This document shows positions 1 through 64,000 of a stretch of 64,000 nt of DNA, piece by piece. Within the stretch, counting starts at the first letter, position 1; each line of letters begins with the position of its first letter. The DNA is taken from NCBI RefSeq assembly GCF_002210425.1, contig NZ_MWQK01000003.1, positions 62,001 through 126,000 of the forward strand. Reading direction: 5' to 3'. The position numbers and the translations under genes are program-made. Source of the stretch: Fibrobacter sp. UWB2. Its GTDB lineage: Bacteria; Fibrobacterota; Fibrobacteria; Fibrobacterales; Fibrobacteraceae. The notes under the pieces were generated by a model that ran no database searches, was not told the DNA's origin, and saw only the letters and a list, made by a program, of their open reading frames with translations.

Positions 1-3000
1 CCATAACTATTATACTGATTGATGTATTCATTAGAGATCAGGTTGCTAATGAATTTGCGGTCATCAAGACTCGCGGTCAAATCAAGGTCCATGAACTTGT
101 GGCTTACGCAACCCAAAATGTCCTTACGGAGTTTGTCCTCGTTTTCCACAATTCCCGGATTCTTTTCAAACAGGTCGTCGGCAGAGTCCTTGATTTCAAT
201 AAGGCTTTTCTGAATTTCGAATTCTTCCTTAGAAAGCAAGGGTCTTTCTTTCTTATCGCTTTGGGCACGCACTTCATTTGCTTCTACAATTCGCTTATGA
301 ATGCGGACAAATTTCTCATCGTCCTTGTAATGGGACTTTAGCGCGCGATTCTTGCGATTGATTTCCTTGATTTTAGACATTACGTCTTTCAGGTAGAAAA
401 TGCTGCCTTCGGCTTCAGTTTTGTCTTTAGGAATATAGCCGTGTTCCCTGAAATACTTTCTGAATTCTTCAATAAGGTTGACAAACTTGTCTTCTTTCTT
501 ATCGAAGTTGGCATCAAATTCGGCACGGACCTTTTCGGCTTCTTCCCTAAGGCTATTAATGATAATCTTGAGTTCTTCTGAAATGCCCTTGCGGAATTCA
601 AAATCCAGACTATCAAGAATCGTATTGATTATGCCCGACACATCTTCGCTATGGTCGTTGCCTTCCTTGAAGTTAATGGCCGCAATGCGGCGTTCTACTT
701 CACGCAACAAAACGGGAATGCCGCCGGGCAGCATGTTCTTATACTTGTCCTGCAGTTCAACGTTCCCGCTAGAACGGATTCTGTTGCCCAGGCCCTTTGC
801 ATCTTCAAGAATTTTACGAAGGTGGTACAGAGGTTCCTTGTCTTCAATTCCATCAATGACTTCGCGGAATTCCTCGTAATTCTCGGTAGGGAAATTCCAC
901 AAGAAATCTGTCAGTTCCTTAATCTGCTGCTTGACTTCTTCGGGATTTTCAATAATCACCTGGCCCGGGTCAGCGGAAAGTTCCAAGCCAGAATCTTCCG
1001 TAGTCTTGTTTAGTTCCCGCAGGTAACGGTCATTGGTGGCATCAAAGTTTTCCTTGATGTCAACAAAGTCCACCACGTAGCCGTATTTGAAATCTTTATA
1101 TGGACGATTGACACGAGTCAGCGCCTGCAACAAATCGTGACCATCGAGTTTGCGACCAAGATACAACTTTTTCAAACGGTTTGCGTCAAAACCCGTAAGC
1201 AACATTTTATTGACAATCAAAAAGTCCGTCGTCATGTTCTTCTTGTAGTCAACAATGTATTCCTTGCGTTCCTTCTTGTCTCCTTCATCATGGAGAATCA
1301 GGGACGCCTTCAACGGTTTTTCAAAGAAAGAAGCGTTGTAATGCATCAGTTTTTCTGCCGCCATGTTTGCGACTTCTTCTTTCTTTTTCTCAATGACACT
1401 TAATGCAAAATTGTAGCGTTCGTTCCACAACTCAAAAAGTTTGCGGGCCTGGTCGTTAGTTTTGCAAACAATCATCGCACCAATAGACTTGTCGTCACAT
1501 TCAACGCGGAAAGAGGTAAAATCATCAATGATATAATCCAGCAAGGCGTTCAAATACTTAGGATGCTCAATGATTTTATCCTTATCGATATCGCTCTTTT
1601 TGACTTGAATCTGGTTTGCCGAATTGTTTTCAAGTTCATCAAGAATCCCCTGCAAAGTTTCTTTGTAGTGGGTTTCAATGGGTTCACGCATCAACTTAAG
1701 CGTGTAACCGTCCGCAATTGACTTGTCGTAATAGTAGGTGTGAATGTAATCGCCAAACACGCGCCAGGATTCACGTTCTTCACGAAGCAGCGGAGTGCCC
1801 GTAAGGGCGAGCTTTATTGCATGTTTGTCGGCACTCAAAAGGTTTGCAAGGAACGCTCCTTCGGGATTGTAGCCTCGGTGAGCCTCGTCAATAAAGAATA
1901 TTCGTTGCAGGTTTGTGTTGTAGCCCGCAGAAATATCTACCGGGGCCTTGTCTTCGGCAAATTTCTGGATATTCACCACGGTGATTTCCAGCCTACCGTC
2001 GGCACTTTTTACCAGCTGCGTATTCTTGATATCTGCCATGAGTTGTGCGCGGTCTTCTACAGTCTGCACAACAAGTCCACGAGCGGCAAACTCGTCGCAC
2101 GCCTGTTCCATCAGGTCAATTCTATCCACGATGAAATAGAACTTGGCGGGAATAGACTTTTTCGCAAAATAGTCAGTAAGACTCTTTACAGAGTAATAGG
2201 CCAAGGCAGTCTTGCCGGAGCCCTGCGTATGCCAGATAATTCCACTCTTTATGCCTTCATCCAGTTTTTTACGGATGGCAAAAGAAGCGAAAAGTTGCTG
2301 GTAACGCATTACATGTTTTTCAAGCGTTTTAATCTTTTCGCCGTCGTCTTTTTCGACAGTCTTTTCTACATAGGCAAAACCATAACGAAGCAGGAACAAG
2401 AAACGTTCCTTGCTCAGCAACGAAGTCAGAATGCGGTTCGTGGGAGTAGTCACCTTGCAATTCGTAGCATACTCCGGATGGCTTTTGAGAGAAAGACAAT
2501 TTCTGTGCTTAAGAATCAGTTTTTCTGTATCTTTCGAAACTTCCCGATACGGATACTTGGGGCCGAACTTTTCGTCTTCTTCGCGGAACACATTGAAAAA
2601 CGCTTTCTGCTTACCAATGCAGGCGTAGAACGCTCCCTGAACAGGAACACGATTCGCATTGTCGTATTCCTGATTATTGCTGAAAATCATCAGCTGGGTA
2701 ATGTTCAAAAAGCGCCTGAAACTTTTATTGGGCAAACGTTTCTGGTTTGTGCGGCATTGCTCTGCAACAATGCCTTCCGCATTATTCGGCTTTTTCACTT
2801 CGATAAAAGCCAATGGCAAACCGTTCACAAAGCATGTAATGTCAGGGCGGAAACTATCACCCGTCTCCTGATTCTCGCAAGGAAGTTCCGTCGTCACAAG
2901 CCAAGTATTGTTCTCCGGATTTTCGAAATCAATCAGCTTGATTCCAGAATTCGAAGAAAGCACCTGGTAAAACTCACGACCAAGATCGTCGCTGCCAAGC

Positions 3001-3224
3001 TTGCTCAACGCAAACTTCGCAAAAATTTGAAGATCATGGAGCTTTTGCTCCGGATTTAAACGAACAAGGGCTTTAAGGAATTCATCAGTAAGCACATTGT
3101 TGTTCTTATCAAGCCTACCTACAGACGTTCCCTCGCCACATTCAGCAAAATAAGTGTAACCCAAACGGCACAAATGAAGGGCCGCAGGAACCTGAACTCT
3201 AGTACATTCGTTAAATCCAGCCAT
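1..3224 (-). CDS. hsdR: Type I restriction endonuclease R subunit (HsdR), C-terminus cut by window edge
   Basis: The minus frame stays open from an ATG at 3224 to position 1 (1,074 codons seen, no stop), so the gene continues off the left edge. Motifs read in order: a PD-(D/E)XK nuclease signature (RPDIT..FIEVKK), helicase motif I HTQGSGKT, an IFFIDEAHRG DEAD-box and a LALTGTP motif. This is the normal order of a motor/nuclease R subunit of the EcoR124/HsdR type. It translocates DNA and cuts it when its cognate S/M complex finds unmodified sites. The gene is divergent from the operon at 3578-5992; no ordinary M or S subunit lies beside it here, though one could lie to the left. The SD before the ATG is weak; an in-frame TTG lies two codons upstream. 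Confidence 0.95.
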   Translation of the reverse strand, partial: MAGFNECTRVQVPAALHLCRLGYTYFAECGEGTSVGRLDKNNNVLTDEFLKALVRLNPEQKLHDLQIFAKFALSKLGSDDLGREFYQVLSSNSGIKLIDFENPENNTWLVTTELPCENQETGDSFRPDITCFVNGLPLAFIEVKKPNNAEGIVAEQCRTNQKRLPNKSFRRFLNITQLMIFSNNQEYDNANRVPVQGAFYACIGKQKAFFNVFREEDEKFGPKYPYREVSKDTEKLILKHRNCLSLKSHPEYATNCKVTTPTNRILTSLLSKERFLFLLRYGFAYVEKTVEKDDGEKIKTLEKHVMRYQQLFASFAIRKKLDEGIKSGIIWHTQGSGKTALAYYSVKSLTDYFAKKSIPAKFYFIVDRIDLMEQACDEFAARGLVVQTVEDRAQLMADIKNTQLVKSADGRLEITVVNIQKFAEDKAPVDISAGYNTNLQRIFFIDEAHRGYNPEGAFLANLLSADKHAIKLALTGTPLLREERESWRVFGDYIHTYYYDKSIADGYTLKLMREPIETHYKETLQGILDELENNSANQIQVKKSDIDKDKIIEHPKYLNALLDYIIDDFTSFRVECDDKSIGAMIVCKTNDQARKLFELWNERYNFALSVIEKKKEEVANMAAEKLMHYNASFFEKPLKASLILHDEGDKKERKEYIVDYKKNMTTDFLIVNKMLLTGFDANRLKKLYLGRKLDGHDLLQALTRVNRPYKDFKYGYVVDFVDIKENFDATNDRYLRELNKTTEDSGLELSADPGQVIIENPEEVKQQIKELTDFLWNFPTENYEEFREVIDGIEDKEPLYHLRKILEDAKGLGNRIRSSGNVELQDKYKNMLPGGIPVLLREVERRIAAINFKEGNDHSEDVSGIINTILDSLDFEFRKGISEELKIIINSLREEAEKVRAEFDANFDKKEDKFVNLIEEFRKYFREHGYIPKDKTEAEGSIFYLKDVMSKIKEINRKNRALKSHYKDDEKFVRIHKRIVEANEVRAQSDKKERPLLSKEEFEIQKSLIEIKDSADDLFEKNPGIVENEDKLRKDILGCVSHKFMDLDLTASLDDRKFISNLISNEYINQYNSY

Positions 3225-3450
3225 AATCAATAGTCACTCAACTCGAAAAAAGGGTCTGACCAAGAGGACAAACCTTATGTTGACAATATACCTTAATAAA
3301 ATGGAGGTTAAATTCAATCTTTCGTGGAATGAAGCGTTTTTAGGAAAAAACTCACTCTGACATCAGTTTTCGGACGTAACAGACGCCAATAAGTAAAATT
3401 ATTTTAACTAAATGCTATTTTTGGCTTAAAAACGGCAAACCATCCGCTAT

Positions 3451-3469
3451 TGTTCAAAATTTTTGAACA
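3451..3469. promoter_or_regulatory. Perfect 9+1+9 palindrome, candidate operator
   Basis: TGTTCAAAATTTTTGAACA is a perfect inverted repeat with a one-base centre, 17 bp upstream of a -35 box. A matching half-site, TTTGAACA, occurs again at 3514-3521 across the end of the -10 box. Full site plus half-site around a promoter suggests binding by a dimeric regulator (inference). Confidence 0.55.
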
Positions 3470-3486
3470 TTTTTATTAAATCACTA

Positions 3487-3515
3487 TTGACTCACGCTTT
3501 TCGATATTGTATATT
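3487..3515 (+). promoter_or_regulatory. Sigma70-type promoter of the 154-aa/half-S/M-like operon
   Basis: TTGACT, 17-bp spacer, TATATT. The predicted leader is about 55 nt before the ATG at 3578. Confidence 0.6.
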
Positions 3516-3577
3516 TGAACATAGAAAATAAATCAAAATTCAAACACAACAACATCAGTAAATCACGAGGCACCGCC

Positions 3578-4042
3578 ATGAAAAACAACATCCTTAAGTT
3601 AGAAATGTTCGAAGCCGTATGCAAGTGCGGCCACGTCGGGAAATCGCATTACGTAATCATCAGTTTTCCCTTGATGGCGCAGTCCAAGAAAGACGCCGCC
3701 AGAATCGCTCGCGGGATGCCGCGCGTAAAGCACGACCACCAAGATGCCATTTTGAACGTTTTCAAGATTGACCAGAAGCGCTACTTTGAACTGCTTGAAA
3801 TCAACGACCGCGACCCCTATCTTCATTGCACCTGCATTCAAGACCAAAACGCAATTGACCTGTCCAGCCGATTAATGGACGAAGACCGTTCAAATCATTA
3901 CACTTCTCGCAAAGAAGAAAACAAAAATTCGTTCTATTGCAACAAGCAAAAAATCCGCAACCAGAAAAAATACATGACTCGTTACTACGACTTTGAGAAA
4001 ATCAGCAACTACAACACCATTGAATACAACGACATTGCATAA
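3578..4042 (+). CDS. Hypothetical Cys/His-rich protein, 154 aa, first gene of the R-M-like operon
   Basis: Not recognised. The start ATG at 3578 follows CGAGG; the frame is open further upstream but without a better signal. Near the N-terminus is CKCGHVG, mid-protein a KHDHQD stretch, then HCTC near residue 90. These could coordinate a metal as a small zinc ribbon. The C-terminal third is basic and polar. Its stop overlaps an in-frame ATG of the next gene (TAATG) and all three plus-strand genes are tightly packed, so it belongs to the HsdS/HsdM-like unit. Possible roles are regulator of the divergent hsdR (see the palindrome upstream) or accessory subunit; both are guesses. Confidence 0.75.
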   Translation: MKNNILKLEMFEAVCKCGHVGKSHYVIISFPLMAQSKKDAARIARGMPRVKHDHQDAILNVFKIDQKRYFELLEINDRDPYLHCTCIQDQNAIDLSSRLMDEDRSNHYTSRKEENKNSFYCNKQKIRNQKKYMTRYYDFEKISNYNTIEYNDIA

Positions 4043-4053
4043 TGGAGACACCC

Positions 4054-4707
4054 ATGACGAAAAAAAGATTAGGCGACATTTCTAAAATTACCGGCGGCCA
4101 AATCACTTCCAGGCTGGAAAAGAAAGAAATCGACGATCTCTTTGAGATTGTACGCGAATCCGACAAGCCAAAGATTACATGCGAAGCTCTTGTTCTTGTA
4201 CCCAGAGCAATTTCGAATGGTTTTGTGGACAAATCTTCTTTGATGAAAATCGTTTGCGAAAAAGAAACCAAGAAAGAACTCGATGCGACGGACTTGACTT
4301 CATTCGTTGACGAAAGCAAAATTACGAAAGCAGACACTTTGGTTTTGAAGTTGTCCACGCCGTACGACGCCTGCGTTATCACGAAAGATGACGAGAACCT
4401 GATTGTCTCATCTTTCTGCGCATCCCTGACGCTTACGGATAAAGACGTCGACTTGCTTTATGTCCTCGCCTTTTTGAATTCAAAATTGTATCAAGACCAA
4501 ATCAAGGACCTCGCAGCAGGTTCCGCAATTCCCTTAATTTCTGTAGGAGCAATCGAAAATGTACAGATTCCTCTTCCGTCTAAAGAGGAACAAGAACAAA
4601 TTGGAAAGGATTTCATAAACACTATGAAAAAAATCAAACTTATTAATAAAGTCATCGCTTTGGAAAGCGAAAAAATGAACTCTATTTTCTACGGAATGGA
4701 GGGATAA
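4054..4707 (+). CDS. Half-size HsdS-like protein (single target-recognition domain), 217 aa
   Basis: The C-terminal half carries the hallmark of type I S-subunit target-recognition domains (AIENVQIPLPSKEEQEQIGKD) followed by a helix (residues about 180-215). There is only one such unit, where ordinary S subunits of about 400 aa have two. Known half-S proteins work as dimers. I chose ATG 4054 because GGAG lies 6 nt upstream; an ATG at 4042 overlapping the previous stop is an alternative. The stop is 4 nt before the HsdM-like gene. It probably supplies DNA specificity to that partner (inference). Confidence 0.8.
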   Translation: MTKKRLGDISKITGGQITSRLEKKEIDDLFEIVRESDKPKITCEALVLVPRAISNGFVDKSSLMKIVCEKETKKELDATDLTSFVDESKITKADTLVLKLSTPYDACVITKDDENLIVSSFCASLTLTDKDVDLLYVLAFLNSKLYQDQIKDLAAGSAIPLISVGAIENVQIPLPSKEEQEQIGKDFINTMKKIKLINKVIALESEKMNSIFYGMEG

Positions 4708-4711
4708 GGCT

Positions 4712-5992
4712 ATGAATAAAAATGAAATTTTTTTGGATGATTTTATAAACTACGCCACATATGCATACGGCGATGACGAACCGTATATTACATACGCAGG
4801 AGCGAAAAAGACTTTAATCGGTTTTCTCTTTCTTTATATAATAAATGAACAGCTTGAGTTTGCGAATTTCAAAAATACAGACGATTACCTGAAGTTACAT
4901 AGTTACTTGAGCAAAATCTTCTCTTCGGGAAATTTCAATGATGATGTTTTGAAAGAAATTTCTAATTTGTTTGAGAAGAATTTTGAACTCCCTTCTGGTA
5001 TTCTCGAAATAGAGTCATTAAAAAATTATTTGCATCACGGGTTGATGATATTTAAAGAGAACCTCAATTTAGGCAACCTGCCTCCGGACATAGACTGTTC
5101 TTCAGTCCTGAAAGATTTAATTTCCCGTCCTCAAACGAGCAGGGACTCCGCCAACACCTATCTTTATTACACAAACGAAAGTCTTCAACAATTAGCAGCA
5201 GGAATCCTGAAAGTCAAGAACAATGAAACATTTATGGATTGTTGTTGCGGAATGTTTTCTTCAGCCCTCTACAACGACGCAGCAAATTACATCGGCGTTG
5301 AATTGGACAAAGAAATTGCCGGCATCGCGGCAATGATCCTGATTATGGCCAAGAAGAAATTTAACATCAAACACGAAAACTTCTTGGATTACAAAGATGA
5401 AAATGTCGCAGACAAGATTCTTGCCGATATTCCCTGCGGCACAGGAACGCCCCAAACGGAGAATCGTCCTTACGGCAAAAATACCGAAGCTTATTGTATT
5501 GAGAACGTTGTCAACGCTCTTAAAGATGGCGGCAAAGCTGTAGTTGTCTGCTTTGGGTCAATTTTGAGCAAACAGGATTCTTCAAAAAAATTGCGCGAGG
5601 CTCTTACGAAGGATCACTTGCAAGCAGTAGTCGCTTTGCCCCCGATGAGCAACGGCACAAAATCCAACACCAATTTGATTGTTCTGCAAAAAAATTGCCA
5701 TGCCAAGGAAATCAAGTTCATCAACGCATCGAATCTTGACATCAAGAACAAGAACAGATTGACTCTTGATGAATCGGACATCTCGGATATCATTGCATGT
5801 CTTAACGGCGAGAACACAAAGTGTTTATTCAAGGACATCCCTGTTGAAGACATTTTGAATTCCGACAGCATTTCCTGGACCCCGAACAACTATGTAAAGG
5901 GAGAAGAGAAAAGCAAGGGACGTTCCATCGAAGAAATTGACAATGACTTGAACGAGTCCTACAAGGAACTTAAAGACTTGTTTCTCGATTAG
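4712..5992 (+). CDS. HsdM-like N6-adenine methyltransferase with degenerate catalytic motif, 426 aa
   Basis: It has an N-terminal helical part, then the N6-MTase core. YYTNES (about 151-156) matches the YYTP element of HsdM. The motif I position reads FMDCCCGMFS (about 174-183) where HsdM usually has DPACGSGGF. The motif IV position reads ADIPCG (about 238-243) where the family has (N/D)PP(F/Y). A later stretch, DGGKAVVVCFGSIL, matches the GGR..IV element. So the fold is recognisable, SAM binding is uncertain and methylation activity is doubtful. GGAGG lies 11-15 nt upstream of the ATG. It is co-transcribed with the half-S gene. Confidence 0.8.
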   Translation: MNKNEIFLDDFINYATYAYGDDEPYITYAGAKKTLIGFLFLYIINEQLEFANFKNTDDYLKLHSYLSKIFSSGNFNDDVLKEISNLFEKNFELPSGILEIESLKNYLHHGLMIFKENLNLGNLPPDIDCSSVLKDLISRPQTSRDSANTYLYYTNESLQQLAAGILKVKNNETFMDCCCGMFSSALYNDAANYIGVELDKEIAGIAAMILIMAKKKFNIKHENFLDYKDENVADKILADIPCGTGTPQTENRPYGKNTEAYCIENVVNALKDGGKAVVVCFGSILSKQDSSKKLREALTKDHLQAVVALPPMSNGTKSNTNLIVLQKNCHAKEIKFINASNLDIKNKNRLTLDESDISDIIACLNGENTKCLFKDIPVEDILNSDSISWTPNNYVKGEEKSKGRSIEEIDNDLNESYKELKDLFLD

Positions 5993-6020
5993 TTTGTGTT
6001 GTTGTTGCTCATAGCAAAAG

Positions 6021-6046
6021 CGTTCGCCGTTGGCGAACGTTTTTTC
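6021..6046 (+). terminator. Rho-independent terminator after the HsdM-like gene
   Basis: CGTTCGCC / GGCGAACG 8-bp stem with a 3-nt loop followed by six T, 28 nt after the stop codon. Confidence 0.85.
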
Positions 6047-6048
6047 TT

Positions 6049-6168
6049 TACCAGTTGGGGCGTTGCGGGGTGTCCCCGCTAGAAGGGGAAGCGGCCCTTC
6101 GGCAAGCTCAGGGACCTTGGGACCTGTGGTTGGCGAAGGAAAGCGAGGGGGAGACTTCCCCCATCAAA
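6049..6168. repeat. GC-rich dispersed repeat, copy 1
   Basis: GC-rich block of about 120 bp. Its reverse complement contains GGGGAAGTCTCCCCCT near one end and CCCCGCAACGCCCC near the other, as does the direct strand at 50076-50195. Between these it carries CTTCGGCAAGCTCAGGGACC, a second repeat type seen again inside the CDS at 59128. No ORF. Confidence 0.7.
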
Positions 6169-6198
6169 ATAATTTTCAGAAGAAATCGCGCAGGTCTA

Positions 6199-6227
6199 TT
6201 GACAAACTGAATGCACGAATCTATATT
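6199..6227 (+). promoter_or_regulatory. Promoter of the ORF6N gene, copy 1 of a recurrent cassette
   Basis: TTGACA, 17 bp, TATATT, followed at once by ATAGTGCACAAGTGT. The same -35/-10 plus GTGCACAA downstream box recurs at 55707 and 61031. Confidence 0.75.
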
Positions 6228-6289
6228 ATAGTGCACAAGTGTATAATCTTTGGTATTTTTTTTTCGCTTGTATGCCAGAGGAGTTAACG

Positions 6290-7393
6290 ATGAAAAAAGA
6301 TGTTGCGGCTAGTGCCGCTGAGGCCGTTGCGCCGAAAAAGCCTGAATTTTCCCTGATAGATGAGAACCTGCTCAAATCGCGAATATACACCATCCGCGGA
6401 GTAAAGGTCATGCTCGATGCCGATTTGGCGGAAATTTACGGGTATGAAACTCGAAAATTTAATGAACAGGTAAAAAATAATATCGAAAAATTTGATGAAG
6501 ATTTTCGCTTTCAGCTGACTTCAGAAGAATTTGAAAACTTGAAGTCCAAAATTTGGACTTCAAACTGCGGAAATTCGTTGAAATTCGACAATTTTTATAA
6601 AAAAGGAAACTTGATGTCCAAAAATCGGATATCAAGTTGGGGTGGCGTTCGAAAAATGCCATTCGCCTTCACAGAACAAGGCATCTACATGCTTATGACG
6701 GTGCTCAAAGGCGAACAGGCGACAGCACAGAGCAAGGCCCTCATCCGCCTTTTCAAGCAAATGAAGGACTACATTGCGGCAGAGAATGCACCGAATGTTT
6801 CTGCTAGAATGGTTGCATTGGCGACGCAGACAAGTCAAAACACGCGGGATATCGCCGAAATCGCCACGGACGTCCGCACTCTTTCTAACAAGGTGGAGCG
6901 GAACGAGAGTTTTCTCCAAAAAGTCATGGCGAATTTCATCGACCCAAGCACCTTCAAGCACATCCTGATTCTGAACGGGCAGCGGTTAGAAGCCGATGTT
7001 GCCTACACGCAGATTTATGGCATGGCGAAGAAGTCGGTACTGATCGTAGATGACTACCTAAATGTAAAGACTCTTGATTTGTTGCGGTGCGTAGCGAAGG
7101 GCATTTCTATCAAGATTTTCAGCGAACAGCACGGAAGGACCTGCCTGACCGATAGCATGCTAGCAGATTTCAGAGTCGCCCGTCCGGATGTAGAACTTGG
7201 CGATGTTCGCGCCACGGGGAACGTATTCCACGACAGGTATATTTACCTGGATTTCGGAACCGCCAACGAGAAGCTTTTCCACTGCGGGGCTTCAAGCAAG
7301 GATGCCGGCAACAAGATTACGACCATTATGCAACTTGAAAATATCACAGGATACCGCCCACTGTTCGAGAAGTTATTGCAAGATGAAAAATGA
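6290..7393 (+). CDS. ORF6N/KilA-type DNA-binding domain protein, 367 aa
   Basis: Residues about 20-110 (SRIYTIRGVKVMLDADLAEIYG, then NEQVKNN and EDFRFQLT) match the ORF6N domain found in phage antirepressors and chromosomal homologues. A coiled linker follows (about 165-215). The C-terminal region (about 225-367) contains HDRYIYLD, resembling modules in other ORF6N proteins; its role is unknown to me. The ATG at 6290 has AGAGGAG upstream; an open frame before it lacks a signal. It is probably a DNA-binding regulator or mobile-element relic rather than a housekeeping gene. The strong promoter is shared with two places that have no such gene. Confidence 0.8.
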   Translation: MKKDVAASAAEAVAPKKPEFSLIDENLLKSRIYTIRGVKVMLDADLAEIYGYETRKFNEQVKNNIEKFDEDFRFQLTSEEFENLKSKIWTSNCGNSLKFDNFYKKGNLMSKNRISSWGGVRKMPFAFTEQGIYMLMTVLKGEQATAQSKALIRLFKQMKDYIAAENAPNVSARMVALATQTSQNTRDIAEIATDVRTLSNKVERNESFLQKVMANFIDPSTFKHILILNGQRLEADVAYTQIYGMAKKSVLIVDDYLNVKTLDLLRCVAKGISIKIFSEQHGRTCLTDSMLADFRVARPDVELGDVRATGNVFHDRYIYLDFGTANEKLFHCGASSKDAGNKITTIMQLENITGYRPLFEKLLQDEK

Positions 7394-7410
7394 GGTCACT
7401 CATGAGAACA

Positions 7411-7439
7411 AAAAAATCCCAGCCTTTGCGGCCGGGATT
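7411..7439 (-). terminator. Terminator for glucokinase gene (minus strand)
   Basis: Read on the minus strand: AATCCCGGCC / GGCTGGGATT stem with a small loop, then six T. It also lies just after the stop of the convergent ORF6N gene, so it may serve both. Confidence 0.7.
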
Positions 7440-7499
7440 AACAAAGCTCTAAGCCCATCGACTTCGGCGCATTCGCCTCCGTCGCGGTTCCAACAGCGT

Positions 7500-8567
7500 T
7501 TACTTCTGCAAGTTCAAACTTGCATTAGCAGCACCGTACAAACTAATGCTATAATCCTTGATGAGGTACACCGGGATCTTGTTCAAGAGCGGGCGGATAT
7601 TCGGATTGTAGTTCTTTTCGAACCAGGTCATGAACAAGTTATCGCGTTCGAGCCAGCGGAGGTCCTTCTGCACCGTACCACCTGCGAGGTAGAAACCGCC
7701 GAGCGGGAGGAACAACGTGCAAGCGTCGCTAGCGAAGCGGGCAAGCATCTTCACGAACATGCGCATCATTTCGGCAGCGACCGGATCGGTATCACTTGCG
7801 CGGCTGATGTACTTCGGACGGTCATGCCAATCGGTTTCTTCAATCTTCTTGAAGGCATCGTTCTGCGGAACGCCCTTCGTGTCACGCCACCATTCATAGA
7901 GGTGAGCAAGACCCATGCCAGAGACGAGCGGTTCAACGCCCGGCACGGTGCCAATGCGCTTTTCCATGTAGTCGCGGAAGTCCTGGGTTTCCTTGTCGAA
8001 CGGAGCAAACGTAGAGTGACCACCTTCGGAGCAAGCCGGAATGTACTTCTGACCGTCAAATGCGAGGAAGCCAACGCCCATGCCCGTACCCGGACCAATC
8101 ACAGCCTTCGTGGCAGCCTGCGGCTTCGGTTCGCTACCGTCGGTGTGCTTGAACTTGAGAATCTGCTTCGGGTCATCGACGTCGAGAGTCGGGATGCCAT
8201 AGCTAATGGCCATAAAGTCGTTAATCACGAGGGTCGGGATGCCGGTTGCATTCGTGATGGCATCGCCGTCAACGCACCACGGGAGGTTCGTCATGACGCA
8301 CTTGTTGTTAGCAACGGGGCCTGCAGCACTGATGCAAATGTGGGACGGCTTCAAATCCGCGCGGTTTTCGATGGCAGCCTTGAGCGTTTCACGGATCGGG
8401 GTGTCAAGTCCTTCAATGCACTGGCTCGGGCAAACGGTTTCGAGAATGAGTGTAAACTTGCCATCCTTGTAGCCCACAAGACCAAGATTCGTATTCGTAC
8501 CACCGATATCACCCGCCAAAACGAGACGGTCAAACTTTGCATCGGGATTAAGCCATTTAATTTCCAT
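7500..8567 (-). CDS. glk: Glucokinase (Glk family), 355 aa
   Basis: ATP-dependent glucose 6-phosphorylation at the entry of glycolysis, cytoplasmic. The N-terminal phosphate loop reads LAGDIGGTNTNLGLVGY; LVINDFMAISYGI holds the catalytic Asp of the family; AVIGPGTGMGVGFL is the adenosine/phosphate segment; CSEGGHSTFAP holds the conserved sugar-binding Glu/His. The C-terminal GGFYLAGG matches the family's second ATP-binding element. Length is slightly above the E. coli type (about 320). The start ATG has GGAG 10-13 nt upstream. Single gene with its own terminator. Confidence 0.93.
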   Translation of the reverse strand: MEIKWLNPDAKFDRLVLAGDIGGTNTNLGLVGYKDGKFTLILETVCPSQCIEGLDTPIRETLKAAIENRADLKPSHICISAAGPVANNKCVMTNLPWCVDGDAITNATGIPTLVINDFMAISYGIPTLDVDDPKQILKFKHTDGSEPKPQAATKAVIGPGTGMGVGFLAFDGQKYIPACSEGGHSTFAPFDKETQDFRDYMEKRIGTVPGVEPLVSGMGLAHLYEWWRDTKGVPQNDAFKKIEETDWHDRPKYISRASDTDPVAAEMMRMFVKMLARFASDACTLFLPLGGFYLAGGTVQKDLRWLERDNLFMTWFEKNYNPNIRPLLNKIPVYLIKDYSISLYGAANASLNLQK

Positions 8568-8620
8568 AATTTAAAACTCCATGTTTTACGTTCAGGAATA
8601 TAGTTTTTTCTCAAGGAAAT

Positions 8621-8650
8621 AGGAGATTCCCGATTAAATCGGGAATGACA
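8621..8650. repeat. Palindromic dispersed repeat (GGAGATTCCCG..CGGGAATGACA)
   Basis: GGAGATTCCCGATT / AATCGGGAATGACA inverted repeat between the divergent glk and acyltransferase genes. It is one of many copies in this window. Confidence 0.8.
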
Positions 8651-8773
8651 AGTGCGTATTTATGCGTATGTAACAAAAACAACCGATTTACTCCGCTCAA
8701 AAAATATACATTAAGCCCATAGGGACCTATTTATATTGAGTGGGTCATAATTCACTTTTAACAAGCAGAGACC

Positions 8774-9532
8774 ATGCGCGCTATTCTTGCACTCTTTTAT
8801 TACATCGTCGTTTTCACTATCATGGTTGTTGCGGGTATCCCCTACACCCTCTATTGCGGTATCCGCGGGCACTGGGAAAACTGCACCAAGATTTGCACTT
8901 TCGCCTTCAGGAACATTATTTTCAAGCTTTTCGGCATTAAAGTCGCGGTCAAGGGGGCAGAAAACATTCCAAAGGGCGTAAACTACGTCATCGTCGCCAA
9001 CCACCAGAGCTTTTTGGACATCAACGTCGTCTGGCATTCCATCACGTCGGCGTCATTCATGGCGAAGGCAAGCCTCTGGAAAGCGCCCGTATTCGGCTGG
9101 GTCCTGAACCGCTCCGGCAACATTCCTATCCACACGAACCCGCGCAAAAACGCAGGCCTCGGCAAAATCCTCAAGAAACGCCTCGAAAGCAATTACAACA
9201 TTGTCGTGTTCCCCGAAGGCCACCGCAGCGAAGACGGGCACATGTTCAAGTTCCAAAATGGAATTTTCCGTTTGGCAAAAGAACAGCACTTTGACATTTT
9301 GCCAGTTACATTTATCAATACCGGAAAGATTCTCCCAAAGGTCAAATGGGCAGTCTATTCCGGCACCGTCGAGATGGTCGTTCACCCGCTAATCCGTTAT
9401 GAAGATTACGCCGACAAGCCGATGGCCGATCTCCGCGACGAAACCCACGATTTAATTGAATCCGCTATGCCGTACAAGCAGGCGGAACTTGCCGCAGCAA
9501 AAGAAGCGGCAACAGAAAACAAGGAGGCTTAA
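8774..9532 (+). CDS. plsC: 1-acyl-sn-glycerol-3-phosphate acyltransferase (PlsC family), 252 aa
   Basis: Transfers the second acyl chain to lysophosphatidate in phospholipid synthesis at the inner membrane. An N-terminal hydrophobic segment (about 4-25) anchors it. The HX4D motif is NHQSFLD (about 76-82), followed by a GNIPI acceptor-binding element and FPEGHRS (family FPEGTRS). The Ala/Glu-rich C-terminus is unremarkable. The stop codon is 2 nt before the RNase R start and the RNase R SD lies inside this gene's end, so the two are co-transcribed. Confidence 0.92.
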   Translation: MRAILALFYYIVVFTIMVVAGIPYTLYCGIRGHWENCTKICTFAFRNIIFKLFGIKVAVKGAENIPKGVNYVIVANHQSFLDINVVWHSITSASFMAKASLWKAPVFGWVLNRSGNIPIHTNPRKNAGLGKILKKRLESNYNIVVFPEGHRSEDGHMFKFQNGIFRLAKEQHFDILPVTFINTGKILPKVKWAVYSGTVEMVVHPLIRYEDYADKPMADLRDETHDLIESAMPYKQAELAAAKEAATENKEA

Positions 9533-9534
9533 TT

Positions 9535-11979
9535 ATGGCTAAGGAATTACCGAGCGAAGAACAAATTATTGCAATCCTTCGTGACGAACCTATGGTAGGG
9601 AGCCAGCTCCGTAGCGCTCTCGGCCTCCCCAAAAAACAGAAGATGGCTTTTAAGCAACTCCTCGCCGACATGATCGAGCGTGGCGTTCTCAAGCGTTCTG
9701 CCCACAAGGAATATCAATTGGGCGATGGCGAACCGCTCGAAGACAAGCGCGAGAAGCGCCGCAAGAAGCTTGCAGAGCAGGGCGTCGAAGACAACCGCCG
9801 TCCGGGCGCTCGCAGCCGCCGTCAGACCGAAAAGGATTCCGGCACACGCGTGAAGCGCGGCATTCTGCACCAGACCGGTGACGAAGACTGGCAGGTGACC
9901 GAAATCGATACCGGCAAGGTGTACGAGATGTGCCACCGCAGACAGGCGCCGGGCAAGGAAGGTGAGACCATCAGCTTCACGCTTTATCCGCACCCGAAGC
10001 TCAAGCATAGCTACTTGGCCAAAGTCGACCGCTCCGCCGAAATCATGAACGTGACTTGGGACGAAGTCAAGAAGAAGTTCATGGAAGAGAGCAACTTGCC
10101 CAAGGGCTTTAGCCCCGCCATTGAAAAGTACGTGGCCTCCATTACGGACCCGACCGAAAAGGATTTCAAGGGCCGCGTGGATTATCGCAAGCTCGACATT
10201 CTTTGCATTGACCCCGAAGGCGCCATGGACCACGACGATGCTATCAGCGTGGAACGCAAGCCGAATGGTGGTTACAAGCTCGGCGTGCACATCGCCGACG
10301 TGAGCTACTACGTGCCTGAAGGATCTGACCTCGATGAAGAAGCTCTTGAAAGAAGTTATACGCAATACCTGCCGTGGACGGCAGTGCCGATGCTCCCGGA
10401 AAAGCTTTCGAGCGGCGTTTGCAGCTTGCACGAAGGCGTAGACCGTTGCGCATTCACCTGCATGATTGACTTGGACAAGGAAGCAAACGTTCTCGGTTGG
10501 GATTTCCACCGCAGTGTCGTGAACATCACGAAGGGAATCACGTACCAGCAGGCCGTAAAGATGATGGAAGACGGCGACGATTCCATCAAGGCTCTCGCCG
10601 AAGTGACCGCACTTCTCAAGAGGAACCGCACCAAGGATGGCTTGCTCGAATTCCAGACAACCGAATACGGCTGCAAGTTTGACGAGAACGGTGAACCGGT
10701 CAAGATTTTCCCGCGCGAACACGACGATTCCAATTCTTGGGTCGAAGAGTGCATGCTCATCGCGAACAATTGCTGCGCGAAGGAACTCAAGCAGCGCAAG
10801 CTGCAAGGCATTTACCGTATCCATGAAGCTCCGGACACGAAGGACATCATGGAACTCTATTACATGTACCCGGACCTGTTCAAGGACGCTCCGGTGATGT
10901 TGCGTGATTTGGGCAAGCCGCGCAGTGGCGATACAAACTTGAACCCGGTAGCCTTCAAGCTTTACGAACACTTGGTCAAGCGCGCTGCTGGCGACGAGAC
11001 GCTCACGAACCGCATTTTGCGCAGCATGCAGAAGGCTCATTACGACTCCAACAGCTTCGGGCACTTTGCCTTGAACTGGCAAGATTACAGCCACTTCACT
11101 TCGCCGATCCGCCGTTACGCGGACCTCTGGTGCCATCGCGAACTCGCCCGCAAGGGTAAGGAAATCGATGCCGAACGCGTGAACAGCGTGATTGAAGTCT
11201 GCGACTTGATTTCTGCAAACGAAATCAAGAACATGAAGGTGGAGCGCATCTCCATCAAGGTGTGCAGCTGCTGGATTTTGAAGAGCCGCATTGGCGACAG
11301 CTTCGAAGCAAGCGTTACTGGCATCGAAGAATGGGGCATCTACGTTTCCATCGACGATCCGATTGCCGAAGGTCTTGTGCGCTACCGCGATATCGCAGGC
11401 GACGACTTCTATGTGTTCAACCCGGATCAGGGTCTTGCATTTGGCAAGCGTAGCGGCCGCACCTTCCGCCGTGGCGACAAGGTGATGGTTCAACTCCTCA
11501 GAGTTGACCCATTGCGCGGTCAGGCAGACTTCAGCATCACCGAAAAGCTGAGCCCTGAACCGAAGAAGCGCCGTACCCGCGAAGATACCGAACGCGACAT
11601 TCGCAATTTCAATGAAAGAGCTGACCGCGCTGCGGCCGCCGAAGCACTCGGCTATGTGAGCCAGCCGGACGAAGACGACGATTACGAACCGGAATACGTT
11701 TCTCGCGGTCGCCGTGGACGTCGCGATTTCGACGGTCCGATTTTCGAACGCACCGGTCGCGATTCTCGTGAACGTGGCGGTTTCCGCAAGGGCCGTGACG
11801 AATTCGATGAAGGTCGCCGTTCCGACAAGCGTGGGAAACACGGTTCTGAAAAGCGCGGAACCCGCGATTTCGGCGAAGGATTCCATGTAGCCAGCGAACC
11901 GCGTGAAGCAAGACGTGGCCGCAGATCTAGCGAAAAAGGTCGCGGACGCAGCAGCCGCGGAGGCCGCAGAGGAAGATAG
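9535..11979 (+). CDS. rnr: Ribonuclease R, 814 aa
   Basis: Processive 3'-5' exoribonuclease that degrades structured RNA. An N-terminal winged-helix-like part (about 10-60), a basic stretch, cold-shock/OB regions, then the RNB catalytic core with Asp cluster DPEGAMDHDDAIS (about 226-238). Also seen: HIADVSYYV, the FTSPIRRYADL element and an S1 domain (about 575-665). The C-terminal tail of about 120 residues is rich in Arg, Gly, Asp and Glu (RGRRGRRDFDG-like), typical of RNA-contacting tails but long. Start ATG 9535 has GGAGG upstream. Confidence 0.95.
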   Translation: MAKELPSEEQIIAILRDEPMVGSQLRSALGLPKKQKMAFKQLLADMIERGVLKRSAHKEYQLGDGEPLEDKREKRRKKLAEQGVEDNRRPGARSRRQTEKDSGTRVKRGILHQTGDEDWQVTEIDTGKVYEMCHRRQAPGKEGETISFTLYPHPKLKHSYLAKVDRSAEIMNVTWDEVKKKFMEESNLPKGFSPAIEKYVASITDPTEKDFKGRVDYRKLDILCIDPEGAMDHDDAISVERKPNGGYKLGVHIADVSYYVPEGSDLDEEALERSYTQYLPWTAVPMLPEKLSSGVCSLHEGVDRCAFTCMIDLDKEANVLGWDFHRSVVNITKGITYQQAVKMMEDGDDSIKALAEVTALLKRNRTKDGLLEFQTTEYGCKFDENGEPVKIFPREHDDSNSWVEECMLIANNCCAKELKQRKLQGIYRIHEAPDTKDIMELYYMYPDLFKDAPVMLRDLGKPRSGDTNLNPVAFKLYEHLVKRAAGDETLTNRILRSMQKAHYDSNSFGHFALNWQDYSHFTSPIRRYADLWCHRELARKGKEIDAERVNSVIEVCDLISANEIKNMKVERISIKVCSCWILKSRIGDSFEASVTGIEEWGIYVSIDDPIAEGLVRYRDIAGDDFYVFNPDQGLAFGKRSGRTFRRGDKVMVQLLRVDPLRGQADFSITEKLSPEPKKRRTREDTERDIRNFNERADRAAAAEALGYVSQPDEDDDYEPEYVSRGRRGRRDFDGPIFERTGRDSRERGGFRKGRDEFDEGRRSDKRGKHGSEKRGTRDFGEGFHVASEPREARRGRRSSEKGRGRSSRGGRRGR

Positions 11980-11982
11980 TTG

Positions 11983-12909
11983 ATGGACGCATGCAATAAA
12001 GTCGCCCTCTACGCCAGTTACCAAACCGGGGAAGACCTCCCCGGCTATGTCCGCTTTGCGCTCAAGCATCTCGCTGAGACCGACTTCAAGGTCGTCCTCC
12101 TCACGAATCGCCGAACGCTTTCGAGCGACACCTACGATTTTCTGAAGGAAAATCACATCGAGCTTTTCCTCACCGAAAATCGCGGATTTGACTTTGGCAT
12201 GTGGCGGCGTTATTTGCAACTGCAGGCGAACCGAACAGACGCAGCCGGCAACTACGTTCCCGGCGTCATCACGCGCGATGTGGAACGCTTGTTGCTCATC
12301 AACGATTCCATCGTCTATTACCAAAACAAATTCAAAGAATTCTTTGAACGTGCCGAAAAAAGCAATGCAGACGTCGTCTCACTCACAAGCAATGACGAAT
12401 TTGCGCCGCATCTGCAATCGTTCTTCTTGTACATGAAACCCGCCGCACTAGGCGTGTTCTTCTTGCACATTTTCGAGACTCCCGAACAGACCGAATTCTA
12501 CGATGTCACCCGCAAGCTCGAAGTCGGCTTGAGCGAAAAATTCACCGAAGCCGAAGTCATCATGGAATCGCTCTACCACACGGAACGCCCCGTGTTCTTC
12601 GCATACGACGAGCTCATCCAACAAGGCGCTGGTTTCGTGAAGCGCAAGCTCTTGGAACGCCGTTTCAACTACGAAGAAAAGAAGCACTTCGTACGCCATC
12701 ACGCCTACGACGCCCTCAACAAGGACTACACCGCACTCATTCTAGAAGCCGGGCTAGATGCAGACTTTGACGAGAGTTGGCTCCCGAAAAGCAACGAGAC
12801 CCGCGCAGAGCGCATCAAGGACTTTATCTGGGAAAAAGGATTCCAGCTCGTCGGCTTCCCCGCTAAACGCCTACTCGATAAAATCAAGAAAGGTGATTCC
12901 CGATCATAG
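11983..12909 (+). CDS. Rhamnan synthesis protein F (RgpF)-like glycosyltransferase-associated protein, 308 aa
   Basis: The pattern VALYASYQT..LPGYVRFAL..L.TNRR..ENRGFDFGMWRRYL..LLINDSIVYY matches the RgpF family, which acts in polymer side-chain assembly of rhamnose-containing cell-surface polysaccharides. ENRGFDFG and NDS are family signatures. Start ATG 11983 has GAGGAAG upstream; a TTG at 11980 is less likely. It begins 3 nt after rnr, so it is probably in the same transcript. The C-terminal residues GDSRS and the stop are supplied by a palindromic repeat (12892-12921). Acceptor and sugar cannot be deduced. Confidence 0.75.
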   Translation: MDACNKVALYASYQTGEDLPGYVRFALKHLAETDFKVVLLTNRRTLSSDTYDFLKENHIELFLTENRGFDFGMWRRYLQLQANRTDAAGNYVPGVITRDVERLLLINDSIVYYQNKFKEFFERAEKSNADVVSLTSNDEFAPHLQSFFLYMKPAALGVFFLHIFETPEQTEFYDVTRKLEVGLSEKFTEAEVIMESLYHTERPVFFAYDELIQQGAGFVKRKLLERRFNYEEKKHFVRHHAYDALNKDYTALILEAGLDADFDESWLPKSNETRAERIKDFIWEKGFQLVGFPAKRLLDKIKKGDSRS

Positions 12910-12921
12910 TCGGGAATGACA
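12892..12921. repeat. Palindromic repeat overlapping the end of the RgpF-like gene
   Basis: GGTGATTCCCGATCAT / AGTCGGGAATGACA. The stop TAG at 12907-12909 lies in its loop, so the last four to five codons are repeat-derived. Confidence 0.8.
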
Positions 12922-12928
12922 ATTAGCC

Positions 12929-13678
12929 TTAAAACGGCAAGTCGAATTCTTCCTCTTGAGCGCGTTTTAGCTGATTGCGCAGTTCAGTCGCGAACTTGCG
13001 CGGAACAGGCCTCGAAGGCGGAAGTACGTTCACGGAAAGTTCATCAGAAACACAATAATTTACGGCTCCATTTTCCGACACAGAGTAAGTGACGACCTTA
13101 TAGGAATCGCCCATGCTCAATTCGTTCAAGGCCGCAGCCGATCCATCCTTAGAATTACGAAGTTGCTCACGGACTTTTTCGATCTGCTCTGCAGTAGACG
13201 GCGTATTCCACACAATCGCAAGCTGAGCGTAATCATTCCGCGGAATCTCTACAATGTCGCCTTGCTTAAAACGAATCGTCTTGGGATCACGACCTTTATA
13301 AGGCTCTTTATTGCAGACCCTCAACTGTCTCGGGAGATTACTCGGTCCTTCACTTTTTAGCCACAAAGAGCCATCTTCGAGGTAACGCCAGCACGAAACA
13401 TAGTCGGTAGAATGCATCATAGAACCTATCGGCAATTCCGTCACAAAAAAGCCATAGGCATCATTTGATTTTTTCTTGACAATTTTACGAATACACTTTT
13501 CGGCATCCGCCAAAGACTGATAGTACCCCACCTCACTTTCCATCAAATGGAAACAAGGGCAGACAGAGGGGCGAATCGCAAGCTCATCCTTATCGATACT
13601 AAAACTCTCTTTTTTGCTAAACATATAGCGAAAAACACGTAAAACGAACAGATTTGTATTGTTTTCGAACTGTTGCAT
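12929..13678 (-). CDS. Hypothetical protein, 249 aa
   Basis: Not recognised. No signal peptide or membrane segment. The N-terminal quarter is basic and aromatic (LFVLRVFRYMFSKKE). The middle has a SCWRYLEDGSLW element and then KQGDIVEIPRNDYAQLAIV, which reads like a small beta-barrel or SH3-like fold. The C-terminus, ATELRNQLKRAQEEEFDLPF, is charged. ATG 13678 was chosen because GAGGTG lies 5-6 nt upstream; GTG 13687 would start inside the SD. Single gene, divergent from the lipoprotein at 13790. Confidence 0.7.
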   Translation of the reverse strand: MQQFENNTNLFVLRVFRYMFSKKESFSIDKDELAIRPSVCPCFHLMESEVGYYQSLADAEKCIRKIVKKKSNDAYGFFVTELPIGSMMHSTDYVSCWRYLEDGSLWLKSEGPSNLPRQLRVCNKEPYKGRDPKTIRFKQGDIVEIPRNDYAQLAIVWNTPSTAEQIEKVREQLRNSKDGSAAALNELSMGDSYKVVTYSVSENGAVNYCVSDELSVNVLPPSRPVPRKFATELRNQLKRAQEEEFDLPF

Positions 13679-13731
13679 CGTATTCACCTCTCTTTTTATT
13701 CAAAATAACAGGTATAATTTATAAAATCGTA

Positions 13732-13760
13732 CTGACATATAATGACATTTTGAATATATT
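13732..13760 (+). promoter_or_regulatory. Promoter of the phosphatase-domain lipoprotein
   Basis: CTGACA, 17 bp, TATATT, about 30 nt before the ATG at 13790. Confidence 0.5.
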
Positions 13761-13789
13761 AAGAAGAACATCAGTAAAGCAGGTATGGA

Positions 13790-15877
13790 ATGAAGAAATT
13801 TGGTTTAACAGCGATTGGTTTTGCTGCTTTTTGGGCATCGTTATGGATGGCGGGCTGTGGCTCTGACGGAAACCCTGCCACCGGCAATGGCGACATTGAC
13901 CCGAACCAGCCGATTTCTCTTTTCGATACTTTGAGCGTTCCGAGCGCAGCCAACTTGCCCGCCTGCGATGCAAGCCGTGAAGGTCGCGCATTCTTTGTGC
14001 AGAACGAGAACTTGCCGCGACTTTGCGTAAAAGGTTCTTGGCGCAGTGCAGCGGACTCCACAGACTTTAGCGTCACATGCAGCGACGGATTTCTGCACGC
14101 GGTTGACAAAATTTCGCCAACCGGAACAATCGTCGGTAGCGCAGACACGGTCTTTGTCGAAGGCTTCGTTTCGCCGATTTCTGGCATTGCGCAAAAAGGA
14201 CCGTTCGTCTTTGGCACAAGCGTTACCGTCACCGAAGCGAACAAGGAATTCAACACCGAGACTTACCAAAAAGCAGAAGGCTGCATCCTCACGAATGACG
14301 GCCGCTACTTCTTTAACGAAGTCCACTCAAATTCCAACTGCGTGAAAATCAGGGCAACCGGTTTTTACCGCAACGAAGTGACAGGCAGAGTTTCAAACAA
14401 CCCCATTACGCTTGCTGCAAAGACTTGCTCGCCCGAACATGCGAACGTGAACATTCTCACGCATATCACTATCCCGCGCATCGAGCAGCTCACGATGAAC
14501 CACATTGACTTCGCCGAAGCCAAGGCGCAGGCGGAGCGCGAAGCATTTGCCGCATTCGGGATTGACACGGTCATGCTTTATTCGCAGCCGTACTTCACCG
14601 ACGGACGCACCGACAAGCCCGTTGCCGAAGATTTGGACATGTTCGGGAATAGCGAATACAGTGCCGCACTGTTTGCCATCTCCGCCATGATTCAAGGCGA
14701 GCGCAGCGAGAACGACATGATGAATCTCGCGAACAATCTCGCCGAAGACCTCAAGGGCGATGGCACTTGGAACGACCAGAACTGGAAAATTCAAATCGCC
14801 GACTGGATTGTAGGTCTCGACACGCTCTGGAAATACAACGACATTCGCAACAACGTTTCATCGTGGGGCATGAGCATTCCGAACTTCGAACGTTATATGC
14901 GCGCGTTTATCCCTATCGCTTACGGATTCGAGCCATGCACTGACGCCAACGCAGGGCAAGTCACTTACGTCAATCAAGGTCAAAGCGCCCTTTTCGCAAA
15001 CGACTACGAGCACGCTGACCATTCCAGAGTCCGATTCATCTGCGATGCAAATTCCAAGGAATGGCGTATTGCGCAGCCCATCGAAAAAGACACGGCAGGA
15101 TTTGGCCCCGGCGAATACGACAAAGAAGTCCGCGAAGGCCGCGTGAATCACGACAACTATTACATCTTCGAGACCGCCACAAACGCATGGCGCGTTGCTA
15201 CCCCGCAAGAAGCCGATGGTTTCACCGACCTCGTTGAAGTTTATGCAAATCTCAAGTCCGATGAAAAAGCGGTCTTCATCATCCGCCACAGCGAACGCAC
15301 CGATGACACGGGCCCGAACGGCCACTTGACCAGCAACGGAAAAACATACGCCCGCAATTTAGGCACCCGCCTCGCGACGATCGCCAAGGAAGATTTTTAC
15401 TACGGTTATTCGGGCTACACACGCACGCAAGAAACTTGCGAAGAAATCGCCATCGGAAAAGGCCAAACTGGCCACACACTCAACATCCTCCCCTACATGG
15501 ACGGAGCCTGGTATATCAAGGACGAAGCCACCGCCAACAACTATATCAACGCCGAAGGTGGCTGGGTCGTATTTTCCAAGTACGGTTTTACAGGCGCCTA
15601 TCCAGACGCATTCTACGATTTAGAGACACGCAGCGAAGAACTCTTGAAAAACAACATTCTCGCAAACCTCCCGGCCATGAAACGCGTAAACGTCATGTGC
15701 ACGCACGATTACCTGGTCGTGCCGCTCCTCGCCTACACCACCAACGGTCACGCGAACGTGCGCTACTACGAAAAATGGCGCTGGGTCAATTACCTCTCGG
15801 GCGTTGCAATGATTATCTCCGCTGACGGTTCCGTGCGTTACGTCCCCGTCAAGGGACTTGAATCGGGAACAATGTAA
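13790..15877 (+). CDS. Lipoprotein with C-terminal histidine-phosphatase-like domain, 695 aa
   Basis: Lipobox WMAGC at residues 19-23 with Ser/Asp after the Cys, so it is lipid-anchored. Residues about 25-440 form an unrecognised extracytoplasmic region with several paired cysteines. From about 490 a histidine-phosphatase (phosphoglycerate-mutase-like) fold begins: FIIRHSER (RHSER at 499-503), GHLTSNGKTYARNLG, then YSGYTRTQETCEE. A second catalytic His candidate is CTHDYLVVPL (H639). Substrate unknown; the fusion with a large lipoprotein region is unusual. It ends at 15877, directly abutting the convergent stop at 15878. Confidence 0.8.
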   Translation: MKKFGLTAIGFAAFWASLWMAGCGSDGNPATGNGDIDPNQPISLFDTLSVPSAANLPACDASREGRAFFVQNENLPRLCVKGSWRSAADSTDFSVTCSDGFLHAVDKISPTGTIVGSADTVFVEGFVSPISGIAQKGPFVFGTSVTVTEANKEFNTETYQKAEGCILTNDGRYFFNEVHSNSNCVKIRATGFYRNEVTGRVSNNPITLAAKTCSPEHANVNILTHITIPRIEQLTMNHIDFAEAKAQAEREAFAAFGIDTVMLYSQPYFTDGRTDKPVAEDLDMFGNSEYSAALFAISAMIQGERSENDMMNLANNLAEDLKGDGTWNDQNWKIQIADWIVGLDTLWKYNDIRNNVSSWGMSIPNFERYMRAFIPIAYGFEPCTDANAGQVTYVNQGQSALFANDYEHADHSRVRFICDANSKEWRIAQPIEKDTAGFGPGEYDKEVREGRVNHDNYYIFETATNAWRVATPQEADGFTDLVEVYANLKSDEKAVFIIRHSERTDDTGPNGHLTSNGKTYARNLGTRLATIAKEDFYYGYSGYTRTQETCEEIAIGKGQTGHTLNILPYMDGAWYIKDEATANNYINAEGGWVVFSKYGFTGAYPDAFYDLETRSEELLKNNILANLPAMKRVNVMCTHDYLVVPLLAYTTNGHANVRYYEKWRWVNYLSGVAMIISADGSVRYVPVKGLESGTM

Positions 15878-18253
15878 TTACTTGCGCTTCGCACGGATTT
15901 TCGGATCGAGCCTATGCTGTAACATCGTAAGCACGCGAGTCAAAATCCAGATGATGATCAGGTAAATAATTGCCGTCATAATCAACGGGAAGAACGCCTC
16001 GTAAGTGCGACTGCGGATAATATCCGACGCTTTTGTCAAATCCAGGATGGCGATATAGCCCACCACCGATGTCATCTTCACCATGCTAATAAATTCGCCT
16101 TGGAACACCGGCAAAAAGTGGTGTGCCGCCTGCGGAAAGACGATTTTGAAGAACGCACGAGGTTTCGTATAGCCGAGCGCAAGCGCAGCTTCCATTTGTC
16201 CTTTATCGACCGCCAAGATTCCCGTGCGCATAATTTCGGCAGCGTAGGCGCCAAAGTTCATACCAAAGCCGATAATGGCAACCCACACGCCATCAAGCCC
16301 CGTACGCGCAAACACGATGTAGAACAGCACCATCAAAAGCACGACCGACGGAATTCCTTGCAAAAGGCGGATGTAGCCAAGTGCAAAAATATTGGCGTAT
16401 TGCCTACGCGAGAGGCGCAACATGCAAAAGCCAAAGCCAATCAGCGAGCCCAAAATCCCCGAAAGGATAGAAATAAAGATAGTCACGCCAACACCTTGCG
16501 CCACAAGCTTCCAGCGGTCTTCACGAATAAATGTTCTCTCGAAGCTTTTCTTTAAAGAACCCCAAAAGGTTTCTTCATAAGGGGCAACAGCCTCTTCTTC
16601 TGCAGTCCGTTTTACAATGGCAACGACTCCACCATCATAAACAGGAGTAGAAAAATTAACGCTTCGCTTTCGTTCTGCGGTAACGGTAATCTCCCCCACG
16701 GCCAAATCACTTGCGCCAGACACGATCGACGGCAATATGGATTCAAAATTCATATTCACAATTTCAAGTCCATAACCATAAGCCTCACAAAAACGGACAA
16801 CCCAATCAATATCATAACCAACAATAGCATTGTCCTTAATGTAAACAAACGGGGCTACCTCCACATTCGTGGCCAAGTGAAGTGTTCCATTGGTCGCTTT
16901 CAACTTTGACAAATCAATTTTCTTGAGCGATTCATCGGATCCAAACCAGACTGATTCCAAATCAGTTTGCAAACCTTGTTTGATAGAATTTTGAATAAAT
17001 TCTGTCATTTGTGCACACAACTTTTCACCTTTTTCACTTTTTGAGAAAGCAAAGGCATAGTTAGCCTTTTCTAAAATCTTATTTACAATTTCAACTTCTT
17101 TACGACCTTCTACCAAAAGCCTTGCGGTAGGCTCATCAACTAGCATGGCATCCAATTTTCCAGCATCAATCGATTTGACCATATCAGCATAAGTATTGAA
17201 AAACAGGGACTTCGCTGTCGGGAAAAATTCATTCAATACTTTATCGAAAACTCCTCCTGTAATAAGGCCAATCTTAGCGCCATCGCGATTCAAGCTTTTA
17301 ATCATGTCTTCAGGATTTTTCGCTACCTGTTGCTTAGCTTTACCATCAAGAATCTGCACCGCCATCACGCATTCAGAAACGTAAATAGGGTGCGATAGAT
17401 AATTTTTCTCCTTGAATATAGGAGTTGCACTAAGCGTTGCCGCCGCAAAATCATACATTCCCGTTTCGATGCCAAGAATCACCGATTCGAAAGCCACGTC
17501 ATGGACCTCAATGCCGCAACCTTTTTCCTTGCAGAAACGAGCCATCAAATCCATTTCGTAGCCGACAATTTTGCCATTCTTGATGTATTCAAACGGCGGA
17601 TTCACGGCGCTCGTCGCCATTTTGTACGTAGGCATCCCCGGTTTTGCCTTCGGGAATTCCACGACCTTTTTCTCTTCATTTTCACCGAGCCAAATGTTAT
17701 CAATCGAATCCAGCATTCCTGACAGATGCATCTTGTCGATAAACTCATCCATTTCGTCACGAAGCGCTTTAGCCTTGTCATTTTTCGGGAAAACAATCAC
17801 AATATCCATCGGCTCGAAATCGGCATGAATATAAGCAAGGTTTGGATTTTCGAGTGCGGCATAGCGGATCACAGGTTCGTCATTGATAAAGCCATCCAGC
17901 TTGCCGTTCGCCACCATGTAAGCCATGTCCGGAGTAGACTTGTAATACTTGATTTCGGCCTTGGGGAGCATTCGGCGCGTTTCTTTATCGACAAAGACAA
18001 AACCCGTTTGCATTCCAAGTACAAGATTCTCGTTCTTGTTCATGTCCGCAATGGAATTGTACTTGAGGTGCAATTTTCTAAATCGTGGCGGAACATCCTT
18101 CAATGCAGAATCACGCCCTTCTTCGTAGCCAATTGTATATTGCGGGTCATTCAGCTGGGCCGCACTTTCAATTTTACGTACTTCTTCATCGCAGCCCGTC
18201 AACAAAACCGTCAAAGCCATAAGACATGTCAAATATTCGAGAATCTTTTTCAT
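15878..18253 (-). CDS. Amino-acid-type ABC importer: multiple receptor lobes fused to permease, 791 aa
   Basis: Lipobox LLTGC (Cys21) after a signal segment. Family-3 solute-binding sequence follows in three blocks: a partial one (about 30-190, C-lobe-like, ending IWLGENEE), a full one (about 210-440, opening NPPFEYIKNGKIVGYEMDLM and ending VWFGSDES) and an N-lobe-like partial one (about 450-560, APFVYIKDNAIVGYDIDWV). A HisM/GlnP-type permease fills about 570-790, with the EAA loop EAALALGYTKPRAFFKIVFPQA. One polypeptide thus carries periplasmic capture and membrane channel. Its ATPase is the next upstream gene, 8 nt away. Amino-acid specificity cannot be read. Confidence 0.88.
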   Translation of the reverse strand: MKKILEYLTCLMALTVLLTGCDEEVRKIESAAQLNDPQYTIGYEEGRDSALKDVPPRFRKLHLKYNSIADMNKNENLVLGMQTGFVFVDKETRRMLPKAEIKYYKSTPDMAYMVANGKLDGFINDEPVIRYAALENPNLAYIHADFEPMDIVIVFPKNDKAKALRDEMDEFIDKMHLSGMLDSIDNIWLGENEEKKVVEFPKAKPGMPTYKMATSAVNPPFEYIKNGKIVGYEMDLMARFCKEKGCGIEVHDVAFESVILGIETGMYDFAAATLSATPIFKEKNYLSHPIYVSECVMAVQILDGKAKQQVAKNPEDMIKSLNRDGAKIGLITGGVFDKVLNEFFPTAKSLFFNTYADMVKSIDAGKLDAMLVDEPTARLLVEGRKEVEIVNKILEKANYAFAFSKSEKGEKLCAQMTEFIQNSIKQGLQTDLESVWFGSDESLKKIDLSKLKATNGTLHLATNVEVAPFVYIKDNAIVGYDIDWVVRFCEAYGYGLEIVNMNFESILPSIVSGASDLAVGEITVTAERKRSVNFSTPVYDGGVVAIVKRTAEEEAVAPYEETFWGSLKKSFERTFIREDRWKLVAQGVGVTIFISILSGILGSLIGFGFCMLRLSRRQYANIFALGYIRLLQGIPSVVLLMVLFYIVFARTGLDGVWVAIIGFGMNFGAYAAEIMRTGILAVDKGQMEAALALGYTKPRAFFKIVFPQAAHHFLPVFQGEFISMVKMTSVVGYIAILDLTKASDIIRSRTYEAFFPLIMTAIIYLIIIWILTRVLTMLQHRLDPKIRAKRK

Positions 18254-18261
18254 AGCACCCC

Positions 18262-19344
18262 CTATTTGACATGGAAATGAATGATATTCATGTCATTGAC
18301 TACACTTTGTTCATAACATTCTGTAGCCACATTAATCAATTGTCTTGAGATTTCGTCGCAGGCATCCAATGGATTCACGTTCGGTCCTGCGAATTCAAGC
18401 CGAATTTCTGCACGGCTGTTGTCTTCGGAATACTCCGCCATTAAACGGATATCCGTACCCTGCGGCAGTTTGGGAACAAGCCCAAGCATCACCATTTCGT
18501 CGAGAACATAGCTCACGTTTCGAATGGTCCGATTTTCCATCTGGTTCTTTTCGGCAAAAACTAGGAACCGGTTCATAACGCCCATAAAATCAACGTCTCC
18601 AACGACAAGATGTTCGTCAAACACTTTAAGGTGCTTGATAAACAGCCTCGTCTTTTCGCGTTGCGGGTTTTCGAAAATCTGCTTCGGGGTCCCTTCTTCG
18701 TAAATCACGCCCTCGTCCATGTAGAACACACGCGTCGAAATATCGCGAGCAAATTTCATCTCGTGCGTAACAATCATCATCGTGAGTCCCTGATTCGAAA
18801 GTCCCCTGATCACCGCAAGGACTTCTCCAATCATCGTCGGGTCCAAGGCGCTCGTCGGTTCATCGAACAGTATAATTTCAGGGTCCATCGCAAGCGTACG
18901 TGCAATAGCGACACGCTGTTTTTGGCCGCCCGAAAGTTCTTCGGGTAAATTATCGGCCTTGTCCGCAAGCCCCACGCGGTGCAAAAGTTCCATACCCTTT
19001 GCGCAGGCGTCCTGCTTGGAACGGTGCAAAATATCCATCTGTGCGACCATGATATTTTCAATAATCGTCAGATGGTTGAACAAATTAAATGACTGAAAAA
19101 CCATCCCCATCTTGCGACGAATCGCGGGCACATTCGCCCCACGCGCTGTAATCGATTTTCCGTCAATCAGCACCTCGCCCGAAGTCGGGCATTCCAAAAG
19201 ATTGATACAGCGAAGCAACGTCGACTTGCCTGTTCCCGAAGGGCCGATAATCGACACAACATCGCCACGATTAATCTCGACATTGACATCCAGAAGCGGA
19301 GTCGCATTCGGGTACACTTTTTTCAAATGACGAATCGAAATCAT
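18262..19344 (-). CDS. Amino-acid ABC transporter ATPase with extra C-terminal domain, 360 aa
   Basis: ATPase of the GlnQ/HisP type energising the fused receptor/permease gene downstream. Walker A GPSGTGKST (34-42), Q-loop MGMVFQSFNLF, signature LSGGQKQRVAIART, Walker B IILFDEPTSALDP, H-loop IVTHEM. The usual protein ends near residue 245; here about 115 more residues follow. Part of that extension (RNVSYVLDEMVMLGL..RLMAEYSEDNSRAEIRLEFAG) resembles the N-box-like helix and beta-strand pattern of anti-sigma/GHKL ATPases; that likeness is tentative. It could sense a signal that gates transport. Confidence 0.9.
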   Translation of the reverse strand: MISIRHLKKVYPNATPLLDVNVEINRGDVVSIIGPSGTGKSTLLRCINLLECPTSGEVLIDGKSITARGANVPAIRRKMGMVFQSFNLFNHLTIIENIMVAQMDILHRSKQDACAKGMELLHRVGLADKADNLPEELSGGQKQRVAIARTLAMDPEIILFDEPTSALDPTMIGEVLAVIRGLSNQGLTMMIVTHEMKFARDISTRVFYMDEGVIYEEGTPKQIFENPQREKTRLFIKHLKVFDEHLVVGDVDFMGVMNRFLVFAEKNQMENRTIRNVSYVLDEMVMLGLVPKLPQGTDIRLMAEYSEDNSRAEIRLEFAGPNVNPLDACDEISRQLINVATECYEQSVVNDMNIIHFHVK

Positions 19345-19497
19345 TTAACGCTCCCTTTCCCTCAAAAAATATGTGCGGAATATCAAATTCCCTATTAAAA
19401 TAATATCAACCGTCCGAAAACGACACAAAAAGTTCACTTTCGTGCAAAAACATATTTATATTAAATCATACACAAGGTTTTTCTAGAGGGGAGCTCT

Positions 19498-20565
19498 ATG
19501 GATTTTTTGAAAAAAGCGGCTATAGCCATTGGTTTTTGCACCATGCTTACCGCATGCGGAAACGACACTTTAAATTGCGCATCCATTTTCGAAAAGAACG
19601 ATTCCATCGCCGAAGGGAAGGCGCCCGCCTTCCTCAAGAAAGGCGATAAAGTGGCTCTCCTTTCGCCCTCCTACACAACTCCCGATTCTACAATCCAGAA
19701 AACGGCCGATGTGATTCGCGAATGGGGCTTTACCCCTGTCATCGGCGAGAGTGCAAACAAACTCGATGCAGGCAAGTTCGCAGGCACAGCAGAGGAGCGC
19801 GCCGAAGATTTCGAGAAAGCGCTCAGGGATTCCGAAATTAAGGCGATTCTCTGCAACCGCGGCGGTTACGGAACCATCCAACTCGTCGACTTGATTGACC
19901 AAAGACTCGTGAAGAACAACCCGAAGTGGATTATCGGCTATAGTGACGTGACCACGCTACACGCCATGCAGACCAAGGCAGGCGTCATGAGCATCCACGG
20001 CACCATGAGCTCGAGCATTGCAAAAACAGATGGCAAGGATGTCAACAGCACGCTCCTGCGCGACTTGCTCAAAGGCGAAGTTCCCACATACAAAGTACCA
20101 AAACATAAATACAACCAGCAAGGTGAAGCCGAAGGCGTCCTCGTCGGCGGCAACATGGCAACATTCGTACCGCTCATTGGCGCAAGCGATATCGACGTTT
20201 TCCAGAACGACGGCATCATCCTCTTTATGGAAGAAATCGGTGAGAACTTGCGCAACATCGACCGCATGTTCCATTCCATCGAACTTCACGGCGTCATGGA
20301 GAACGTGCGAGGCGTAATCCTTGGTGAATTCGTGAGCTCCGGGACCGACCTTGATTACGAAAGCACCGAAGCCATGCTCTCGCAATACCTGAAGCAGTAC
20401 AACATTCCGGTGATTTGCGGGTTCCCTGCCGGGCACGACGATATAAATGTGCCTCTCGTAATGGGCGCCAAGGTCAAAATGGACGTCAACAGCGATGGCG
20501 CTACGATTACATTCGACATCAACGGCGAAAAGAAAATCGTAAATACAGAAAAGCTGGGCCAATAG
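19498..20565 (+). CDS. LD-carboxypeptidase (peptidase S66) lipoprotein, 355 aa
   Basis: Cleaves the terminal D-Ala from tetrapeptides during peptidoglycan recycling (LdcA family). Lipobox LTAC (Cys20), so it is membrane-anchored rather than cytoplasmic like E. coli LdcA. The S66 pattern is complete: GDKVALLSPSYTTPDS, CNRGGYGT, the nucleophile Ser in IIGYSDVTTLH, GGNMATFVPLIG, LFMEEIGENLRNIDRM, and CGFPAGHDDINVPLVMG with the catalytic His. Single gene. A TATATT-type -10 precedes it at about 19455. A 7-bp stem without a T-tract overlaps its stop. Confidence 0.9.
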   Translation: MDFLKKAAIAIGFCTMLTACGNDTLNCASIFEKNDSIAEGKAPAFLKKGDKVALLSPSYTTPDSTIQKTADVIREWGFTPVIGESANKLDAGKFAGTAEERAEDFEKALRDSEIKAILCNRGGYGTIQLVDLIDQRLVKNNPKWIIGYSDVTTLHAMQTKAGVMSIHGTMSSSIAKTDGKDVNSTLLRDLLKGEVPTYKVPKHKYNQQGEAEGVLVGGNMATFVPLIGASDIDVFQNDGIILFMEEIGENLRNIDRMFHSIELHGVMENVRGVILGEFVSSGTDLDYESTEAMLSQYLKQYNIPVICGFPAGHDDINVPLVMGAKVKMDVNSDGATITFDINGEKKIVNTEKLGQ

Positions 20566-20602
20566 ACCCAGCTCTCTAAACCACTTTAGAATTTTATAGT
20601 CT

Positions 20603-21583
20603 TTAGAACTTCCACATCACGCCCACGGTCGGCACAATGCTGAAATTGCCCATGTCGTCATCGTGGTTGACTTCAAGGCGGCTAAAGTCGCCTTTCTTGT
20701 ACTTGACAGAAGCATCCGAGTCAACCTCGGCTACCCAGCGGCCGCCGACACTAGCAAAGAGCCCGACGTGATTGCTGAGCGCAAACCGAGCCATGAAATC
20801 GCCACCAAGAGTAAGAGCGGTCAAGGATTCGCTATAGCTGCGATCAACGCGTCCGAGTTCCTTGTGCTTAAACGACTTTTCTTCCGTGACAAAAACGGCG
20901 TATTCAACACCAACAACCGCAAACATCGAGAACGTCACTTTCGGGCTGTTCACAAAGCTATAGCCCGCACCGAATTCAACGGCGCTGTACGTGCCTGTTT
21001 GCCAGCCGTCCGACGGATAGAACTCGATGTTGCCCGTCGTTGCTATACCAGACGTAATAGACAGCTTTGTAGCAAAGCCACAACGGCAAACGCCCATATA
21101 GCTTGCATTCACGCCGTAATTGATCAAGTTAACTTTTTTGTTCCCAATGCCGTACTGATCAAACGGAATAGAAAGACCAGCACCGATATAATGGTTCCAT
21201 CTCTTAGTCTTAACCGGTTCTGCTTCAGTCGAATCTACTGTTTTTGCAGAATCCACAGCCACTTCAGAAACCTTAGCTGTATCGGCTGCAGGCAAAGCTT
21301 CTGCGGGCTTGACCGGTTCAACGGCCTTGGTGGTATCAACAACCGCAACAGCGGCTGAATCGACGGCAGGTGCTGCGGCTGGCACTGCAACCTTAGCCGT
21401 ATCTGAAACCACAGCGGCAACAGGAGTAGCGGCAGGCGCAATAGCCTTAACAGAATCAACGGCCGGAGTCGTTACAGGAACTGGAGCCTTCGCACTGTCC
21501 ACTTTAACGGCGGGCACCTGAGCCACGCCTTGAGCAAATAAAGTTGAACAGCAGGCAAGAGCAAGTCCAAAGATTTTTTTCAT
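20603..21583 (-). CDS. Outer-membrane beta-barrel-like protein with Ala/Val/Pro-rich linker, 326 aa
   Basis: Signal peptide MKKIFGLALACCSTLFAQG. Residues about 20-130 are a low-complexity Ala/Val/Pro/Asp stretch with repeated TKAV/VDSAK units, probably an extended periplasmic linker. From about 130 alternating hydrophobic strands (GAGLSIPFDQYG, TGTYSAVEFGAGYSFV, ALTLGGDFMARFAL) end in GVMWKF, a terminal aromatic typical of barrels sent to the outer membrane by BAM. It is probably an 8-10 stranded barrel; function unknown. Single gene between the convergent S66 gene and the yidC operon. Confidence 0.75.
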   Translation of the reverse strand: MKKIFGLALACCSTLFAQGVAQVPAVKVDSAKAPVPVTTPAVDSVKAIAPAATPVAAVVSDTAKVAVPAAAPAVDSAAVAVVDTTKAVEPVKPAEALPAADTAKVSEVAVDSAKTVDSTEAEPVKTKRWNHYIGAGLSIPFDQYGIGNKKVNLINYGVNASYMGVCRCGFATKLSITSGIATTGNIEFYPSDGWQTGTYSAVEFGAGYSFVNSPKVTFSMFAVVGVEYAVFVTEEKSFKHKELGRVDRSYSESLTALTLGGDFMARFALSNHVGLFASVGGRWVAEVDSDASVKYKKGDFSRLEVNHDDDMGNFSIVPTVGVMWKF

Positions 21584-21682
21584 AGATAATTCCCCTTAGT
21601 TATCATTTAAGATAGTATAATTCGATTCACATGGATGGAGTCCAAAAAAGAGAAATGCGCGGGAGAGCCCGCGCATTTTCAA

Positions 21683-23533
21683 TTACTTCACGATTTCGGC
21701 GTCCTTGACGTTCTTGCCTTTGAGCTTGGAAGAAGTCTTCGGAGTAGAGCCATTAACCGGCGGGAACTTGCTGTAGATGTACTTGTACTGAGCAATGCTC
21801 CAGATGTTACCGATAATCCAGTAGAGCACGAGACCAGACGGCATCACGGCGCTGAACAAGAGCATCATGGCAGGCATCATCCACACCATCATCTTCTGCT
21901 GAGCAGGATCCATACCGGCGTTGGAGTTCATCGTCACCTTGGTCTGGAAGTAGGTCGTTGCAACCATGAGCCACGGGAGGATGGCAAGGCCAGACGGCAT
22001 AATGATAGGAATGCTGATACCATTCCAGACAACGTCACTGCGGCTGAGGTCCGAGATCCAGAGGAAAGCCGGAGCACCACGGAGTTCGATAGCACGGCCA
22101 AGCACAAAGAAGAGGCCCATGAAAATCGGCATCTGGATGAGCATCGGGAGGCAGCCACCGGTGCAGCTTGCAAGCGGGTTAATGTTGTTCTTGCTGTAGA
22201 GTTCCATCATAGCGGCCTGCTTCTTCTGCGGGTCGGTACGGTACTTCACGTTGATTTCTTCAATCTGCGGCTTGAGAGCGGCCATGCCACGCGTAGACTT
22301 GATCTGCTTCACGGTGAATGGAGTCGTAACACCGCGAACGATAAGCGTCACGAGGATAATGGCAACACCGTAGTTCGGGATAATGCTGTAGAAGAGGTTC
22401 AAGAGCTTGAGGAGCATCTTGCAAATCCAGACGAACCAGACGTCTGCACCGCACCAGCTCCAGCCACTCACGATAATCTTTTCGTAGTCCTTGTTGAGAG
22501 CGGAGAGTTCATCCCACTTGAGCGGGAGAATCATCAAGTCGTAGCCGAGGGACTGAGCACCGCGGAAATCGTCGGCAATCGTAAGCTTGTACGTACCCGG
22601 ATCAACTTCGCTATCGTCAACCTTCATATGCTTTGTCTTGAGCACAGCCGGAACAGCTTCGTCGAACTGGACCGTCATGGCAACGTACTTGCGACGCAGA
22701 CCCGCCCAAACAATCTTGCCTTCAGTAGCATTGAAAGAAGCCTGTTCGCGCGGCATTTCACGTTCCACAGAATAGCGGTCGTTGAAGACAACTTCGCTAA
22801 AGTAGTAGGTACCGCCACCGCCGATGCCCATGATGCCCTTGGACTTCGGAATATCTTCAGTTTCCTTGAGGCCGCCCTTCCATGCGAGCTCGTAGGCTGT
22901 CGGCTGGAAACCGATAAACTTGTTTTCTTGACGGACTGCCGGGCCTTCCTTGGTGAATCCGTAAGAACGGATGACCTGGCTACCATTGGCGTCCTGGAAT
23001 GCGAACTGGACCTTTGCGCTGTCGGTCACGACAATCTTTGCAGGCGTGTTGCCGAGTTCAAACATCGCTTCGCTCAAGTCTGCGTTGTCGAGCTTCAAGT
23101 CGAATGCGCCGAGCGTCGTATCCTGGATGAGTTCCGGGAACTTGCCGGTAGAATCCGGGAGAGCCTTCACGATGATGCTCTTGACCTTGGCCCCCTTGTT
23201 GGTGAGAGTCATGATGAACTTGTCGGTTTCGACCGTCACGGAGCGTTCAGCAATTTCGACCTTCGGAGCGACCGGAGCGGCGCTATCGTTTGCCACAGCC
23301 GGAGCGGCAGCGTTTTCAGAACCGCCCAAGACCGGAGCAGCCTTGATTTCAGGAGCCTTGCTCGGGATCACGAGCGACTTTGCGGAATCCTGGGAAACCT
23401 GCTTTTCGGTTTTTGCCTTTGCCTGTGCGGCACGGGCTGCAGCCTGCGCCTCGGCATTTGCGTTATTGACAGCCATCCACCAAATCACGATGACCGCGAT
23501 AAGGATGGAACCAATGAGTGTATTCTTGTTCAT
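21683..23533 (-). CDS. yidC: Membrane protein insertase YidC, 616 aa
   Basis: Inserts and folds inner-membrane proteins with or without SecYEG. An N-terminal TM (about 4-24), an Ala/Lys/Glu-rich linker, the large periplasmic P1 domain (about 90-350) and the conserved C-terminal five-TM core (from NLFYSIIPNYGVAIILVTLIVRG). The core shows the KQ.KS.RGMAALKPQIEEI loop and CLPMLIQMPIFMGLFFVLGRAI. The Gram-negative long form fits. The gene overlaps yidD by 4 nt (ATGA) in the rpmH-rnpA-yidD-yidC operon. Confidence 0.96.
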   Translation of the reverse strand: MNKNTLIGSILIAVIVIWWMAVNNANAEAQAAARAAQAKAKTEKQVSQDSAKSLVIPSKAPEIKAAPVLGGSENAAAPAVANDSAAPVAPKVEIAERSVTVETDKFIMTLTNKGAKVKSIIVKALPDSTGKFPELIQDTTLGAFDLKLDNADLSEAMFELGNTPAKIVVTDSAKVQFAFQDANGSQVIRSYGFTKEGPAVRQENKFIGFQPTAYELAWKGGLKETEDIPKSKGIMGIGGGGTYYFSEVVFNDRYSVEREMPREQASFNATEGKIVWAGLRRKYVAMTVQFDEAVPAVLKTKHMKVDDSEVDPGTYKLTIADDFRGAQSLGYDLMILPLKWDELSALNKDYEKIIVSGWSWCGADVWFVWICKMLLKLLNLFYSIIPNYGVAIILVTLIVRGVTTPFTVKQIKSTRGMAALKPQIEEINVKYRTDPQKKQAAMMELYSKNNINPLASCTGGCLPMLIQMPIFMGLFFVLGRAIELRGAPAFLWISDLSRSDVVWNGISIPIIMPSGLAILPWLMVATTYFQTKVTMNSNAGMDPAQQKMMVWMMPAMMLLFSAVMPSGLVLYWIIGNIWSIAQYKYIYSKFPPVNGSTPKTSSKLKGKNVKDAEIVK

Positions 23534-23781
23534 TTTTTATCCTTAGGGAGCGGAACGGGATCATATCCGCCCTTGCAGAAGGGGTTGCATCTTAAGACTC
23601 TAAAAACCGCAAGATAGAAACCTTTGATGGGCCCGTGGAGGCGTAAAGCTTCAATTGCGTAGTTTGAACACGTAGGCTGGAATCTACAGACCCCATGGAA
23701 AAAATAGGGGTGCACCAGTTGGTATAGACGGATGGGGGCAATCAAAGCCGCCACCAGAGCATTTTTAAGCTTCTGCCACAT
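23530..23781 (-). CDS. yidD: Membrane protein insertion efficiency factor YidD, 83 aa
   Basis: Small amphipathic protein helping YidC-dependent insertion. Family residues are present: IRLYQLVHPYFFHGVCRF, PTCSNYAIEAL, GPIKGFYLAVFRVLRCNPF and GGYDPVP. The start overlaps the end of rnpA by 17 nt. Confidence 0.95.
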   Translation of the reverse strand: MWQKLKNALVAALIAPIRLYQLVHPYFFHGVCRFQPTCSNYAIEALRLHGPIKGFYLAVFRVLRCNPFCKGGYDPVPLPKDKK

Positions 23782-24118
23782 CCGGTTGCTTGTCCCATTC
23801 CATCTTGTGGAAAATTTTCTGGGCGGATTCGCGGAAACGTTCAGAGGACATTTCCTTGGAATTGTCGCTCACGATAATCATTGCCCAGACGGGCTTTTTG
23901 ATATTCGGGACAATACCATAAAACAGTGGACGTAGGATCCTACGGCACTTATTGCGATACACGGCATTTCCGTTCTTCTTCTTGGCTAAGAAGCAGAAAC
24001 GACAAAAACCGTCCGGAGCTTCAATCCATCGCATGCTAAAAGCAGGTGCGCGGAGGAACTTCCCTTGGACGGCTACTTGCCGGTAAGCGGGCTGATTGGG
24101 CAGCCGATAAGAACGCAG
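23765..24118 (-). CDS. rnpA: Ribonuclease P protein component, 117 aa if started at CTG 24118
   Basis: Protein subunit of RNase P, maturing tRNA 5' ends. The RNR-type motif is YRNKCRRILRPLF, with AKKKNGNAV before it. The first ATG (24034) would give only 89 aa and lose the conserved N-terminal strand. In frame upstream lies SYRLPNQPAYRQVAVQGKF, which fits the family N-terminus. Between the previous in-frame stop (inside the rpmH end) and 24034 there is no ATG, GTG or TTG; only CTG (24118, 24103) and ATA are available. I chose CTG 24118, giving a normal family length. It sits just after rpmH and overlaps yidD. Confidence 0.85.
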   Translation of the reverse strand: MRSYRLPNQPAYRQVAVQGKFLRAPAFSMRWIEAPDGFCRFCFLAKKKNGNAVYRNKCRRILRPLFYGIVPNIKKPVWAMIIVSDNSKEMSSERFRESAQKIFHKMEWDKQPDVAEA

Positions 24119-24141
24119 AGTGGCTATAAGCCAGCCCCGAC

Positions 24142-24297
24142 TTACTTCTTATAGATTTCGTCGCTAACGGTGAGGACCTTACGGCCCTTAGCACGGCGAC
24201 GGCTCAAGACAGCACGACCCCAACGGTCTTCCATACGGGCCATAAAACCGTGCTTGTTAACGCGCTTACGATTGTGAGGCTGGAATGTTCTTTTCAT
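24142..24297 (-). CDS. rpmH: Ribosomal protein bL34, 51 aa
   Basis: Reads [18 protein letters not shown] at the start, then [20 protein letters not shown] and a short tail DEIYKK. This is classic L34 with a few extra C-terminal residues. GAAAGG lies upstream of the ATG. First gene of the rpmH-rnpA-yidD-yidC operon; the family's usual neighbour dnaA is absent here. Confidence 0.96.
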
Positions 24298-24684
24298 GAT
24301 AAAAACCTTTCTATGAAAACAGAATTTTTTTGAGACTCAAATTTAGTAAAATGTCGGTATTTATCAAGGGGTTACAACCGACCTAAAGGGTAATTTTTCA
24401 CGCTTAACGGGACTCAAACAAAAAGCATTCAGCAAAAGCACAATGTATTAACAAGATGTAAACAGATATTTTTAAAGAGCAGGTCAGTGGTCAATGGTCA
24501 TTAGTCAGTAGATAATAGACATGCAAGCACATGTCATTCCCGCCTTGAGCGGGAATCTCCATTCCATATTGTCAAAAGGAGATGCCCCGTCAGGCGGGGC
24601 ATGACAGCGCACAAGGCATGACAACATGCATCCTTTTTATATCTTTTAATTACATAATAGATAATAGTGTAAAAGCAGGATTTT
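24298..24684. other. Intergenic region between rpmH and divIVA
   Basis: Holds the rpmH leader, a run of heptanucleotide tandem repeats (24483-24510: GTCAGTG, GTCAATG, GTCATTA, GTCAGTA) and two palindromic repeats (24532-24606). I found no DnaA-box cluster and no ORF. Confidence 0.6.
24532..24606. repeat. Two palindromic dispersed repeats, head to head
   Basis: TGTCATTCCCGCC..GCGGGAATCTCC (24532-24560) and GGAGATGCCCCG..CGGGGCATGACA (24578-24606). They belong to the same family in opposite orientation. Confidence 0.8.
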
Positions 24685-25194
24685 ATGGAACTCACTCCGC
24701 TTGATATTAGAAACCAGACTTTCCACAAGAAATCTTTTAAGGGGTACGATCCGGAAGAAGTGAAGGCTTTTCTGGAGACAACGGCGACCGCTTTTGAAAA
24801 CATGTTCCGCGACCGCACAAACTTGACCGAGCGCCTGAAAGTCGCCGAAGAACGCGTGAACTACTACCGCCAAATCGAAAAGACAATTCAGGACGCCGTC
24901 GTCACGATGCAGCGCACGATTAACGAAGTGAAGGCATCTGCCGAGAAGGAAGCGGAAATCATCATCGCCGAAGCAAAGGCTCGCGCCATGCGCGAAGTCG
25001 AAAGCATCAAGCGCGAAAGCGAAAACCTCCGCACCGAAATCGAGCAGCTCCGTCAACTCCGCACAAACTACTTTATCCGTTGCCGTGCCCTCATCCATAG
25101 CCAGGACGAGCTCCTCTCCGCTATGGAAAACGACCAGCAGAAGGAATTCGAGGCTCCCGCCACGATACAGAACGACGGCATCGCCCTCACCTAG
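24685..25194 (+). CDS. DivIVA-domain coiled-coil protein, 169 aa
   Basis: N-terminal DivIVA signature LTPLDIRNQTFHKKSFKGYDPEEVKAFLE (membrane/pole-binding domain), then a long heptad-rich coiled coil (about 45-150) rich in Glu, Lys and Arg. Such proteins mark curved membranes or organise division and envelope growth. In Gram-negative lineages the role is less clear. The DUF167 gene follows after 6 nt, so it is probably co-transcribed. Confidence 0.88.
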   Translation: MELTPLDIRNQTFHKKSFKGYDPEEVKAFLETTATAFENMFRDRTNLTERLKVAEERVNYYRQIEKTIQDAVVTMQRTINEVKASAEKEAEIIIAEAKARAMREVESIKRESENLRTEIEQLRQLRTNYFIRCRALIHSQDELLSAMENDQQKEFEAPATIQNDGIALT

Positions 25195-25200
25195 CACGAC

Positions 25201-25425
25201 ATGAGAATCAACATCAAGGTACATGCGCGTAGCAAGCGCGAGAGCATCACGCCGCAACCCGACGGAAGCTACAAGGTCGAGGTCAAGGCCCCACCGGTCG
25301 ATGGAGCCGCGAACGAAGCGATTTGCGAACTTGTCGCAGAGCACTTCCACGTGCACAAGCGAGATGTTTCGGTCGTCATGGGTTCTACGAACAACAAAAA
25401 GGTCATCGAAATTTTGGGGATGTAA
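25201..25425 (+). CDS. DUF167 (YggU) family protein, 74 aa
   Basis: Small alpha/beta protein: VHARSKRESI, PPVDGAANEAICELVAEHF, GSTNNKKVIEI. This is the family core. Biochemical function unsettled. The stop TAA overlaps the ATG of the next gene (TAATGA), so translation is coupled to the diguanylate cyclase. Confidence 0.9.
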   Translation: MRINIKVHARSKRESITPQPDGSYKVEVKAPPVDGAANEAICELVAEHFHVHKRDVSVVMGSTNNKKVIEILGM

Positions 25426-27080
25426 TGAGATTTTCGATCCAGTCAAAGATTCTAATCCTTTCATTATCGAGCACGCTCATAGGAACGCTTTCGCTCGGCA
25501 TACTCAGCACGTTGTTCATCAGCCGGACCACCCAGCGCAACTCCATGCAGTACATGAAGGACCAAGCGAACAACGAAGCCGCCAAGCTGAACTACCTGTT
25601 CGAATCCCATGAAAAATACACGATGGCCGCCGCCGCGGGTATTCAGTCACAGATAAATGAAGATTCCACATTTTTGACAAATCCCGAAAAAATCGAAAAA
25701 AACATCGAAGGCCTCAGGGAACGTCTCAGTTCCACCATAAACAACCTTTCAGGCACCAAAAGCGTTTTCGTAAATTTCAATCCGGACATCACGCACTCCC
25801 CTCAAGGTGTTTATCTTGTACGCAGCCCGATTGATGGAGCATTCCACCCCCGCGCATCGACAAACATAAAGCAGTACAGTCCCTCGGATATGGAACACGT
25901 CGGCTGGTACTACAAGCCCGTCATGACCGGAAACCCCGTCTGGATGCCGCCTTACTTCAACAAGAACATTAACGCCTACATCATCTCTTACGTTATTCCA
26001 ATATTCAGAGGTAACAAGGACATTGGCGTTGTCGGCATAGACATAGATTTTGAACAATTAACCAACCAGCTTTCGCAAGTTCATTTTATGCAAAGCGGTT
26101 TTGCGTTCCTCGAAGATGCCGAAGGCTTGATTGTTTACCACCCCACCATTCCTAACGGACTCACATTCAAGCCCGAAGACAATCAGGTCAAGCTTTCGAT
26201 TCCGCTCAGCAACGGCATGAAGCTCGTCACCGTCGCACCGATTCTCGAAATTAACGCCCAAAGAGACAAGCACATCAAACAAAGTATCATCTTCATTTTA
26301 CTTCTCTTGGCATTCACGACGACCATCACGATTTTCTTCTCGAGAAGCATTACCAAGCCGCTCAAGGAGCTTACGAAAGAAGCTAAGAAGATGATCACGG
26401 GCGACATGAACGCCGATTTTAACATTCAGCAGAACGATGAAATCGGAGAGCTCGCCAAGAGTTTTGCAGCGGCGAAATTCCACATCAGCCAGCACATGAA
26501 GCAGATGCAGGGGCTTGCGTTCCAGGATTCGCTCACAGGCGTACGCAACAAGATGGCCTACGACGCTTACCTTGAAGAGCTTAAAGGGCGCATCGAAAGC
26601 GGCGAGGTCAAATCGTACGGCATTGCAATTTTCGATACGAACAACCTCAAGGAAATTAACGATACATACGGCCACGAAAACGGCAACTCTTACTTGATAA
26701 ATTCTTGCAGGCTGCTTTGCCAGATTTTTGCGCATAGCCCGATTTTCAGAATCGGTGGTGATGAATTTTTGGCAGTTCTCATCGGAAGAGATTTGGAAAA
26801 CCGTCAAGATCTTTTAATCCAGCTCAAGGAAAGCATGGACTTGACCAAGAACGCTTCGTTCCCATGGAAACAGATTTCCATTGCATGCGGTATTGGCGTT
26901 GCCGAGCTTGCCAAGATAACGACAATCGAAGAAGTGTTCAACAAGGCCGACAAGAGCATGTACGAGAACAAGCGAGCCATCAAGATTGCAGAGCACAGGC
27001 CGCTTAGCCGTGATGAAGAAATGCACGAAGAGAAACACACCGCAAACGAAACTCAGGACGCCGAGAAAGACGACGCTTAA
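25425..27080 (+). CDS. Membrane diguanylate cyclase: Cache sensor - HAMP - GGDEF, 551 aa
   Basis: Synthesises cyclic di-GMP in response to an extracytoplasmic signal (inference from architecture). TM1 about 9-32; an extracytoplasmic dCache-like sensor about 35-280 (VYLVRSPIDGAFHPRAS, GVVGIDIDFEQL); TM2 about 286-306; HAMP about 306-358; GGDEF about 366-530 with active site RIGGDEF (GGDEF at 444-448). The position five residues before GGDEF reads AHSP, so the RxxD inhibitory site is missing and product feedback is probably absent. The C-terminus is charged. ATG 25425 overlaps the DUF167 stop; a longer upstream frame is a shadow. Confidence 0.92.
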   Translation: MRFSIQSKILILSLSSTLIGTLSLGILSTLFISRTTQRNSMQYMKDQANNEAAKLNYLFESHEKYTMAAAAGIQSQINEDSTFLTNPEKIEKNIEGLRERLSSTINNLSGTKSVFVNFNPDITHSPQGVYLVRSPIDGAFHPRASTNIKQYSPSDMEHVGWYYKPVMTGNPVWMPPYFNKNINAYIISYVIPIFRGNKDIGVVGIDIDFEQLTNQLSQVHFMQSGFAFLEDAEGLIVYHPTIPNGLTFKPEDNQVKLSIPLSNGMKLVTVAPILEINAQRDKHIKQSIIFILLLLAFTTTITIFFSRSITKPLKELTKEAKKMITGDMNADFNIQQNDEIGELAKSFAAAKFHISQHMKQMQGLAFQDSLTGVRNKMAYDAYLEELKGRIESGEVKSYGIAIFDTNNLKEINDTYGHENGNSYLINSCRLLCQIFAHSPIFRIGGDEFLAVLIGRDLENRQDLLIQLKESMDLTKNASFPWKQISIACGIGVAELAKITTIEEVFNKADKSMYENKRAIKIAEHRPLSRDEEMHEEKHTANETQDAEKDDA

Positions 27081-27131
27081 ACGAGATTGCGGCGAGATGC
27101 ACTGCAAAATGTGCGCGAGATGCGACGCGAA

Positions 27132-28073
27132 TTAGGTCTTGTTCTTATATTCTTTAGGCGAACAGCCGGTGTATTCCTTGAATGCTTGCGCGAACTTGCT
27201 GGAGTTTGTATAGCCCACACGGCTTGCGACTTCGGCGACATTGAATTTGCCATCTAGCAAAAGCTGGGTGGCTTTTTTCATGCGGTACGTTTTGAGGTAC
27301 GAATAAATGGAATCGCCGTACGCCAGCTTGAAATACTTTTTCATTTGCGTCGGGCTCATCTCGATTTGCTTGGAAAGCTGTTCGAGCGTCAAATGCTCTT
27401 CGACATTCTCGCGGAGAATTTCGCGCAGGAGCTCCATTTTACCTTTGTAAGCGCTCGGGATTTGCGCCGCCGTTTCGTACTTGGCTTCGGAATCAAGGCG
27501 GCTCAAGAAGAGGATGAGTTCAAGCACCTTGATTTTAAAATACGGCAAGCGGATGTTTTTCGGGAGCCTGTAGAGTTCCGAGAAAATGTGGCTCACGTGC
27601 TCGCTAGACGGGAGTTTCAGCGGGAGTGTAAGCGGCTGGATTTTTTCGATAAGGGCCGCAAAGTCAACACCGACCGCCTTGAACATGTTCATGAGTTCGC
27701 ATTGGCAGCGTTCCATAGAAAACACGACAGAAATCCCGTGATAGCAATGCACCGGGAATTTAAACGTCTTGCTTGCCGGCATATTGTCGAGCAAAACGAG
27801 GCCGTTCTCTTCCATGGATTTCGGCATGGAATCCGAATTCAGCCATTCTGCGCTGCCGTTATGACAATGTAGCACAATCAAGTTCTTGCCTTGATTCTCA
27901 AAATTGAAGGTAAATTCCTTGAGATGGAAATTGCTGTAGAAGACTTGCAGCCCAGGCAATACGTTATACGTTAGAAGATGCCCCGTCCCAGTTTTATTTT
28001 GCAACATATAATGGGAAAAGAAATCTGTATTCTGAATTAGAATCAGATTCTTATCGGGTATGGGCTTTATCAT
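27132..28073 (-). CDS. AraC-family transcriptional regulator, 313 aa
   Basis: C-terminal double helix-turn-helix (about 210-310): HLTLEQLSKQIEMSPTQMKKYFKLAYG, then FNVAEVASRVGYTNSSKFAQAFKEYTGCSPKEYK. The N-terminal 200 residues are a sensor part without a clear family. The architecture resembles PchR/YbtA-type siderophore regulators, and the gene stands at the end of an iron/envelope block (inference). Its own upstream region holds a variant of the motif found before the iron genes (GTCTAATTTTTGAG, minus strand, 28085-28098), so autoregulation is plausible. Confidence 0.88.
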   Translation of the reverse strand: MIKPIPDKNLILIQNTDFFSHYMLQNKTGTGHLLTYNVLPGLQVFYSNFHLKEFTFNFENQGKNLIVLHCHNGSAEWLNSDSMPKSMEENGLVLLDNMPASKTFKFPVHCYHGISVVFSMERCQCELMNMFKAVGVDFAALIEKIQPLTLPLKLPSSEHVSHIFSELYRLPKNIRLPYFKIKVLELILFLSRLDSEAKYETAAQIPSAYKGKMELLREILRENVEEHLTLEQLSKQIEMSPTQMKKYFKLAYGDSIYSYLKTYRMKKATQLLLDGKFNVAEVASRVGYTNSSKFAQAFKEYTGCSPKEYKNKT

Positions 28074-28196
28074 AATCTCACTCTCTCAAAAATTAGACCA
28101 GACCAAGTATTTTAGTTCAAACCAATTTAATTAGATTAAACTAACTTAGTTCAGTCTAAATTTAGGCATTTTTATTCCATACGGCAAGTGACTCAC
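28074..28196. promoter_or_regulatory. AT-rich control region upstream of the AraC gene
   Basis: Contains several TTAG/CTAA-type inverted segments (for example AACCAATTTAATTAGATT and TTAGTTCAGTCTAAATTTA) and the motif variant at 28085-28098. These are possible binding sites for the regulator itself. Confidence 0.4.
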
Positions 28197-29420
28197 CTAA
28201 AAGAAATACTTACCTTTTACCCATATTTGCGTATTTTTCTTGTAAGTTTTAAACGCACCGCGCCTTCCGCCAAGGATATCAGAGCCCAACGAAACCGTAA
28301 TCTGGTCGCTCAGCAGGTAATCCGCCGCCGGGCGCACATAGAAACCGATATTGTCGACATCGAACATCCCGTAAACAGAAAGCTTGAGCGTATTGTTCAG
28401 GAGTTCCTTGGAGATGCGAGCCGTAAGCATGGACGTATTCTGTTCCGTTCCCAACACTTCGCGGTAATCCATGACGACCTTGTGCATGTATTGGAACATG
28501 AAAGTCCAGTTATCGCCCGCGTACCAGTCAATACCGAGCAACGCATTGAACGTCTTTCGCAACCAGTAATCGCGAGAATTTTCCAAGGCAATGGGCTCGC
28601 CAAAGTACGCAGCCACCTCGCCACGAATCACAAGCTCACCCGCCGGGATAGAGACATCGCCACCGACAACGTTCATCGGCTCATACACGCCCTTAATCAC
28701 GGCAGATTTCGTTTCCGGATCGAAGCTTGCAATCGTTACTGGCGACTTATTGAAAGTGCGCAGCGCGGTAAGCGAGAAATCGAGATTTTCAAGGAAGAAA
28801 CGCAAGCGGCCGCCCACTTCGCTGTTCTTGAGGCGCTTTTCGGGAGTACCGCTCAAATCCATGCTCGTATTCGCAGGTAACGGCATGGTCCACGGATTGT
28901 CTTCACCCGAGGGCATCACAAAATACTCAGGAACCGGCACAAAGACGAGTTCGGCGGAGAAGCTTTCGCCAGGATACTTGAGGTTGATGGCATTCACAGG
29001 CACGCGAATGTCGTCGTAATCGTTCGCCATGAATTCCGTGTAATCCATAGGCGAAATCAAGTCCGTCAGGCGGAGCCCATCGGCAACACCCCACGTGATA
29101 ATTTGACGGCCCGCCTTGACTTCAAGGTATTTGCCGGCATAATCGAAATACGCTTCGCGAAGGAACGCTCCCGACTGATCTTTGATGAGACTGTTGTACG
29201 CGAGATTGACACTTGAGAAAAGCGAAGCCTCGCCGTAATTCGCGCGCATTTCAAGACGGAGGCGCGTCCGCGAAGACATGATCTTGTGCGGACTTTGCAC
29301 CTGCAGCGCGTGATACGAATCCACAAAGCCGTTCAGCTGCAACGAAAGCTCGTCTTCCTGGGCGTGCGCGGACAAGGCGAATGCTGCGGACAATAACGCG
29401 AAAACCGTTTTTTTAAACAT
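28197..29420 (-). CDS. Outer-membrane barrel protein, DUF1302/porin-like, 407 aa
   Basis: Signal peptide ending SAHAQ. The rest is beta-rich: LQLNGFVDSYHAL, RTRLRLEMRANYGEASLFSSVNLAY, then AGRQIITWGVADGLRLTDLISPMDYTEF. This last segment is the GRQ..WG.AD..r..D..sP.d signature of DUF1302-type barrels. The C-terminus GKYFF ends in an aromatic residue. DUF1302-like barrels, LolA-like proteins and HAE3-type RND transporters often sit together, as here. Probably the outer-membrane partner of a lipid or hydrophobic-compound export route (inference). Confidence 0.8.
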   Translation of the reverse strand: MFKKTVFALLSAAFALSAHAQEDELSLQLNGFVDSYHALQVQSPHKIMSSRTRLRLEMRANYGEASLFSSVNLAYNSLIKDQSGAFLREAYFDYAGKYLEVKAGRQIITWGVADGLRLTDLISPMDYTEFMANDYDDIRVPVNAINLKYPGESFSAELVFVPVPEYFVMPSGEDNPWTMPLPANTSMDLSGTPEKRLKNSEVGGRLRFFLENLDFSLTALRTFNKSPVTIASFDPETKSAVIKGVYEPMNVVGGDVSIPAGELVIRGEVAAYFGEPIALENSRDYWLRKTFNALLGIDWYAGDNWTFMFQYMHKVVMDYREVLGTEQNTSMLTARISKELLNNTLKLSVYGMFDVDNIGFYVRPAADYLLSDQITVSLGSDILGGRRGAFKTYKKNTQIWVKGKYFF

Positions 29421-29433
29421 TTTTCCTCCTTAA

Positions 29434-29535
29434 TGGGAGATGCCCTCCCGGAACGGAGTCCGGGATGACAAAGAGGCGGGCATGACAATCATACATTCAC
29501 TGGATCCTATCGGGGCATCGCCCCTCCAGGATGAC
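29434..29535. repeat. Cluster of palindromic dispersed repeats
   Basis: GGGAGATGCCCTCCCGG..CCGGGATGACA, then a partial GGCGGGCATGACAA and GGGGCATCGCCCCTCC. They lie between the barrel and LolA-like genes. Confidence 0.7.
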
Positions 29536-29557
29536 ACAGGACTGTACAGTCTACTAA

Positions 29558-30331
29558 CTACAACCCACGTTCCAACTTGTTCACAGAGAAGATCTTGGAA
29601 TCGAGCTGGATGTTGTATTTCGGATCAAGGAAGAGGAGTTCTGTGGAGTGTCCCGTCTGCACGTTCTTCATTTCCATCTTGCCGACCGTCCAAAAACCGT
29701 CAACCTTCTTGATGTCCGAAGAAACCATCTGGCGATGGAGCTTGCCGAGCTTGTCGTAGAATTCGACCTTGGCGACGACATCGCAATCCTTGCGGATCCA
29801 AACGAGTTTCTTGGAGAAGATTTCGCCTTCCTTCTTGGGAGTCGATTCGACAACGTAGTAATCGAAACCGTCTGCAGATTCTTCGCGCAAGAGCTTGTGC
29901 GTATCTTCATCGACATTACGCTTGCCGATATCATCGTATGTGAAGTCGGAGCCCATGAAGTAATCGGTCTTGGAGCTCTTTCCGCTAATGCGACGGGTCT
30001 TCTTCAAAGCCGGGAGATAGAGCCACTTGTCGTCTTCCTTGTTGACGTCATCGTAGTTCACGGTCAAGAAACCCGTGCCTTTCACATCATTCGGATAAAG
30101 GAAGAACATGATGGTCTTGGTATCTTCGCCCACGTCCATCGCATACGAAGTAATTTTACGGACGCGAGTGTTACCGCTCTTGTTCACGAGCTTCATTTCC
30201 ATCGAAGAAGAACGCGTGTCGCCATCCGGGCGGTTCTTGACCTTGACCATAATGTCACGGGCATTCGTCTGAGCCATAGACATTGCACTGAGAGCGACAA
30301 CGAGCGTCGCAGCAATTTTTGAAATTTTCAT
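29558..30331 (-). CDS. Outer membrane lipoprotein-sorting protein (LolA-like), 257 aa
   Basis: Signal peptide ending [43 protein letters not shown] matches the LolA-like family often annotated as outer membrane lipoprotein-sorting protein. Also seen: [32 protein letters not shown] and the C-terminal [15 protein letters not shown]. Periplasmic single-domain shuttle with a half-barrel fold. It is 9 nt downstream of the RND gene, so it probably hands the RND substrate across the periplasm (inference). Confidence 0.85.
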
Positions 30332-30340
30332 AAAATCCTC

Positions 30341-32716
30341 CTATTTTCCGAAAATTTTAAACTTCTTGATTAAAAGCGGTGTCACGAACAGGTCGGCGAG
30401 CAAAGCCGAGACGAGGCCCACAAACACCACAAAGCCAAAGTTGAACATCTGCGTGGCCTGCGAAGTCGTAAAGCCCGCAAATGTTGCCACCATGATAATC
30501 GTTGTCATCACAAGGGCAGGGCCAGCAGCGCGGAACACCTTGAGAATGGAATCCTTGTAGTCCTTGCTACGGTCAAATTCCACATGGCCATGGTTGATGA
30601 AATGGATCGTATCGTCCACGGAAAGGCCGATGATCATCGGGATAAGCGTTGCCGTCATCATGTCGAGCGGGATGTTGCTAAAGCCGAGATAGCCACCCAC
30701 GAAAATACCCGGAGCGATGTTCGGAATCATGCCGATGAGACCCGTGCGGACGCTACCGAAGACGATCATCAAGAGCACCGCCACAATCACGACAGAGATG
30801 AGGAAGGAAGTCATCTGGCCCACTTCCAAATACTGCTGCATAGCGGTAAACTGCGGCAAGTTACCCACAGCCGTCACCTTTGCATTCGGATAAAGTTCAC
30901 GAGCGAATTTCTGCAAATCTTCGATTTCCTTCTGGAGTTCGTTGGAGTTGTAGCTCGAGATTTCAACCATCAAGCGGAGCTTCTTGTAATCGTAATCCAT
31001 CCAGTAGCTTGCTTCGGAACCACCGGCATTTTCGTACAAGAGCAAGAGCTGAGCCACCTGTTCTTCCGTTTCCGGGATAGCGTACATTTCCTGACGATTT
31101 TCATTCAAGGTGCGGTCCAAATCCTTCAAGATGTCGAGAATCGAAGTGGAGCGCTTTGTCAGCGGATACTTTTGGGCGTGATCCTGCAGCTGTTCCAGTT
31201 TCTTGAGATTATCAACTTCCTTAGCCTTGTCATTTTCGCCAAAGTCAATCACCAAGTCGTAAGAGTAGAAGCTACCGATTTCAGATTCGGCAACGTAAAG
31301 CATTTTGTTCACATATTCGACCTTGCGGCCCATCGTGCGTTCCACGTCAAACGCGGGTTCCATCTTGGTGACGCCATAAATCGAAATTGCGGTAATCACA
31401 GCAAAAATAATGGCAATCGGCTTTCCGTGAGTCAGAACAAACTGGCCGAGATTATTGAGGATGAGGCCCATACGCGTATCGCCCTTCTCAAGCACCTTAG
31501 CGTTCGGCTTTTTGTCCTTGCCAAAGCTCAAGAGAATCGGCGAAACCGTAAGAGCCACAAGGAGAATGAAGCCAACAGCGATAGAAGAGAGGATGCCCAC
31601 GGAGCGGATAGGCTTAAGCATCACCGACAGGAACGACAGAAGTGCCACAATCGTTGTGAGTCCCGAGAACAGCACTGACCAGCCGGTTTCTTTCATGGCG
31701 TAAAGCACAGATTCCTTGCGCTTACCCGTGAGCATCATATTCTTGCGGAAGAAAGAATGGATATGAATGTTATACGCAATGGAGACGGCAAATGCCAAGA
31801 TGACAGGCACCATGATGTTGGTCGCATCCATATAAAGACCGAGATAGCCGACCAAGCCAAAAGTCATGATAACGCCCGCGAACGTGGTAATCAGCGGAGA
31901 AACGATTCCGCGGAGCGAACGCGTCACGAGGAACATCACGATGATGGAGCAAAGAACCGTAATGAGAAAAATACGGCTCATTTCTTCGCCGATGTACTTG
32001 AGCTTCTGATGGCTCAAGTAAGGCATACCCGTTGCAAGAGGGTGCAGCGGAGCGTACTTTTCCTTGGCAATGATTTCAGAGGTTTCACGGCCCGTCTTCA
32101 TGTCCGGAGCTTCGGCTTTAACGCCCTTCGCTTCGCCTTCTGCCTTCCACACAGAATCTTCCGGGAACGGACGGAGCTTCACGTTAATAAAGGCCTGCTT
32201 GCGGTCTTTAGAGATGAGCTTTTTTGCAAGCTCCGGCTTTGCGGCGAGGCGCTTTTCGATTTCGGCAAGGCCCGCTGCATCTGTCGGGATTTCTTCCGGC
32301 ACGATCTGCACGATTTCCATGCCTTCGTCCGTGCCGAGCATGTATTCCAAATCGACAATCGATGTGGCCTTACCGTCAGAATACGAGAGGCTATCGCGCA
32401 ACTCGTTAGAAAGTTCGCGCAAGAGCTTCAAGTTTTCCGGCGTCAAGACGGACTGTTCCGTTTCGACCATCACGCCCACGAAATAGTCATTGCCAAAAGT
32501 TTCCTTGAACTTGTCCGTTTCGACAAGCATCGGGTCGCCTTCAATGAAGTAGCTATCCCATGAGGCTTCGACGTAAATCTTTTTCATGCCCACGATAGAA
32601 ATCGCAAGCAAGGCGATAAACGAAACAAGAAGCAAGGCCCTGTGCGAAATCAGGAACCTTGCGAAGTTTTCAAATTTTTCGTTCACCTTTTCGATATTTA
32701 TTCGAATCCGTGACAT
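30341..32716 (-). CDS. RND-superfamily transporter (MMPL/HAE3 type), 791 aa
   Basis: Two repeats, each with TM1, a large extracytoplasmic loop and a five-TM cluster. The loops contain AKPELAKKLISKDRKQAFINVKL and the second-half counterpart. Conserved membrane elements include DATNIMVPVILAFAVSIAYNIH and DMMTATLIPMIIGLSVDDTIHFI (GLSVDDTIH is a typical MMPL/HAE3 proton-relay segment). Size fits HAE3 and not the 1,000-aa AcrB type. It probably moves lipids or hydrophobic molecules between membranes. Preceded by ExbD with a 4-nt gap. Confidence 0.9.
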   Translation of the reverse strand: MSRIRINIEKVNEKFENFARFLISHRALLLVSFIALLAISIVGMKKIYVEASWDSYFIEGDPMLVETDKFKETFGNDYFVGVMVETEQSVLTPENLKLLRELSNELRDSLSYSDGKATSIVDLEYMLGTDEGMEIVQIVPEEIPTDAAGLAEIEKRLAAKPELAKKLISKDRKQAFINVKLRPFPEDSVWKAEGEAKGVKAEAPDMKTGRETSEIIAKEKYAPLHPLATGMPYLSHQKLKYIGEEMSRIFLITVLCSIIVMFLVTRSLRGIVSPLITTFAGVIMTFGLVGYLGLYMDATNIMVPVILAFAVSIAYNIHIHSFFRKNMMLTGKRKESVLYAMKETGWSVLFSGLTTIVALLSFLSVMLKPIRSVGILSSIAVGFILLVALTVSPILLSFGKDKKPNAKVLEKGDTRMGLILNNLGQFVLTHGKPIAIIFAVITAISIYGVTKMEPAFDVERTMGRKVEYVNKMLYVAESEIGSFYSYDLVIDFGENDKAKEVDNLKKLEQLQDHAQKYPLTKRSTSILDILKDLDRTLNENRQEMYAIPETEEQVAQLLLLYENAGGSEASYWMDYDYKKLRLMVEISSYNSNELQKEIEDLQKFARELYPNAKVTAVGNLPQFTAMQQYLEVGQMTSFLISVVIVAVLLMIVFGSVRTGLIGMIPNIAPGIFVGGYLGFSNIPLDMMTATLIPMIIGLSVDDTIHFINHGHVEFDRSKDYKDSILKVFRAAGPALVMTTIIMVATFAGFTTSQATQMFNFGFVVFVGLVSALLADLFVTPLLIKKFKIFGK

Positions 32717-32720
32717 CTTC

Positions 32721-33113
32721 TCACTCCTTTTTTAATTCATTGACGAATTGTATGTTGTAAATCTTTTCCATCTGGAGAACATCCAAGACTTCTGCGACTT
32801 TTTCGTAAGGAGTCTTTTTGTCGATTTTCAAGGCCACCGGCGCTTTCTTGTTTTGCACGGCAGCGCTCTTGTTCTTCAAAATTTCAACTGTCGCCAATTC
32901 ACCGTTGATGGCGATTTCGGTTTCTGAAAGTTCTATAAAGAATCCTTCAGAAACTTCTTGCTTGACTTCGCTCGAAGTCTCGGGCAGCAAAAGCTTGAGG
33001 ACAGATTTATCCTGCTTAAAAACCGACGTCACCAAAAAGAAGACGAGCAACAAAAACACGCAGTCAATCAGTGGCGTCATGTCCAGCGATATGCGACGAC
33101 GTCTTTTAGCCAT
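32721..33113 (-). CDS. exbD: ExbD/TolR-family protein, 130 aa
   Basis: MAKRRRRISLDMTPLIDCVFLLLVFFLV shows the cytoplasmic Arg/Lys tail and the single TM with the essential Asp (LID). A periplasmic domain follows. Start ATG 33113 has GGAG upstream; an open frame before it is not conserved. It overlaps ExbB by 8 nt. Partner of ExbB in a proton-driven motor powering TonB. Confidence 0.92.
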   Translation of the reverse strand: MAKRRRRISLDMTPLIDCVFLLLVFFLVTSVFKQDKSVLKLLLPETSSEVKQEVSEGFFIELSETEIAINGELATVEILKNKSAAVQNKKAPVALKIDKKTPYEKVAEVLDVLQMEKIYNIQFVNELKKE

Positions 33114-33672
33114 TGCGGGACTCCGTTCTCTTTGCGTCACGTTCCTGCAAAGTCTTGCCCAAGTGCAAAAGCACCTGGTTTTCAACTTCATCCTGTTCCT
33201 GCTCCATGCGGGCGTTCAGATAGTTGAACGCAATCACGTGCGGGATAGCGACCACAAGCCCAAGGACCGTTGTCACGAGAGCAAACTTAATGCCCGTCGC
33301 AAAAGCGGATGGATCATCAAGGCCAGAGGCCGCTATCACCGTAAATGCGTTGAAAATGCCCACCACCGTACCGAGGAGGCCAAGCATTGGAGAAATCGAT
33401 GCGATATTTTCGACTGTCGTAAGGCCCTTCGTGAGCGGAGAGAAGGCAAGGCCGATTTCAGTGCGGATACTTTCTGTAATGATGTGATGGTCGGTATTGC
33501 AGGTCACCACGCGATGGATAACTTTATCTGTCAAACGCGGCTGCACGGTTTTATTAAAGACAATTAGCGAAATCACCTTCCAGATAATGATGGCGTAACC
33601 GATAAAGTTCAGTGCAACCAGGATGTAGCCGATGTAACCGCCCTGTTTGACAAAGTCGAGAATGAAGTTCAT
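33106..33672 (-). CDS. exbB: ExbB/TolQ/MotA-family proton channel, 188 aa
   Basis: Three TM segments. The core shows EIGLAFSPLTKGLTTVENIASISPMLGLLGTVVGIF and FALVTTVLGLVVAIPHVIAFNYL, the proton-channel signature of this family. It is overlapped by ExbD at its end, and its start overlaps the TonB stop by 1 nt. Confidence 0.93.
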   Translation of the reverse strand: MNFILDFVKQGGYIGYILVALNFIGYAIIIWKVISLIVFNKTVQPRLTDKVIHRVVTCNTDHHIITESIRTEIGLAFSPLTKGLTTVENIASISPMLGLLGTVVGIFNAFTVIAASGLDDPSAFATGIKFALVTTVLGLVVAIPHVIAFNYLNARMEQEQDEVENQVLLHLGKTLQERDAKRTESRNG

Positions 33673-34379
33673 TACGATCTCCCTGCATTAAGTTTGTACT
33701 GGATTGGAATTTCGATTCTCCAGCGTTCTTTTTCTAAAAGTTTTGGAATAGGTTGAAATTTGCCCATGTTGGCAACGGCTTCCAAGGCACTATTGTCCAG
33801 CGACGAATAACGGCTTGATTCCGAAACTTCGATTTGTTCAATCTTGCCATCGGCGAGGATGGTAAACCGCACACGTACCGTGCCTTCCTGCTTTAGGCGC
33901 TTAGCCGTCGCAGGGTAATCCTTAATCTGTTCCAGTTGCTTTTTGAGCGAGCGCAAGTACGTGCGGGTCACCATTTTTATAGAGTCTGCCGAAGGTTTGG
34001 GCGGTTCCTTGACCACAGGGGGCGCAGGAGGCGCTTCGACAACAGGTTCCGCAACTGCGACTGGTGCCGTTTCTGTTACCGGTTCCGGGATTGGTTCCAG
34101 TTCAGGAGGCTGTTCTTCGACCGGTTTTTCTACGACCTTCGGGATAATTTTAGCACGAACGACCTTTTTCACAACTGGCGGCGCTTCTGGAGGCGGAGGG
34201 GGCGCGATATAGACCTTTTCCGCATGCATTACGGGGCTATCAGGGCGTTGCGTCGAGATTTCTTGTTTCTTGAAATACGGGTTTAAAAGTGTGGCGATAT
34301 GGATAAGGATTGCAACGGCAAGCCCTATGTAAAAGGCCTTGTTGAAAGACAAAGCTGAATAGATTCGTTTCTGAGTCAT
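33672..34379 (-). CDS. tonB: TonB-family energy transducer, 235 aa
   Basis: One N-terminal TM (FYIGLAVAILIHIATLL), a proline/glutamate/valine-rich periplasm-spanning stretch (about 60-130) and a C-terminal TonB domain (YPATAKRLKQEGTVRVRFTILADGKIEQIEV, ending PIQYKLNAGRS). It transmits the ExbBD motor's force to outer-membrane receptors. An ATG (34379) and a GTG (34388) are both possible starts; neither has a good SD. Probably serves the TonB receptor at 36820-39069, which lies upstream in the same direction. Confidence 0.9.
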   Translation of the reverse strand: MTQKRIYSALSFNKAFYIGLAVAILIHIATLLNPYFKKQEISTQRPDSPVMHAEKVYIAPPPPPEAPPVVKKVVRAKIIPKVVEKPVEEQPPELEPIPEPVTETAPVAVAEPVVEAPPAPPVVKEPPKPSADSIKMVTRTYLRSLKKQLEQIKDYPATAKRLKQEGTVRVRFTILADGKIEQIEVSESSRYSSLDNSALEAVANMGKFQPIPKLLEKERWRIEIPIQYKLNAGRS

Positions 34380-34453
34380 TTGAACCACACAATTGGACGG
34401 ACAAAAATAAATCAGAACACCCCCTATATTCTACTCTAAACGGTTTAAAAAAG

Positions 34454-34465
34454 CTCCAATTAGAC
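34454..34465 (-). promoter_or_regulatory. Shared 12-bp motif upstream of TonB
   Basis: GTCTAATTGGAG on the minus strand, about 75 nt before the TonB start. Identical to 46215-46226; one mismatch to 40466-40477. Confidence 0.5.
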
Positions 34466-34555
34466 TAGGGTAACATTTTTGCATAAAACAAGTATGGCGC
34501 ACCGTTCGGCACGCCATACCCGCTTCTATTGTAGTCTGGGTTTTTCGAAGAAGTC

Positions 34556-36586
34556 CTAAAGCACCCACAGCGCAATGTGGTAAACGATAAACGCCAAACC
34601 AAGCGAAATTGCAAAGTAGTAACCCGCAATTGCAAGCATCCACTTAAGGGAATGCGTTTCACGATACGTTGTACCCATTGCAAGTACACAAGGGATATTG
34701 AACATGGATGCAAAAATAAATGCAAGAGCTTCCGGGATGGTCACCACGGCACGCATCATTTCGCCAAGATTTGCACCCGCCTCATTACGGGCAACAAGCG
34801 AGAACGCATCAGTTGTACTCGAGAAGACAACGCTCATCACGCCAAGCGACGCTTCCTTGCTAAAGATTCCGCCGATATACGAAATAAACAGTTGCCAGCG
34901 CATACCGAAAATCTGCGTAAACGGTTCAATCGCATTGCCAATGGTGTAAAGCACGCTATGTTCCACATTTCCATCTTTCGAATACGAAATAAGCCAGAAC
35001 AAAAGGGACACAAACCAAATGACCGCAATCGCCTTCTTGAAAACCGCCCAGACATTGCGAGCAACCGTCTTGAGCAAAATTTTCCAATGTGGCTTGTGGT
35101 ACGGCGGAAGTTCCATAATCATGCCCACGCGTTCATTCACCGGCATCAGCTTATTTCCGAAAAGTTTAGACGAAAGCAAGAACGATGCAAAAATCATCGC
35201 TACATAAACCAAGCCAAACAGCGGAGCCGCCGAGCCAAAGAAAACGGAAGCAAGGAAAAGCACTACGGCAACTTTTGAGCCGCACGGAATGGACCACAAA
35301 AGCACCATCGCAAACAAGCGCTGTCCACGTGTATCCAACACGCGCGTACCGCAAACGGCGCCGCCCGTGCAAGCAAGCCCAGAGAACAGAGGCATAAACG
35401 CCTTGCCATGCAAACCAAGCCTTGAAAGCCACGAGTCAAACACATACGAAGATCTCGCCAAGTAGCCCGTATCTTCCATCAGGCCAAATGTCACGAGAAT
35501 CGCAAAGACAAAGCTCATCATGGCGACAGTCACAGAAAGACCGCCAATGATAACGCCATTGATGAACGATGCTACAGATGGCCACCAGCCAAACTTTTCG
35601 CACATTTGAACAACAAGCGGTTCTGCAACATGCTGGAGTCCAAAGCAGCTTGCAATAATCGGGACTGCGATCATCATGCTCACCGCAAGCGTAAGCACGA
35701 GAATAAAGAACGCGACAATTTTACCCCAGATGCGGTGCGTCGCAATTTTATCAAAGCGAGAAAGCTTCATCGACTTTTCTTCGCCTTCAGACGCATCACG
35801 GAGAACTTCAGAGACAAAGCGGTACTTCGCTTCACCCGTCAAAAGTCCGCCATCAGAACCTTCAGCATCCAGAATTTCCTTGATTTGCTTCCAATGTTCC
35901 GGAGTCACCGCCGTTTCGACTTCCGAACGCACAAGCGAATCATTTTCCAAAAGCTTTGATGCAACCCAGAATCTTTCACGATTGTCAAACTTCAAAGGAG
36001 CAATCAAATCTTCAAGCTTTTTCAGATTTTCAACACGAGACTTTTCGCCTTCGCGTTCAACAATGTCACGAATCTTTTCCGACGAAATCTTCGCCTTCTT
36101 TTCAAGCGCACGATTCAGCGTTTCAAAGAATTTCGGATAGTCGTCCAAATTTGCCGCCGTAAAGTCAAGCACCGGAATGTTCAAAAGCTTTTCGATTTTC
36201 TGGACGTCAATCTTTTTGCCCTTCTGCTCGGCCACATCCATCATGTTGAGCACAAGCATCACCGGGCTTTTCACGCCCGCAAAATCTGCAAGCATGTAAA
36301 GGCTGCGTTCTAGTTGCGAAGCGTCAACGATAATGCAGACAATATCAGCGTAACCGTGTTCAATGTAAGTACGCGTCACAACTTCTTCGGCAGAGTTTGC
36401 CGTAAGCCCATAGCTACCCGGCAAATCGACAACGCGATAAAGCTCTTCGCCCTGCGTGAAAAAGCCTTCCGCCCTTTCCACCGTTTTTCCGGGCCAGTTA
36501 CCGACATGCTGATGCGAACCCGTCAATGCATTAAAAAGAGTGGACTTGCCGGAATTCGGCTGTCCCAGCAAAGCAATCGTTCTCAT
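34556..36586 (-). CDS. feoB: Ferrous iron transporter FeoB, 676 aa
   Basis: Inner-membrane Fe(II) uptake protein. The N-terminal G domain has G1 GQPNSGKST (8-16), the G3 segment DLPGSYGL and the G4-like LVLNMMDVAE. An alpha-helical guanine-dissociation spacer follows. The membrane part carries two Gate motifs (SGLACTGGAVCGTRVLDTRGQR; IVTIPEALAFIFASMFNIPCV). It is slightly shorter than the 770-aa E. coli protein. The start overlaps the feoA stop by 4 nt. Confidence 0.95.
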   Translation of the reverse strand: MRTIALLGQPNSGKSTLFNALTGSHQHVGNWPGKTVERAEGFFTQGEELYRVVDLPGSYGLTANSAEEVVTRTYIEHGYADIVCIIVDASQLERSLYMLADFAGVKSPVMLVLNMMDVAEQKGKKIDVQKIEKLLNIPVLDFTAANLDDYPKFFETLNRALEKKAKISSEKIRDIVEREGEKSRVENLKKLEDLIAPLKFDNRERFWVASKLLENDSLVRSEVETAVTPEHWKQIKEILDAEGSDGGLLTGEAKYRFVSEVLRDASEGEEKSMKLSRFDKIATHRIWGKIVAFFILVLTLAVSMMIAVPIIASCFGLQHVAEPLVVQMCEKFGWWPSVASFINGVIIGGLSVTVAMMSFVFAILVTFGLMEDTGYLARSSYVFDSWLSRLGLHGKAFMPLFSGLACTGGAVCGTRVLDTRGQRLFAMVLLWSIPCGSKVAVVLFLASVFFGSAAPLFGLVYVAMIFASFLLSSKLFGNKLMPVNERVGMIMELPPYHKPHWKILLKTVARNVWAVFKKAIAVIWFVSLLFWLISYSKDGNVEHSVLYTIGNAIEPFTQIFGMRWQLFISYIGGIFSKEASLGVMSVVFSSTTDAFSLVARNEAGANLGEMMRAVVTIPEALAFIFASMFNIPCVLAMGTTYRETHSLKWMLAIAGYYFAISLGLAFIVYHIALWVL

Positions 36587-36804
36587 GCCATCTCCACGTC
36601 AATCTGCATGCATTCTTTGCGGTTAATCGCAATCATCGTATCGTGCGAATACACGAGAACTGGAGAACGTCCATCATTTTGCAGCACCAAGAACGGACTG
36701 CTTGGCGGAAGCCCCATCGAAACCACGCGAGAAATAAAGCGGGAATCCCCGTTAATCTTTTGAATCAAGCCCTTTTGATTTTCCTGTAATTCAGACAAAC
36801 ACAT
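36583..36804 (-). CDS. feoA: FeoA-family protein, 73 aa
   Basis: SH3-like small protein that helps FeoB: MCLSELQENQKGLIQKI, SRVVSMGLPPSSPFLV, GRSPVLVYSHDTMIAI. Overlaps feoB by 4 nt. Confidence 0.9.
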   Translation of the reverse strand: MCLSELQENQKGLIQKINGDSRFISRVVSMGLPPSSPFLVLQNDGRSPVLVYSHDTMIAINRKECMQIDVEMA

Positions 36805-36819
36805 TCTTATAAACTCCTT

Positions 36820-39069
36820 CTATTTAAAACTGTAGCGAATCTTTGTTGCAAAACTTCTACCCGGTTTACTTTCACCAAACTTATCGAATGATTCGCTATC
36901 CGTGATGTTATCAACTTCAAAACTCCAGCCCAGTTTATTATCCCAAATGGAATATTCAACGCCCACATCCTGCGTGAACGAAGCCTTAATTTTACGGCTC
37001 TGGCGGGAGCTAATCTTCCAGCCGTAGAAATATTCATCCGTATAATTTGCAGACCACCAGACTTTCAAGAAGTCTTCTTTGCCAAACAAATCGCCCATAT
37101 GGAATTCCGCAAGATAGTTCATAAAGAATCGCGGAATGTTAGGCACAATCGCCTTCTTGGGGACGCCCTGTTTTGCCGTATATTTCATGTTACGCAAGTC
37201 CTGGAAAGTCCAGTTCGTCCCGAGCAAAAACCATTCATTGACATCCAACTTCACATCACCTTCGTAACCCCAGGCACGAATCGGATTCATGTTAAAGTAA
37301 GGCGTAGACATTTGCGCAGAATTCATGTAATGGATTCTATCTTTGTAGTACGAATAAAACACATCACCATCAAAGCGGAGCCTTGTCACAAGCGGCAATT
37401 CCTGCAAGTCTACAGAAATTCCAAAATTGAAATTATCAGCCTGTTCGGGCTTGAGGTTTGTCGCCGCACTCACGCGAATGCCGTCGCCAAAGAGTTCTTC
37501 TGGAGTCGGTAAGCGCACAGCATGCTGATACGAAGCCTTCACAGAAAGTGGCTTTGCCACCTTGAACATCAAGCTTTCATCGTAACTGAAATCATTGTAA
37601 TCATTCGATTCCACCGCAGGTTCAATCAGAAGGCTCGTCGGCATATTGGAAATTTCAGCCTTCATGTAATGGAACTTGAAACCGAGAAGATTCTGGAGGC
37701 GAGATTCAAAGAAATTATTTTCAAGAGAAAGCCCGGTCGTTATCGAGAAAACTTCTCCCGGAAGCCCCGCTGTGTTAAACTGGGCCATTTTAGCGCCGTA
37801 ATCGTCTTCAGGATTTTCCTTGTGGTACTTGATGAGTGTATTCCAATAAATCTTTTGATCCTTAATAAACTGGTAATCAAAATTCAGCAAGTTATTGAAA
37901 TCATACACCTGCACCGTGCGCAATCTCGGAAGCCCCATAGACACGAGTTCGCCCACATTCTTTTGCGCCGTATCGCAGCTAAACCAGTTGCGGCAATGAA
38001 CTCGGCTTGTGTCAATGATTTTATTTTCGGCATAACCGAACGAAAAAAAATCACCGAAATTCAAGTTTTTCGCAAAGAAATTCTTCTTGTCTAGCCCAAA
38101 AGAAGCACCGAAATTATAGCCTTCGGAGGTTGATTCCTTAATGCGATTTTCAATGCCCTGAATCTGCTTGTCAAACGCGCCAAAGCTTGCACCCAACGAA
38201 ATTTGGTCAAACCAGGCGTTCATCAAGTTCGCAAAAGCCTGCACATTGTAAGAGGTGTAATGGTCATGATCGCGAACAACGCTCGTATCCGCACCTGTAG
38301 AGCTTTTCATGTACGGCGATGTAAATTCGTAATCGTTATCGGAATGGTTAAAGTAACCGGACACACCAATTTCAAGGCTTGCAGCACCCGCAATGCTATC
38401 AATCAAATGGCTTGCGGCAACGGAAGCTTTGTGCGTATTGAAACTTGAAAAACTGTAAGAAGCGTCCACAGAATTTGTCGGGCGTTTCTTAGTCACAATG
38501 TTAATGGCACCGCCTGCGCCATCTGTTGCAAAACGTGCCGGGATATAGCCTTTATAAACTTCAATATCCGCAATCTGGTCGATAGGAATATCGTCAAGTC
38601 CCAAATTTCCCTGCGTTTCGACAGGAACGCCGTTGACAAGCACCTTGATGTTCTTGCCTTCCATGCCGCGGATATTGATTTTGCCTTCGCTACCCATTCC
38701 GCCAGACTTACGCACTTTCACGCCAGACGCAGAATTAATCGCCTTAGAAACGCTCTTGCTCGTATTTTGCAATTCAGCGGCATCAATCGTTGAAACCGTT
38801 TCAACCTGTTTTGCAATAGCAGCCTGCTCCGCTTCAGATTCCGTTTCAACCGAAAGCAAGTCCAGCTTTGTGACATCTTCGGAACTTGCGGAACCGCCCG
38901 CAGCATTTACTTCAGAAGTGCCTCCATTGGAAGCATCAGTCGCATTACTTTCCGCGACGGGTTCATCAAAATCTTCAAACGAAGTAACTTCGTCATCCTG
39001 CGCATAAGCAGAAACAACGGCAAATGCCGCAAAAGCGGCAAAAACAGTAGCAAACTTACGAATATTCAT
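36820..39069 (-). CDS. TonB-dependent outer-membrane receptor, 749 aa
   Basis: Signal peptide (ending VSAYA, before QDDEVTS). An acidic/Ser-rich stretch (about 30-80) precedes the plug: ISTIDAAELQ-like TonB-box region, VRKSGGMGSEGKINIRGMEG, LVNGVPVETQGNLGLDDIPI and IEVYKGYIPARFATDGAGGAINIVTKK. The 22-strand barrel ends FATKIRYSFK. ATG 39069 was preferred over TTG 39075. Downstream are FeoA/FeoB and TonB/ExbBD; upstream is the propeller lipoprotein. The set resembles xenosiderophore or haem uptake loci; the ligand is not readable. Confidence 0.92.
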   Translation of the reverse strand: MNIRKFATVFAAFAAFAVVSAYAQDDEVTSFEDFDEPVAESNATDASNGGTSEVNAAGGSASSEDVTKLDLLSVETESEAEQAAIAKQVETVSTIDAAELQNTSKSVSKAINSASGVKVRKSGGMGSEGKINIRGMEGKNIKVLVNGVPVETQGNLGLDDIPIDQIADIEVYKGYIPARFATDGAGGAINIVTKKRPTNSVDASYSFSSFNTHKASVAASHLIDSIAGAASLEIGVSGYFNHSDNDYEFTSPYMKSSTGADTSVVRDHDHYTSYNVQAFANLMNAWFDQISLGASFGAFDKQIQGIENRIKESTSEGYNFGASFGLDKKNFFAKNLNFGDFFSFGYAENKIIDTSRVHCRNWFSCDTAQKNVGELVSMGLPRLRTVQVYDFNNLLNFDYQFIKDQKIYWNTLIKYHKENPEDDYGAKMAQFNTAGLPGEVFSITTGLSLENNFFESRLQNLLGFKFHYMKAEISNMPTSLLIEPAVESNDYNDFSYDESLMFKVAKPLSVKASYQHAVRLPTPEELFGDGIRVSAATNLKPEQADNFNFGISVDLQELPLVTRLRFDGDVFYSYYKDRIHYMNSAQMSTPYFNMNPIRAWGYEGDVKLDVNEWFLLGTNWTFQDLRNMKYTAKQGVPKKAIVPNIPRFFMNYLAEFHMGDLFGKEDFLKVWWSANYTDEYFYGWKISSRQSRKIKASFTQDVGVEYSIWDNKLGWSFEVDNITDSESFDKFGESKPGRSFATKIRYSFK

Positions 39070-39103
39070 CTTCAATAAAACCCAGAACTACTTTTTACAA
39101 GAA

Positions 39104-39189
39104 GGAGATTCCCGGTCATCCCCGTCAAGCGAGGACAGGCGCCGGGAATGACACAACACTGTCATGCCCGCCACTGAGCGGGCATCTCC
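39104..39189. repeat. Two palindromic dispersed repeats between lipoprotein and receptor genes
   Basis: GGAGATTCCCGG..CCGGGAATGACA with an inner CCCCGTC/GACAGG insertion, then TGTCATGCCCGCC..GCGGGCATCTCC. They could form stable stem-loops in the operon mRNA. Confidence 0.75.
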
Positions 39190-39195
39190 AATTCA

Positions 39196-40395
39196 TTACT
39201 TCAGCGGAACAATCCACATCGGGATCTGTTCAGACTTGGCAATCTTTTCAGCCTTATCCGTCTTCGGATCATAGCGGAAGTATGCATTGCCATCTTCTTC
39301 AGTAGAAACCGCAAAAATTACGTTGCCATCATCTTCCACATACTTGCCGTAGCTTGCCCAGCTCGAAGAATAACCAATCGGCAAAGCCTTAATCGTCTTC
39401 TTTGCAAGGTTAAGCTGCACCGGCTTGCAAGTGTTATTGTGATAGCTATCCATGTCCGTCCAGGTCTGCTTCAAATCGACCATCACGTTCAAGAAAGCAT
39501 AGACAAGGCCATCCTTCTCGTTCGATGCCGGAGAGAGGTACTTGAAATTATCCTTCTTTGTAATGCCATCAATAGCGACATCCTTCGTGATGTACCAGGC
39601 ATAATCCTTGTCAAACTTGGTTTCACCCACCTTGATACGGAGGAAACCATCAACCTGGCCCGGAGCGTAGCCCCAAGAAGCATTACTGTAGCAGTAGATA
39701 TAGCCATCGATAACGGTAAATGCCTGGTTCTGGGAGTCATCCAAGGAACCCACGGCAGCAATGCGGTCATCCTTAGCAACAGCGACGACTTCGTCCTTCT
39801 TGACATCGATAATGGCGACCTGAGCTTCGTTACCCGTAGCATAATCGCTCACGTTCTGCAAGAGGCCTACATAGAGGCGACCGTCAACAATCACGCCAGT
39901 TCCCGGGCTCACCACGAGAGCGTCCTTATTCTTGTACTTGGAAAGGTCAATGGCGCCCGTCTTCTTCATGGTTTTCGGGTTGATGACAATCAAGGAATCG
40001 AGCATGCCGCCCAAATAAGCCTTTTCCTCGTTGACAAAATAAATATGATTAGCCCAAGTCCCAGCAAGCGTAAGCTTTGCCGTTACCTTACCAAGCTTAT
40101 TGTTTTCAGCCAAGCTGTAGCGGGAAATGGAACCAACATCCAAATCAGCGATGAACAGGGAATTATCGTAATAGACAACACCTGCACGCGTACCGACTTC
40201 AACAAAGTCCTTGCCCAGATCATCTGTGTGATCGAGGGACATTGTGCCGATAAACATCGTTTCGCCGGTCGAAATGGAAGTTGCAAATTCGCGCTTGTAA
40301 TCATCCTTTTCAGAATCAGCGTTGCTCGAAGAATCGCTACCGCAGGCAGCAAAAAGGCTTGCTGCAAAAGTAAGTGCAATGAGCTTTTTATTCAT
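39196..40395 (-). CDS. Beta-propeller surface lipoprotein, DUF4374/XusB-like, 399 aa
   Basis: Lipobox FAAC (Cys19) followed by Ser/Asp. The rest is a run of four-stranded repeats (GVVYYDNSLFIADLDVGSISRY, HIYFVNEEKAYLGGMLDSLIVIN, GTGVIVDGRLYVGLL, VIDGYIYCYSN), a propeller pattern. In Bacteroides, DUF4374-type lipoproteins (XusB) pair with a TonB receptor for siderophore piracy; the same gene order is seen here. Family membership is my reading of pattern and context. First gene of the iron block; the shared motif lies 71 nt upstream. Confidence 0.75.
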   Translation of the reverse strand: MNKKLIALTFAASLFAACGSDSSSNADSEKDDYKREFATSISTGETMFIGTMSLDHTDDLGKDFVEVGTRAGVVYYDNSLFIADLDVGSISRYSLAENNKLGKVTAKLTLAGTWANHIYFVNEEKAYLGGMLDSLIVINPKTMKKTGAIDLSKYKNKDALVVSPGTGVIVDGRLYVGLLQNVSDYATGNEAQVAIIDVKKDEVVAVAKDDRIAAVGSLDDSQNQAFTVIDGYIYCYSNASWGYAPGQVDGFLRIKVGETKFDKDYAWYITKDVAIDGITKKDNFKYLSPASNEKDGLVYAFLNVMVDLKQTWTDMDSYHNNTCKPVQLNLAKKTIKALPIGYSSSWASYGKYVEDDGNVIFAVSTEEDGNAYFRYDPKTDKAEKIAKSEQIPMWIVPLK

Positions 40396-40573
40396 ACAGT
40401 TCTCCTAGGGTTATACACCTTTTAAGTTTCGCCCGCATTTTAGAAATCCCCAAAGACCGCCTCAACTCCAAATAGACTCAAATCAATCCAAAAAGTTAGA
40501 TATGACTAATATAACCTTTAAAACAAGACCTCAATAAATTAAAATTGGTGCGAAAAACAAACAGAAGGTAACT
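40396..40573. promoter_or_regulatory. Divergent promoter region, lipoprotein / ABC pair
   Basis: 178 nt with the 12-bp motif (40466-40477) and AT-rich segments. A Fur-like site is not clear; TTAGATATGACTAATATAA (40496-40514) is only a weak inverted repeat. Confidence 0.45.
40466..40477 (-). promoter_or_regulatory. Shared 12-bp motif upstream of the XusB-like gene
   Basis: GTCTATTTGGAG on the minus strand, 71 nt before the lipoprotein ATG and 97 nt before the divergent ABC gene. Confidence 0.5.
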
Positions 40574-42337
40574 ATGAGTGTTTTCAAAAGACTAACACCT
40601 TATATGCAATCGCGAAAAATTTTATATCCGTTTGCACTTTTATTTTCATCATTGAGTTCCATCGCGGGGATCGCTCCCTTTATATATGTATGGCTCATCG
40701 TCCGTGAATTATTCGCTGACACAGGCAAAATTTCATACGATATGGTCAAGCATTACGCATTGATGGCCGTCATTTTCTCGGCAGTCAGCGTCGTGCTTTA
40801 CTTTTCCGCGCTCGTCTGTTCGCACTTAGTCGCCTTCCGCATCGAAGGCAACATCCGCAGAATTACCATGAAAAAATTGCTCAAGCTCCCGCTTGGCTTT
40901 TTCGACAAGAATCCCACCGGACGCATCCGCAAAATCATCGACGACAACGCAGCCGTCACTCATACATTCATGGCGCACGAACTTCCGGATTTGGCAGGAA
41001 CCATCGTCGTTCCCATCGCCTCGCTCGTATTGTTGTTCATTTTCGATTGGCGTCTTGGCATTGCTTCCCTCGTCCCAATTGCCTACGCCATCATCACGCT
41101 CGGCTCCAAGATGAACAAGAGCAAGGACTTTATGCAAAAATACATGAAGTCTCTCGAAGACATGAATACAGAAGCGGTCGAATACGTGCGCGGCATCCCC
41201 GTCGTGAAAGTTTTTCAGCAAACTATTTACTCTTTCAAGAACTTCTATAAAACGATTGATGATTACCATCAAATGGTCACTGCATATTCCAGCAGTTGGA
41301 AATTCATCATGTGTTCTTACACGACGCTCATCAACGGTGTCGCCCTCATCCTCGTCCCCACAACATTCCTTATTGCAACTAGTTCAGGCAACATTGCCGC
41401 CACAATCGTGGACTTGATGCTCTACGTTCTCGTGACCCCCGTTTTCTCGCAGTGCGTCATGCGCAGCATGTACTTGAGCCAAGCCGTAAACCAGGCAAAA
41501 CTCGCCATTGGTAGCATTGAATCGTTGACAGATTACCCAGAACTTGCTACACCGACAAACCCGCAAGAAGTCAAGCATTTCGATATTGAATTCAAGAATG
41601 TCAAGTTCACCTACCCCGGCACAGAAAATGAAGTCCTTCATGACATTTCATTCAAAATAAAGGAAGGCGAAACAGTCGCACTCGTTGGTACATCTGGCGG
41701 CGGCAAGAGCACCATTGCAAAGCTCGTCCCGAGATTTTTCGATGCCAACGATGGTGAAATTTTAGTCGGCGGTGCGCCCATCAAGGAAATACCCCAAGAA
41801 GTCCTCATGAAAAACACATCATTCGTTTTCCAGAATACTCGACTCTTCAAGAAGAGTATTTTGGAAAACGTCCGTTACGGAACTCCTGAGGCATCCATTG
41901 AAAGCGTCAACAAGGCGCTTGATCTCGCCCAATGCCGCGAAATCATTGACCGTCTGCCCGAAGGCATCAACACAGTCATCGGCAGCAAGGGTACATACCT
42001 TTCTGGTGGCGAGCAGCAGCGAATCGTCCTCGCCAGAGCCATTCTCAAGAACGCACCGATCGTCGTTCTTGATGAAGCGACCGCATTTGCTGACCCCGAA
42101 AACGAAAGCCTTATCCAGCAAGCACTGCAAACGCTTTCGAAGGGCAAAACAGTCTTGATGATTGCACACAGACTCACAAGCATCGTGAATGCCGACCAGA
42201 TTCTCGTCGTACAAGGCGGCCGCATCGTGGAACGCGGCACGCACAAGGAGCTCGTTGAAAAAGGCGGCATATTCGCCAAGATGTGGCAAGATTATCAGCA
42301 GTCCGTCAGCTGGACTATCGGAGGCAAGAATGTATAA
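40574..42337 (+). CDS. Exporter-fold ABC half-transporter, first of a pair (IrtA/YbtP-like), 587 aa
   Basis: A six-TM domain (about 20-310) is followed by an ATPase: Walker A GTSGGGKST, signature LSGGEQQRIVLARA, Walker B IVVLDEATAFADPEN, H-loop IAHRLTS. IRRITMKKLLKLPLGFFDKNPTGRIRKIIDDNAA is the coupling region of exporter-type folds. The partner overlaps by 8 nt. Pairs of exporter-fold half-transporters beside siderophore genes (YbtPQ, IrtAB) import siderophores; this context suggests the same. Export remains an alternative. Confidence 0.88.
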   Translation: MSVFKRLTPYMQSRKILYPFALLFSSLSSIAGIAPFIYVWLIVRELFADTGKISYDMVKHYALMAVIFSAVSVVLYFSALVCSHLVAFRIEGNIRRITMKKLLKLPLGFFDKNPTGRIRKIIDDNAAVTHTFMAHELPDLAGTIVVPIASLVLLFIFDWRLGIASLVPIAYAIITLGSKMNKSKDFMQKYMKSLEDMNTEAVEYVRGIPVVKVFQQTIYSFKNFYKTIDDYHQMVTAYSSSWKFIMCSYTTLINGVALILVPTTFLIATSSGNIAATIVDLMLYVLVTPVFSQCVMRSMYLSQAVNQAKLAIGSIESLTDYPELATPTNPQEVKHFDIEFKNVKFTYPGTENEVLHDISFKIKEGETVALVGTSGGGKSTIAKLVPRFFDANDGEILVGGAPIKEIPQEVLMKNTSFVFQNTRLFKKSILENVRYGTPEASIESVNKALDLAQCREIIDRLPEGINTVIGSKGTYLSGGEQQRIVLARAILKNAPIVVLDEATAFADPENESLIQQALQTLSKGKTVLMIAHRLTSIVNADQILVVQGGRIVERGTHKELVEKGGIFAKMWQDYQQSVSWTIGGKNV

Positions 42338-44057
42338 CTGGATTAAAAATCGTTTTGTCCTCTCTGATGAAGGTACAAAAACATTTATCAAAGGCGTATT
42401 TTGGACAACGTGGCATTACCTTTCGTTAATGCTCCCGCTTTCGTTCGTATTCCTGTTCCTCAAGGAATTCATGGCGAAAATGCAAAATCCGTCGGCAGAA
42501 CCGCATAATTTCTGGGTTTACATAGCAATTGCGGTCGTCATTTACCTCGTCATGTACTTCATCTACGCACTTTCTTACGACAGCACGTACGAATCAGTCT
42601 ATTCGGAATGCAAAAAGCGCCGCATCACGCTTGCCGAAAAGTTGCGCAAGCTCCCGCTCGCCTTCTTTGGCAAAAAGGACCTTTCCGACTTGACATCGAC
42701 TATCATGAATGACGTGAACGCCCTTGAAATGATTTTCTCGCACGCCGTTCCTGAAATTTTTGCAGTCGCCGCGATGCTCGTTATCTGCGCAGTCGCACTC
42801 ATTATTTACAACCCGTTGATGGCGGCAGCACTTTTGTGGGTAGCACCATTTGCAGGATTGCTCATTTACTTGTCCCGCAAATTACAGTTCAAAAACTTCA
42901 AGCACACCTACAATGCGGCCCGCGTCATTACCGAAGACATTCAGGAAAGCCTTGAAAACATTCAAGAAATCAAGTCCTACTGCGAAGAAGAAAGCGTCTG
43001 CAAAGCATTGGACGATCACTCCAAATTCTATGAACATTTCCAGATTAAAGGCGAATTCATGTCAGGAGTCATCTTGAACGGTGCACAAATTTTCCTGAAA
43101 CTCGGCCTTGCTTCCGTTCTCATTTTCGGTTCTATCCTCCTTGCACAAGACAAATTAAGCGTATTTGATTACCTCGTGTACATCGTCTGCGCATCGACGA
43201 TTTACAGCCCCATTTATCTCGTTCTAAACAACATGACGGAACTATTCTTCTTGGATGTTCGTCTCAAGCGATTCAAGGAAATGGACGATATGGAAGTGCA
43301 ACGCGGTTCCACAAAGTTTGAGCCCGCTGATTACGACATTGAATTCAAGAACGTCGATTTCTACTACAACGAAGAAAAGCAAGTTTTGAAGAAGGCATCG
43401 TTCACCGCAAAGCAAGGCGAAATCACGGCACTCGTTGGCCCGTCTGGCAGCGGAAAGACAACCGCAGCAAAGCTCGCCGCCCGTTTCTGGGACATTCAAG
43501 GCGGCACCATCACGCTCGGCGGCCAGGACATCTCAAGAATCGATCCCGAAACGCTCCTCAAAAACTTTTCCATCGTCTTCCAGGATGTCGTGCTGTTCAA
43601 CACCTCCATCCGCGACAACATTCGCATCGGTAAGCGCGACGCCACCGACGAAGAAATCCTGCGAGCCGCAAAACTTGCAAACTGCGATGACTTTGTCCAA
43701 AGGCTCCCGCAAGGCTACGACACCGTCATCGGTGAAAACGGCGACACGCTCTCCGGCGGCGAACGCCAGCGAATCTCCATCGCCCGCGCCATCCTCAAGG
43801 ACGCCCCCATCGTGCTCCTTGACGAAGCCACAGCAAGCCTCGACGTCGAAAATGAATCCAAGATTCAGCAGAGTATTTCGGAACTCGTGCAGAACAAGAC
43901 CGTCATCATCATCGCCCACCGCATGCGCACCATCGCCAATGCAGACAAGGTCGTGGTGTTGCAAAACGGTCAAGTTGTCGAAACCGGCTCCCCCGCAGAA
44001 CTCAAGGCAAAAGGCGGCCTCTTCGGCAAAATGCTCAAGCTCCAAGAAATAAATTAG
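42330..44057 (+). CDS. Exporter-fold ABC half-transporter, second of a pair (IrtB/YbtQ-like), 575 aa
   Basis: Start ATG 42330 overlaps the first partner's end and has GAGG upstream; a long open frame before it is a shadow. TM domain about 20-320, then ATPase: Walker A GPSGSGKTT, signature LSGGERQRISIARA, Walker B IVLLDEATASLDVENES, H-loop IAHRMRT. Heterodimer partner of the previous gene. A strong terminator follows. Confidence 0.88.
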   Translation: MYNWIKNRFVLSDEGTKTFIKGVFWTTWHYLSLMLPLSFVFLFLKEFMAKMQNPSAEPHNFWVYIAIAVVIYLVMYFIYALSYDSTYESVYSECKKRRITLAEKLRKLPLAFFGKKDLSDLTSTIMNDVNALEMIFSHAVPEIFAVAAMLVICAVALIIYNPLMAAALLWVAPFAGLLIYLSRKLQFKNFKHTYNAARVITEDIQESLENIQEIKSYCEEESVCKALDDHSKFYEHFQIKGEFMSGVILNGAQIFLKLGLASVLIFGSILLAQDKLSVFDYLVYIVCASTIYSPIYLVLNNMTELFFLDVRLKRFKEMDDMEVQRGSTKFEPADYDIEFKNVDFYYNEEKQVLKKASFTAKQGEITALVGPSGSGKTTAAKLAARFWDIQGGTITLGGQDISRIDPETLLKNFSIVFQDVVLFNTSIRDNIRIGKRDATDEEILRAAKLANCDDFVQRLPQGYDTVIGENGDTLSGGERQRISIARAILKDAPIVLLDEATASLDVENESKIQQSISELVQNKTVIIIAHRMRTIANADKVVVLQNGQVVETGSPAELKAKGGLFGKMLKLQEIN

Positions 44058-44081
44058 AACTCATTCAATAACCACCTACTA

Positions 44082-44114
44082 AATTGCCCCGGAGAAATCC
44101 GGGGCAATTTTCTT
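44082..44114 (+). terminator. Terminator after the ABC pair
   Basis: 12-bp stem AATTGCCCCGGA / TCCGGGGCAATT with GAAA loop and a T-rich tail. Confidence 0.9.
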
Positions 44115-44124
44115 AACATATTCT

Positions 44125-44154
44125 TGTCATTCCCGCCTCCGAGCGGGAATCTCC
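44125..44154. repeat. Palindromic dispersed repeat
   Basis: TGTCATTCCCGCC..GCGGGAATCTCC between the terminator and the antitoxin promoter. Confidence 0.8.
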
Positions 44155-44183
44155 ATTTTTGTTCAGCGCCCCACTCAAATGTA

Positions 44184-44212
44184 TTGCTTTTGTGCGGACA
44201 AATATGTATATT
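44184..44212 (+). promoter_or_regulatory. Promoter of the RelB-like gene, probably leaderless
   Basis: TTGCTT, 17 bp, TATATT ending 7 nt before the ATG at 44220, so transcription would start at about the A of ATG. No SD is present. Confidence 0.6.
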
Positions 44213-44219
44213 GAATAAC

Positions 44220-44522
44220 ATGAACAAAACCGCAAATTTATACGCCCGCATAGAGCCCGATGTCAAAGAACAAGCTGAAAACATCCTGGAAACTCTCGGT
44301 ATATCCGTTTCCAGCGCTATCAACATGTTCTATAAGCAGATTATTCTGCAACAGGGAATTCCCTTCGATGTGAAGCTGCCTAAAGCTCCCGAAAATGCCG
44401 CTAAATGGTCAAAAGAGCGCCTCGACACGGAACTCGAAAAAGGATACAATGACATGCTGAAAGGTCGCACCCGCCCTGCAGCGATGGTCCTTTCCGATGT
44501 CAAGAAGAATCACAAGATATGA
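44220..44522 (+). CDS. RelB/DinJ-family antitoxin without adjacent toxin, 100 aa
   Basis: The N-terminal NKTANLYARIEPDVKEQAENILETLGISVSSAINMFYKQIILQQGIPF is the ribbon-helix-helix DNA-binding domain of RelB/DinJ antitoxins. The C-terminal tail (ENAAKWSKERLDTELEKGYNDMLKG) is the usual toxin-wrapping region. It would bind and neutralise a RelE/YafQ-type toxin and repress its own promoter. No toxin gene follows; the next gene is on the opposite strand and is a methyltransferase remnant. Orphan antitoxin or partner lost. Confidence 0.85.
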   Translation: MNKTANLYARIEPDVKEQAENILETLGISVSSAINMFYKQIILQQGIPFDVKLPKAPENAAKWSKERLDTELEKGYNDMLKGRTRPAAMVLSDVKKNHKI

Positions 44523-44544
44523 ATTTATAGAAGCGAAATAGTCT

Positions 44545-44927
44545 TTATTTCCCGCATTCCACGTAGGCTAAATCAATCCGCCCTTTAATAACGCAATTTT
44601 CTGTTATCGTCCAGCCATTCCCTTTTAAGAAAGACTTGTATTCGTCTTCCGTCCATTCGTGCGCAAAGCGGACACCGACAAGACTCAAAAGCTTTTGCCA
44701 CAAGTTTCTTTTGCCGTCAGTAGGGAATATAAAGTTCGGAGCTATCAGCACGCCGTCATCTTTCAAGACGCGGCGGATTTCCGCAAGCGCCTTCGAGGGC
44801 TCCGGGATAATGTGGAGCGCATTCGCAATCACAACCACATCAAAAGATTTGTCCATAAAACGTAACGAAGTCGCATTGCAAATTCATAAACCGGCGCAAA
44901 GACAACCCAAATATTCTTACTCATCAT
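44545..44927 (-). pseudogene. SAM-dependent methyltransferase pseudogene with internal deletion
   Basis: Two frames of one gene. The 5' part from ATG 44927/44924 (AGGAGA upstream) reads MSKNIWVVFAPVYEFAMR, the usual opening of a UbiE-like methyltransferase. Then the frame changes and the sequence resumes as NATSLRFMDKSFDVVVIANALHI, the family's late motif, and runs to 44545. The central SAM-binding part (about 70-80 residues, with the E/DxGxGxG motif) is missing. The junction is near 44885, at GAATTTGCAATGCG. A start at 44856 giving 103 aa is possible but would lack SAM binding. Confidence 0.8.
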
Positions 44928-44935
44928 TTTCTCCT

Positions 44936-44970
44936 AAAAAACGCACTTCCCTCTTGACAAGGAAAGTGCG
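44936..44970 (-). terminator. Terminator of the secreted hydrolase gene (minus strand)
   Basis: Read on the minus strand: CGCACTTTCC / GGGAAGTGCG stem followed by six T, 27 nt after the stop at 44998. Confidence 0.85.
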
Positions 44971-44997
44971 CCAACCGATTAAAACAAAATCTAGTTA

Positions 44998-46179
44998 TTA
45001 AAAGTTCTGTGCAACAACTATTTGCTTCCGCAAAATGGCGCCATCCAAGAATTCAAACATCGTGCGGTAAGCGTTATCGCGAACATCCTTGCGCGAGAGG
45101 AACAAGTCATGCATGCCATCCTCAATCGTTACGGTCGTAACATCACTACCCAATTTCGGAGCCCACTTTTCAAGGAGATTCACATCGAGCATGCAGTCGC
45201 AACGCATGTAGTCATCATCCCACTTGACCGTGTTCACCGTGCAGCCGCTACGCATCATGAGAACCGGAGCCTTGATCTGCATTCCCGCATGGATCCACTT
45301 GATGCCGCGAGTTGTCGCACGGAGGTATCCAAAATACTGTTGCGGCCATTCATCGCTCTTCAAATCACGATTGAATTCCCACTCGCCCTTTTCACTCTTC
45401 AAAAGAGAAATGTTGTACTTAGGGGCTTCCTGTTTCGGAGCGGGTGCATCGGGCAACAACAGCGCAATATCCGAGAATACAGGGAACGCCACATTGCGAA
45501 CAAACCAGCTATTTTTATAATCCAGGAACGGACTATTCAAAACGAGAGCTGCAAAATCTTCGCTATTGCGTTCATTCAGGTAATTCGGCGTAATCAGACC
45601 ACCCTGCGAATGACCGAGAATGACAAACGGCAATTTCGCACCCGAGCCTTTCGCGGCAATACTCTTGCAAAGCGCAATAGCCGCATCCAATTCCGCATAG
45701 TATTCCTTGACGCTACGCATATCCGAGCGCGGCTCGCCTTCGCTATACGAACGACCATTGTAATGCAAGTCAATTGCAAAGAACGCAAATCCCGCAGAAT
45801 CCGATTTTTCCGCAAGCTCTTCCTGGAAAAAATAATCATTGTAACCATGCACGTACAAGACAATACCACGCGGATTCGGTTCATGCGTCACCGCACGCGG
45901 AGAACTTCCGTAAGGATATTCAATTAACGTTGCATGAAAATCCTTATCATACGGTTTTACGTCAATCGGGTAAACCTGATACGGTTCGCCAAGTTCCGGG
46001 TCCACAGCCTTCAGCGGCAAAGCGTTATCAATGATCGTCTGCAACGTAGCTGCCGAGAGTTGCTTACTGTAAGCTTCATCCCGTTTCTTTTCCTTGCAGG
46101 CGGCAAGGCACGCATTTGCAGAAGTTGTAAAGAGCAATACGGCAGAGGCCGCGACAACAAAAGACTTTAACTTATTCAT
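44998..46179 (-). CDS. Secreted alpha/beta hydrolase (S33-type), 393 aa
   Basis: Signal peptide VVAASAVLLFTTSANACLAAC; a lipoprotein is possible since Cys residues stand at the cleavage region. Oxyanion and nucleophile elements: VLYVHGYNDYFF, then VILGHSQGG (Ser191). A C-terminal His candidate is DGMHDLFLS. The fold is the serine aminopeptidase/monoacylglycerol-lipase type. The shared GTCTAATTGGAG motif is 36 nt upstream, so it may be co-regulated with the iron genes; a siderophore esterase is one idea, untested. ATG 46179 was preferred; the frame is open upstream without signal. Confidence 0.85.
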   Translation of the reverse strand: MNKLKSFVVAASAVLLFTTSANACLAACKEKKRDEAYSKQLSAATLQTIIDNALPLKAVDPELGEPYQVYPIDVKPYDKDFHATLIEYPYGSSPRAVTHEPNPRGIVLYVHGYNDYFFQEELAEKSDSAGFAFFAIDLHYNGRSYSEGEPRSDMRSVKEYYAELDAAIALCKSIAAKGSGAKLPFVILGHSQGGLITPNYLNERNSEDFAALVLNSPFLDYKNSWFVRNVAFPVFSDIALLLPDAPAPKQEAPKYNISLLKSEKGEWEFNRDLKSDEWPQQYFGYLRATTRGIKWIHAGMQIKAPVLMMRSGCTVNTVKWDDDYMRCDCMLDVNLLEKWAPKLGSDVTTVTIEDGMHDLFLSRKDVRDNAYRTMFEFLDGAILRKQIVVAQNF

Positions 46180-46214
46180 GCGTCTACGATACAAAAATGT
46201 AATCGTTTACGCTA

Positions 46215-46226
46215 CTCCAATTAGAC
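46215..46226 (-). promoter_or_regulatory. Shared 12-bp motif between hydrolase and ZIP genes
   Basis: GTCTAATTGGAG on the minus strand, identical to 34454-34465. 36 nt from the hydrolase ATG and 59 nt from the ZIP transporter ATG. Confidence 0.5.
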
Positions 46227-46284
46227 CTTCAAAACTCCAGCGCGTTTTTTGAAATTGTCAAGTTTTAATACTATCTTTTTTCGT

Positions 46285-47073
46285 ATGATTCAACCCATTT
46301 TACCCATTATTCAAGGTCTCACCATCCCGTTTTTAGGGACGGTTCTCGGCGCAGCCTGCGTATTCTTTATCCGCGGGCAAATGAAGCAGAACCTCAAGCG
46401 CGGACTTTTAGCATTTGCGGCTGGCGTCATGGTAGCGGCATCCGTCTGGAGCCTGCTCCTCCCAGCAATCGAGGCTAGCGAGCATTTGGGTAGATTAGCG
46501 TTCGCCCCCGCCGCAGTGGGATTCTGGGCAGGTATTTTATTTCTATTCATTTTGGATAAAATCACGCCACATTTGCATTTGGGCAGCAAAACGCCCGAAG
46601 GTCCGAGAGCAAAACTCAAACGCACTACGATGCTCACGCTCGCGGTAACGCTCCACAACTTGCCCGAAGGCATGGCTGTCGGCATCGTTTTCGCGGGCTG
46701 GCTTTCCGGAAACGTCGCCATCACGCTCTCGGCCGCATTCGCTCTTTCCATCGGTATCGCCATCCAAAACTTTCCCGAAGGAGCCGTTGTTTCGCTCCCG
46801 CTAAAAGCCGAAGGCGCAACGCGCAAAAAAGCATTTGCACTCGGAGCGCTCTCCGGAGCCGTCGAACCCATCGGTGCCTTGATTACCTTAATCGCTGCCG
46901 AAATTCTTTCGCCGTTCATGCCCTACCTGCTCTCGTTTGCGGCAGGCGCAATGATTTACGTTGTCGTCGAAGAAATGCTCCCCGAAGTGAGCGAAGGCGA
47001 CCACTTTGATGCAGGCACCATCCTCTTCGCCGTCGGCTTCACGCTCATGATGGCACTTGACAGCGCACTTTAA
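46285..47073 (+). CDS. ZIP-family metal transporter (GufA/ZupT-like), 262 aa
   Basis: Eight TM segments. The metal-binding helix IV HNLPEGMAVGIVFAG and helix V NFPEGAVVSLPL show the HNxPEG / NxPEG signatures of bacterial ZIP transporters. A late EEMLPE also matches. Substrates of this group are Zn, Fe, Mn or Co; nothing here decides. The ATG at 46285 lacks an SD; a TTG at 46249 is an alternative. Divergent from the hydrolase and next to the shared motif. Confidence 0.9.
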   Translation: MIQPILPIIQGLTIPFLGTVLGAACVFFIRGQMKQNLKRGLLAFAAGVMVAASVWSLLLPAIEASEHLGRLAFAPAAVGFWAGILFLFILDKITPHLHLGSKTPEGPRAKLKRTTMLTLAVTLHNLPEGMAVGIVFAGWLSGNVAITLSAAFALSIGIAIQNFPEGAVVSLPLKAEGATRKKAFALGALSGAVEPIGALITLIAAEILSPFMPYLLSFAAGAMIYVVVEEMLPEVSEGDHFDAGTILFAVGFTLMMALDSAL

Positions 47074-47075
47074 AA

Positions 47076-48479
47076 TCAAGCAAACAATTCTTTTATCGAA
47101 ATAACCTTGTAATTGCCCAGATTTTTTATTTTCTTCTTGACTCCAGCAGTAACACCCTTTCTGGAAAAAATCCAAAAATACAGATTGTCGCGTTTAATAC
47201 ACGGTGCGCACGCCTGCAAGTCAGAAAGTTCAGTTTCATCAAACGCCTTTTCAGTGTATTTACATTCGCAAAGAATGGCATTATTTTCATCTTGGGCAAC
47301 AATGTCTATTTCCTCTTGACGTTTCGCAAGAGGGTTATTACCCCACCAGCGTCCAACTTGTTCAGCAAAAAACGGAAGCTCGCCATTATAGGATTTTTCC
47401 ATAATAAACTGCGAGCACACTCTTTCAAATCGATGCCCAATATATCCATTTAAACTTTCAGTTGTAAACTCTCTATCGTAATAAATTTCAGGAGAAATAA
47501 GCCCATTCAACATATTCAAATGTTTGAAGATAAACCTGAAATAAAAAGCAAAGTAATTATCGTCAATGGAATAAAGCGTATTGCGAGCCTTGCCTTTTTC
47601 GCCAACAGGGATTTCTGCCTTGATAAATCCCAAATTTTGAAGGACGTTTAGATATTTCGCAATCTTTGCACTTTCTTCTCCGACCTTCATCTTTATATCA
47701 TTAAGCGTCGAAGCACCAGAATTAATAGCAAGAAGAACATTCTTATAAAAAAGCGTTTCCTTGAGTTCCATGCGAAGCAACGTATCAATTTCATTGTATA
47801 AGTAGCCCGTTGTAGAAAGGCAATTCTTGATAATGTTCTCGCGAACGGAAACGGAATCGTCAAAAAGAGAAAGGTATAGAGGAATACCGCCAAGAATTGA
47901 ATAAACCGTTAGGACTTCTTCGTCACTATATTTGGGGAAAAATTCTTTAGATTCTTTATATGAAAATGGTTGCAATTTCAGATCGGCAGTTTTGCGACCA
48001 TATAAAGGTTTGGTAGAATCATCAAACAAATCCTCAATAACAGAGACTTCAGAACCGCACAAAATTAAAAATATATTCTTTTTTTTCAGAATTCGGTCAA
48101 TCGCATTCTGCAGTCCCGAATCGTATGCAGGATTTGAATTGTACAAATAAGTAAACTCGTCAATAATGATATTCACACGTTTAGAAAAAGCGGCACCATC
48201 GATGAACGAGTAGACATCCTGCCAAGTCTCAAGTGAATTCAAAAAATCGCCAGCATTTAATACCCGTTTCAATTCCGTACAAAAATTACGAACATTATTG
48301 GCTTCGCTCCCTTTGTCAGCAGTAAAGAACACAGTATCCTTTTCATAAAGCGAGGCAAAGTGAGCCAAAAGAAAACTCTTGCCCACGCGCCTACGACCAT
48401 GCATGATTAGCATTTCAAATTTTTTAGACCGATAAAGATCTTCAAGAAGCTTTAATTCTCTTTTACGTCCGACAAACAT
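47076..48479 (-). CDS. AAA ATPase with DUF234-type C-terminus (archaeal-type ATPase_2), 467 aa
   Basis: Walker A MHGRRRVGKSFLL (about 26-38), Walker B VNIIIDEFTYLY, sensor ILCGSEVSVIEDL. A winged-helix-like middle part follows (STLNDIKMKVGEESAKIAKYLNVLQNLGFI), then a C-terminal nuclease-like element IDIVAQDENNAILCECKYTEKAFDE (D..ECK). This family spreads horizontally and is often described as a standalone NTPase/DUF234 protein; function not established. AT content is higher than its neighbours. It ends 2 nt from the convergent ZIP gene. Its control region has a 30-bp direct repeat. Confidence 0.88.
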   Translation of the reverse strand: MFVGRKRELKLLEDLYRSKKFEMLIMHGRRRVGKSFLLAHFASLYEKDTVFFTADKGSEANNVRNFCTELKRVLNAGDFLNSLETWQDVYSFIDGAAFSKRVNIIIDEFTYLYNSNPAYDSGLQNAIDRILKKKNIFLILCGSEVSVIEDLFDDSTKPLYGRKTADLKLQPFSYKESKEFFPKYSDEEVLTVYSILGGIPLYLSLFDDSVSVRENIIKNCLSTTGYLYNEIDTLLRMELKETLFYKNVLLAINSGASTLNDIKMKVGEESAKIAKYLNVLQNLGFIKAEIPVGEKGKARNTLYSIDDNYFAFYFRFIFKHLNMLNGLISPEIYYDREFTTESLNGYIGHRFERVCSQFIMEKSYNGELPFFAEQVGRWWGNNPLAKRQEEIDIVAQDENNAILCECKYTEKAFDETELSDLQACAPCIKRDNLYFWIFSRKGVTAGVKKKIKNLGNYKVISIKELFA

Positions 48480-48480
48480 C

Positions 48481-48540
48481 TTATTTACTCCAAAGTTATT
48501 AACTTTAAAGTTATTTACTCTAGAGTTAATATAAAATTTT
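48481..48540 (-). promoter_or_regulatory. Two 30-bp direct repeats overlapping the RBS of the ATPase gene
   Basis: TTATTTACTC followed by (C/T)NAGAGTTA-like sequence occurs at 48481 and again at 48511, exactly 30 bp apart (about three helical turns). The proximal copy contains the SD (GGAG on the minus strand). Candidate autoregulatory operator. Confidence 0.5.
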
Positions 48541-48598
48541 TATTTTAGAAAATCAATAGACCTATCCAAAAGCGCTCTTTTTTTTGCAAAAAAAATCG

Positions 48599-49087
48599 CT
48601 ACAGTTCAATATAGTGCGGAATGATGTCTTCGTAGCTCCCGTCCTTGAGCAGGAATCCCTTGGGGATTACGCCTAGCTGCGTAAATCCGAGCTTCTTGTA
48701 GAGCTTGAGCGCAGACGTATTTGTCGCGACAACCGCATTGAACTGCAAAATCCTGAAGCCGATTTCCTTGGCCTTCGCGAGGCAATCCTTCACAAGGAAT
48801 TCGCCGATATGCTGACCGCGCTTATTTTTCTTGACCGCATAGCTCGCATTCGAAATATGCCCGCAGCGCCCGACATTATTCGGGTGGAGAATGTACAGCC
48901 CGACCACTTCGCCGGAGTCCGCATCGATAGCGATGCCCGTGAATGACTGCGACTTGAAAAACTCGTCTCCCGTCTGCGAATTCAGCAATTCCATTTGCGG
49001 AAACGCGACACCGTCTTCGACGATATCGTTCCAGATTTCAACCGCGTCGTTGATATACTTTGTACTGTATCCTTCAATTTTAATCAT
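48599..49087 (-). CDS. GNAT-family N-acetyltransferase, 162 aa
   Basis: KIEGYSTKYINDAVEIWNDIVEDG..FPQ opens like several small-molecule GNATs. The acetyl-CoA loop is VKKNKRGQHIGEFLVKDCL, followed by FNAVVATNTSALKLYKKLGFTQLG. Acyl acceptor unknown. It lies 23 nt downstream of the LysR gene on the same strand and may be co-transcribed. Confidence 0.88.
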   Translation of the reverse strand: MIKIEGYSTKYINDAVEIWNDIVEDGVAFPQMELLNSQTGDEFFKSQSFTGIAIDADSGEVVGLYILHPNNVGRCGHISNASYAVKKNKRGQHIGEFLVKDCLAKAKEIGFRILQFNAVVATNTSALKLYKKLGFTQLGVIPKGFLLKDGSYEDIIPHYIEL

Positions 49088-49110
49088 GAGAATAATCCTC
49101 TAATTTCTTT

Positions 49111-49992
49111 TTATTCCCCCAGCACGTGCCGGAGCGTATCGAGGAAAAGTTCGCCCGCCCGCGTGAACTGCTGGCCCCGCCGCCAAATGATGTACATGTT
49201 GGTGGTGAGTTCGGGCATGAGCGGCCTGAAACACAAGCGCGAAGTGCGGCTCGTATCCACAAGGCCGTCGAAAGTGAGCAGGTAGCCCGTGCCCTCTTTG
49301 GCAAGCACCGAACCGTTGTACGAAAGATCCAGCCCCACGATTACGTTCAGCTTCGAAATATCGTCGCCGAACCATTTCGGCAAATCCGCTACCATCGCCT
49401 GCCGCGACGCCAACAGCGGCTTGTCGAGCAAGTCCCTCGGCTCGATGAAATCCCGCTTGGCCAGAGGGTCGTCGCGACGCATCACCACGCCCCAGCGATC
49501 CACCGAACGCACCGCAAGGCAGTTGTACTTTTCCAAATCAACGTTGTCTACAACCACCGCGAAATCAAAAATGCCCTTGTCCAGCTTTTCCAAGGCCCGC
49601 TCGCTGTCGCCCGAATATAAGTTGTACTTAATCTTCGGATAGTCGTCCCGGAGAATCCCGATGCACTTCGAAAGAAAATTCACGTTCCGCGATTCCGCGC
49701 AGGCAATGGCAATTTCACCCACCACCTCGTCTTCCTTCAGCGACTTGAAATCCTGCACCGTCCTGTCCGCCATCGAAAGGATATCCTCCGCACGCTCCCG
49801 CAAGAGTTCCCCCGCAGGCGTCAGCCGAATCGCGTAGTTCGTGCGCTCGAAAAGCTTCTCGCCCAGCTCCTCCTCCAACTCCTTGAGCTGGCGACTCACC
49901 GTCGGCTGCGTCACGCAAAGATTATCCGCCGCGCGCGAGACATTCCCCAACCGCGCCGCCTCCAGAAAATACCGCAAAACTCGAAGTTCCAT
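49111..49992 (-). CDS. LysR-family transcriptional regulator, 293 aa
   Basis: N-terminal helix-turn-helix (LRVLRYFLEAARLGNVSRAADNLCVTQPTVSRQLKELEEELG) and a periplasmic-binding-like effector domain (about 90-293). Regulates an unknown target; the GNAT gene downstream or a gene outside the pair are candidates. Higher GC than the ATPase beside it. Confidence 0.92.
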   Translation of the reverse strand: MELRVLRYFLEAARLGNVSRAADNLCVTQPTVSRQLKELEEELGEKLFERTNYAIRLTPAGELLRERAEDILSMADRTVQDFKSLKEDEVVGEIAIACAESRNVNFLSKCIGILRDDYPKIKYNLYSGDSERALEKLDKGIFDFAVVVDNVDLEKYNCLAVRSVDRWGVVMRRDDPLAKRDFIEPRDLLDKPLLASRQAMVADLPKWFGDDISKLNVIVGLDLSYNGSVLAKEGTGYLLTFDGLVDTSRTSRLCFRPLMPELTTNMYIIWRRGQQFTRAGELFLDTLRHVLGE

Positions 49993-50370
49993 ACCCGAAA
50001 ACTAATAAAATTCAAGCCCCGCAGGTATGAAATTGCAAAAATAATGCCCGGAAGGAATAACTGGCCGATTTGATGGTGGGGAAGTCTCCCCCTGCTTGCA
50101 GCCTTGCCCTAGCGTCATCCTGGAGCGCAGCGATAGGGTCTAGGGCAAGTCTTCCAGCACCCCCTCTGCGGGCGCTCGCCGCCCCGCAACGCCCCGGCTT
50201 GTCCCGCTCGCCTAAATGTCATGCCCCGCTTGACGGGGCATTCCCCTTTTATCGTCATTCTGAGCGTAGCCGCAAGGCGAAGTCGAAGAATCCAGTCACT
50301 TTTTTACTACTATTTCCCCATGACATAGCCCCATTCCTCGCGGTTTGGGGCGCATAGAAATTTGAGTTAT
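49993..50370. repeat. Repeat-rich intergenic region
   Basis: Contains copy 2 of the GC-rich dispersed repeat (about 50070-50205), a TCATCCTGGAGCG..GATAGGGTC element nested in it, a palindrome TGTCATGCCCCGC..GCGGGGCATTCCCC-like unit (50218-50246) and CGTCATTCTGAGCG..GAAGAATCC (50253-50295). No ORF is supported. Confidence 0.65.
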
Positions 50371-50507
50371 TGCTCTTATTCTCTCATTTCGAAATCTGGA
50401 AAATTTTGAACTTCAACGAGGATAAGGCAGACACTCACGCACCCTGTGCGTGGGTCGTTTGTGCTTATGTTGAAGAGGTTTTCCAGAGCCTGAAATGAGT
50501 AAGTGCA
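50371..50507 (+). ncRNA. 137-nt highly structured element upstream of hsdM (candidate RNA or MITE-like palindrome)
   Basis: Nested pairings found by eye, outside to inside: 50375-78 CTTA with 50500-03; 50383-90 CTCATTTC with 50492-99; 50397-403 TGGAAAA with 50479-85; 50411-17 CTTCAAC with 50469-75; 50422-26 ATAAG with 50464-68; 50433-42 ACTCACGCAC with 50146-type arm at 50446-55; 3-nt loop CCT. About 44 pairs in one long arm with mostly left-sided bulges. Ends 64 nt before the hsdM start. Structure is seen; strand, transcription and role are inferred. Confidence 0.55.
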
Positions 50508-50567
50508 TTCGATTCCACGCCTTTTTTGTGGATTGAATGCACCAGTGTAAGGGCTAGCATATGAGGC
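50505..50567 (+). promoter_or_regulatory. Two further stem-loops in the hsdM leader
   Basis: GCATTC..ATTCCAC pairs with GTGGATTGAATGC (50505-50540, T-rich loop; possible terminator-like hairpin). AAGGGC (50549-50554) pairs with GCCCTT (50566-50571) directly before ATG 50572 and includes the SD GAGG in its loop side, so it could control translation. Confidence 0.45.
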
Positions 50568-50571
50568 CCTT

Positions 50572-52017
50572 ATGTTTGAGCAGACTTTTAATAATATCGA
50601 TGACATTCTCTGGAAAGAGGGTGGTTGCAGCAACGAACTTGATTACGTGGAACAAACTTCATGGGTCCTGTTCCTCAAGTACCTGGACAACCTCGAAGCC
50701 GAGCGCGAAGAAGAAGCCGAACTCAAGGGCGAAACCTACGAACGGATTATCGAAAAGAAGTTCCGCTGGAACACCTGGGCCGCCCCGAAAACAAAGAATG
50801 GCGAACCCGACCACGCCAAGGCGCTCACCGGCGATGACCTCACAGACTTCGTGAACAACAAGCTGTTCCCTTACCTCAAGAAGTTCAAGGAAACCGCCAC
50901 CACGCCGCAATCGCTGGAATACAAGATTGGTGAAATCTTCGGTGAACTCCGCAACAAGATTACCAGCGGCTATAACCTCCGCGAAATCCTGTGGTATGCC
51001 GACGCTCTGAGTTTCCAGAGCAGCGAAGACAAGCACGAGATGAGCCACCTGTACGAAGACAAAATCCGCAGGATGGGTAACGCAGGCCGTAACGGCGGCG
51101 AATACTACACGCCGCGTCCGCTTATCCGCACCATCGTCCGCATCATCGACCCGAAAATCGGCGAGACCGTGCTTGACCCGGCTTGCGGAAGTGCTGGGTT
51201 CCTTTGCGAAGCCTACGCCTACATGAAGCAGAAAGTCAAGAGCGTTGCCGACAGGGAAACTTTGCAGAAGAAAACCTTCTACGGACAAGAGAAAAAGGGC
51301 CTTGCCTACATCATCGGCATTATGAACATGATTTTGCACGGCGTGAACGCACCGAACATTTTGCACACGAATACCTTGTCCGAAAACATGGCGAACGTGG
51401 AACAGAAAATGCGTAAGGATGTCATCATCGCAAACCCGCCCTTCGGTGGCAAGGAACGCGCCGAGGTCCAGCAGAATTTTCCCATCAAGACGAGCGAAAC
51501 CGCCTACCTCTTTATGCAGTATTTTGTCAAGTTGCTCAAGGCGGGCGGCCGCGCGGGCATCGTCATCAAGAACACATTCCTTTCGAACACCGACAACGCT
51601 TCGGTCATGTTGCGCAAGGAACTCCTAGAAAACTGCGACCTGCACACGATTCTCGATTTGCCGAGCGGCGTGTTTACAGGCGCAGGCGTAAAGACCGTCG
51701 TGCTCTTCTTCGAAAAGGGTCGCCCCACCGAAAAAATCTGGTACTACCAGCCGGACTTTGGCCGCAACCTGGGCAAGACGAACCCGCTCACCGAAGACGA
51801 CCTTGCGGAATTCGTGAAGTTGCAGAAGAAAAAGACCGACAGTGAAAAATCGTGGACCGTGAACGTCAAGGATTTGAACCCTGAAACATACGACCTCTCG
51901 GTGAAAAATCCCAACAAGAAAACCGAAGTTGAACTCCGCGACGCCAAAACCATCATCAAGGAAATGCAGAGTTTAGACGAAGAGAATAGGAAAATCCTCG
52001 CCAAATTGTCGATATGA
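50572..52017 (+). CDS. hsdM: Type I modification methyltransferase subunit HsdM, 481 aa
   Basis: N6-adenine methyltransferase of the canonical R-M operon. N-terminal helical domain (MFEQTFNNIDDILWKEGGCSNELDYVEQTSWVLFLKYLD). GGEYYTPRPLIRTIV precedes motif I LDPACGSAGFL; motif IV is intact, IIANPPFGG. Start 50572 has GAGG upstream; an overlapping ATG at 50561 is in another frame. Contrast with the degenerate M-like protein at 4712. The HsdS gene follows after 121 nt that contain repeats. Confidence 0.96.
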   Translation: MFEQTFNNIDDILWKEGGCSNELDYVEQTSWVLFLKYLDNLEAEREEEAELKGETYERIIEKKFRWNTWAAPKTKNGEPDHAKALTGDDLTDFVNNKLFPYLKKFKETATTPQSLEYKIGEIFGELRNKITSGYNLREILWYADALSFQSSEDKHEMSHLYEDKIRRMGNAGRNGGEYYTPRPLIRTIVRIIDPKIGETVLDPACGSAGFLCEAYAYMKQKVKSVADRETLQKKTFYGQEKKGLAYIIGIMNMILHGVNAPNILHTNTLSENMANVEQKMRKDVIIANPPFGGKERAEVQQNFPIKTSETAYLFMQYFVKLLKAGGRAGIVIKNTFLSNTDNASVMLRKELLENCDLHTILDLPSGVFTGAGVKTVVLFFEKGRPTEKIWYYQPDFGRNLGKTNPLTEDDLAEFVKLQKKKTDSEKSWTVNVKDLNPETYDLSVKNPNKKTEVELRDAKTIIKEMQSLDEENRKILAKLSI

Positions 52018-52023
52018 GAACTT

Positions 52024-52105
52024 TGTCATTCTGGAGCGTAGCGATAGAATCCAAAGCGTTAAACAAAGAGTCACCCTGAGTCCCGGAACAAGTCCGGGAT
52101 AAACA
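52024..52105. repeat. Dispersed repeats between hsdM and hsdS
   Basis: TGTCATTCTGGAGCGTAGCG..GAATCC (52024-52052) and a CCCTGAGTCCCGG..CCGGGAT palindrome (52075-52100). The HsdS SD (GGAG, 52129-52132) lies after them. Confidence 0.7.
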
Positions 52106-52138
52106 AAGTCGAATGGGTCTAAGCAACCGGAGAATGTT

Positions 52139-53335
52139 ATGAGCAAATGGGAATGGAAAGAATTTGAAGATTGTATAGAACGAGTCAAGTATACGACAAA
52201 AATCCCTAGCAAAGATTACTTGCAAGAGGGCGAATTCCCTATTGTGTCACAAGAAGATTGTTTGATTTCTGGATATTGGAACGATAGAAATGATTTGTTC
52301 AAAGTAACAAAGCCGATTGTAATTTTTGGAGACCATACAAAGGTTTTGAAATATATTGACTTTGATTTTGTTCTTGGCGCAGATGGTGTGAAAATCTTAT
52401 GTCCGAAAGATTATCTTAATGCTCACTTTTTCTTCTATTTTCTAAAAAGTGTGAACTTTGATAATTTAGGATACGCCCGTCATTACAGATTATTAAAAGA
52501 ATTGTCAGTTCCCATTCCCCCTCTTTCAGAGCAGAAACGCATAGTCAAATTCCTTGACGAAGAATTCTCAAAAATAGACACGCTCAAAACAAACGCCGAA
52601 ACCAACCTCAAAAACGCCAAGGAACTATTCGAAACCACCCTTGAAAAAGAACTGAATCCCCAATCACGTCATTCTGAGCGTAGCGAAAAATCCAGTGCAG
52701 AATTACCCTCCGGCTGGGAATTGAAAGCATTGGGAGATGTGTGCTATAGAATAAAACGTGGCAAGGCTCCAAAGTATGTTGAACAAAGTGATGTCCTTGT
52801 ATTTGCACAAAAATGTAATCAGCCTGATGGCACAATGTCTTTAGAAAAAGCTTTGTGCTTAGATCCATCAATTTTGGGTAAATACAAAGCGGAAGATTAT
52901 GTAAAAGAGGGTGACGTCCTTGTAAATTCAACGGGAAATGGAACTGTTGGTAGAGTGGGCTTTTTTAACAATAAATTATTAAATAATAAAAAACCTGTTG
53001 TTCCTGACACCCACATAACAACCATTCGTGGTTTAGCGAATACATTTCCAAAATATTTGTATTACTTCCTAAAACCTAAAGAATCATATCTTTCTGATAA
53101 AAGTCTTGGAACGACAAATATGAAGGAACTTCATGCAGATGTTTTGGAACATCTTCAAATCCCCCTCCCGCCACTTTCCGTCCAGAAAGAAATCGTCGCC
53201 CGCCTAGACAAACTCTCCGAGAACGTCAAACACCTCGAAGCAAACTACAAGCAAATCATCGCCAACTGCGACGAACTTAAAAAATCGATTCTGAAGAAAA
53301 CTTTCGAAGGAGATTCCCGGTCAAGCCGGGAATGA
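52139..53335 (+). CDS. hsdS: Type I specificity subunit HsdS, two target-recognition domains, 398 aa
   Basis: TRD1 (about 1-145) ends with VPIPPLSEQKRIVKFLDEEFSKID and a helix. TRD2 (about 190-340) ends with IPLPPLSVQKEIVARLDKLSENV and a helix. This gives the bipartite recognition of a type I enzyme. TRD coding parts are AT-rich compared with the conserved helices, as expected for exchanged domains. Between helix 1 and TRD2 a dispersed repeat (52667-52695) encodes SRHSERSEKSS. The last residues GDSRSSRE and stop are encoded by another repeat (53309-53338). Confidence 0.95.
   Translation: MSKWEWKEFEDCIERVKYTTKIPSKDYLQEGEFPIVSQEDCLISGYWNDRNDLFKVTKPIVIFGDHTKVLKYIDFDFVLGADGVKILCPKDYLNAHFFFYFLKSVNFDNLGYARHYRLLKELSVPIPPLSEQKRIVKFLDEEFSKIDTLKTNAETNLKNAKELFETTLEKELNPQSRHSERSEKSSAELPSGWELKALGDVCYRIKRGKAPKYVEQSDVLVFAQKCNQPDGTMSLEKALCLDPSILGKYKAEDYVKEGDVLVNSTGNGTVGRVGFFNNKLLNNKKPVVPDTHITTIRGLANTFPKYLYYFLKPKESYLSDKSLGTTNMKELHADVLEHLQIPLPPLSVQKEIVARLDKLSENVKHLEANYKQIIANCDELKKSILKKTFEGDSRSSRE
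52667..52695. repeat. Dispersed repeat inside the HsdS spacer
   Basis: CGTCATTCTGAGCGTAGCGA..AATCCAGTG, the same unit as at 50253-50295 and 52024-52052, here in frame and translated. Confidence 0.8.
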
Positions 53336-53338
53336 CAG
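53309..53338. repeat. Palindromic repeat forming the HsdS end and HsdR start
   Basis: GGAGATTCCCGGTCA / AGCCGGGAATGACA. Its final AATGA supplies both the HsdS stop (TGA 53333-53335) and an ATG for hsdR (53332). Confidence 0.85.
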
Positions 53339-55689
53339 CAAGTATGAACGAGTCCGATACCAGAAGAAAGAAGATTGACCCCAAACTGAAAGAAGCCTTG
53401 TGGGAAGTGACGCCGGACAGCGCCATTTATACGGAGCAGTCCGCTTACGAAATCGCACCGGGTCGAATCGGCCATGCCGAACGCAACCCCAAGAAAATCG
53501 ACTACCTTCTGGTTTACAAGGGCATCAAGATTGCCATCGTCGAGGCGAAAAAGGACGAACTTGATGTAAGCGAGGGTGTGCCGCAAGCCAAGGAATATGC
53601 GGAACGCATGAACATCCGCTTCACGTATTCCTGCAACGGCGATAAAATCTGGGCAATCGACATGCAGACGGGTAAGGAAGGCTTTGTCAAAGCTTTTCCG
53701 ACACCGCAGGAACTCTGGAATCGGCTTTATCCTGAAAAAAATCCGCTCCGCGACAAACTGAATGCCGTTCCGTTCAACAGGGATGGCGGCAAGTCTCCGC
53801 GCTACTATCAGGAAATCGCAGTCAATAACGTCATGGATGCCATATCCCGAAAGCAGGACCGCATCTTGCTCACGCTTGCTACGGGAACAGGCAAAACCTA
53901 CATCGCGTTCCAAATCTGCTGGAAAATTTTCAAGGCGCATTGGAATGTCGATGGAACGGAACGCTTGCCGCGCATTTTGTTCCTTGCCGACCGCAATATC
54001 CTCTCAAATCAGGCTCTCAATGATTTCGGACAATTTGACGAAAATGCCATGTGCCGCATTACGCCGGAATCTATCGCCAAATCAAAAGGCGTGCCCAAAG
54101 GCCCGAGCATCTATTTCAGCATTTTCCAGACGATGATGACCTCATTGAATGGAAAATTCGTTTATGAAAATTACCCCGAAGACTTCTTTGACCTTGTCAT
54201 CATCGATGAATGCCATCGCGGTGCCGCCAATGACGAAAGCCGCTGGCGTGATATTCTCGATTATTTCCAGCGGGCGTATCACTTGGGCCTGACGGCAACA
54301 CCCAAGAAAAACGAAAATGCCAATACCTACGAGTATTTCGGAAAGCCTGTCTATGTGTATTCTCTGAAGCAGGGAATTGAAGACGGTTTTTTGACGCCTT
54401 ACCGCGTGCGAATCTCTTCTAGCAATATTGACAATTACATCTACGATCCCGAAGACGATGTAGAAAGCGGCGAAATTGACCCGAATAAAATTTATACGGA
54501 AACGGATTTTTATCACGGCAATATCAAGATTCGCGAACGCGATGAGTTTAGGGTTGAAGAATTCCTGAAACAGATTGACCCCGACGAAAAGACGATTGTG
54601 TTCGGTGCGACGCAGGCCCACGCGGCCATTCTGCGAGACCTCATCAATCAGCATTCTCGCAAGCCCAACGTGAATTATTGTAAGCGAGTCACCAGTGACG
54701 ATGGCGACAAGGGCGAAGCCGATTTGAAGACTTTCCAGGACAATGAAAAACTGTTGCCCACGATTCTCACGACATCGCAAAAACTCTCGACAGGTGTAGA
54801 CGCCAAGAACGTCCGCAATATCGTGCTGATGCGGCCAGTGAACAACATCATTGAATTCAAGCAGATTATCGGTCGTGGCACGAGACTTTTCGACGGAAAG
54901 TATTTCTTCACCATTTACGATTTCGTGGGCGCAAGCAGGAACTTTAGCGACCCCGAGTGGGATGGCGAACCGATTATTGATACGCCGGAACCACCCGATG
55001 GTGGAAAAACTGATGGTGGAAATGGCGGGGGGAGAAAGACACCGCAACCGAAACCTTGCAAAATCTGTGGCAATCTCCCGTGCACATGCGACGCAAACGT
55101 GAAAGAAAAAAATTGCGTTGAAATTAAACTTTCTGACGGGCACGTTTTGCGCTTGCGTGCCCAGTGGGAAGAAAAGTTCATGTTCGATGGCGAACTCATA
55201 ACGCTCGAACAGTTTATCAAAATTCTCTTCGGCAAGATTCCGGAGTTCTTCAAGGATAGTAAGGATTTGCGAACCCGCTGGTCTGACCCCATGACCCGCG
55301 AAGCGTTGCTGCAGAACTTGAGCGACAACGGATTCAGCAAAGAAAGGCTCCGCCAAGTGCAAGCCTTGACGCAGAACGAAAAATGCGACCTGCTCGACGT
55401 GCTGGAACTCATCGCTTACAACAAGAGCCCCATGGAGCGCGCCGAAAGAGTCCGCCTGATGCACGAAGAAATCTTGAACGAAATATCCGAAAAGCAAGTT
55501 CCCTTTATGGAATTCGTCTTGCAGCAATATGTGGAAAACGGAGTCGATGAACTCTCGCTGAACCAGTTGCCCGAACTCGTCAAACTCAAGTACGGCACCA
55601 TCAAGGATGCCTGCGATAAAATGGGCGTGACCGGCAAGGATTTGAAGAAGCTCTTTACCGATTTCCAGAAGACGTTGTACGTAGCGTAA
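53332..55689 (+). CDS. hsdR: Type I restriction subunit HsdR (EcoEI-like), 785 aa
   Basis: Motor and nuclease subunit. Nuclease core KIDYLLVYKGIKIAIVEAKK (D..E.K), helicase motif I LATGTGKT, DEAH-like IIDECHRGA, GLTATPKK and a RGTRLFDGK motif VI. A cysteine cluster, CKICGNLPCTCD (about 576-587), follows; then the C-terminal helical EcoEI-type domain. Shorter than the first HsdR in this window and of a different subfamily. ATG 53332 overlaps the HsdS stop; ATG 53344 is the alternative start, and the four extra residues come from the repeat. Confidence 0.95.
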   Translation: MTASMNESDTRRKKIDPKLKEALWEVTPDSAIYTEQSAYEIAPGRIGHAERNPKKIDYLLVYKGIKIAIVEAKKDELDVSEGVPQAKEYAERMNIRFTYSCNGDKIWAIDMQTGKEGFVKAFPTPQELWNRLYPEKNPLRDKLNAVPFNRDGGKSPRYYQEIAVNNVMDAISRKQDRILLTLATGTGKTYIAFQICWKIFKAHWNVDGTERLPRILFLADRNILSNQALNDFGQFDENAMCRITPESIAKSKGVPKGPSIYFSIFQTMMTSLNGKFVYENYPEDFFDLVIIDECHRGAANDESRWRDILDYFQRAYHLGLTATPKKNENANTYEYFGKPVYVYSLKQGIEDGFLTPYRVRISSSNIDNYIYDPEDDVESGEIDPNKIYTETDFYHGNIKIRERDEFRVEEFLKQIDPDEKTIVFGATQAHAAILRDLINQHSRKPNVNYCKRVTSDDGDKGEADLKTFQDNEKLLPTILTTSQKLSTGVDAKNVRNIVLMRPVNNIIEFKQIIGRGTRLFDGKYFFTIYDFVGASRNFSDPEWDGEPIIDTPEPPDGGKTDGGNGGGRKTPQPKPCKICGNLPCTCDANVKEKNCVEIKLSDGHVLRLRAQWEEKFMFDGELITLEQFIKILFGKIPEFFKDSKDLRTRWSDPMTREALLQNLSDNGFSKERLRQVQALTQNEKCDLLDVLELIAYNKSPMERAERVRLMHEEILNEISEKQVPFMEFVLQQYVENGVDELSLNQLPELVKLKYGTIKDACDKMGVTGKDLKKLFTDFQKTLYVA

Positions 55690-55706
55690 TTTTTTGTCAA
55701 AACCTC

Positions 55707-55735
55707 TTGACAACCGCCATATAGCAATTTATATT
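55707..55735 (+). promoter_or_regulatory. Recurrent promoter cassette, copy 2
   Basis: TTGACA, 17 bp, TATATT, then TAGTGCACAAACGTGTAGAA. Nearly identical to 61031-61059 beyond the boxes as well. Confidence 0.75.
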
Positions 55736-55741
55736 TAGTGC

Positions 55742-55855
55742 ACAAACGTGTAGAAAATTATTTGGCTCTGTCAAGCCTTTTTGTATTACTGCGAACCTGC
55801 TGCGGCGATCCGACCGCCCAAAAAATTAGCCCGCGAGAAATCGCGGGTCTTTTTT
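55742..55855 (+). ncRNA. Candidate small RNA or attenuator leader before the amidotransferase
   Basis: A predicted transcript from the cassette promoter to the intrinsic terminator at 55830-55855, about 114 nt, without a convincing ORF. It includes TTGGCTCTGTC and CGAACCTGCTGCGGCG, found again after the next gene. Either a stand-alone RNA or a terminator-controlled leader. Inferred only. Confidence 0.4.
55830..55855 (+). terminator. Intrinsic terminator 13 nt upstream of the amidotransferase ATG
   Basis: CCCGCGA / TCGCGGG 7-bp stem, GAAA loop, then TCTTTTTT. Confidence 0.85.
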
Positions 55856-55867
55856 ATATTTGCGGTT

Positions 55868-56578
55868 ATGGAAACCTATATTTTTCAGCATGTTGAATAC
55901 GAAGGTCCGGGAGCGATTCTCCCCTACCTGCAGGCCAAGGGGCACAACGTTCATATCGTGCGCCTTTACGCCGGCGACCCCATTCCTCATGAAGACGACG
56001 TGGACTTCGCCATCTTGATGGGTGGGCCCATGAGCGTTCTGGACGAAACAAAGTACCCTCATTTTGTTCGCGAAAAAGAACTTTGCTGCGACATGGTGCA
56101 GCTGGGCAAGCCCCTTCTGGGAATCTGCCTCGGTGCCCAGATGATCGCAAGCGCCTTTGGCGCGGCCATCAAGAAAAATCCCGAAAAGGAAATCGGCTGG
56201 TTCCCCGTCACCTTCACCGGCGATGCAGTCGAAGAAATGAATTTGCCCGAAAGCCTGGACGTTTTCCATTGGCATGGCGAAACCTTTGACATTCCAGAAC
56301 TACCGGGCATTGCAGAACCATTCGCCTTTAGTGAAGCCTGCCAGAATCAGGCATTCAAAATCGGCAGCGGAATCGCATTGCAGTTCCATCTAGAAGCCAC
56401 GCCCGAATCCATGGAAAGCATGTTAAAGAACGGCGACGACGAAATCAAGGCAGGCATTGCCGCAGGTTTTGACTACGTTCAAAACCCGAAGGACATCCGC
56501 ATTGCCGGTAAGACCGCCATGGGCCCCGCCAACGAATTGCTGGTAAAAATCTTGGATTACCTGTTGGAAGAAAAATAA
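55868..56578 (+). CDS. Class I glutamine amidotransferase (GMP-synthase GATase-like), 236 aa
   Basis: ILMGGPMSVLDE, nucleophile elbow LLGICLGAQM (Cys87) and the catalytic His/Glu FHLEAT (H174, E176) give a complete triad. Stand-alone GATase domain of the type annotated as YfeJ-like/type 1 glutamine amidotransferase; it hydrolyses glutamine or a gamma-glutamyl bond, acceptor unknown. ATG 55868 follows a terminator closely, with no clear SD; a longer frame from 55781 would run through the terminator. Flanked on both sides by TTGGCTCTG repeats. Confidence 0.85.
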   Translation: METYIFQHVEYEGPGAILPYLQAKGHNVHIVRLYAGDPIPHEDDVDFAILMGGPMSVLDETKYPHFVREKELCCDMVQLGKPLLGICLGAQMIASAFGAAIKKNPEKEIGWFPVTFTGDAVEEMNLPESLDVFHWHGETFDIPELPGIAEPFAFSEACQNQAFKIGSGIALQFHLEATPESMESMLKNGDDEIKAGIAAGFDYVQNPKDIRIAGKTAMGPANELLVKILDYLLEEK

Positions 56579-56599
56579 GCAGGATGATTTTGAATAAAG

Positions 56600-56860
56600 G
56601 CAAATAGGTTCTGTGACCGTTGGCTCTGTCGGGCCAGACCGTACTTTTGGGTCGAAACTGCGAAAAAGCTGCGAAAATGACCCTTTGGCTCTGCTGGGCC
56701 AGATTGTACTGCTGTGAACTTGCTGCGACGGTCAGGGCGGGCCGGATAGCCAAAAAACTACGGTTCCGCAGCGAATAAACAGCCTGGAAGGGGCTTACGA
56801 AACCTCAAAAGTTTGCTAGCCGAGGGCGCCTGTACAGAATAACCCGACAGAGCCAATTAT
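56600..56860. repeat. TTGGCTCTG repeat family, flanking the amidotransferase
   Basis: Direct copies at 56619 and 56685, an inverted copy at 56848-56856, and one before the gene at 55762. The pair 55762/56685 also shares GTA..ACTG.GAAC.TGCTGCG downstream. No ORF in the region. Confidence 0.6.
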
Positions 56861-56926
56861 TTTTCGCGCACAGTGTAAAACAAGCAAAGCCCCGCCTTTT
56901 TATGCATGTAGGCGGAGGGAGGAAAG

Positions 56927-57004
56927 ATGAAGAATGTCGCAAAATCAAGCTTGCTTGATTTTATGACCGAGTTGCAGCCGATTGCACTTAGTGCAAATGG
57001 CTGA
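56927..57004 (+). CDS. Possible 25-aa peptide ORF
   Basis: Strong SD (GGAGGGAGGAAAG) before ATG; encodes MKNVAKSSLLDFMTELQPIA and five more residues. It contains AAATCAAG/CTTGATTT and TTGCAC/GTGCAA inverted repeats. Could equally be the start of a lost gene. The rest of 57005-57121 holds a TGTGCAA-AAA-TTGCACA hairpin only. Confidence 0.3.
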   Translation: MKNVAKSSLLDFMTELQPIALSANG

Positions 57005-57121
57005 GCTGTTCAATACGGGCTGAACTTCAATAAATCGGCATATTCGCAACATTTTTCAGACGCAGGAATTGTATGAAAATTCAACTTGTGCAAAAATTGC
57101 ACAGGTTCGTTGTAACCAACA

Positions 57122-57364
57122 TCACAATCCCAAAATCCTCAGATAGTCCATCCGGCTATTCAAAATTCGAATGACAAAAACTTTATCACGTTCGTTCCGG
57201 TAAAAGACCAAATACCCGCTGACAGAAAGGCAACGATACTTCGTCAAGCTATTTACCTTACCTCTTAACGAAGGGCCGATCTCGGGGAAAACGGCTAGGT
57301 TGTCAATGGCGTCAAGAATTTCAATGATTTTTTCATTTGCCGCCTTAATATTTTTTCCGCACAT
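57122..57364 (-). pseudogene. RelE/ParE-family toxin, N-terminally shortened, 80 aa
   Basis: NEKIIEILDAIDNLAVFPEIGPSLRGKV..YRCLSVSGYLVFYRNERDKVFVIRILNSRMDYLRILG fits the RelE/ParE toxin core (beta-sheet and basic C-terminus). The usual first strand and helix (about 20-25 residues) are missing; the frame before residue 1 runs into the antitoxin gene without homology. ATG 57364 overlaps the antitoxin end by 20 nt. The deletion probably removed the junction, so toxicity is doubtful. Confidence 0.7.
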
Positions 57365-57584
57365 CAGCGGCGGAAAGCCATCGTCCCTGTTCAGCGGAGC
57401 GTTCGCCTTCGGCAAGAGCCTTCTGTAACTTCAGTTCGGCGACCATGCGTTCGTATTCCTTGATGTCTATTACAACGTAACAACCGCGACCGTTCTTGGT
57501 CAAAAAGACTGGAGAATCTTCGGTCACGTTCTGAAGAACTTCGTTATAATTGCGCAAATCAGAAACTGGCAAAATACAGGGCAT
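57345..57584 (-). CDS. Phd/YefM-family antitoxin, 79 aa
   Basis: PVSDLRNYNEVLQNVTEDSPVFLTKNGRGCYVVIDIKEYERM is the Phd/YefM DNA-binding fold. The C-terminal helix (AELKLQKALAEGERSAEQGRW) wraps the toxin. Very strong SD (AAAGGAGG). First gene of the pair. Confidence 0.88.
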   Translation of the reverse strand: MPCILPVSDLRNYNEVLQNVTEDSPVFLTKNGRGCYVVIDIKEYERMVAELKLQKALAEGERSAEQGRWLSAADVRKKY

Positions 57585-57719
57585 GGGGAACCTCCTTTCC
57601 TAAAATACAAAATTTTAAGAATAATTACAAGTAAAATTCAACGAAAAACGTGCCGTATTACGAGTTTTCCGTTTCAAATCTATGCTTTTTAAACATATCT
57701 AGTTATGAAAACAAAGTAT

Positions 57720-57748
57720 TTGCAATATCTAGAAAATGGAGGTATATT
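57720..57748 (+). promoter_or_regulatory. Promoter of the flavoprotein gene
   Basis: TTGCAA, 17 bp, TATATT, followed by TGAACAT, as after the promoter at 3487. Confidence 0.6.
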
Positions 57749-57781
57749 TGAACATGTAAAGACTTCAACCGAGAGGAACCT

Positions 57782-58321
57782 ATGAAAAAAGTATTGGTCT
57801 TGTCCAGCAGCTTGCGCAAGGGGAGCAACTCCGAAACCTTGGCGCAGGAGTTCGCGAAGGGTGCCGCCGAGGCGGGCAACAAGGTGGAATTCGAGTCGCT
57901 ACGCGGCAAGAAGATCGGTTTCTGCATGGGCTGCCTCGCTTGCCAGAAGAAGGGCAAGTGCGTCATCAAGGACGACGCTCCCGCCATCACCAAGAAGATG
58001 GAATCGGCTGATGTCATTGTGTTCGCGACGCCGATTTACTATTACGAGATGAGCGGCCAGCTCAAGACAATGCTCGACCGCGCAAATTCCCTCTATTCCA
58101 GCGATTACAAGTTCCGCGAGATTTACTTGCTCACGTCTGCTGCCGACACCGACGCGAAGGCCATGAACATCGCGAAGCGCGGCATTGGCGGGTGGATCGC
58201 TTGTTTCGATGGCGTGAAACTTAAGGGCGCCCTCTGCGCCACGGGTGCCGAAAGAGCCGGTGACGTCAAGAAGAATTCCGCACTCCTGAAAAAGGCGTTC
58301 GCCATGGGAAAGAAAGTTTAA
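57782..58321 (+). CDS. Flavodoxin-like NAD(P)H:FMN oxidoreductase, 179 aa
   Basis: FMN phosphate loop SSSLRKGSNSETLAQEF, then FCMGCLACQKKGKCVIKDD (a four-cysteine element as in iron-sulfur flavoproteins and related reductases) and VFATPIYYYEMSGQLKTMLDR. Cytosolic electron-transfer or quinone/azo reductase; substrate unknown. SD GAGGAAC. The DUF1349 gene follows after 35 nt. Confidence 0.88.
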   Translation: MKKVLVLSSSLRKGSNSETLAQEFAKGAAEAGNKVEFESLRGKKIGFCMGCLACQKKGKCVIKDDAPAITKKMESADVIVFATPIYYYEMSGQLKTMLDRANSLYSSDYKFREIYLLTSAADTDAKAMNIAKRGIGGWIACFDGVKLKGALCATGAERAGDVKKNSALLKKAFAMGKKV

Positions 58322-58356
58322 TAAGGGGTGATCAACTATGAAAAAAGGAATTCCTC

Positions 58357-58968
58357 ATGAAGCAAGTTTTTGACACCGCCGACCTGAAATGGACTCGCGA
58401 ACCTGCAACTTACAAAGTTGGCGAGGATGAAATTTGCATCGTGACCGATCCGCATACGGATCTCTGGCAAAGAACTTATTACCGTTTTCGCAACGACAAT
58501 GCGCCGGTTCTTCAGATTGAAACGGAGGAAAAATTTTTCTCGTTTGTCATGAAGACAGACTTTTCTGGAAGCCATCATCGCTTCGATCAGTGCGGAATCG
58601 CTATGTATCTTGATTCTGAAAATTGGCTGAAAGCATCTGTTGAATACGAAAATGAAAAATTCCAGCATCTTGGTTCGGTTGTAACCAACCACGGTTATTC
58701 CGACTGGGCTACGACTGCTATCAGTGCCGAAATTAAAACGATGTGGTTCCGCTTTAGCCGTCGAGAAAGTGACTATTGCGTAGAATGCTCGCAAGATGGA
58801 AAAAACTTCACGCAAATGCGCATTTGCCACATGTGGGAAGGTGCTGGTAAAATCCGCTTTGGTATTTACGCTTGTAGCCCTGAAGATTCCTCGTTCTTGG
58901 CAAAATTTTCAGACTTCGCGTTGACGGAATGCCTGTGGAAAGCTCACGACGGCCAGCAACCTGATTGA
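58357..58968 (+). CDS. DUF1349 concanavalin-A-like protein, 203 aa
   Basis: FSFVMKTDFSGSHHRFDQCGIAMYLDSENWLKASVEYEN and VVTNHGYSDWATT, then WFRFSRRESDYCVECSQDGKNF match DUF1349, a jelly-roll fold without established activity. No signal peptide, so cytoplasmic. Starts after AAAGGAATT. Second gene after the flavoprotein. Confidence 0.85.
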   Translation: MKQVFDTADLKWTREPATYKVGEDEICIVTDPHTDLWQRTYYRFRNDNAPVLQIETEEKFFSFVMKTDFSGSHHRFDQCGIAMYLDSENWLKASVEYENEKFQHLGSVVTNHGYSDWATTAISAEIKTMWFRFSRRESDYCVECSQDGKNFTQMRICHMWEGAGKIRFGIYACSPEDSSFLAKFSDFALTECLWKAHDGQQPD

Positions 58969-59065
58969 ATTTGTTTATTAAATATCCATGCCTAAAAAGC
59001 ATAACAAACCATAGTAAATAAGCAATTGCTATTGTACAGGGAATAAATAATATTAAAAATGTAAA

Positions 59066-59095
59066 GGGAGATGTCCGCCTGCGCGGACATGACAA
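59066..59095. repeat. Palindromic dispersed repeat
   Basis: GGGAGATGTCCGCC..GCGCGGACATGACAA between the DUF1349 and hydrolase genes. Confidence 0.8.
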
Positions 59096-59127
59096 GAAGA
59101 GTTGAATTTTTAAATAGGAGATAAATC

Positions 59128-60330
59128 ATGAAATCCAGATTCTTAAAAGCGGCGCTCGCCGTGGCTTCCGCATGCACCCTGATGGCATGCTCCCCCGAAA
59201 AAGTCCCTTCGACAAGCTCAGGGACCTTGTCGACAACAAAGCAGGCAACAGAAACTGCCTCCGCAGCACAACAGACAAAGGAAGAAAATATGAACAAGCT
59301 CACGCTCACCGCCGAATGGGACAAGGTATTCCCCAAGAGCGACAAGGTCGAACATTCCAAGGTCACTTTCAAGAACCATTTTGGCATTGAACTCGCCGCC
59401 GACATGTTCGTGCCCAAGGACACGAGCCTCAAGGTGAACGGCAAGTTCCCCGCAATCGCAGTCTCTGGCCCGTTCGGTGCCGTCAAGGAACAGTCCAGCG
59501 GCCTTTACGCCCAGCAGATGGCGGAACGCGGATTCCTGACCATCGCATTCGACCCGAGCTTCACTGGCGAATCGGGCGGCGAGCCGCGCTACATGAACAG
59601 CCCGGACATCAACACCGAAGACTTCATGGCATCTGTAGATTTCCTCTCGACCCGCGACAATGTTGACCCGGAACGCATCGGCATCATCGGCATTTGCGGC
59701 TGGGGCGGCATGGCGATTAACGCTGCCGGCATCGATACCCGCGTCAAGGCGACAGTCGCTTCGACCATGTACGACATGAGCCGCGTGACTGCAAACGGCT
59801 ACTTCGATTCCGCAAACAACGCCGACGCCCGTAACGAAGCGCGCAAGGCACTGATGGCCCAGCGCACCAAGGACTTCAAGAACGGCACCTACGACCTGGC
59901 CGGCGGTGTGGTGGACCCGCTTCCGGACGACGTTCCTTACTTTGTCAAGGATTACTTCGCCTACTACAAGACCCCGCGCGGCTACCACAAGCGCTCTCTC
60001 AACAGCAACAAGGGCTGGGCCGCTTCCGCAGGCACCTCGCTCATGAACACGAAACTCCTCGCATACGCCGACGAAATCCGTAACCCGGTGCTCATCATCC
60101 ACGGCGAAAAGGCTCACAGCCGCTACTTCGGCGAAGGCGCATTCGAAAAGATGACCGGCAAGAAGGTCAAGGTCCCTGCAAAGCTTGACCCCAGCAAGAA
60201 CTGGAGCAAGACCGTCGGCAACAAGGAACTCCTCGTCATCCCCGGAGCCTCCCACGTGGACCTCTACGACAACCTGGAAAAGATCCCCTTCGAAAAGCTG
60301 AACGAATTCTTCAAGACGAACTTGAAGTAA
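59128..60330 (+). CDS. Lipoprotein alpha/beta hydrolase with Cys nucleophile (dienelactone-hydrolase-like), 400 aa
   Basis: Lipobox LMAC (Cys21) and a Ser/Thr-rich linker (22-53) containing VPSTSSGTLSTT, encoded by a CCCTTCGACAAGCTCAGGGA repeat. The catalytic part starts about residue 54: FKNHFGIELAADMFVP, DFMASVDFLSTRDNV..RIGIIGICGWGG (nucleophile Cys190), then the His region GASHVDLYDN. An internal ATG at 59290 has AAGGAAG upstream and would give a cytoplasmic 346-aa form, suggesting the signal part was added or both forms are made. Confidence 0.85.
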   Translation: MKSRFLKAALAVASACTLMACSPEKVPSTSSGTLSTTKQATETASAAQQTKEENMNKLTLTAEWDKVFPKSDKVEHSKVTFKNHFGIELAADMFVPKDTSLKVNGKFPAIAVSGPFGAVKEQSSGLYAQQMAERGFLTIAFDPSFTGESGGEPRYMNSPDINTEDFMASVDFLSTRDNVDPERIGIIGICGWGGMAINAAGIDTRVKATVASTMYDMSRVTANGYFDSANNADARNEARKALMAQRTKDFKNGTYDLAGGVVDPLPDDVPYFVKDYFAYYKTPRGYHKRSLNSNKGWAASAGTSLMNTKLLAYADEIRNPVLIIHGEKAHSRYFGEGAFEKMTGKKVKVPAKLDPSKNWSKTVGNKELLVIPGASHVDLYDNLEKIPFEKLNEFFKTNLK

Positions 60331-60339
60331 CTTGACTGA

Positions 60340-60420
60340 TGTCATCCCCGCGTAGGCGGGGATCTCCTGTATTGTGTCATCCTGAGCGAAGTGCCGCAGG
60401 TACGCAGCCGAAGGATCTAA
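60340..60420. repeat. Two dispersed repeats between lipoprotein genes
   Basis: TGTCATCCCCGCG..GCGGGGATCTCC (60340-60367) and TGTCATCCTGAGCGAAG..CGAAGGATC (60375-60418). Confidence 0.8.
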
Positions 60421-60429
60421 AAGAGGATC

Positions 60430-60960
60430 ATGTTTATGAAAAAACTTTTCGCATTCATCGCCACTCTTTTGCTGTTCGCAGCTTGCTCTTCTGACGCGGC
60501 GTCGTTTGTCAAACCGTCGCAGCCTGAAGCTCAGACGCCGAAATCGTCCGCCAGTAAAACGCCCGGCGCAGAGCCAGCAAGTTCATCGGCCCAAACGGAG
60601 GCTCCCGTGAAACTCAAGATCCATGTGAACGACACCACCTTCACGGCAACGCTCGAAGAAAATTCCTCGGCCAAGGCCTTCGCCGAATTCCTCGCGCAGG
60701 GCGACATGACGCTTGACATGCACGACTACGGCAGCTTCGAGAAGGTGGCTGACCTGCCGCGCAGTTTCCCGCGCAACGACAAGCAAATCGACACCGACGC
60801 AGGCGACATCATCCTTTACCAGGGCAATTCCATCACCATTTACTACGACAAGAATTCCTGGAACTTTACGCGCCTGGCACGCATCGACAACGTAAACAAG
60901 AAACGCCTCCTGCAGATCCTCGGCAAAGGGAACGTGAAGGCGACATTCTCGGTGGAATAG
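60430..60960 (+). CDS. Lipoprotein with cyclophilin-like domain, 176 aa
   Basis: Lipobox FAAC (Cys19). A Ser/Pro/Ala-rich linker to about residue 58 is followed by KIHVNDTTFTATLEENSSAKAFAEFL..LDMHDYGSFEKVADLPRSFPRNDKQIDTDAGDIILYQGNSITIYYD. This is the cyclophilin-like beta-barrel family common in gut bacteria. No isomerase active site is evident. ATG 60430 follows AGAGGA. Confidence 0.85.
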   Translation: MFMKKLFAFIATLLLFAACSSDAASFVKPSQPEAQTPKSSASKTPGAEPASSSAQTEAPVKLKIHVNDTTFTATLEENSSAKAFAEFLAQGDMTLDMHDYGSFEKVADLPRSFPRNDKQIDTDAGDIILYQGNSITIYYDKNSWNFTRLARIDNVNKKRLLQILGKGNVKATFSVE

Positions 60961-61030
60961 ATATATATTTAAGCACATGCCTGGTACACAACCTTGTGTA
61001 CCGATGAAAGAGAAAAAATGCATAAACCTC

Positions 61031-61059
61031 TTGACAATCGCGTTCTGGCAACTTATATT
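61031..61059 (+). promoter_or_regulatory. Recurrent promoter cassette, copy 3, with no gene downstream
   Basis: TTGACA, 17 bp, TATATT, then TAGTGCACAAGTGTGTAGAA. The preceding AACCTC is shared with copy 2. No plus-strand ORF of note follows before the antisense cupin fragment. Confidence 0.7.
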
Positions 61060-61171
61060 TAGTGCACAAGTGTGTAGAAGTCGCAGGGCGATGTAGAACT
61101 TTGGTGTTGAAGCCCCCAGTAATGTTTAAGATTTTAAACACAAGTCCTTTATGATGGTCAAAATCGCCATT

Positions 61172-61309
61172 CTAAGCCACGGACTTATCCACAACACGAA
61201 AGTCATACTTTCCCGATTCATCGTTATACATACGGGCACTCATCATACCGGTGCCATTATCCATGCCTGGAAACGTCATGGATGCAATCTCATTGAAATC
61301 TATGCGCAT
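61172..61309 (-). pseudogene. Truncated cupin-like protein, 45 aa
   Basis: Reads MRIDFNEIASMTFPGMDNGT followed by GMMSARMYNDESGK, the start of a small cupin family, then changes into unrelated residues and stops. Good SD (GGAGGAG). The metal-binding histidines are absent. It is 22 nt downstream of the acetyltransferase on the same strand. Confidence 0.6.
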
Positions 61310-61331
61310 GTTCTCCTCCAAAAACTGGAAG

Positions 61332-61901
61332 TTATTCTTCAATATTCTTTATGATTTTTGCTGGGTTTCCTGCAATCACCACATGATCAGGAAAAGATTT
61401 AGTTACTACAGAAGCAGCAGCGATTACCGTGCTATCTCCTATGGATACACCCGGAAGAATCGTGACTCCACCGCCGATCCAGACATTATCGCCAATGGTG
61501 ACCGGCTTAGGGATACCAATCTTTTCTCTTCTTGATTCTGCGTCCAACGGATGACCGATTGCATATATACAGGTTTTAGGTCCGATCATACAATGTTCTC
61601 CAATCCGAATCGGAGCTGCATCCAGGAACACGCAGTCAAAGTTTATGAACAAGTCATCGCCCGCAAAGATGTTATATCCGTAATCACAATGGAACGGGGG
61701 CTTGATGGCTATCCTCTCCCCGCAGTGCCCGAATAGTTGTTTTAACAATGCTTTTCTTAAGGACTCATCTTCCGGAGAACTATTAAAACGAGAACAGAGG
61801 ATACGAGCGTTTTTCTTATCCTCCATGAGCTGCGGGTCATTTGTAAAAAAAGATTCTCCATTTGTCATTCTTTCTCGTTCAGTTTTCCTGCATTTTTCCA
61901 T
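61332..61901 (-). CDS. Maltose/galactoside O-acetyltransferase family (hexapeptide repeat), 189 aa
   Basis: N-terminal Mac domain (ERMTNGESFFTNDPQLMEDKKNARILCSRFN), then left-handed beta-helix repeats (FINFDCVFLDAAPIRIGEHCMIGPKTCIYAIGHPLDAESRR, DNVWIGGGVTILPGVSIGDSTVIAAASVV). The catalytic His is in AIGHPLD. Acetylates a sugar OH from acetyl-CoA. ATG 61901 has GGAGGG 5 nt upstream; GTG 61913 and ATG 61904 are alternatives. Codon use is more AT-rich than in its plus-strand neighbours, so horizontal arrival is plausible. Confidence 0.9.
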   Translation of the reverse strand: MEKCRKTERERMTNGESFFTNDPQLMEDKKNARILCSRFNSSPEDESLRKALLKQLFGHCGERIAIKPPFHCDYGYNIFAGDDLFINFDCVFLDAAPIRIGEHCMIGPKTCIYAIGHPLDAESRREKIGIPKPVTIGDNVWIGGGVTILPGVSIGDSTVIAAASVVTKSFPDHVVIAGNPAKIIKNIEE

Positions 61902-61969
61902 CATTCCCTCCACAAATCCCGATTTGTCTTAGTCTATTACTAGCCGATTATATTCAAGATTTTGTAATT

Positions 61970-62062
61970 TTAGTTACTTTTGTATGTGATACCCGCCGTC
62001 TGCAAATACAACACATCACTATCTTTCAGCATCTGCTTGAATTCTTGTGAAATCACTCGCAT
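61970..62062 (-). CDS. Possible 30-aa peptide ORF
   Basis: Strong SD (TTGGAGGT) before ATG; begins MRVISQEFKQMLKDSDVLYL. No known family; could be the retained 5' end of a lost gene. Confidence 0.35.
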   Translation of the reverse strand: MRVISQEFKQMLKDSDVLYLQTAGITYKSN

Positions 62063-62094
62063 AATAGACCTCCAATAACAAATATATACTAATA

Positions 62095-62220
62095 CTAATT
62101 GGCGATAAAAGGCAAGTCGCCGAACTCAAAGGCAAAGTCCAAAAGAAGGCTATAGAAGCATTCATCTGACAAATACCTTTTTACAGAAAAAGATGTTCCC
62201 TTTTGAATCCATCTTTTCAT
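62095..62220 (-). CDS. Possible 41-aa ORF
   Basis: SD GGAG overlaps the end of the previous ORF. Begins MKRWIQKGTSFSVKRYLSDE and ends FEFGDLPFIAN. Unrecognised. Confidence 0.35.
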   Translation of the reverse strand: MKRWIQKGTSFSVKRYLSDECFYSLLLDFAFEFGDLPFIAN

Positions 62221-62223
62221 ATT

Positions 62224-62376
62224 TTACTCCAAATCAACGACAACTTCATCATTTTGATAGAATTTTAAAGGTTGAAGATGTTTTACTTCAATGTTTATTT
62301 CCGCAGTTTCATAGGCAAAATTGTTTACAAAAGTGCGTTGGCGGGCTTCACTATGCGTTTCGCGCATACTGAGCAT
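62224..62376 (-). CDS. Possible 50-aa ORF, upstream partner of the 41-aa ORF
   Basis: Begins MLSMRETHSEARQRTFVNNF and ends YQNDEVVVDLE. No SD; the frame stays open upstream into the antisense of the next gene. Low support. Confidence 0.3.
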   Translation of the reverse strand: MLSMRETHSEARQRTFVNNFAYETAEINIEVKHLQPLKFYQNDEVVVDLE

Positions 62377-62390
62377 GAAAACTTGGTATT

Positions 62391-62418
62391 TTGCGAGGTT
62401 TGCACAATTATTTATATT
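62391..62418 (+). promoter_or_regulatory. Promoter of the frameshifted CMD/cupin lipoprotein gene
   Basis: TTGCGA, 16 bp, TATATT, 28 nt before the ATG at 62447. Confidence 0.5.
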
Positions 62419-62446
62419 AAAAGCGTAGAAAGAAAAGGAACAAACT

Positions 62447-63666
62447 ATGAAACTAGGGACGATTATGACGATGCTTGGTATGGGTGCGGTGCTTGCCGCA
62501 TGTGACTGCTGTCCGCAAGACGGGGCGAAGACGCTTTCGCAGGACAAGGAACTGCGTGCCGTGATGGATACGAGGTTCCGGCGGCGACTCCGCTTGTGGA
62601 AAAGCGCGAGGTGGAGTTGATTCGCCTGGTGTCGCTTGTGACGCAACAGTCGGGCGATCTTTTGCAAGAAGAAGTGGCGACGGCGCTTGCGCAGGGGCTA
62701 GCTCCCGAAGAGATTCTCGAGGCGATTTACCAGTGCGCCCCTTACACCGGGTTCCCGCGGACGGTGGATGCTGTGGAAATTGCCCGCAGCGTGTTCAAGG
62801 CGAAGAACGTAAAGGTGGACGAAAACCGTGCAACGGTGACGGCGCAGTCCCGTTTGCAGGCGGGTGCAGACGCGCAGGGAACGCTGTTCGGCCAGACTTT
62901 CCGCGACATGGCGAAAAACGGTAAGAGCGGTATGCCGACTATCAATTACTTCTTGGCGAGCAACTGCTTTGGCGATTACTACACCCGCAAGGGGCTCGAC
63001 CTGAATACTCGCGAACTCTTGACGATGGCGATTCTCGTGAACCTGGGAACGGAGCCGCAGCTCAAGGCGCATATCGGCGCGAACCTGAAGATTCGCACGG
63101 CCGAATACGTGGAACAGGCGATTTATAATTGCTTGCCGTATTGCGGTTATCCGCGCACGCTGAACGCGTTGCGACTGCTCAAGGAAGCGGTGGCGGAGGC
63201 GAAGGCTGGTGCTGTAAACGCGGCGGACACAAAGGTCGCTGAGCAAGGTCGAAGCGTGCCGGGCAAAGACTGGAGCGTGTTTCCGGTGGGCAAGCCGAAC
63301 GATGCCTACGCCAAGTTTTTCGTGGGCAAGAGCTATCTCGACATGATCAGCAAGGAACAGGTGGGCGTCGGGAATGTGACTTTTGAACCGGCGTGCCGCA
63401 ACAACTGGCATATCCATCATGCAAAGAAGGGCGGTGGCCAGATTCTCATTGCGACGGCGGGACGCGGCTACTACCAGGAATGGGGCAAGCCGGCGGTGGA
63501 ACTGAAGCCCGGCGACGTGGTGAACATTCCAGCTGGCGTCAAGCATTGGCACGGGGCGGCTCCGGATTCCTGGTTCCAGCATTTGGCGATTGAAGTCCCT
63601 GGCGAAGGTGGTCGCAACGAATGGCTTGAGCCCGTGAGCGACGAAGACTACGGGAAGTTGAAATAA
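62447..63666 (+). pseudogene. Carboxymuconolactone-decarboxylase/cupin lipoprotein, frameshifted
   Basis: The ATG at 62447 (AAAGGA upstream) opens a lipoprotein signal MKLGTIMTMLGMGAVLAACD and continues to KELRAVMD. Near 62565-62573 the reading frame shifts by one base and continues as YEVPAATPLVEKREVELIRL, running to 63666. That frame holds two CMD/AhpD-like domains (ILEAIYQCAPYTGFPRT; LLTMAILVNLG..AIYNCLPYCGYPRT) and a cupin (NNWHIHHAKKGGGQIL..GDVVNIPAGVKHWHG). GTG 62596 could start a cytoplasmic 356-aa form. Frameshift could be real or a sequencing error. Confidence 0.8.
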
Positions 63667-63677
63667 AATCGGGCCTA

Positions 63678-64000
63678 ATGACGCGAATGGTTTTGCTCAT
63701 GAATACGTTTAGGTTGTTGGCTTGTGCGATTTTGTGGTTCTCGGCGGCGTCGCTTGCGGCGGCACCTGCGCCCGAGGGATTCGTGCTTATCAAGGGCGGG
63801 ACTTGAACTCGTGAAGCCCTATTCCGACGACTACAACACCGTCTTGAAACAGGCGCAGAACGACCAGCACAAACAGGCGCGCCCGGCCCTCAAGAAAAAG
63901 CCCGACGCAAAGAAGTGGGCCGATTACGAAACGATTATCATCGGTTACCCCAACTGGTGGGCAAGTATTCCGATGCCTATTGCGACTTTGCTCGAAAGTT
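63678..64000 (+). pseudogene. FGE-like N-terminus joined out of frame to a flavodoxin fragment, cut by window edge
   Basis: ATG 63678 gives a signal peptide and APEGFVLIKGGT, the opening of formylglycine-generating-enzyme-like (SUMF1) proteins, then stops at 63806. From about 63796 another frame reads LELVKPYSDDYNTVLKQAQN and YETIIIGYPNWWASIPMPIATLLES, a flavodoxin lacking its FMN-loop N-terminus; it runs off the right edge. Looks like a deletion joining two genes or two parts of one gene. Confidence 0.65.

Follow-up and report, generated by a model that had tools for sequence, protein, structure and literature searches.

RptR is a repressor encoded directly upstream of a type I restriction-modification (R-M) system, where it binds direct repeats at the promoter (PMC12255303). 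Among type II systems, C proteins and the autoregulatory M.SsoII provide R-M-encoded control of R-M transcription, the regulator being a separate C protein or an N-terminal region of the methyltransferase. PacII, a non-canonical type I enzyme of the form M1M2S, has two different M subunits, both reported to be catalytic (m6A and m4C) (PMC9613975). We analysed a window of 64,000 nucleotides from Fibrobacter sp. UWB2, family Fibrobacteraceae (the whole stretch of DNA studied, contig positions 62,001 to 126,000), at whose left edge a sequence-only reading had noticed a divergent operon for a 154-residue Cys-rich protein, a one-TRD HsdS and an HsdM-like protein; the ORFs and domains of this trio are as it described (Table 1). 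We call the last two proteins half-S and pM, and the window's locus L009.

The pair resembles the HsdM and HsdS subunits of type I R-M systems in its N6_Mtase and Methylase_S domains and its gene adjacency, and the HsdM proteins of EcoR124I and Bacteroides are the best sequence and fold matches. In contrast to those subunits, half-S has one TRD rather than two, this TRD is conserved rather than variable, the catalytic motifs of pM are degenerate, and the gene order is half-S, then M. pM recalls PacII as a second, different M subunit for which PacII M is a high-ranking fold match, but both PacII M subunits are reported to be catalytic (PMC9613975). RptR, too, is encoded immediately before type I R-M genes and has direct repeats at the promoter; it is, however, a small HTH-like dimer (PMC12255303), whereas the candidate regulators in our loci are a half-S and an HsdM that is presumably dead. 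The C proteins and M.SsoII differ both in system type and in the nature of the regulator. The MADS profiles mad2 and mad5 match 13 of 13 pMs scanned and 11 of 11 half-S proteins, respectively, but fall a long way short of the NCBIfam cut-offs (13.6 of 720 bits and 40.3 of 400 bits), and mad2 fits the ordinary HsdM next to hsdR better than it fits pM; with neither MAD2 nor MAD5 above its curated cut-off, we rejected MADS membership. We found no description of a controller pair of half-S and dead HsdM in the literature searched, which omits most subscription journals.

Table 1. Features of the Fibrobacter locus, in window positions unless L009 numbering is indicated, and promoter repeats of related loci.
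Feature	Position	Strand	Remarks
hsdR (type I motor/nuclease)	1..3224	-	HSDR_N, SWI2/SNF2, ResIII domains
hsdR, L009 numbering	9994-13224		one operon with hsdM and hsdS
hsdM, L009 numbering	8341-9993		same operon
hsdS, L009 numbering	7071-8312		same operon
Operator-like repeat R1	3462..3483	+	TTTGAACATTTTTATTAAATCA; conserved in five Fibrobacteraceae loci
Predicted sigma-70-like trio promoter	3487..3515	+	TTGACT-17 bp-TATATT; -10 overlaps first bases of R2
Operator-like repeat R2	3514..3535	+	TTTGAACATAGAAAATAAATCA; 52 bp from R1
154-aa Cys-containing protein	3578..4042	+	unannotated widespread family, KCGHVG...RVKHDHKDAI
half-S (one-TRD HsdS-like, 221 aa)	4042..4707	+	one Methylase_S domain
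pM (HsdM-fold, 426 aa)	4712..5992	+	N6_Mtase E 5.6e-21; degenerate motif I DCCCGMF, motif IV DIPC
L035 repeat			GTACCAAAAAAATATGACA
L043 repeat			ATGNACAT..AACATTTCAA
L098 repeat			AAATGT..ACATTAC
L099 repeat			AGGTTAT..AACCT
L100/L101 repeat			GAACAT..AAAAATATATCAA
L103 repeat			GAACATNAAATACTTGAC
L104 repeat			ACACGTATAANACTTGAC

The nuclease and helicase domains of HsdR were found as the sequence-only reading had reported, but its proposal that HsdR stands opposite nothing more than a half-S and a ruined methyltransferase fails. That reading had itself named a complete hsdM and hsdS to the left of the window as the observation that would count against it, and this is what lies there: just outside the window's left edge, sharing both strand and operon with hsdR, are an hsdM (550 aa, DPSAGTG and NPPF intact) and an hsdS (413 aa, two TRDs). 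The hsdR gene starts near 3224 and its 3' end is one codon beyond the window's edge. An orphan hsdR is ruled out; the three genes are a type I R-M system with HsdR nuclease and motor, intact HsdM and two-TRD HsdS. The supposition that the host needs unusual protection goes with it, hsdR having its own intact M and S alongside and the trio also occurring without hsdR (L015, L017 and L018). Downstream of hsdS lies a gene for a 1502-aa protein (L009 2546-7054) with no Pfam match at 1e-5 and, read by eye, an apparently HNH-like N terminus, adjoined by an unannotated 387-aa ORF; both are possible further defence genes.

Motifs I and IV of pM read DCCCGMFS and ADIPCG, as previously noted, within a protein that matches the N6_Mtase fold but departs from the DPxxG and [ND]PP[FYW] consensus. 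Four other Fibrobacteraceae loci keep both variants (motif IV ADIPC/S), which rules out sequencing errors. In an alignment of 14 pMs none had motifs X, I and IV all canonical, and ten had lost the motif-IV aromatic, with C or S, I, or L in its place (DIPC, DIPS, DGPI, DFPL, EPPI, APPI, APQL), versus NPP[FY] in all 12 canonical HsdMs aligned. The four with an aromatic read NPPF (L098), NYPF (L099) and DIPF (L100/L101). Motif I keeps its D (once E) and G, and its proline is gone in every pM except that of L035, which retains the motif. Comparison with canonical EFYTN led us to drop the idea that motif X is lost in all pMs, as the Fibrobacter proteins keep YYTN. These retained motifs may leave room for SAM binding or residual activity in the pMs that carry them (L035, L098-L101 and those of Fibrobacter). 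A tree separates the 14 pMs from 19 canonical HsdMs with support of 99/99; the pM branches are long, and long-branch attraction may have helped this single split. The structure model of pM has the HsdM fold (pLDDT 83), with 2okc as best PDB match (E 2.8e-16) and the M subunits of PacII and EcoR124I also among the closest, and identity to the neighbouring HsdM is about 28% over 159 aa.

Half-S, the Cys gene and the C-terminal domain of pM have dN/dS of about 0.05-0.18 among the Fibrobacteraceae loci and are therefore under purifying selection. Judged from their sequences, the pMs appear to be a pseudoenzyme family, with degenerate catalytic motifs in a protein that is constrained and recurs across phyla. 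The earlier suggestion of an M-like protein that reads but does not write is to this extent supported and extended; its companion idea of a stand-alone defence module is not, since the promoter architecture described below points to regulation instead. The N-terminal domain of pM (residues 1-145) varies between loci: between L015 and L018, dS is no more than 0.03-0.04 for the Cys gene and the C-domain of pM, yet these residues are 41% identical, and the pMs of L009 and L016 are 34% identical in the N-terminal versus 94% in the C-terminal domain. This domain has been replaced by recombination between near-identical Fibrobacteraceae loci, which suggests a second, variable interaction.

The half-S is short of the two TRDs of a complete HsdS, with a single Methylase_S match, and its TRD is conserved across phyla. 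We rejected a silent or phase-variable hsdS cassette because half-S is only 28% identical, over 89 aa, to the TRDs of the neighbouring hsdS and stays constant while hsdS varies. The third family, that of the Cys protein, gave no significant match in a fold search and no Pfam or PHROG match worth noting. Its members also stand beside genes resembling the anaerobic ribonucleotide reductase (RNR) activase and reductase, including in phage NatCom_17901 (L027), as well as beside kinase/vWA/phosphatase-like triads and further operons, in taxa that include Bacillota and Treponema (L030-L080). In another Fibrobacter, a broken remnant of it (L028 8913-9398) adjoins a defence-like locus with a PLD-helicase and an N6-methyltransferase.

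The trio is present in five Fibrobacteraceae loci, the window and four other genomes, always in the order Cys protein, half-S, pM. Its recurrence beside hsdR holds for one further locus, L016, where the adjoining hsdR and hsdM are 98-99% identical to those of the window (two of five loci in all), but not for L015, L017 and L018, which have no R-M genes alongside. Searching GTDB genomes with the Cys protein found the trio in an Acholeplasmatales MAG (L035) and an Erysipelothrix-labelled MAG (L043), and a half-S profile brought up pM pairs that lack the Cys gene, both in a search of the order Erysipelotrichales (L098 and L099, the latter with pM and half-S fused into one protein) and in Lachnospiraceae (L100-L104). 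Only half-S and pM are common to all pM loci; the Cys gene is accessory. In L035 and L098-L102 the next gene after the pair, with the same orientation, is a canonical hsdM; hsdS comes after it, and hsdR too in some of these loci, whereas L103 and L104, like the three Fibrobacteraceae loci above, lack hsdMSR alongside; genomes G365, G725 and G756 gave no HSDR_N match. Some of the pairs without adjacent R-M genes have defence-like genes of other kinds next to them, an OLD-like/UvrD pair for example. No useful close relative of pM or half-S came from searching viral contigs, phages and plasmids (tblastn of the Lachnospiraceae pMs against plasmids listed general HsdMs only), and 247 Bacteroidales genomes gave no half-S match in a search that had no positive control there. 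In a second, widespread class of loci (class b: L094-L097, L112-L118), which served as internal control, a related half-S precedes an ordinary HsdM with canonical motifs where aligned, usually with HsdS and HsdR. After hsdS and hsdR there usually follows a small gene resembling a YgjP-type metalloprotease.

Two copies of TTTGAACAT-N6-TAAATCA, 52 bp apart, flank the predicted promoter of the Fibrobacter trio. A single promoter-like site in this stretch is by itself not above chance, but the block of repeats and promoter is conserved in all five Fibrobacteraceae loci even though the sequences flanking it in L015 and L018 show no relationship. Across 80 genomes of the genus, the trio is the sole place where the motif (at most one mismatch) is present in two copies (G000, G029, G033 and G063); G037, G052, G083 and G088 have a single one-mismatch match each, at the level of a reversed control pattern, which also gave scattered single matches. 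A perfect palindrome, TGTTCAAAA-T-TTTTGAACA (3451-3469), was discarded as a conserved element, being absent from L015 and L018.

Outside Fibrobacteraceae the repeats differ in sequence but keep the arrangement: two repeats embrace a predicted promoter in nine of ten pM lineages, other phyla included. An upstream direct-repeat score of at least 15 was reached by eight of ten independent pM loci, compared with two of 38 other upstream regions in the same loci (Fisher 5e-6) and none of the 11 class b loci (2e-4), which lack promoter repeats. Of 12 loci examined, four of them from Fibrobacteraceae, 10 have their best promoter within 250 bp between the two repeats or overlapping them; L015 and L018 each have a better match elsewhere than the promoter that the repeats enclose. 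A convincing intergenic repeat is missing from L102, and those of L099 are short palindromes not above shuffles. Half-S proteins that are 86-98% identical share the motif, as do those of L100 and L101 at 66%; at 58% (L103/L104) part of it is shared, and at 37% or less the motifs differ. HsdS is 39% identical between L009 and L016, yet both have the same motif. The putative operator sequence thus appears to track the relatedness of half-S rather than that of the adjacent system's HsdS. Sharing of GAACAT between phyla is only weakly above chance (250 of 5000 shuffles).

The half-S/pM operon carries at its own promoter the operator-like repeats looked for in an autoregulator. We think it somewhat better than an even bet that half-S and pM form a DNA-binding complex, derived from a type I enzyme and no longer catalytic, which regulates its own operon and, where they are linked to it, R-M genes. 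The two proteins would bind each other, and the complex would bind the two repeats around the promoter, repressing the operon and controlling its own level; where hsdM, hsdS and hsdR follow in the operon or adjoin it in divergent orientation, they would be controlled too. The variable N-terminal domain of pM would receive a signal or a partner. Binding of the repeats by half-S and pM is the simplest account, since these are the only common genes and the operator follows half-S, not HsdS.

Other readings place the pair's action elsewhere. pM and half-S might join or compete with the neighbouring type I enzyme, replacing its M or S, tuning methylation or restriction, or serving as decoys that draw off phage anti-restriction proteins; the presence of hsdMSR in the operon in several loci, the HsdM fold of pM and the swapping of its N-terminal domain between near-identical loci, as in an arms race, all fit. 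We nevertheless consider such a role unlikely, because three of the five Fibrobacteraceae loci and L103/L104 have no adjacent hsdMSR, three genomes lack an HSDR_N match, pM is so distant from the neighbouring HsdM, and the promoter repeats are left unexplained. Alternatively, pM could be an active methyltransferase with unusual motifs, directed by half-S. The D-I-P-x of motif IV is reminiscent of N-I-P-Y in rRNA adenine dimethylases, there is a weak match to the RsmA/KsgA profile (E 0.009), and to the invariant D and G of motif I in the aligned pMs can be added the four proteins with a motif-IV aromatic. Loss of the stacking aromatic in the other ten and a motif IV that varies freely between relatives, unlike any active family known to us, make this reading quite improbable.

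A stand-alone defence module, in which the trio senses DNA or its methylation and acts through a further effector, would suit the five loci without R-M genes alongside, some of them next to other defence-like genes, and the recurrence of the Cys-protein family beside unrelated systems. It has little probability in our estimate: a domain search found no effector domain in any of the three proteins, and the Cys protein is absent from L098, L099 and the Lachnospiraceae pM loci. Much the same low standing goes to an unlinked regulator that binds the repeats while the pair does something else; any host repressor could read the operators, and in L103 a gene that looks HTH-like by eye lies directly upstream of half-S, but none was seen next to the trio in L015, L017 and L018, and the repeats change between lineages with half-S in a constant architecture. 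That the pair is a decaying remnant of an R-M system is scarcely credible: degenerate catalytic motifs would be expected, but not purifying selection, cross-phylum recurrence and a conserved promoter, and on dN/dS and recurrence we rejected decay for the pM family.

An extension of the preferred reading, autoregulation by a dead half-S/pM complex, is a long shot: the dead methyltransferase might be a phage-responsive repressor, half-S and pM silencing the restriction operon through the twin operators until an anti-restriction protein of the Ocr/ArdA type captured the interchangeable N-terminal domain of pM or the DNA-binding cleft, turning restriction on. If so, the phage's own countermeasure would switch restriction on. 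A controller assembled from components of the R-M enzyme itself and stripped of catalysis would stand to type I systems roughly as dead Cas9 does to Cas9.

Smaller elements also occur near these promoters. The divergent hsdR/trio intergenic region of the window holds an imperfect inverted repeat (3335-3434; 16 nt, 81%). Imperfect dyads are visible within the repeats: TTGA-N14/15-TCAA in R2 of L009, L100 and L101, AATGT-N4-ACATT in L098 and AGGTT-N6-AACCT in L099; this reading of a few sequences might fit binding by a homodimer of one-TRD subunits. The L100 and L101 leaders contain, between promoter and second repeat, a hairpin (GGCACnGGTACCGTGCC) followed by a T-rich run, an attenuator-like arrangement.
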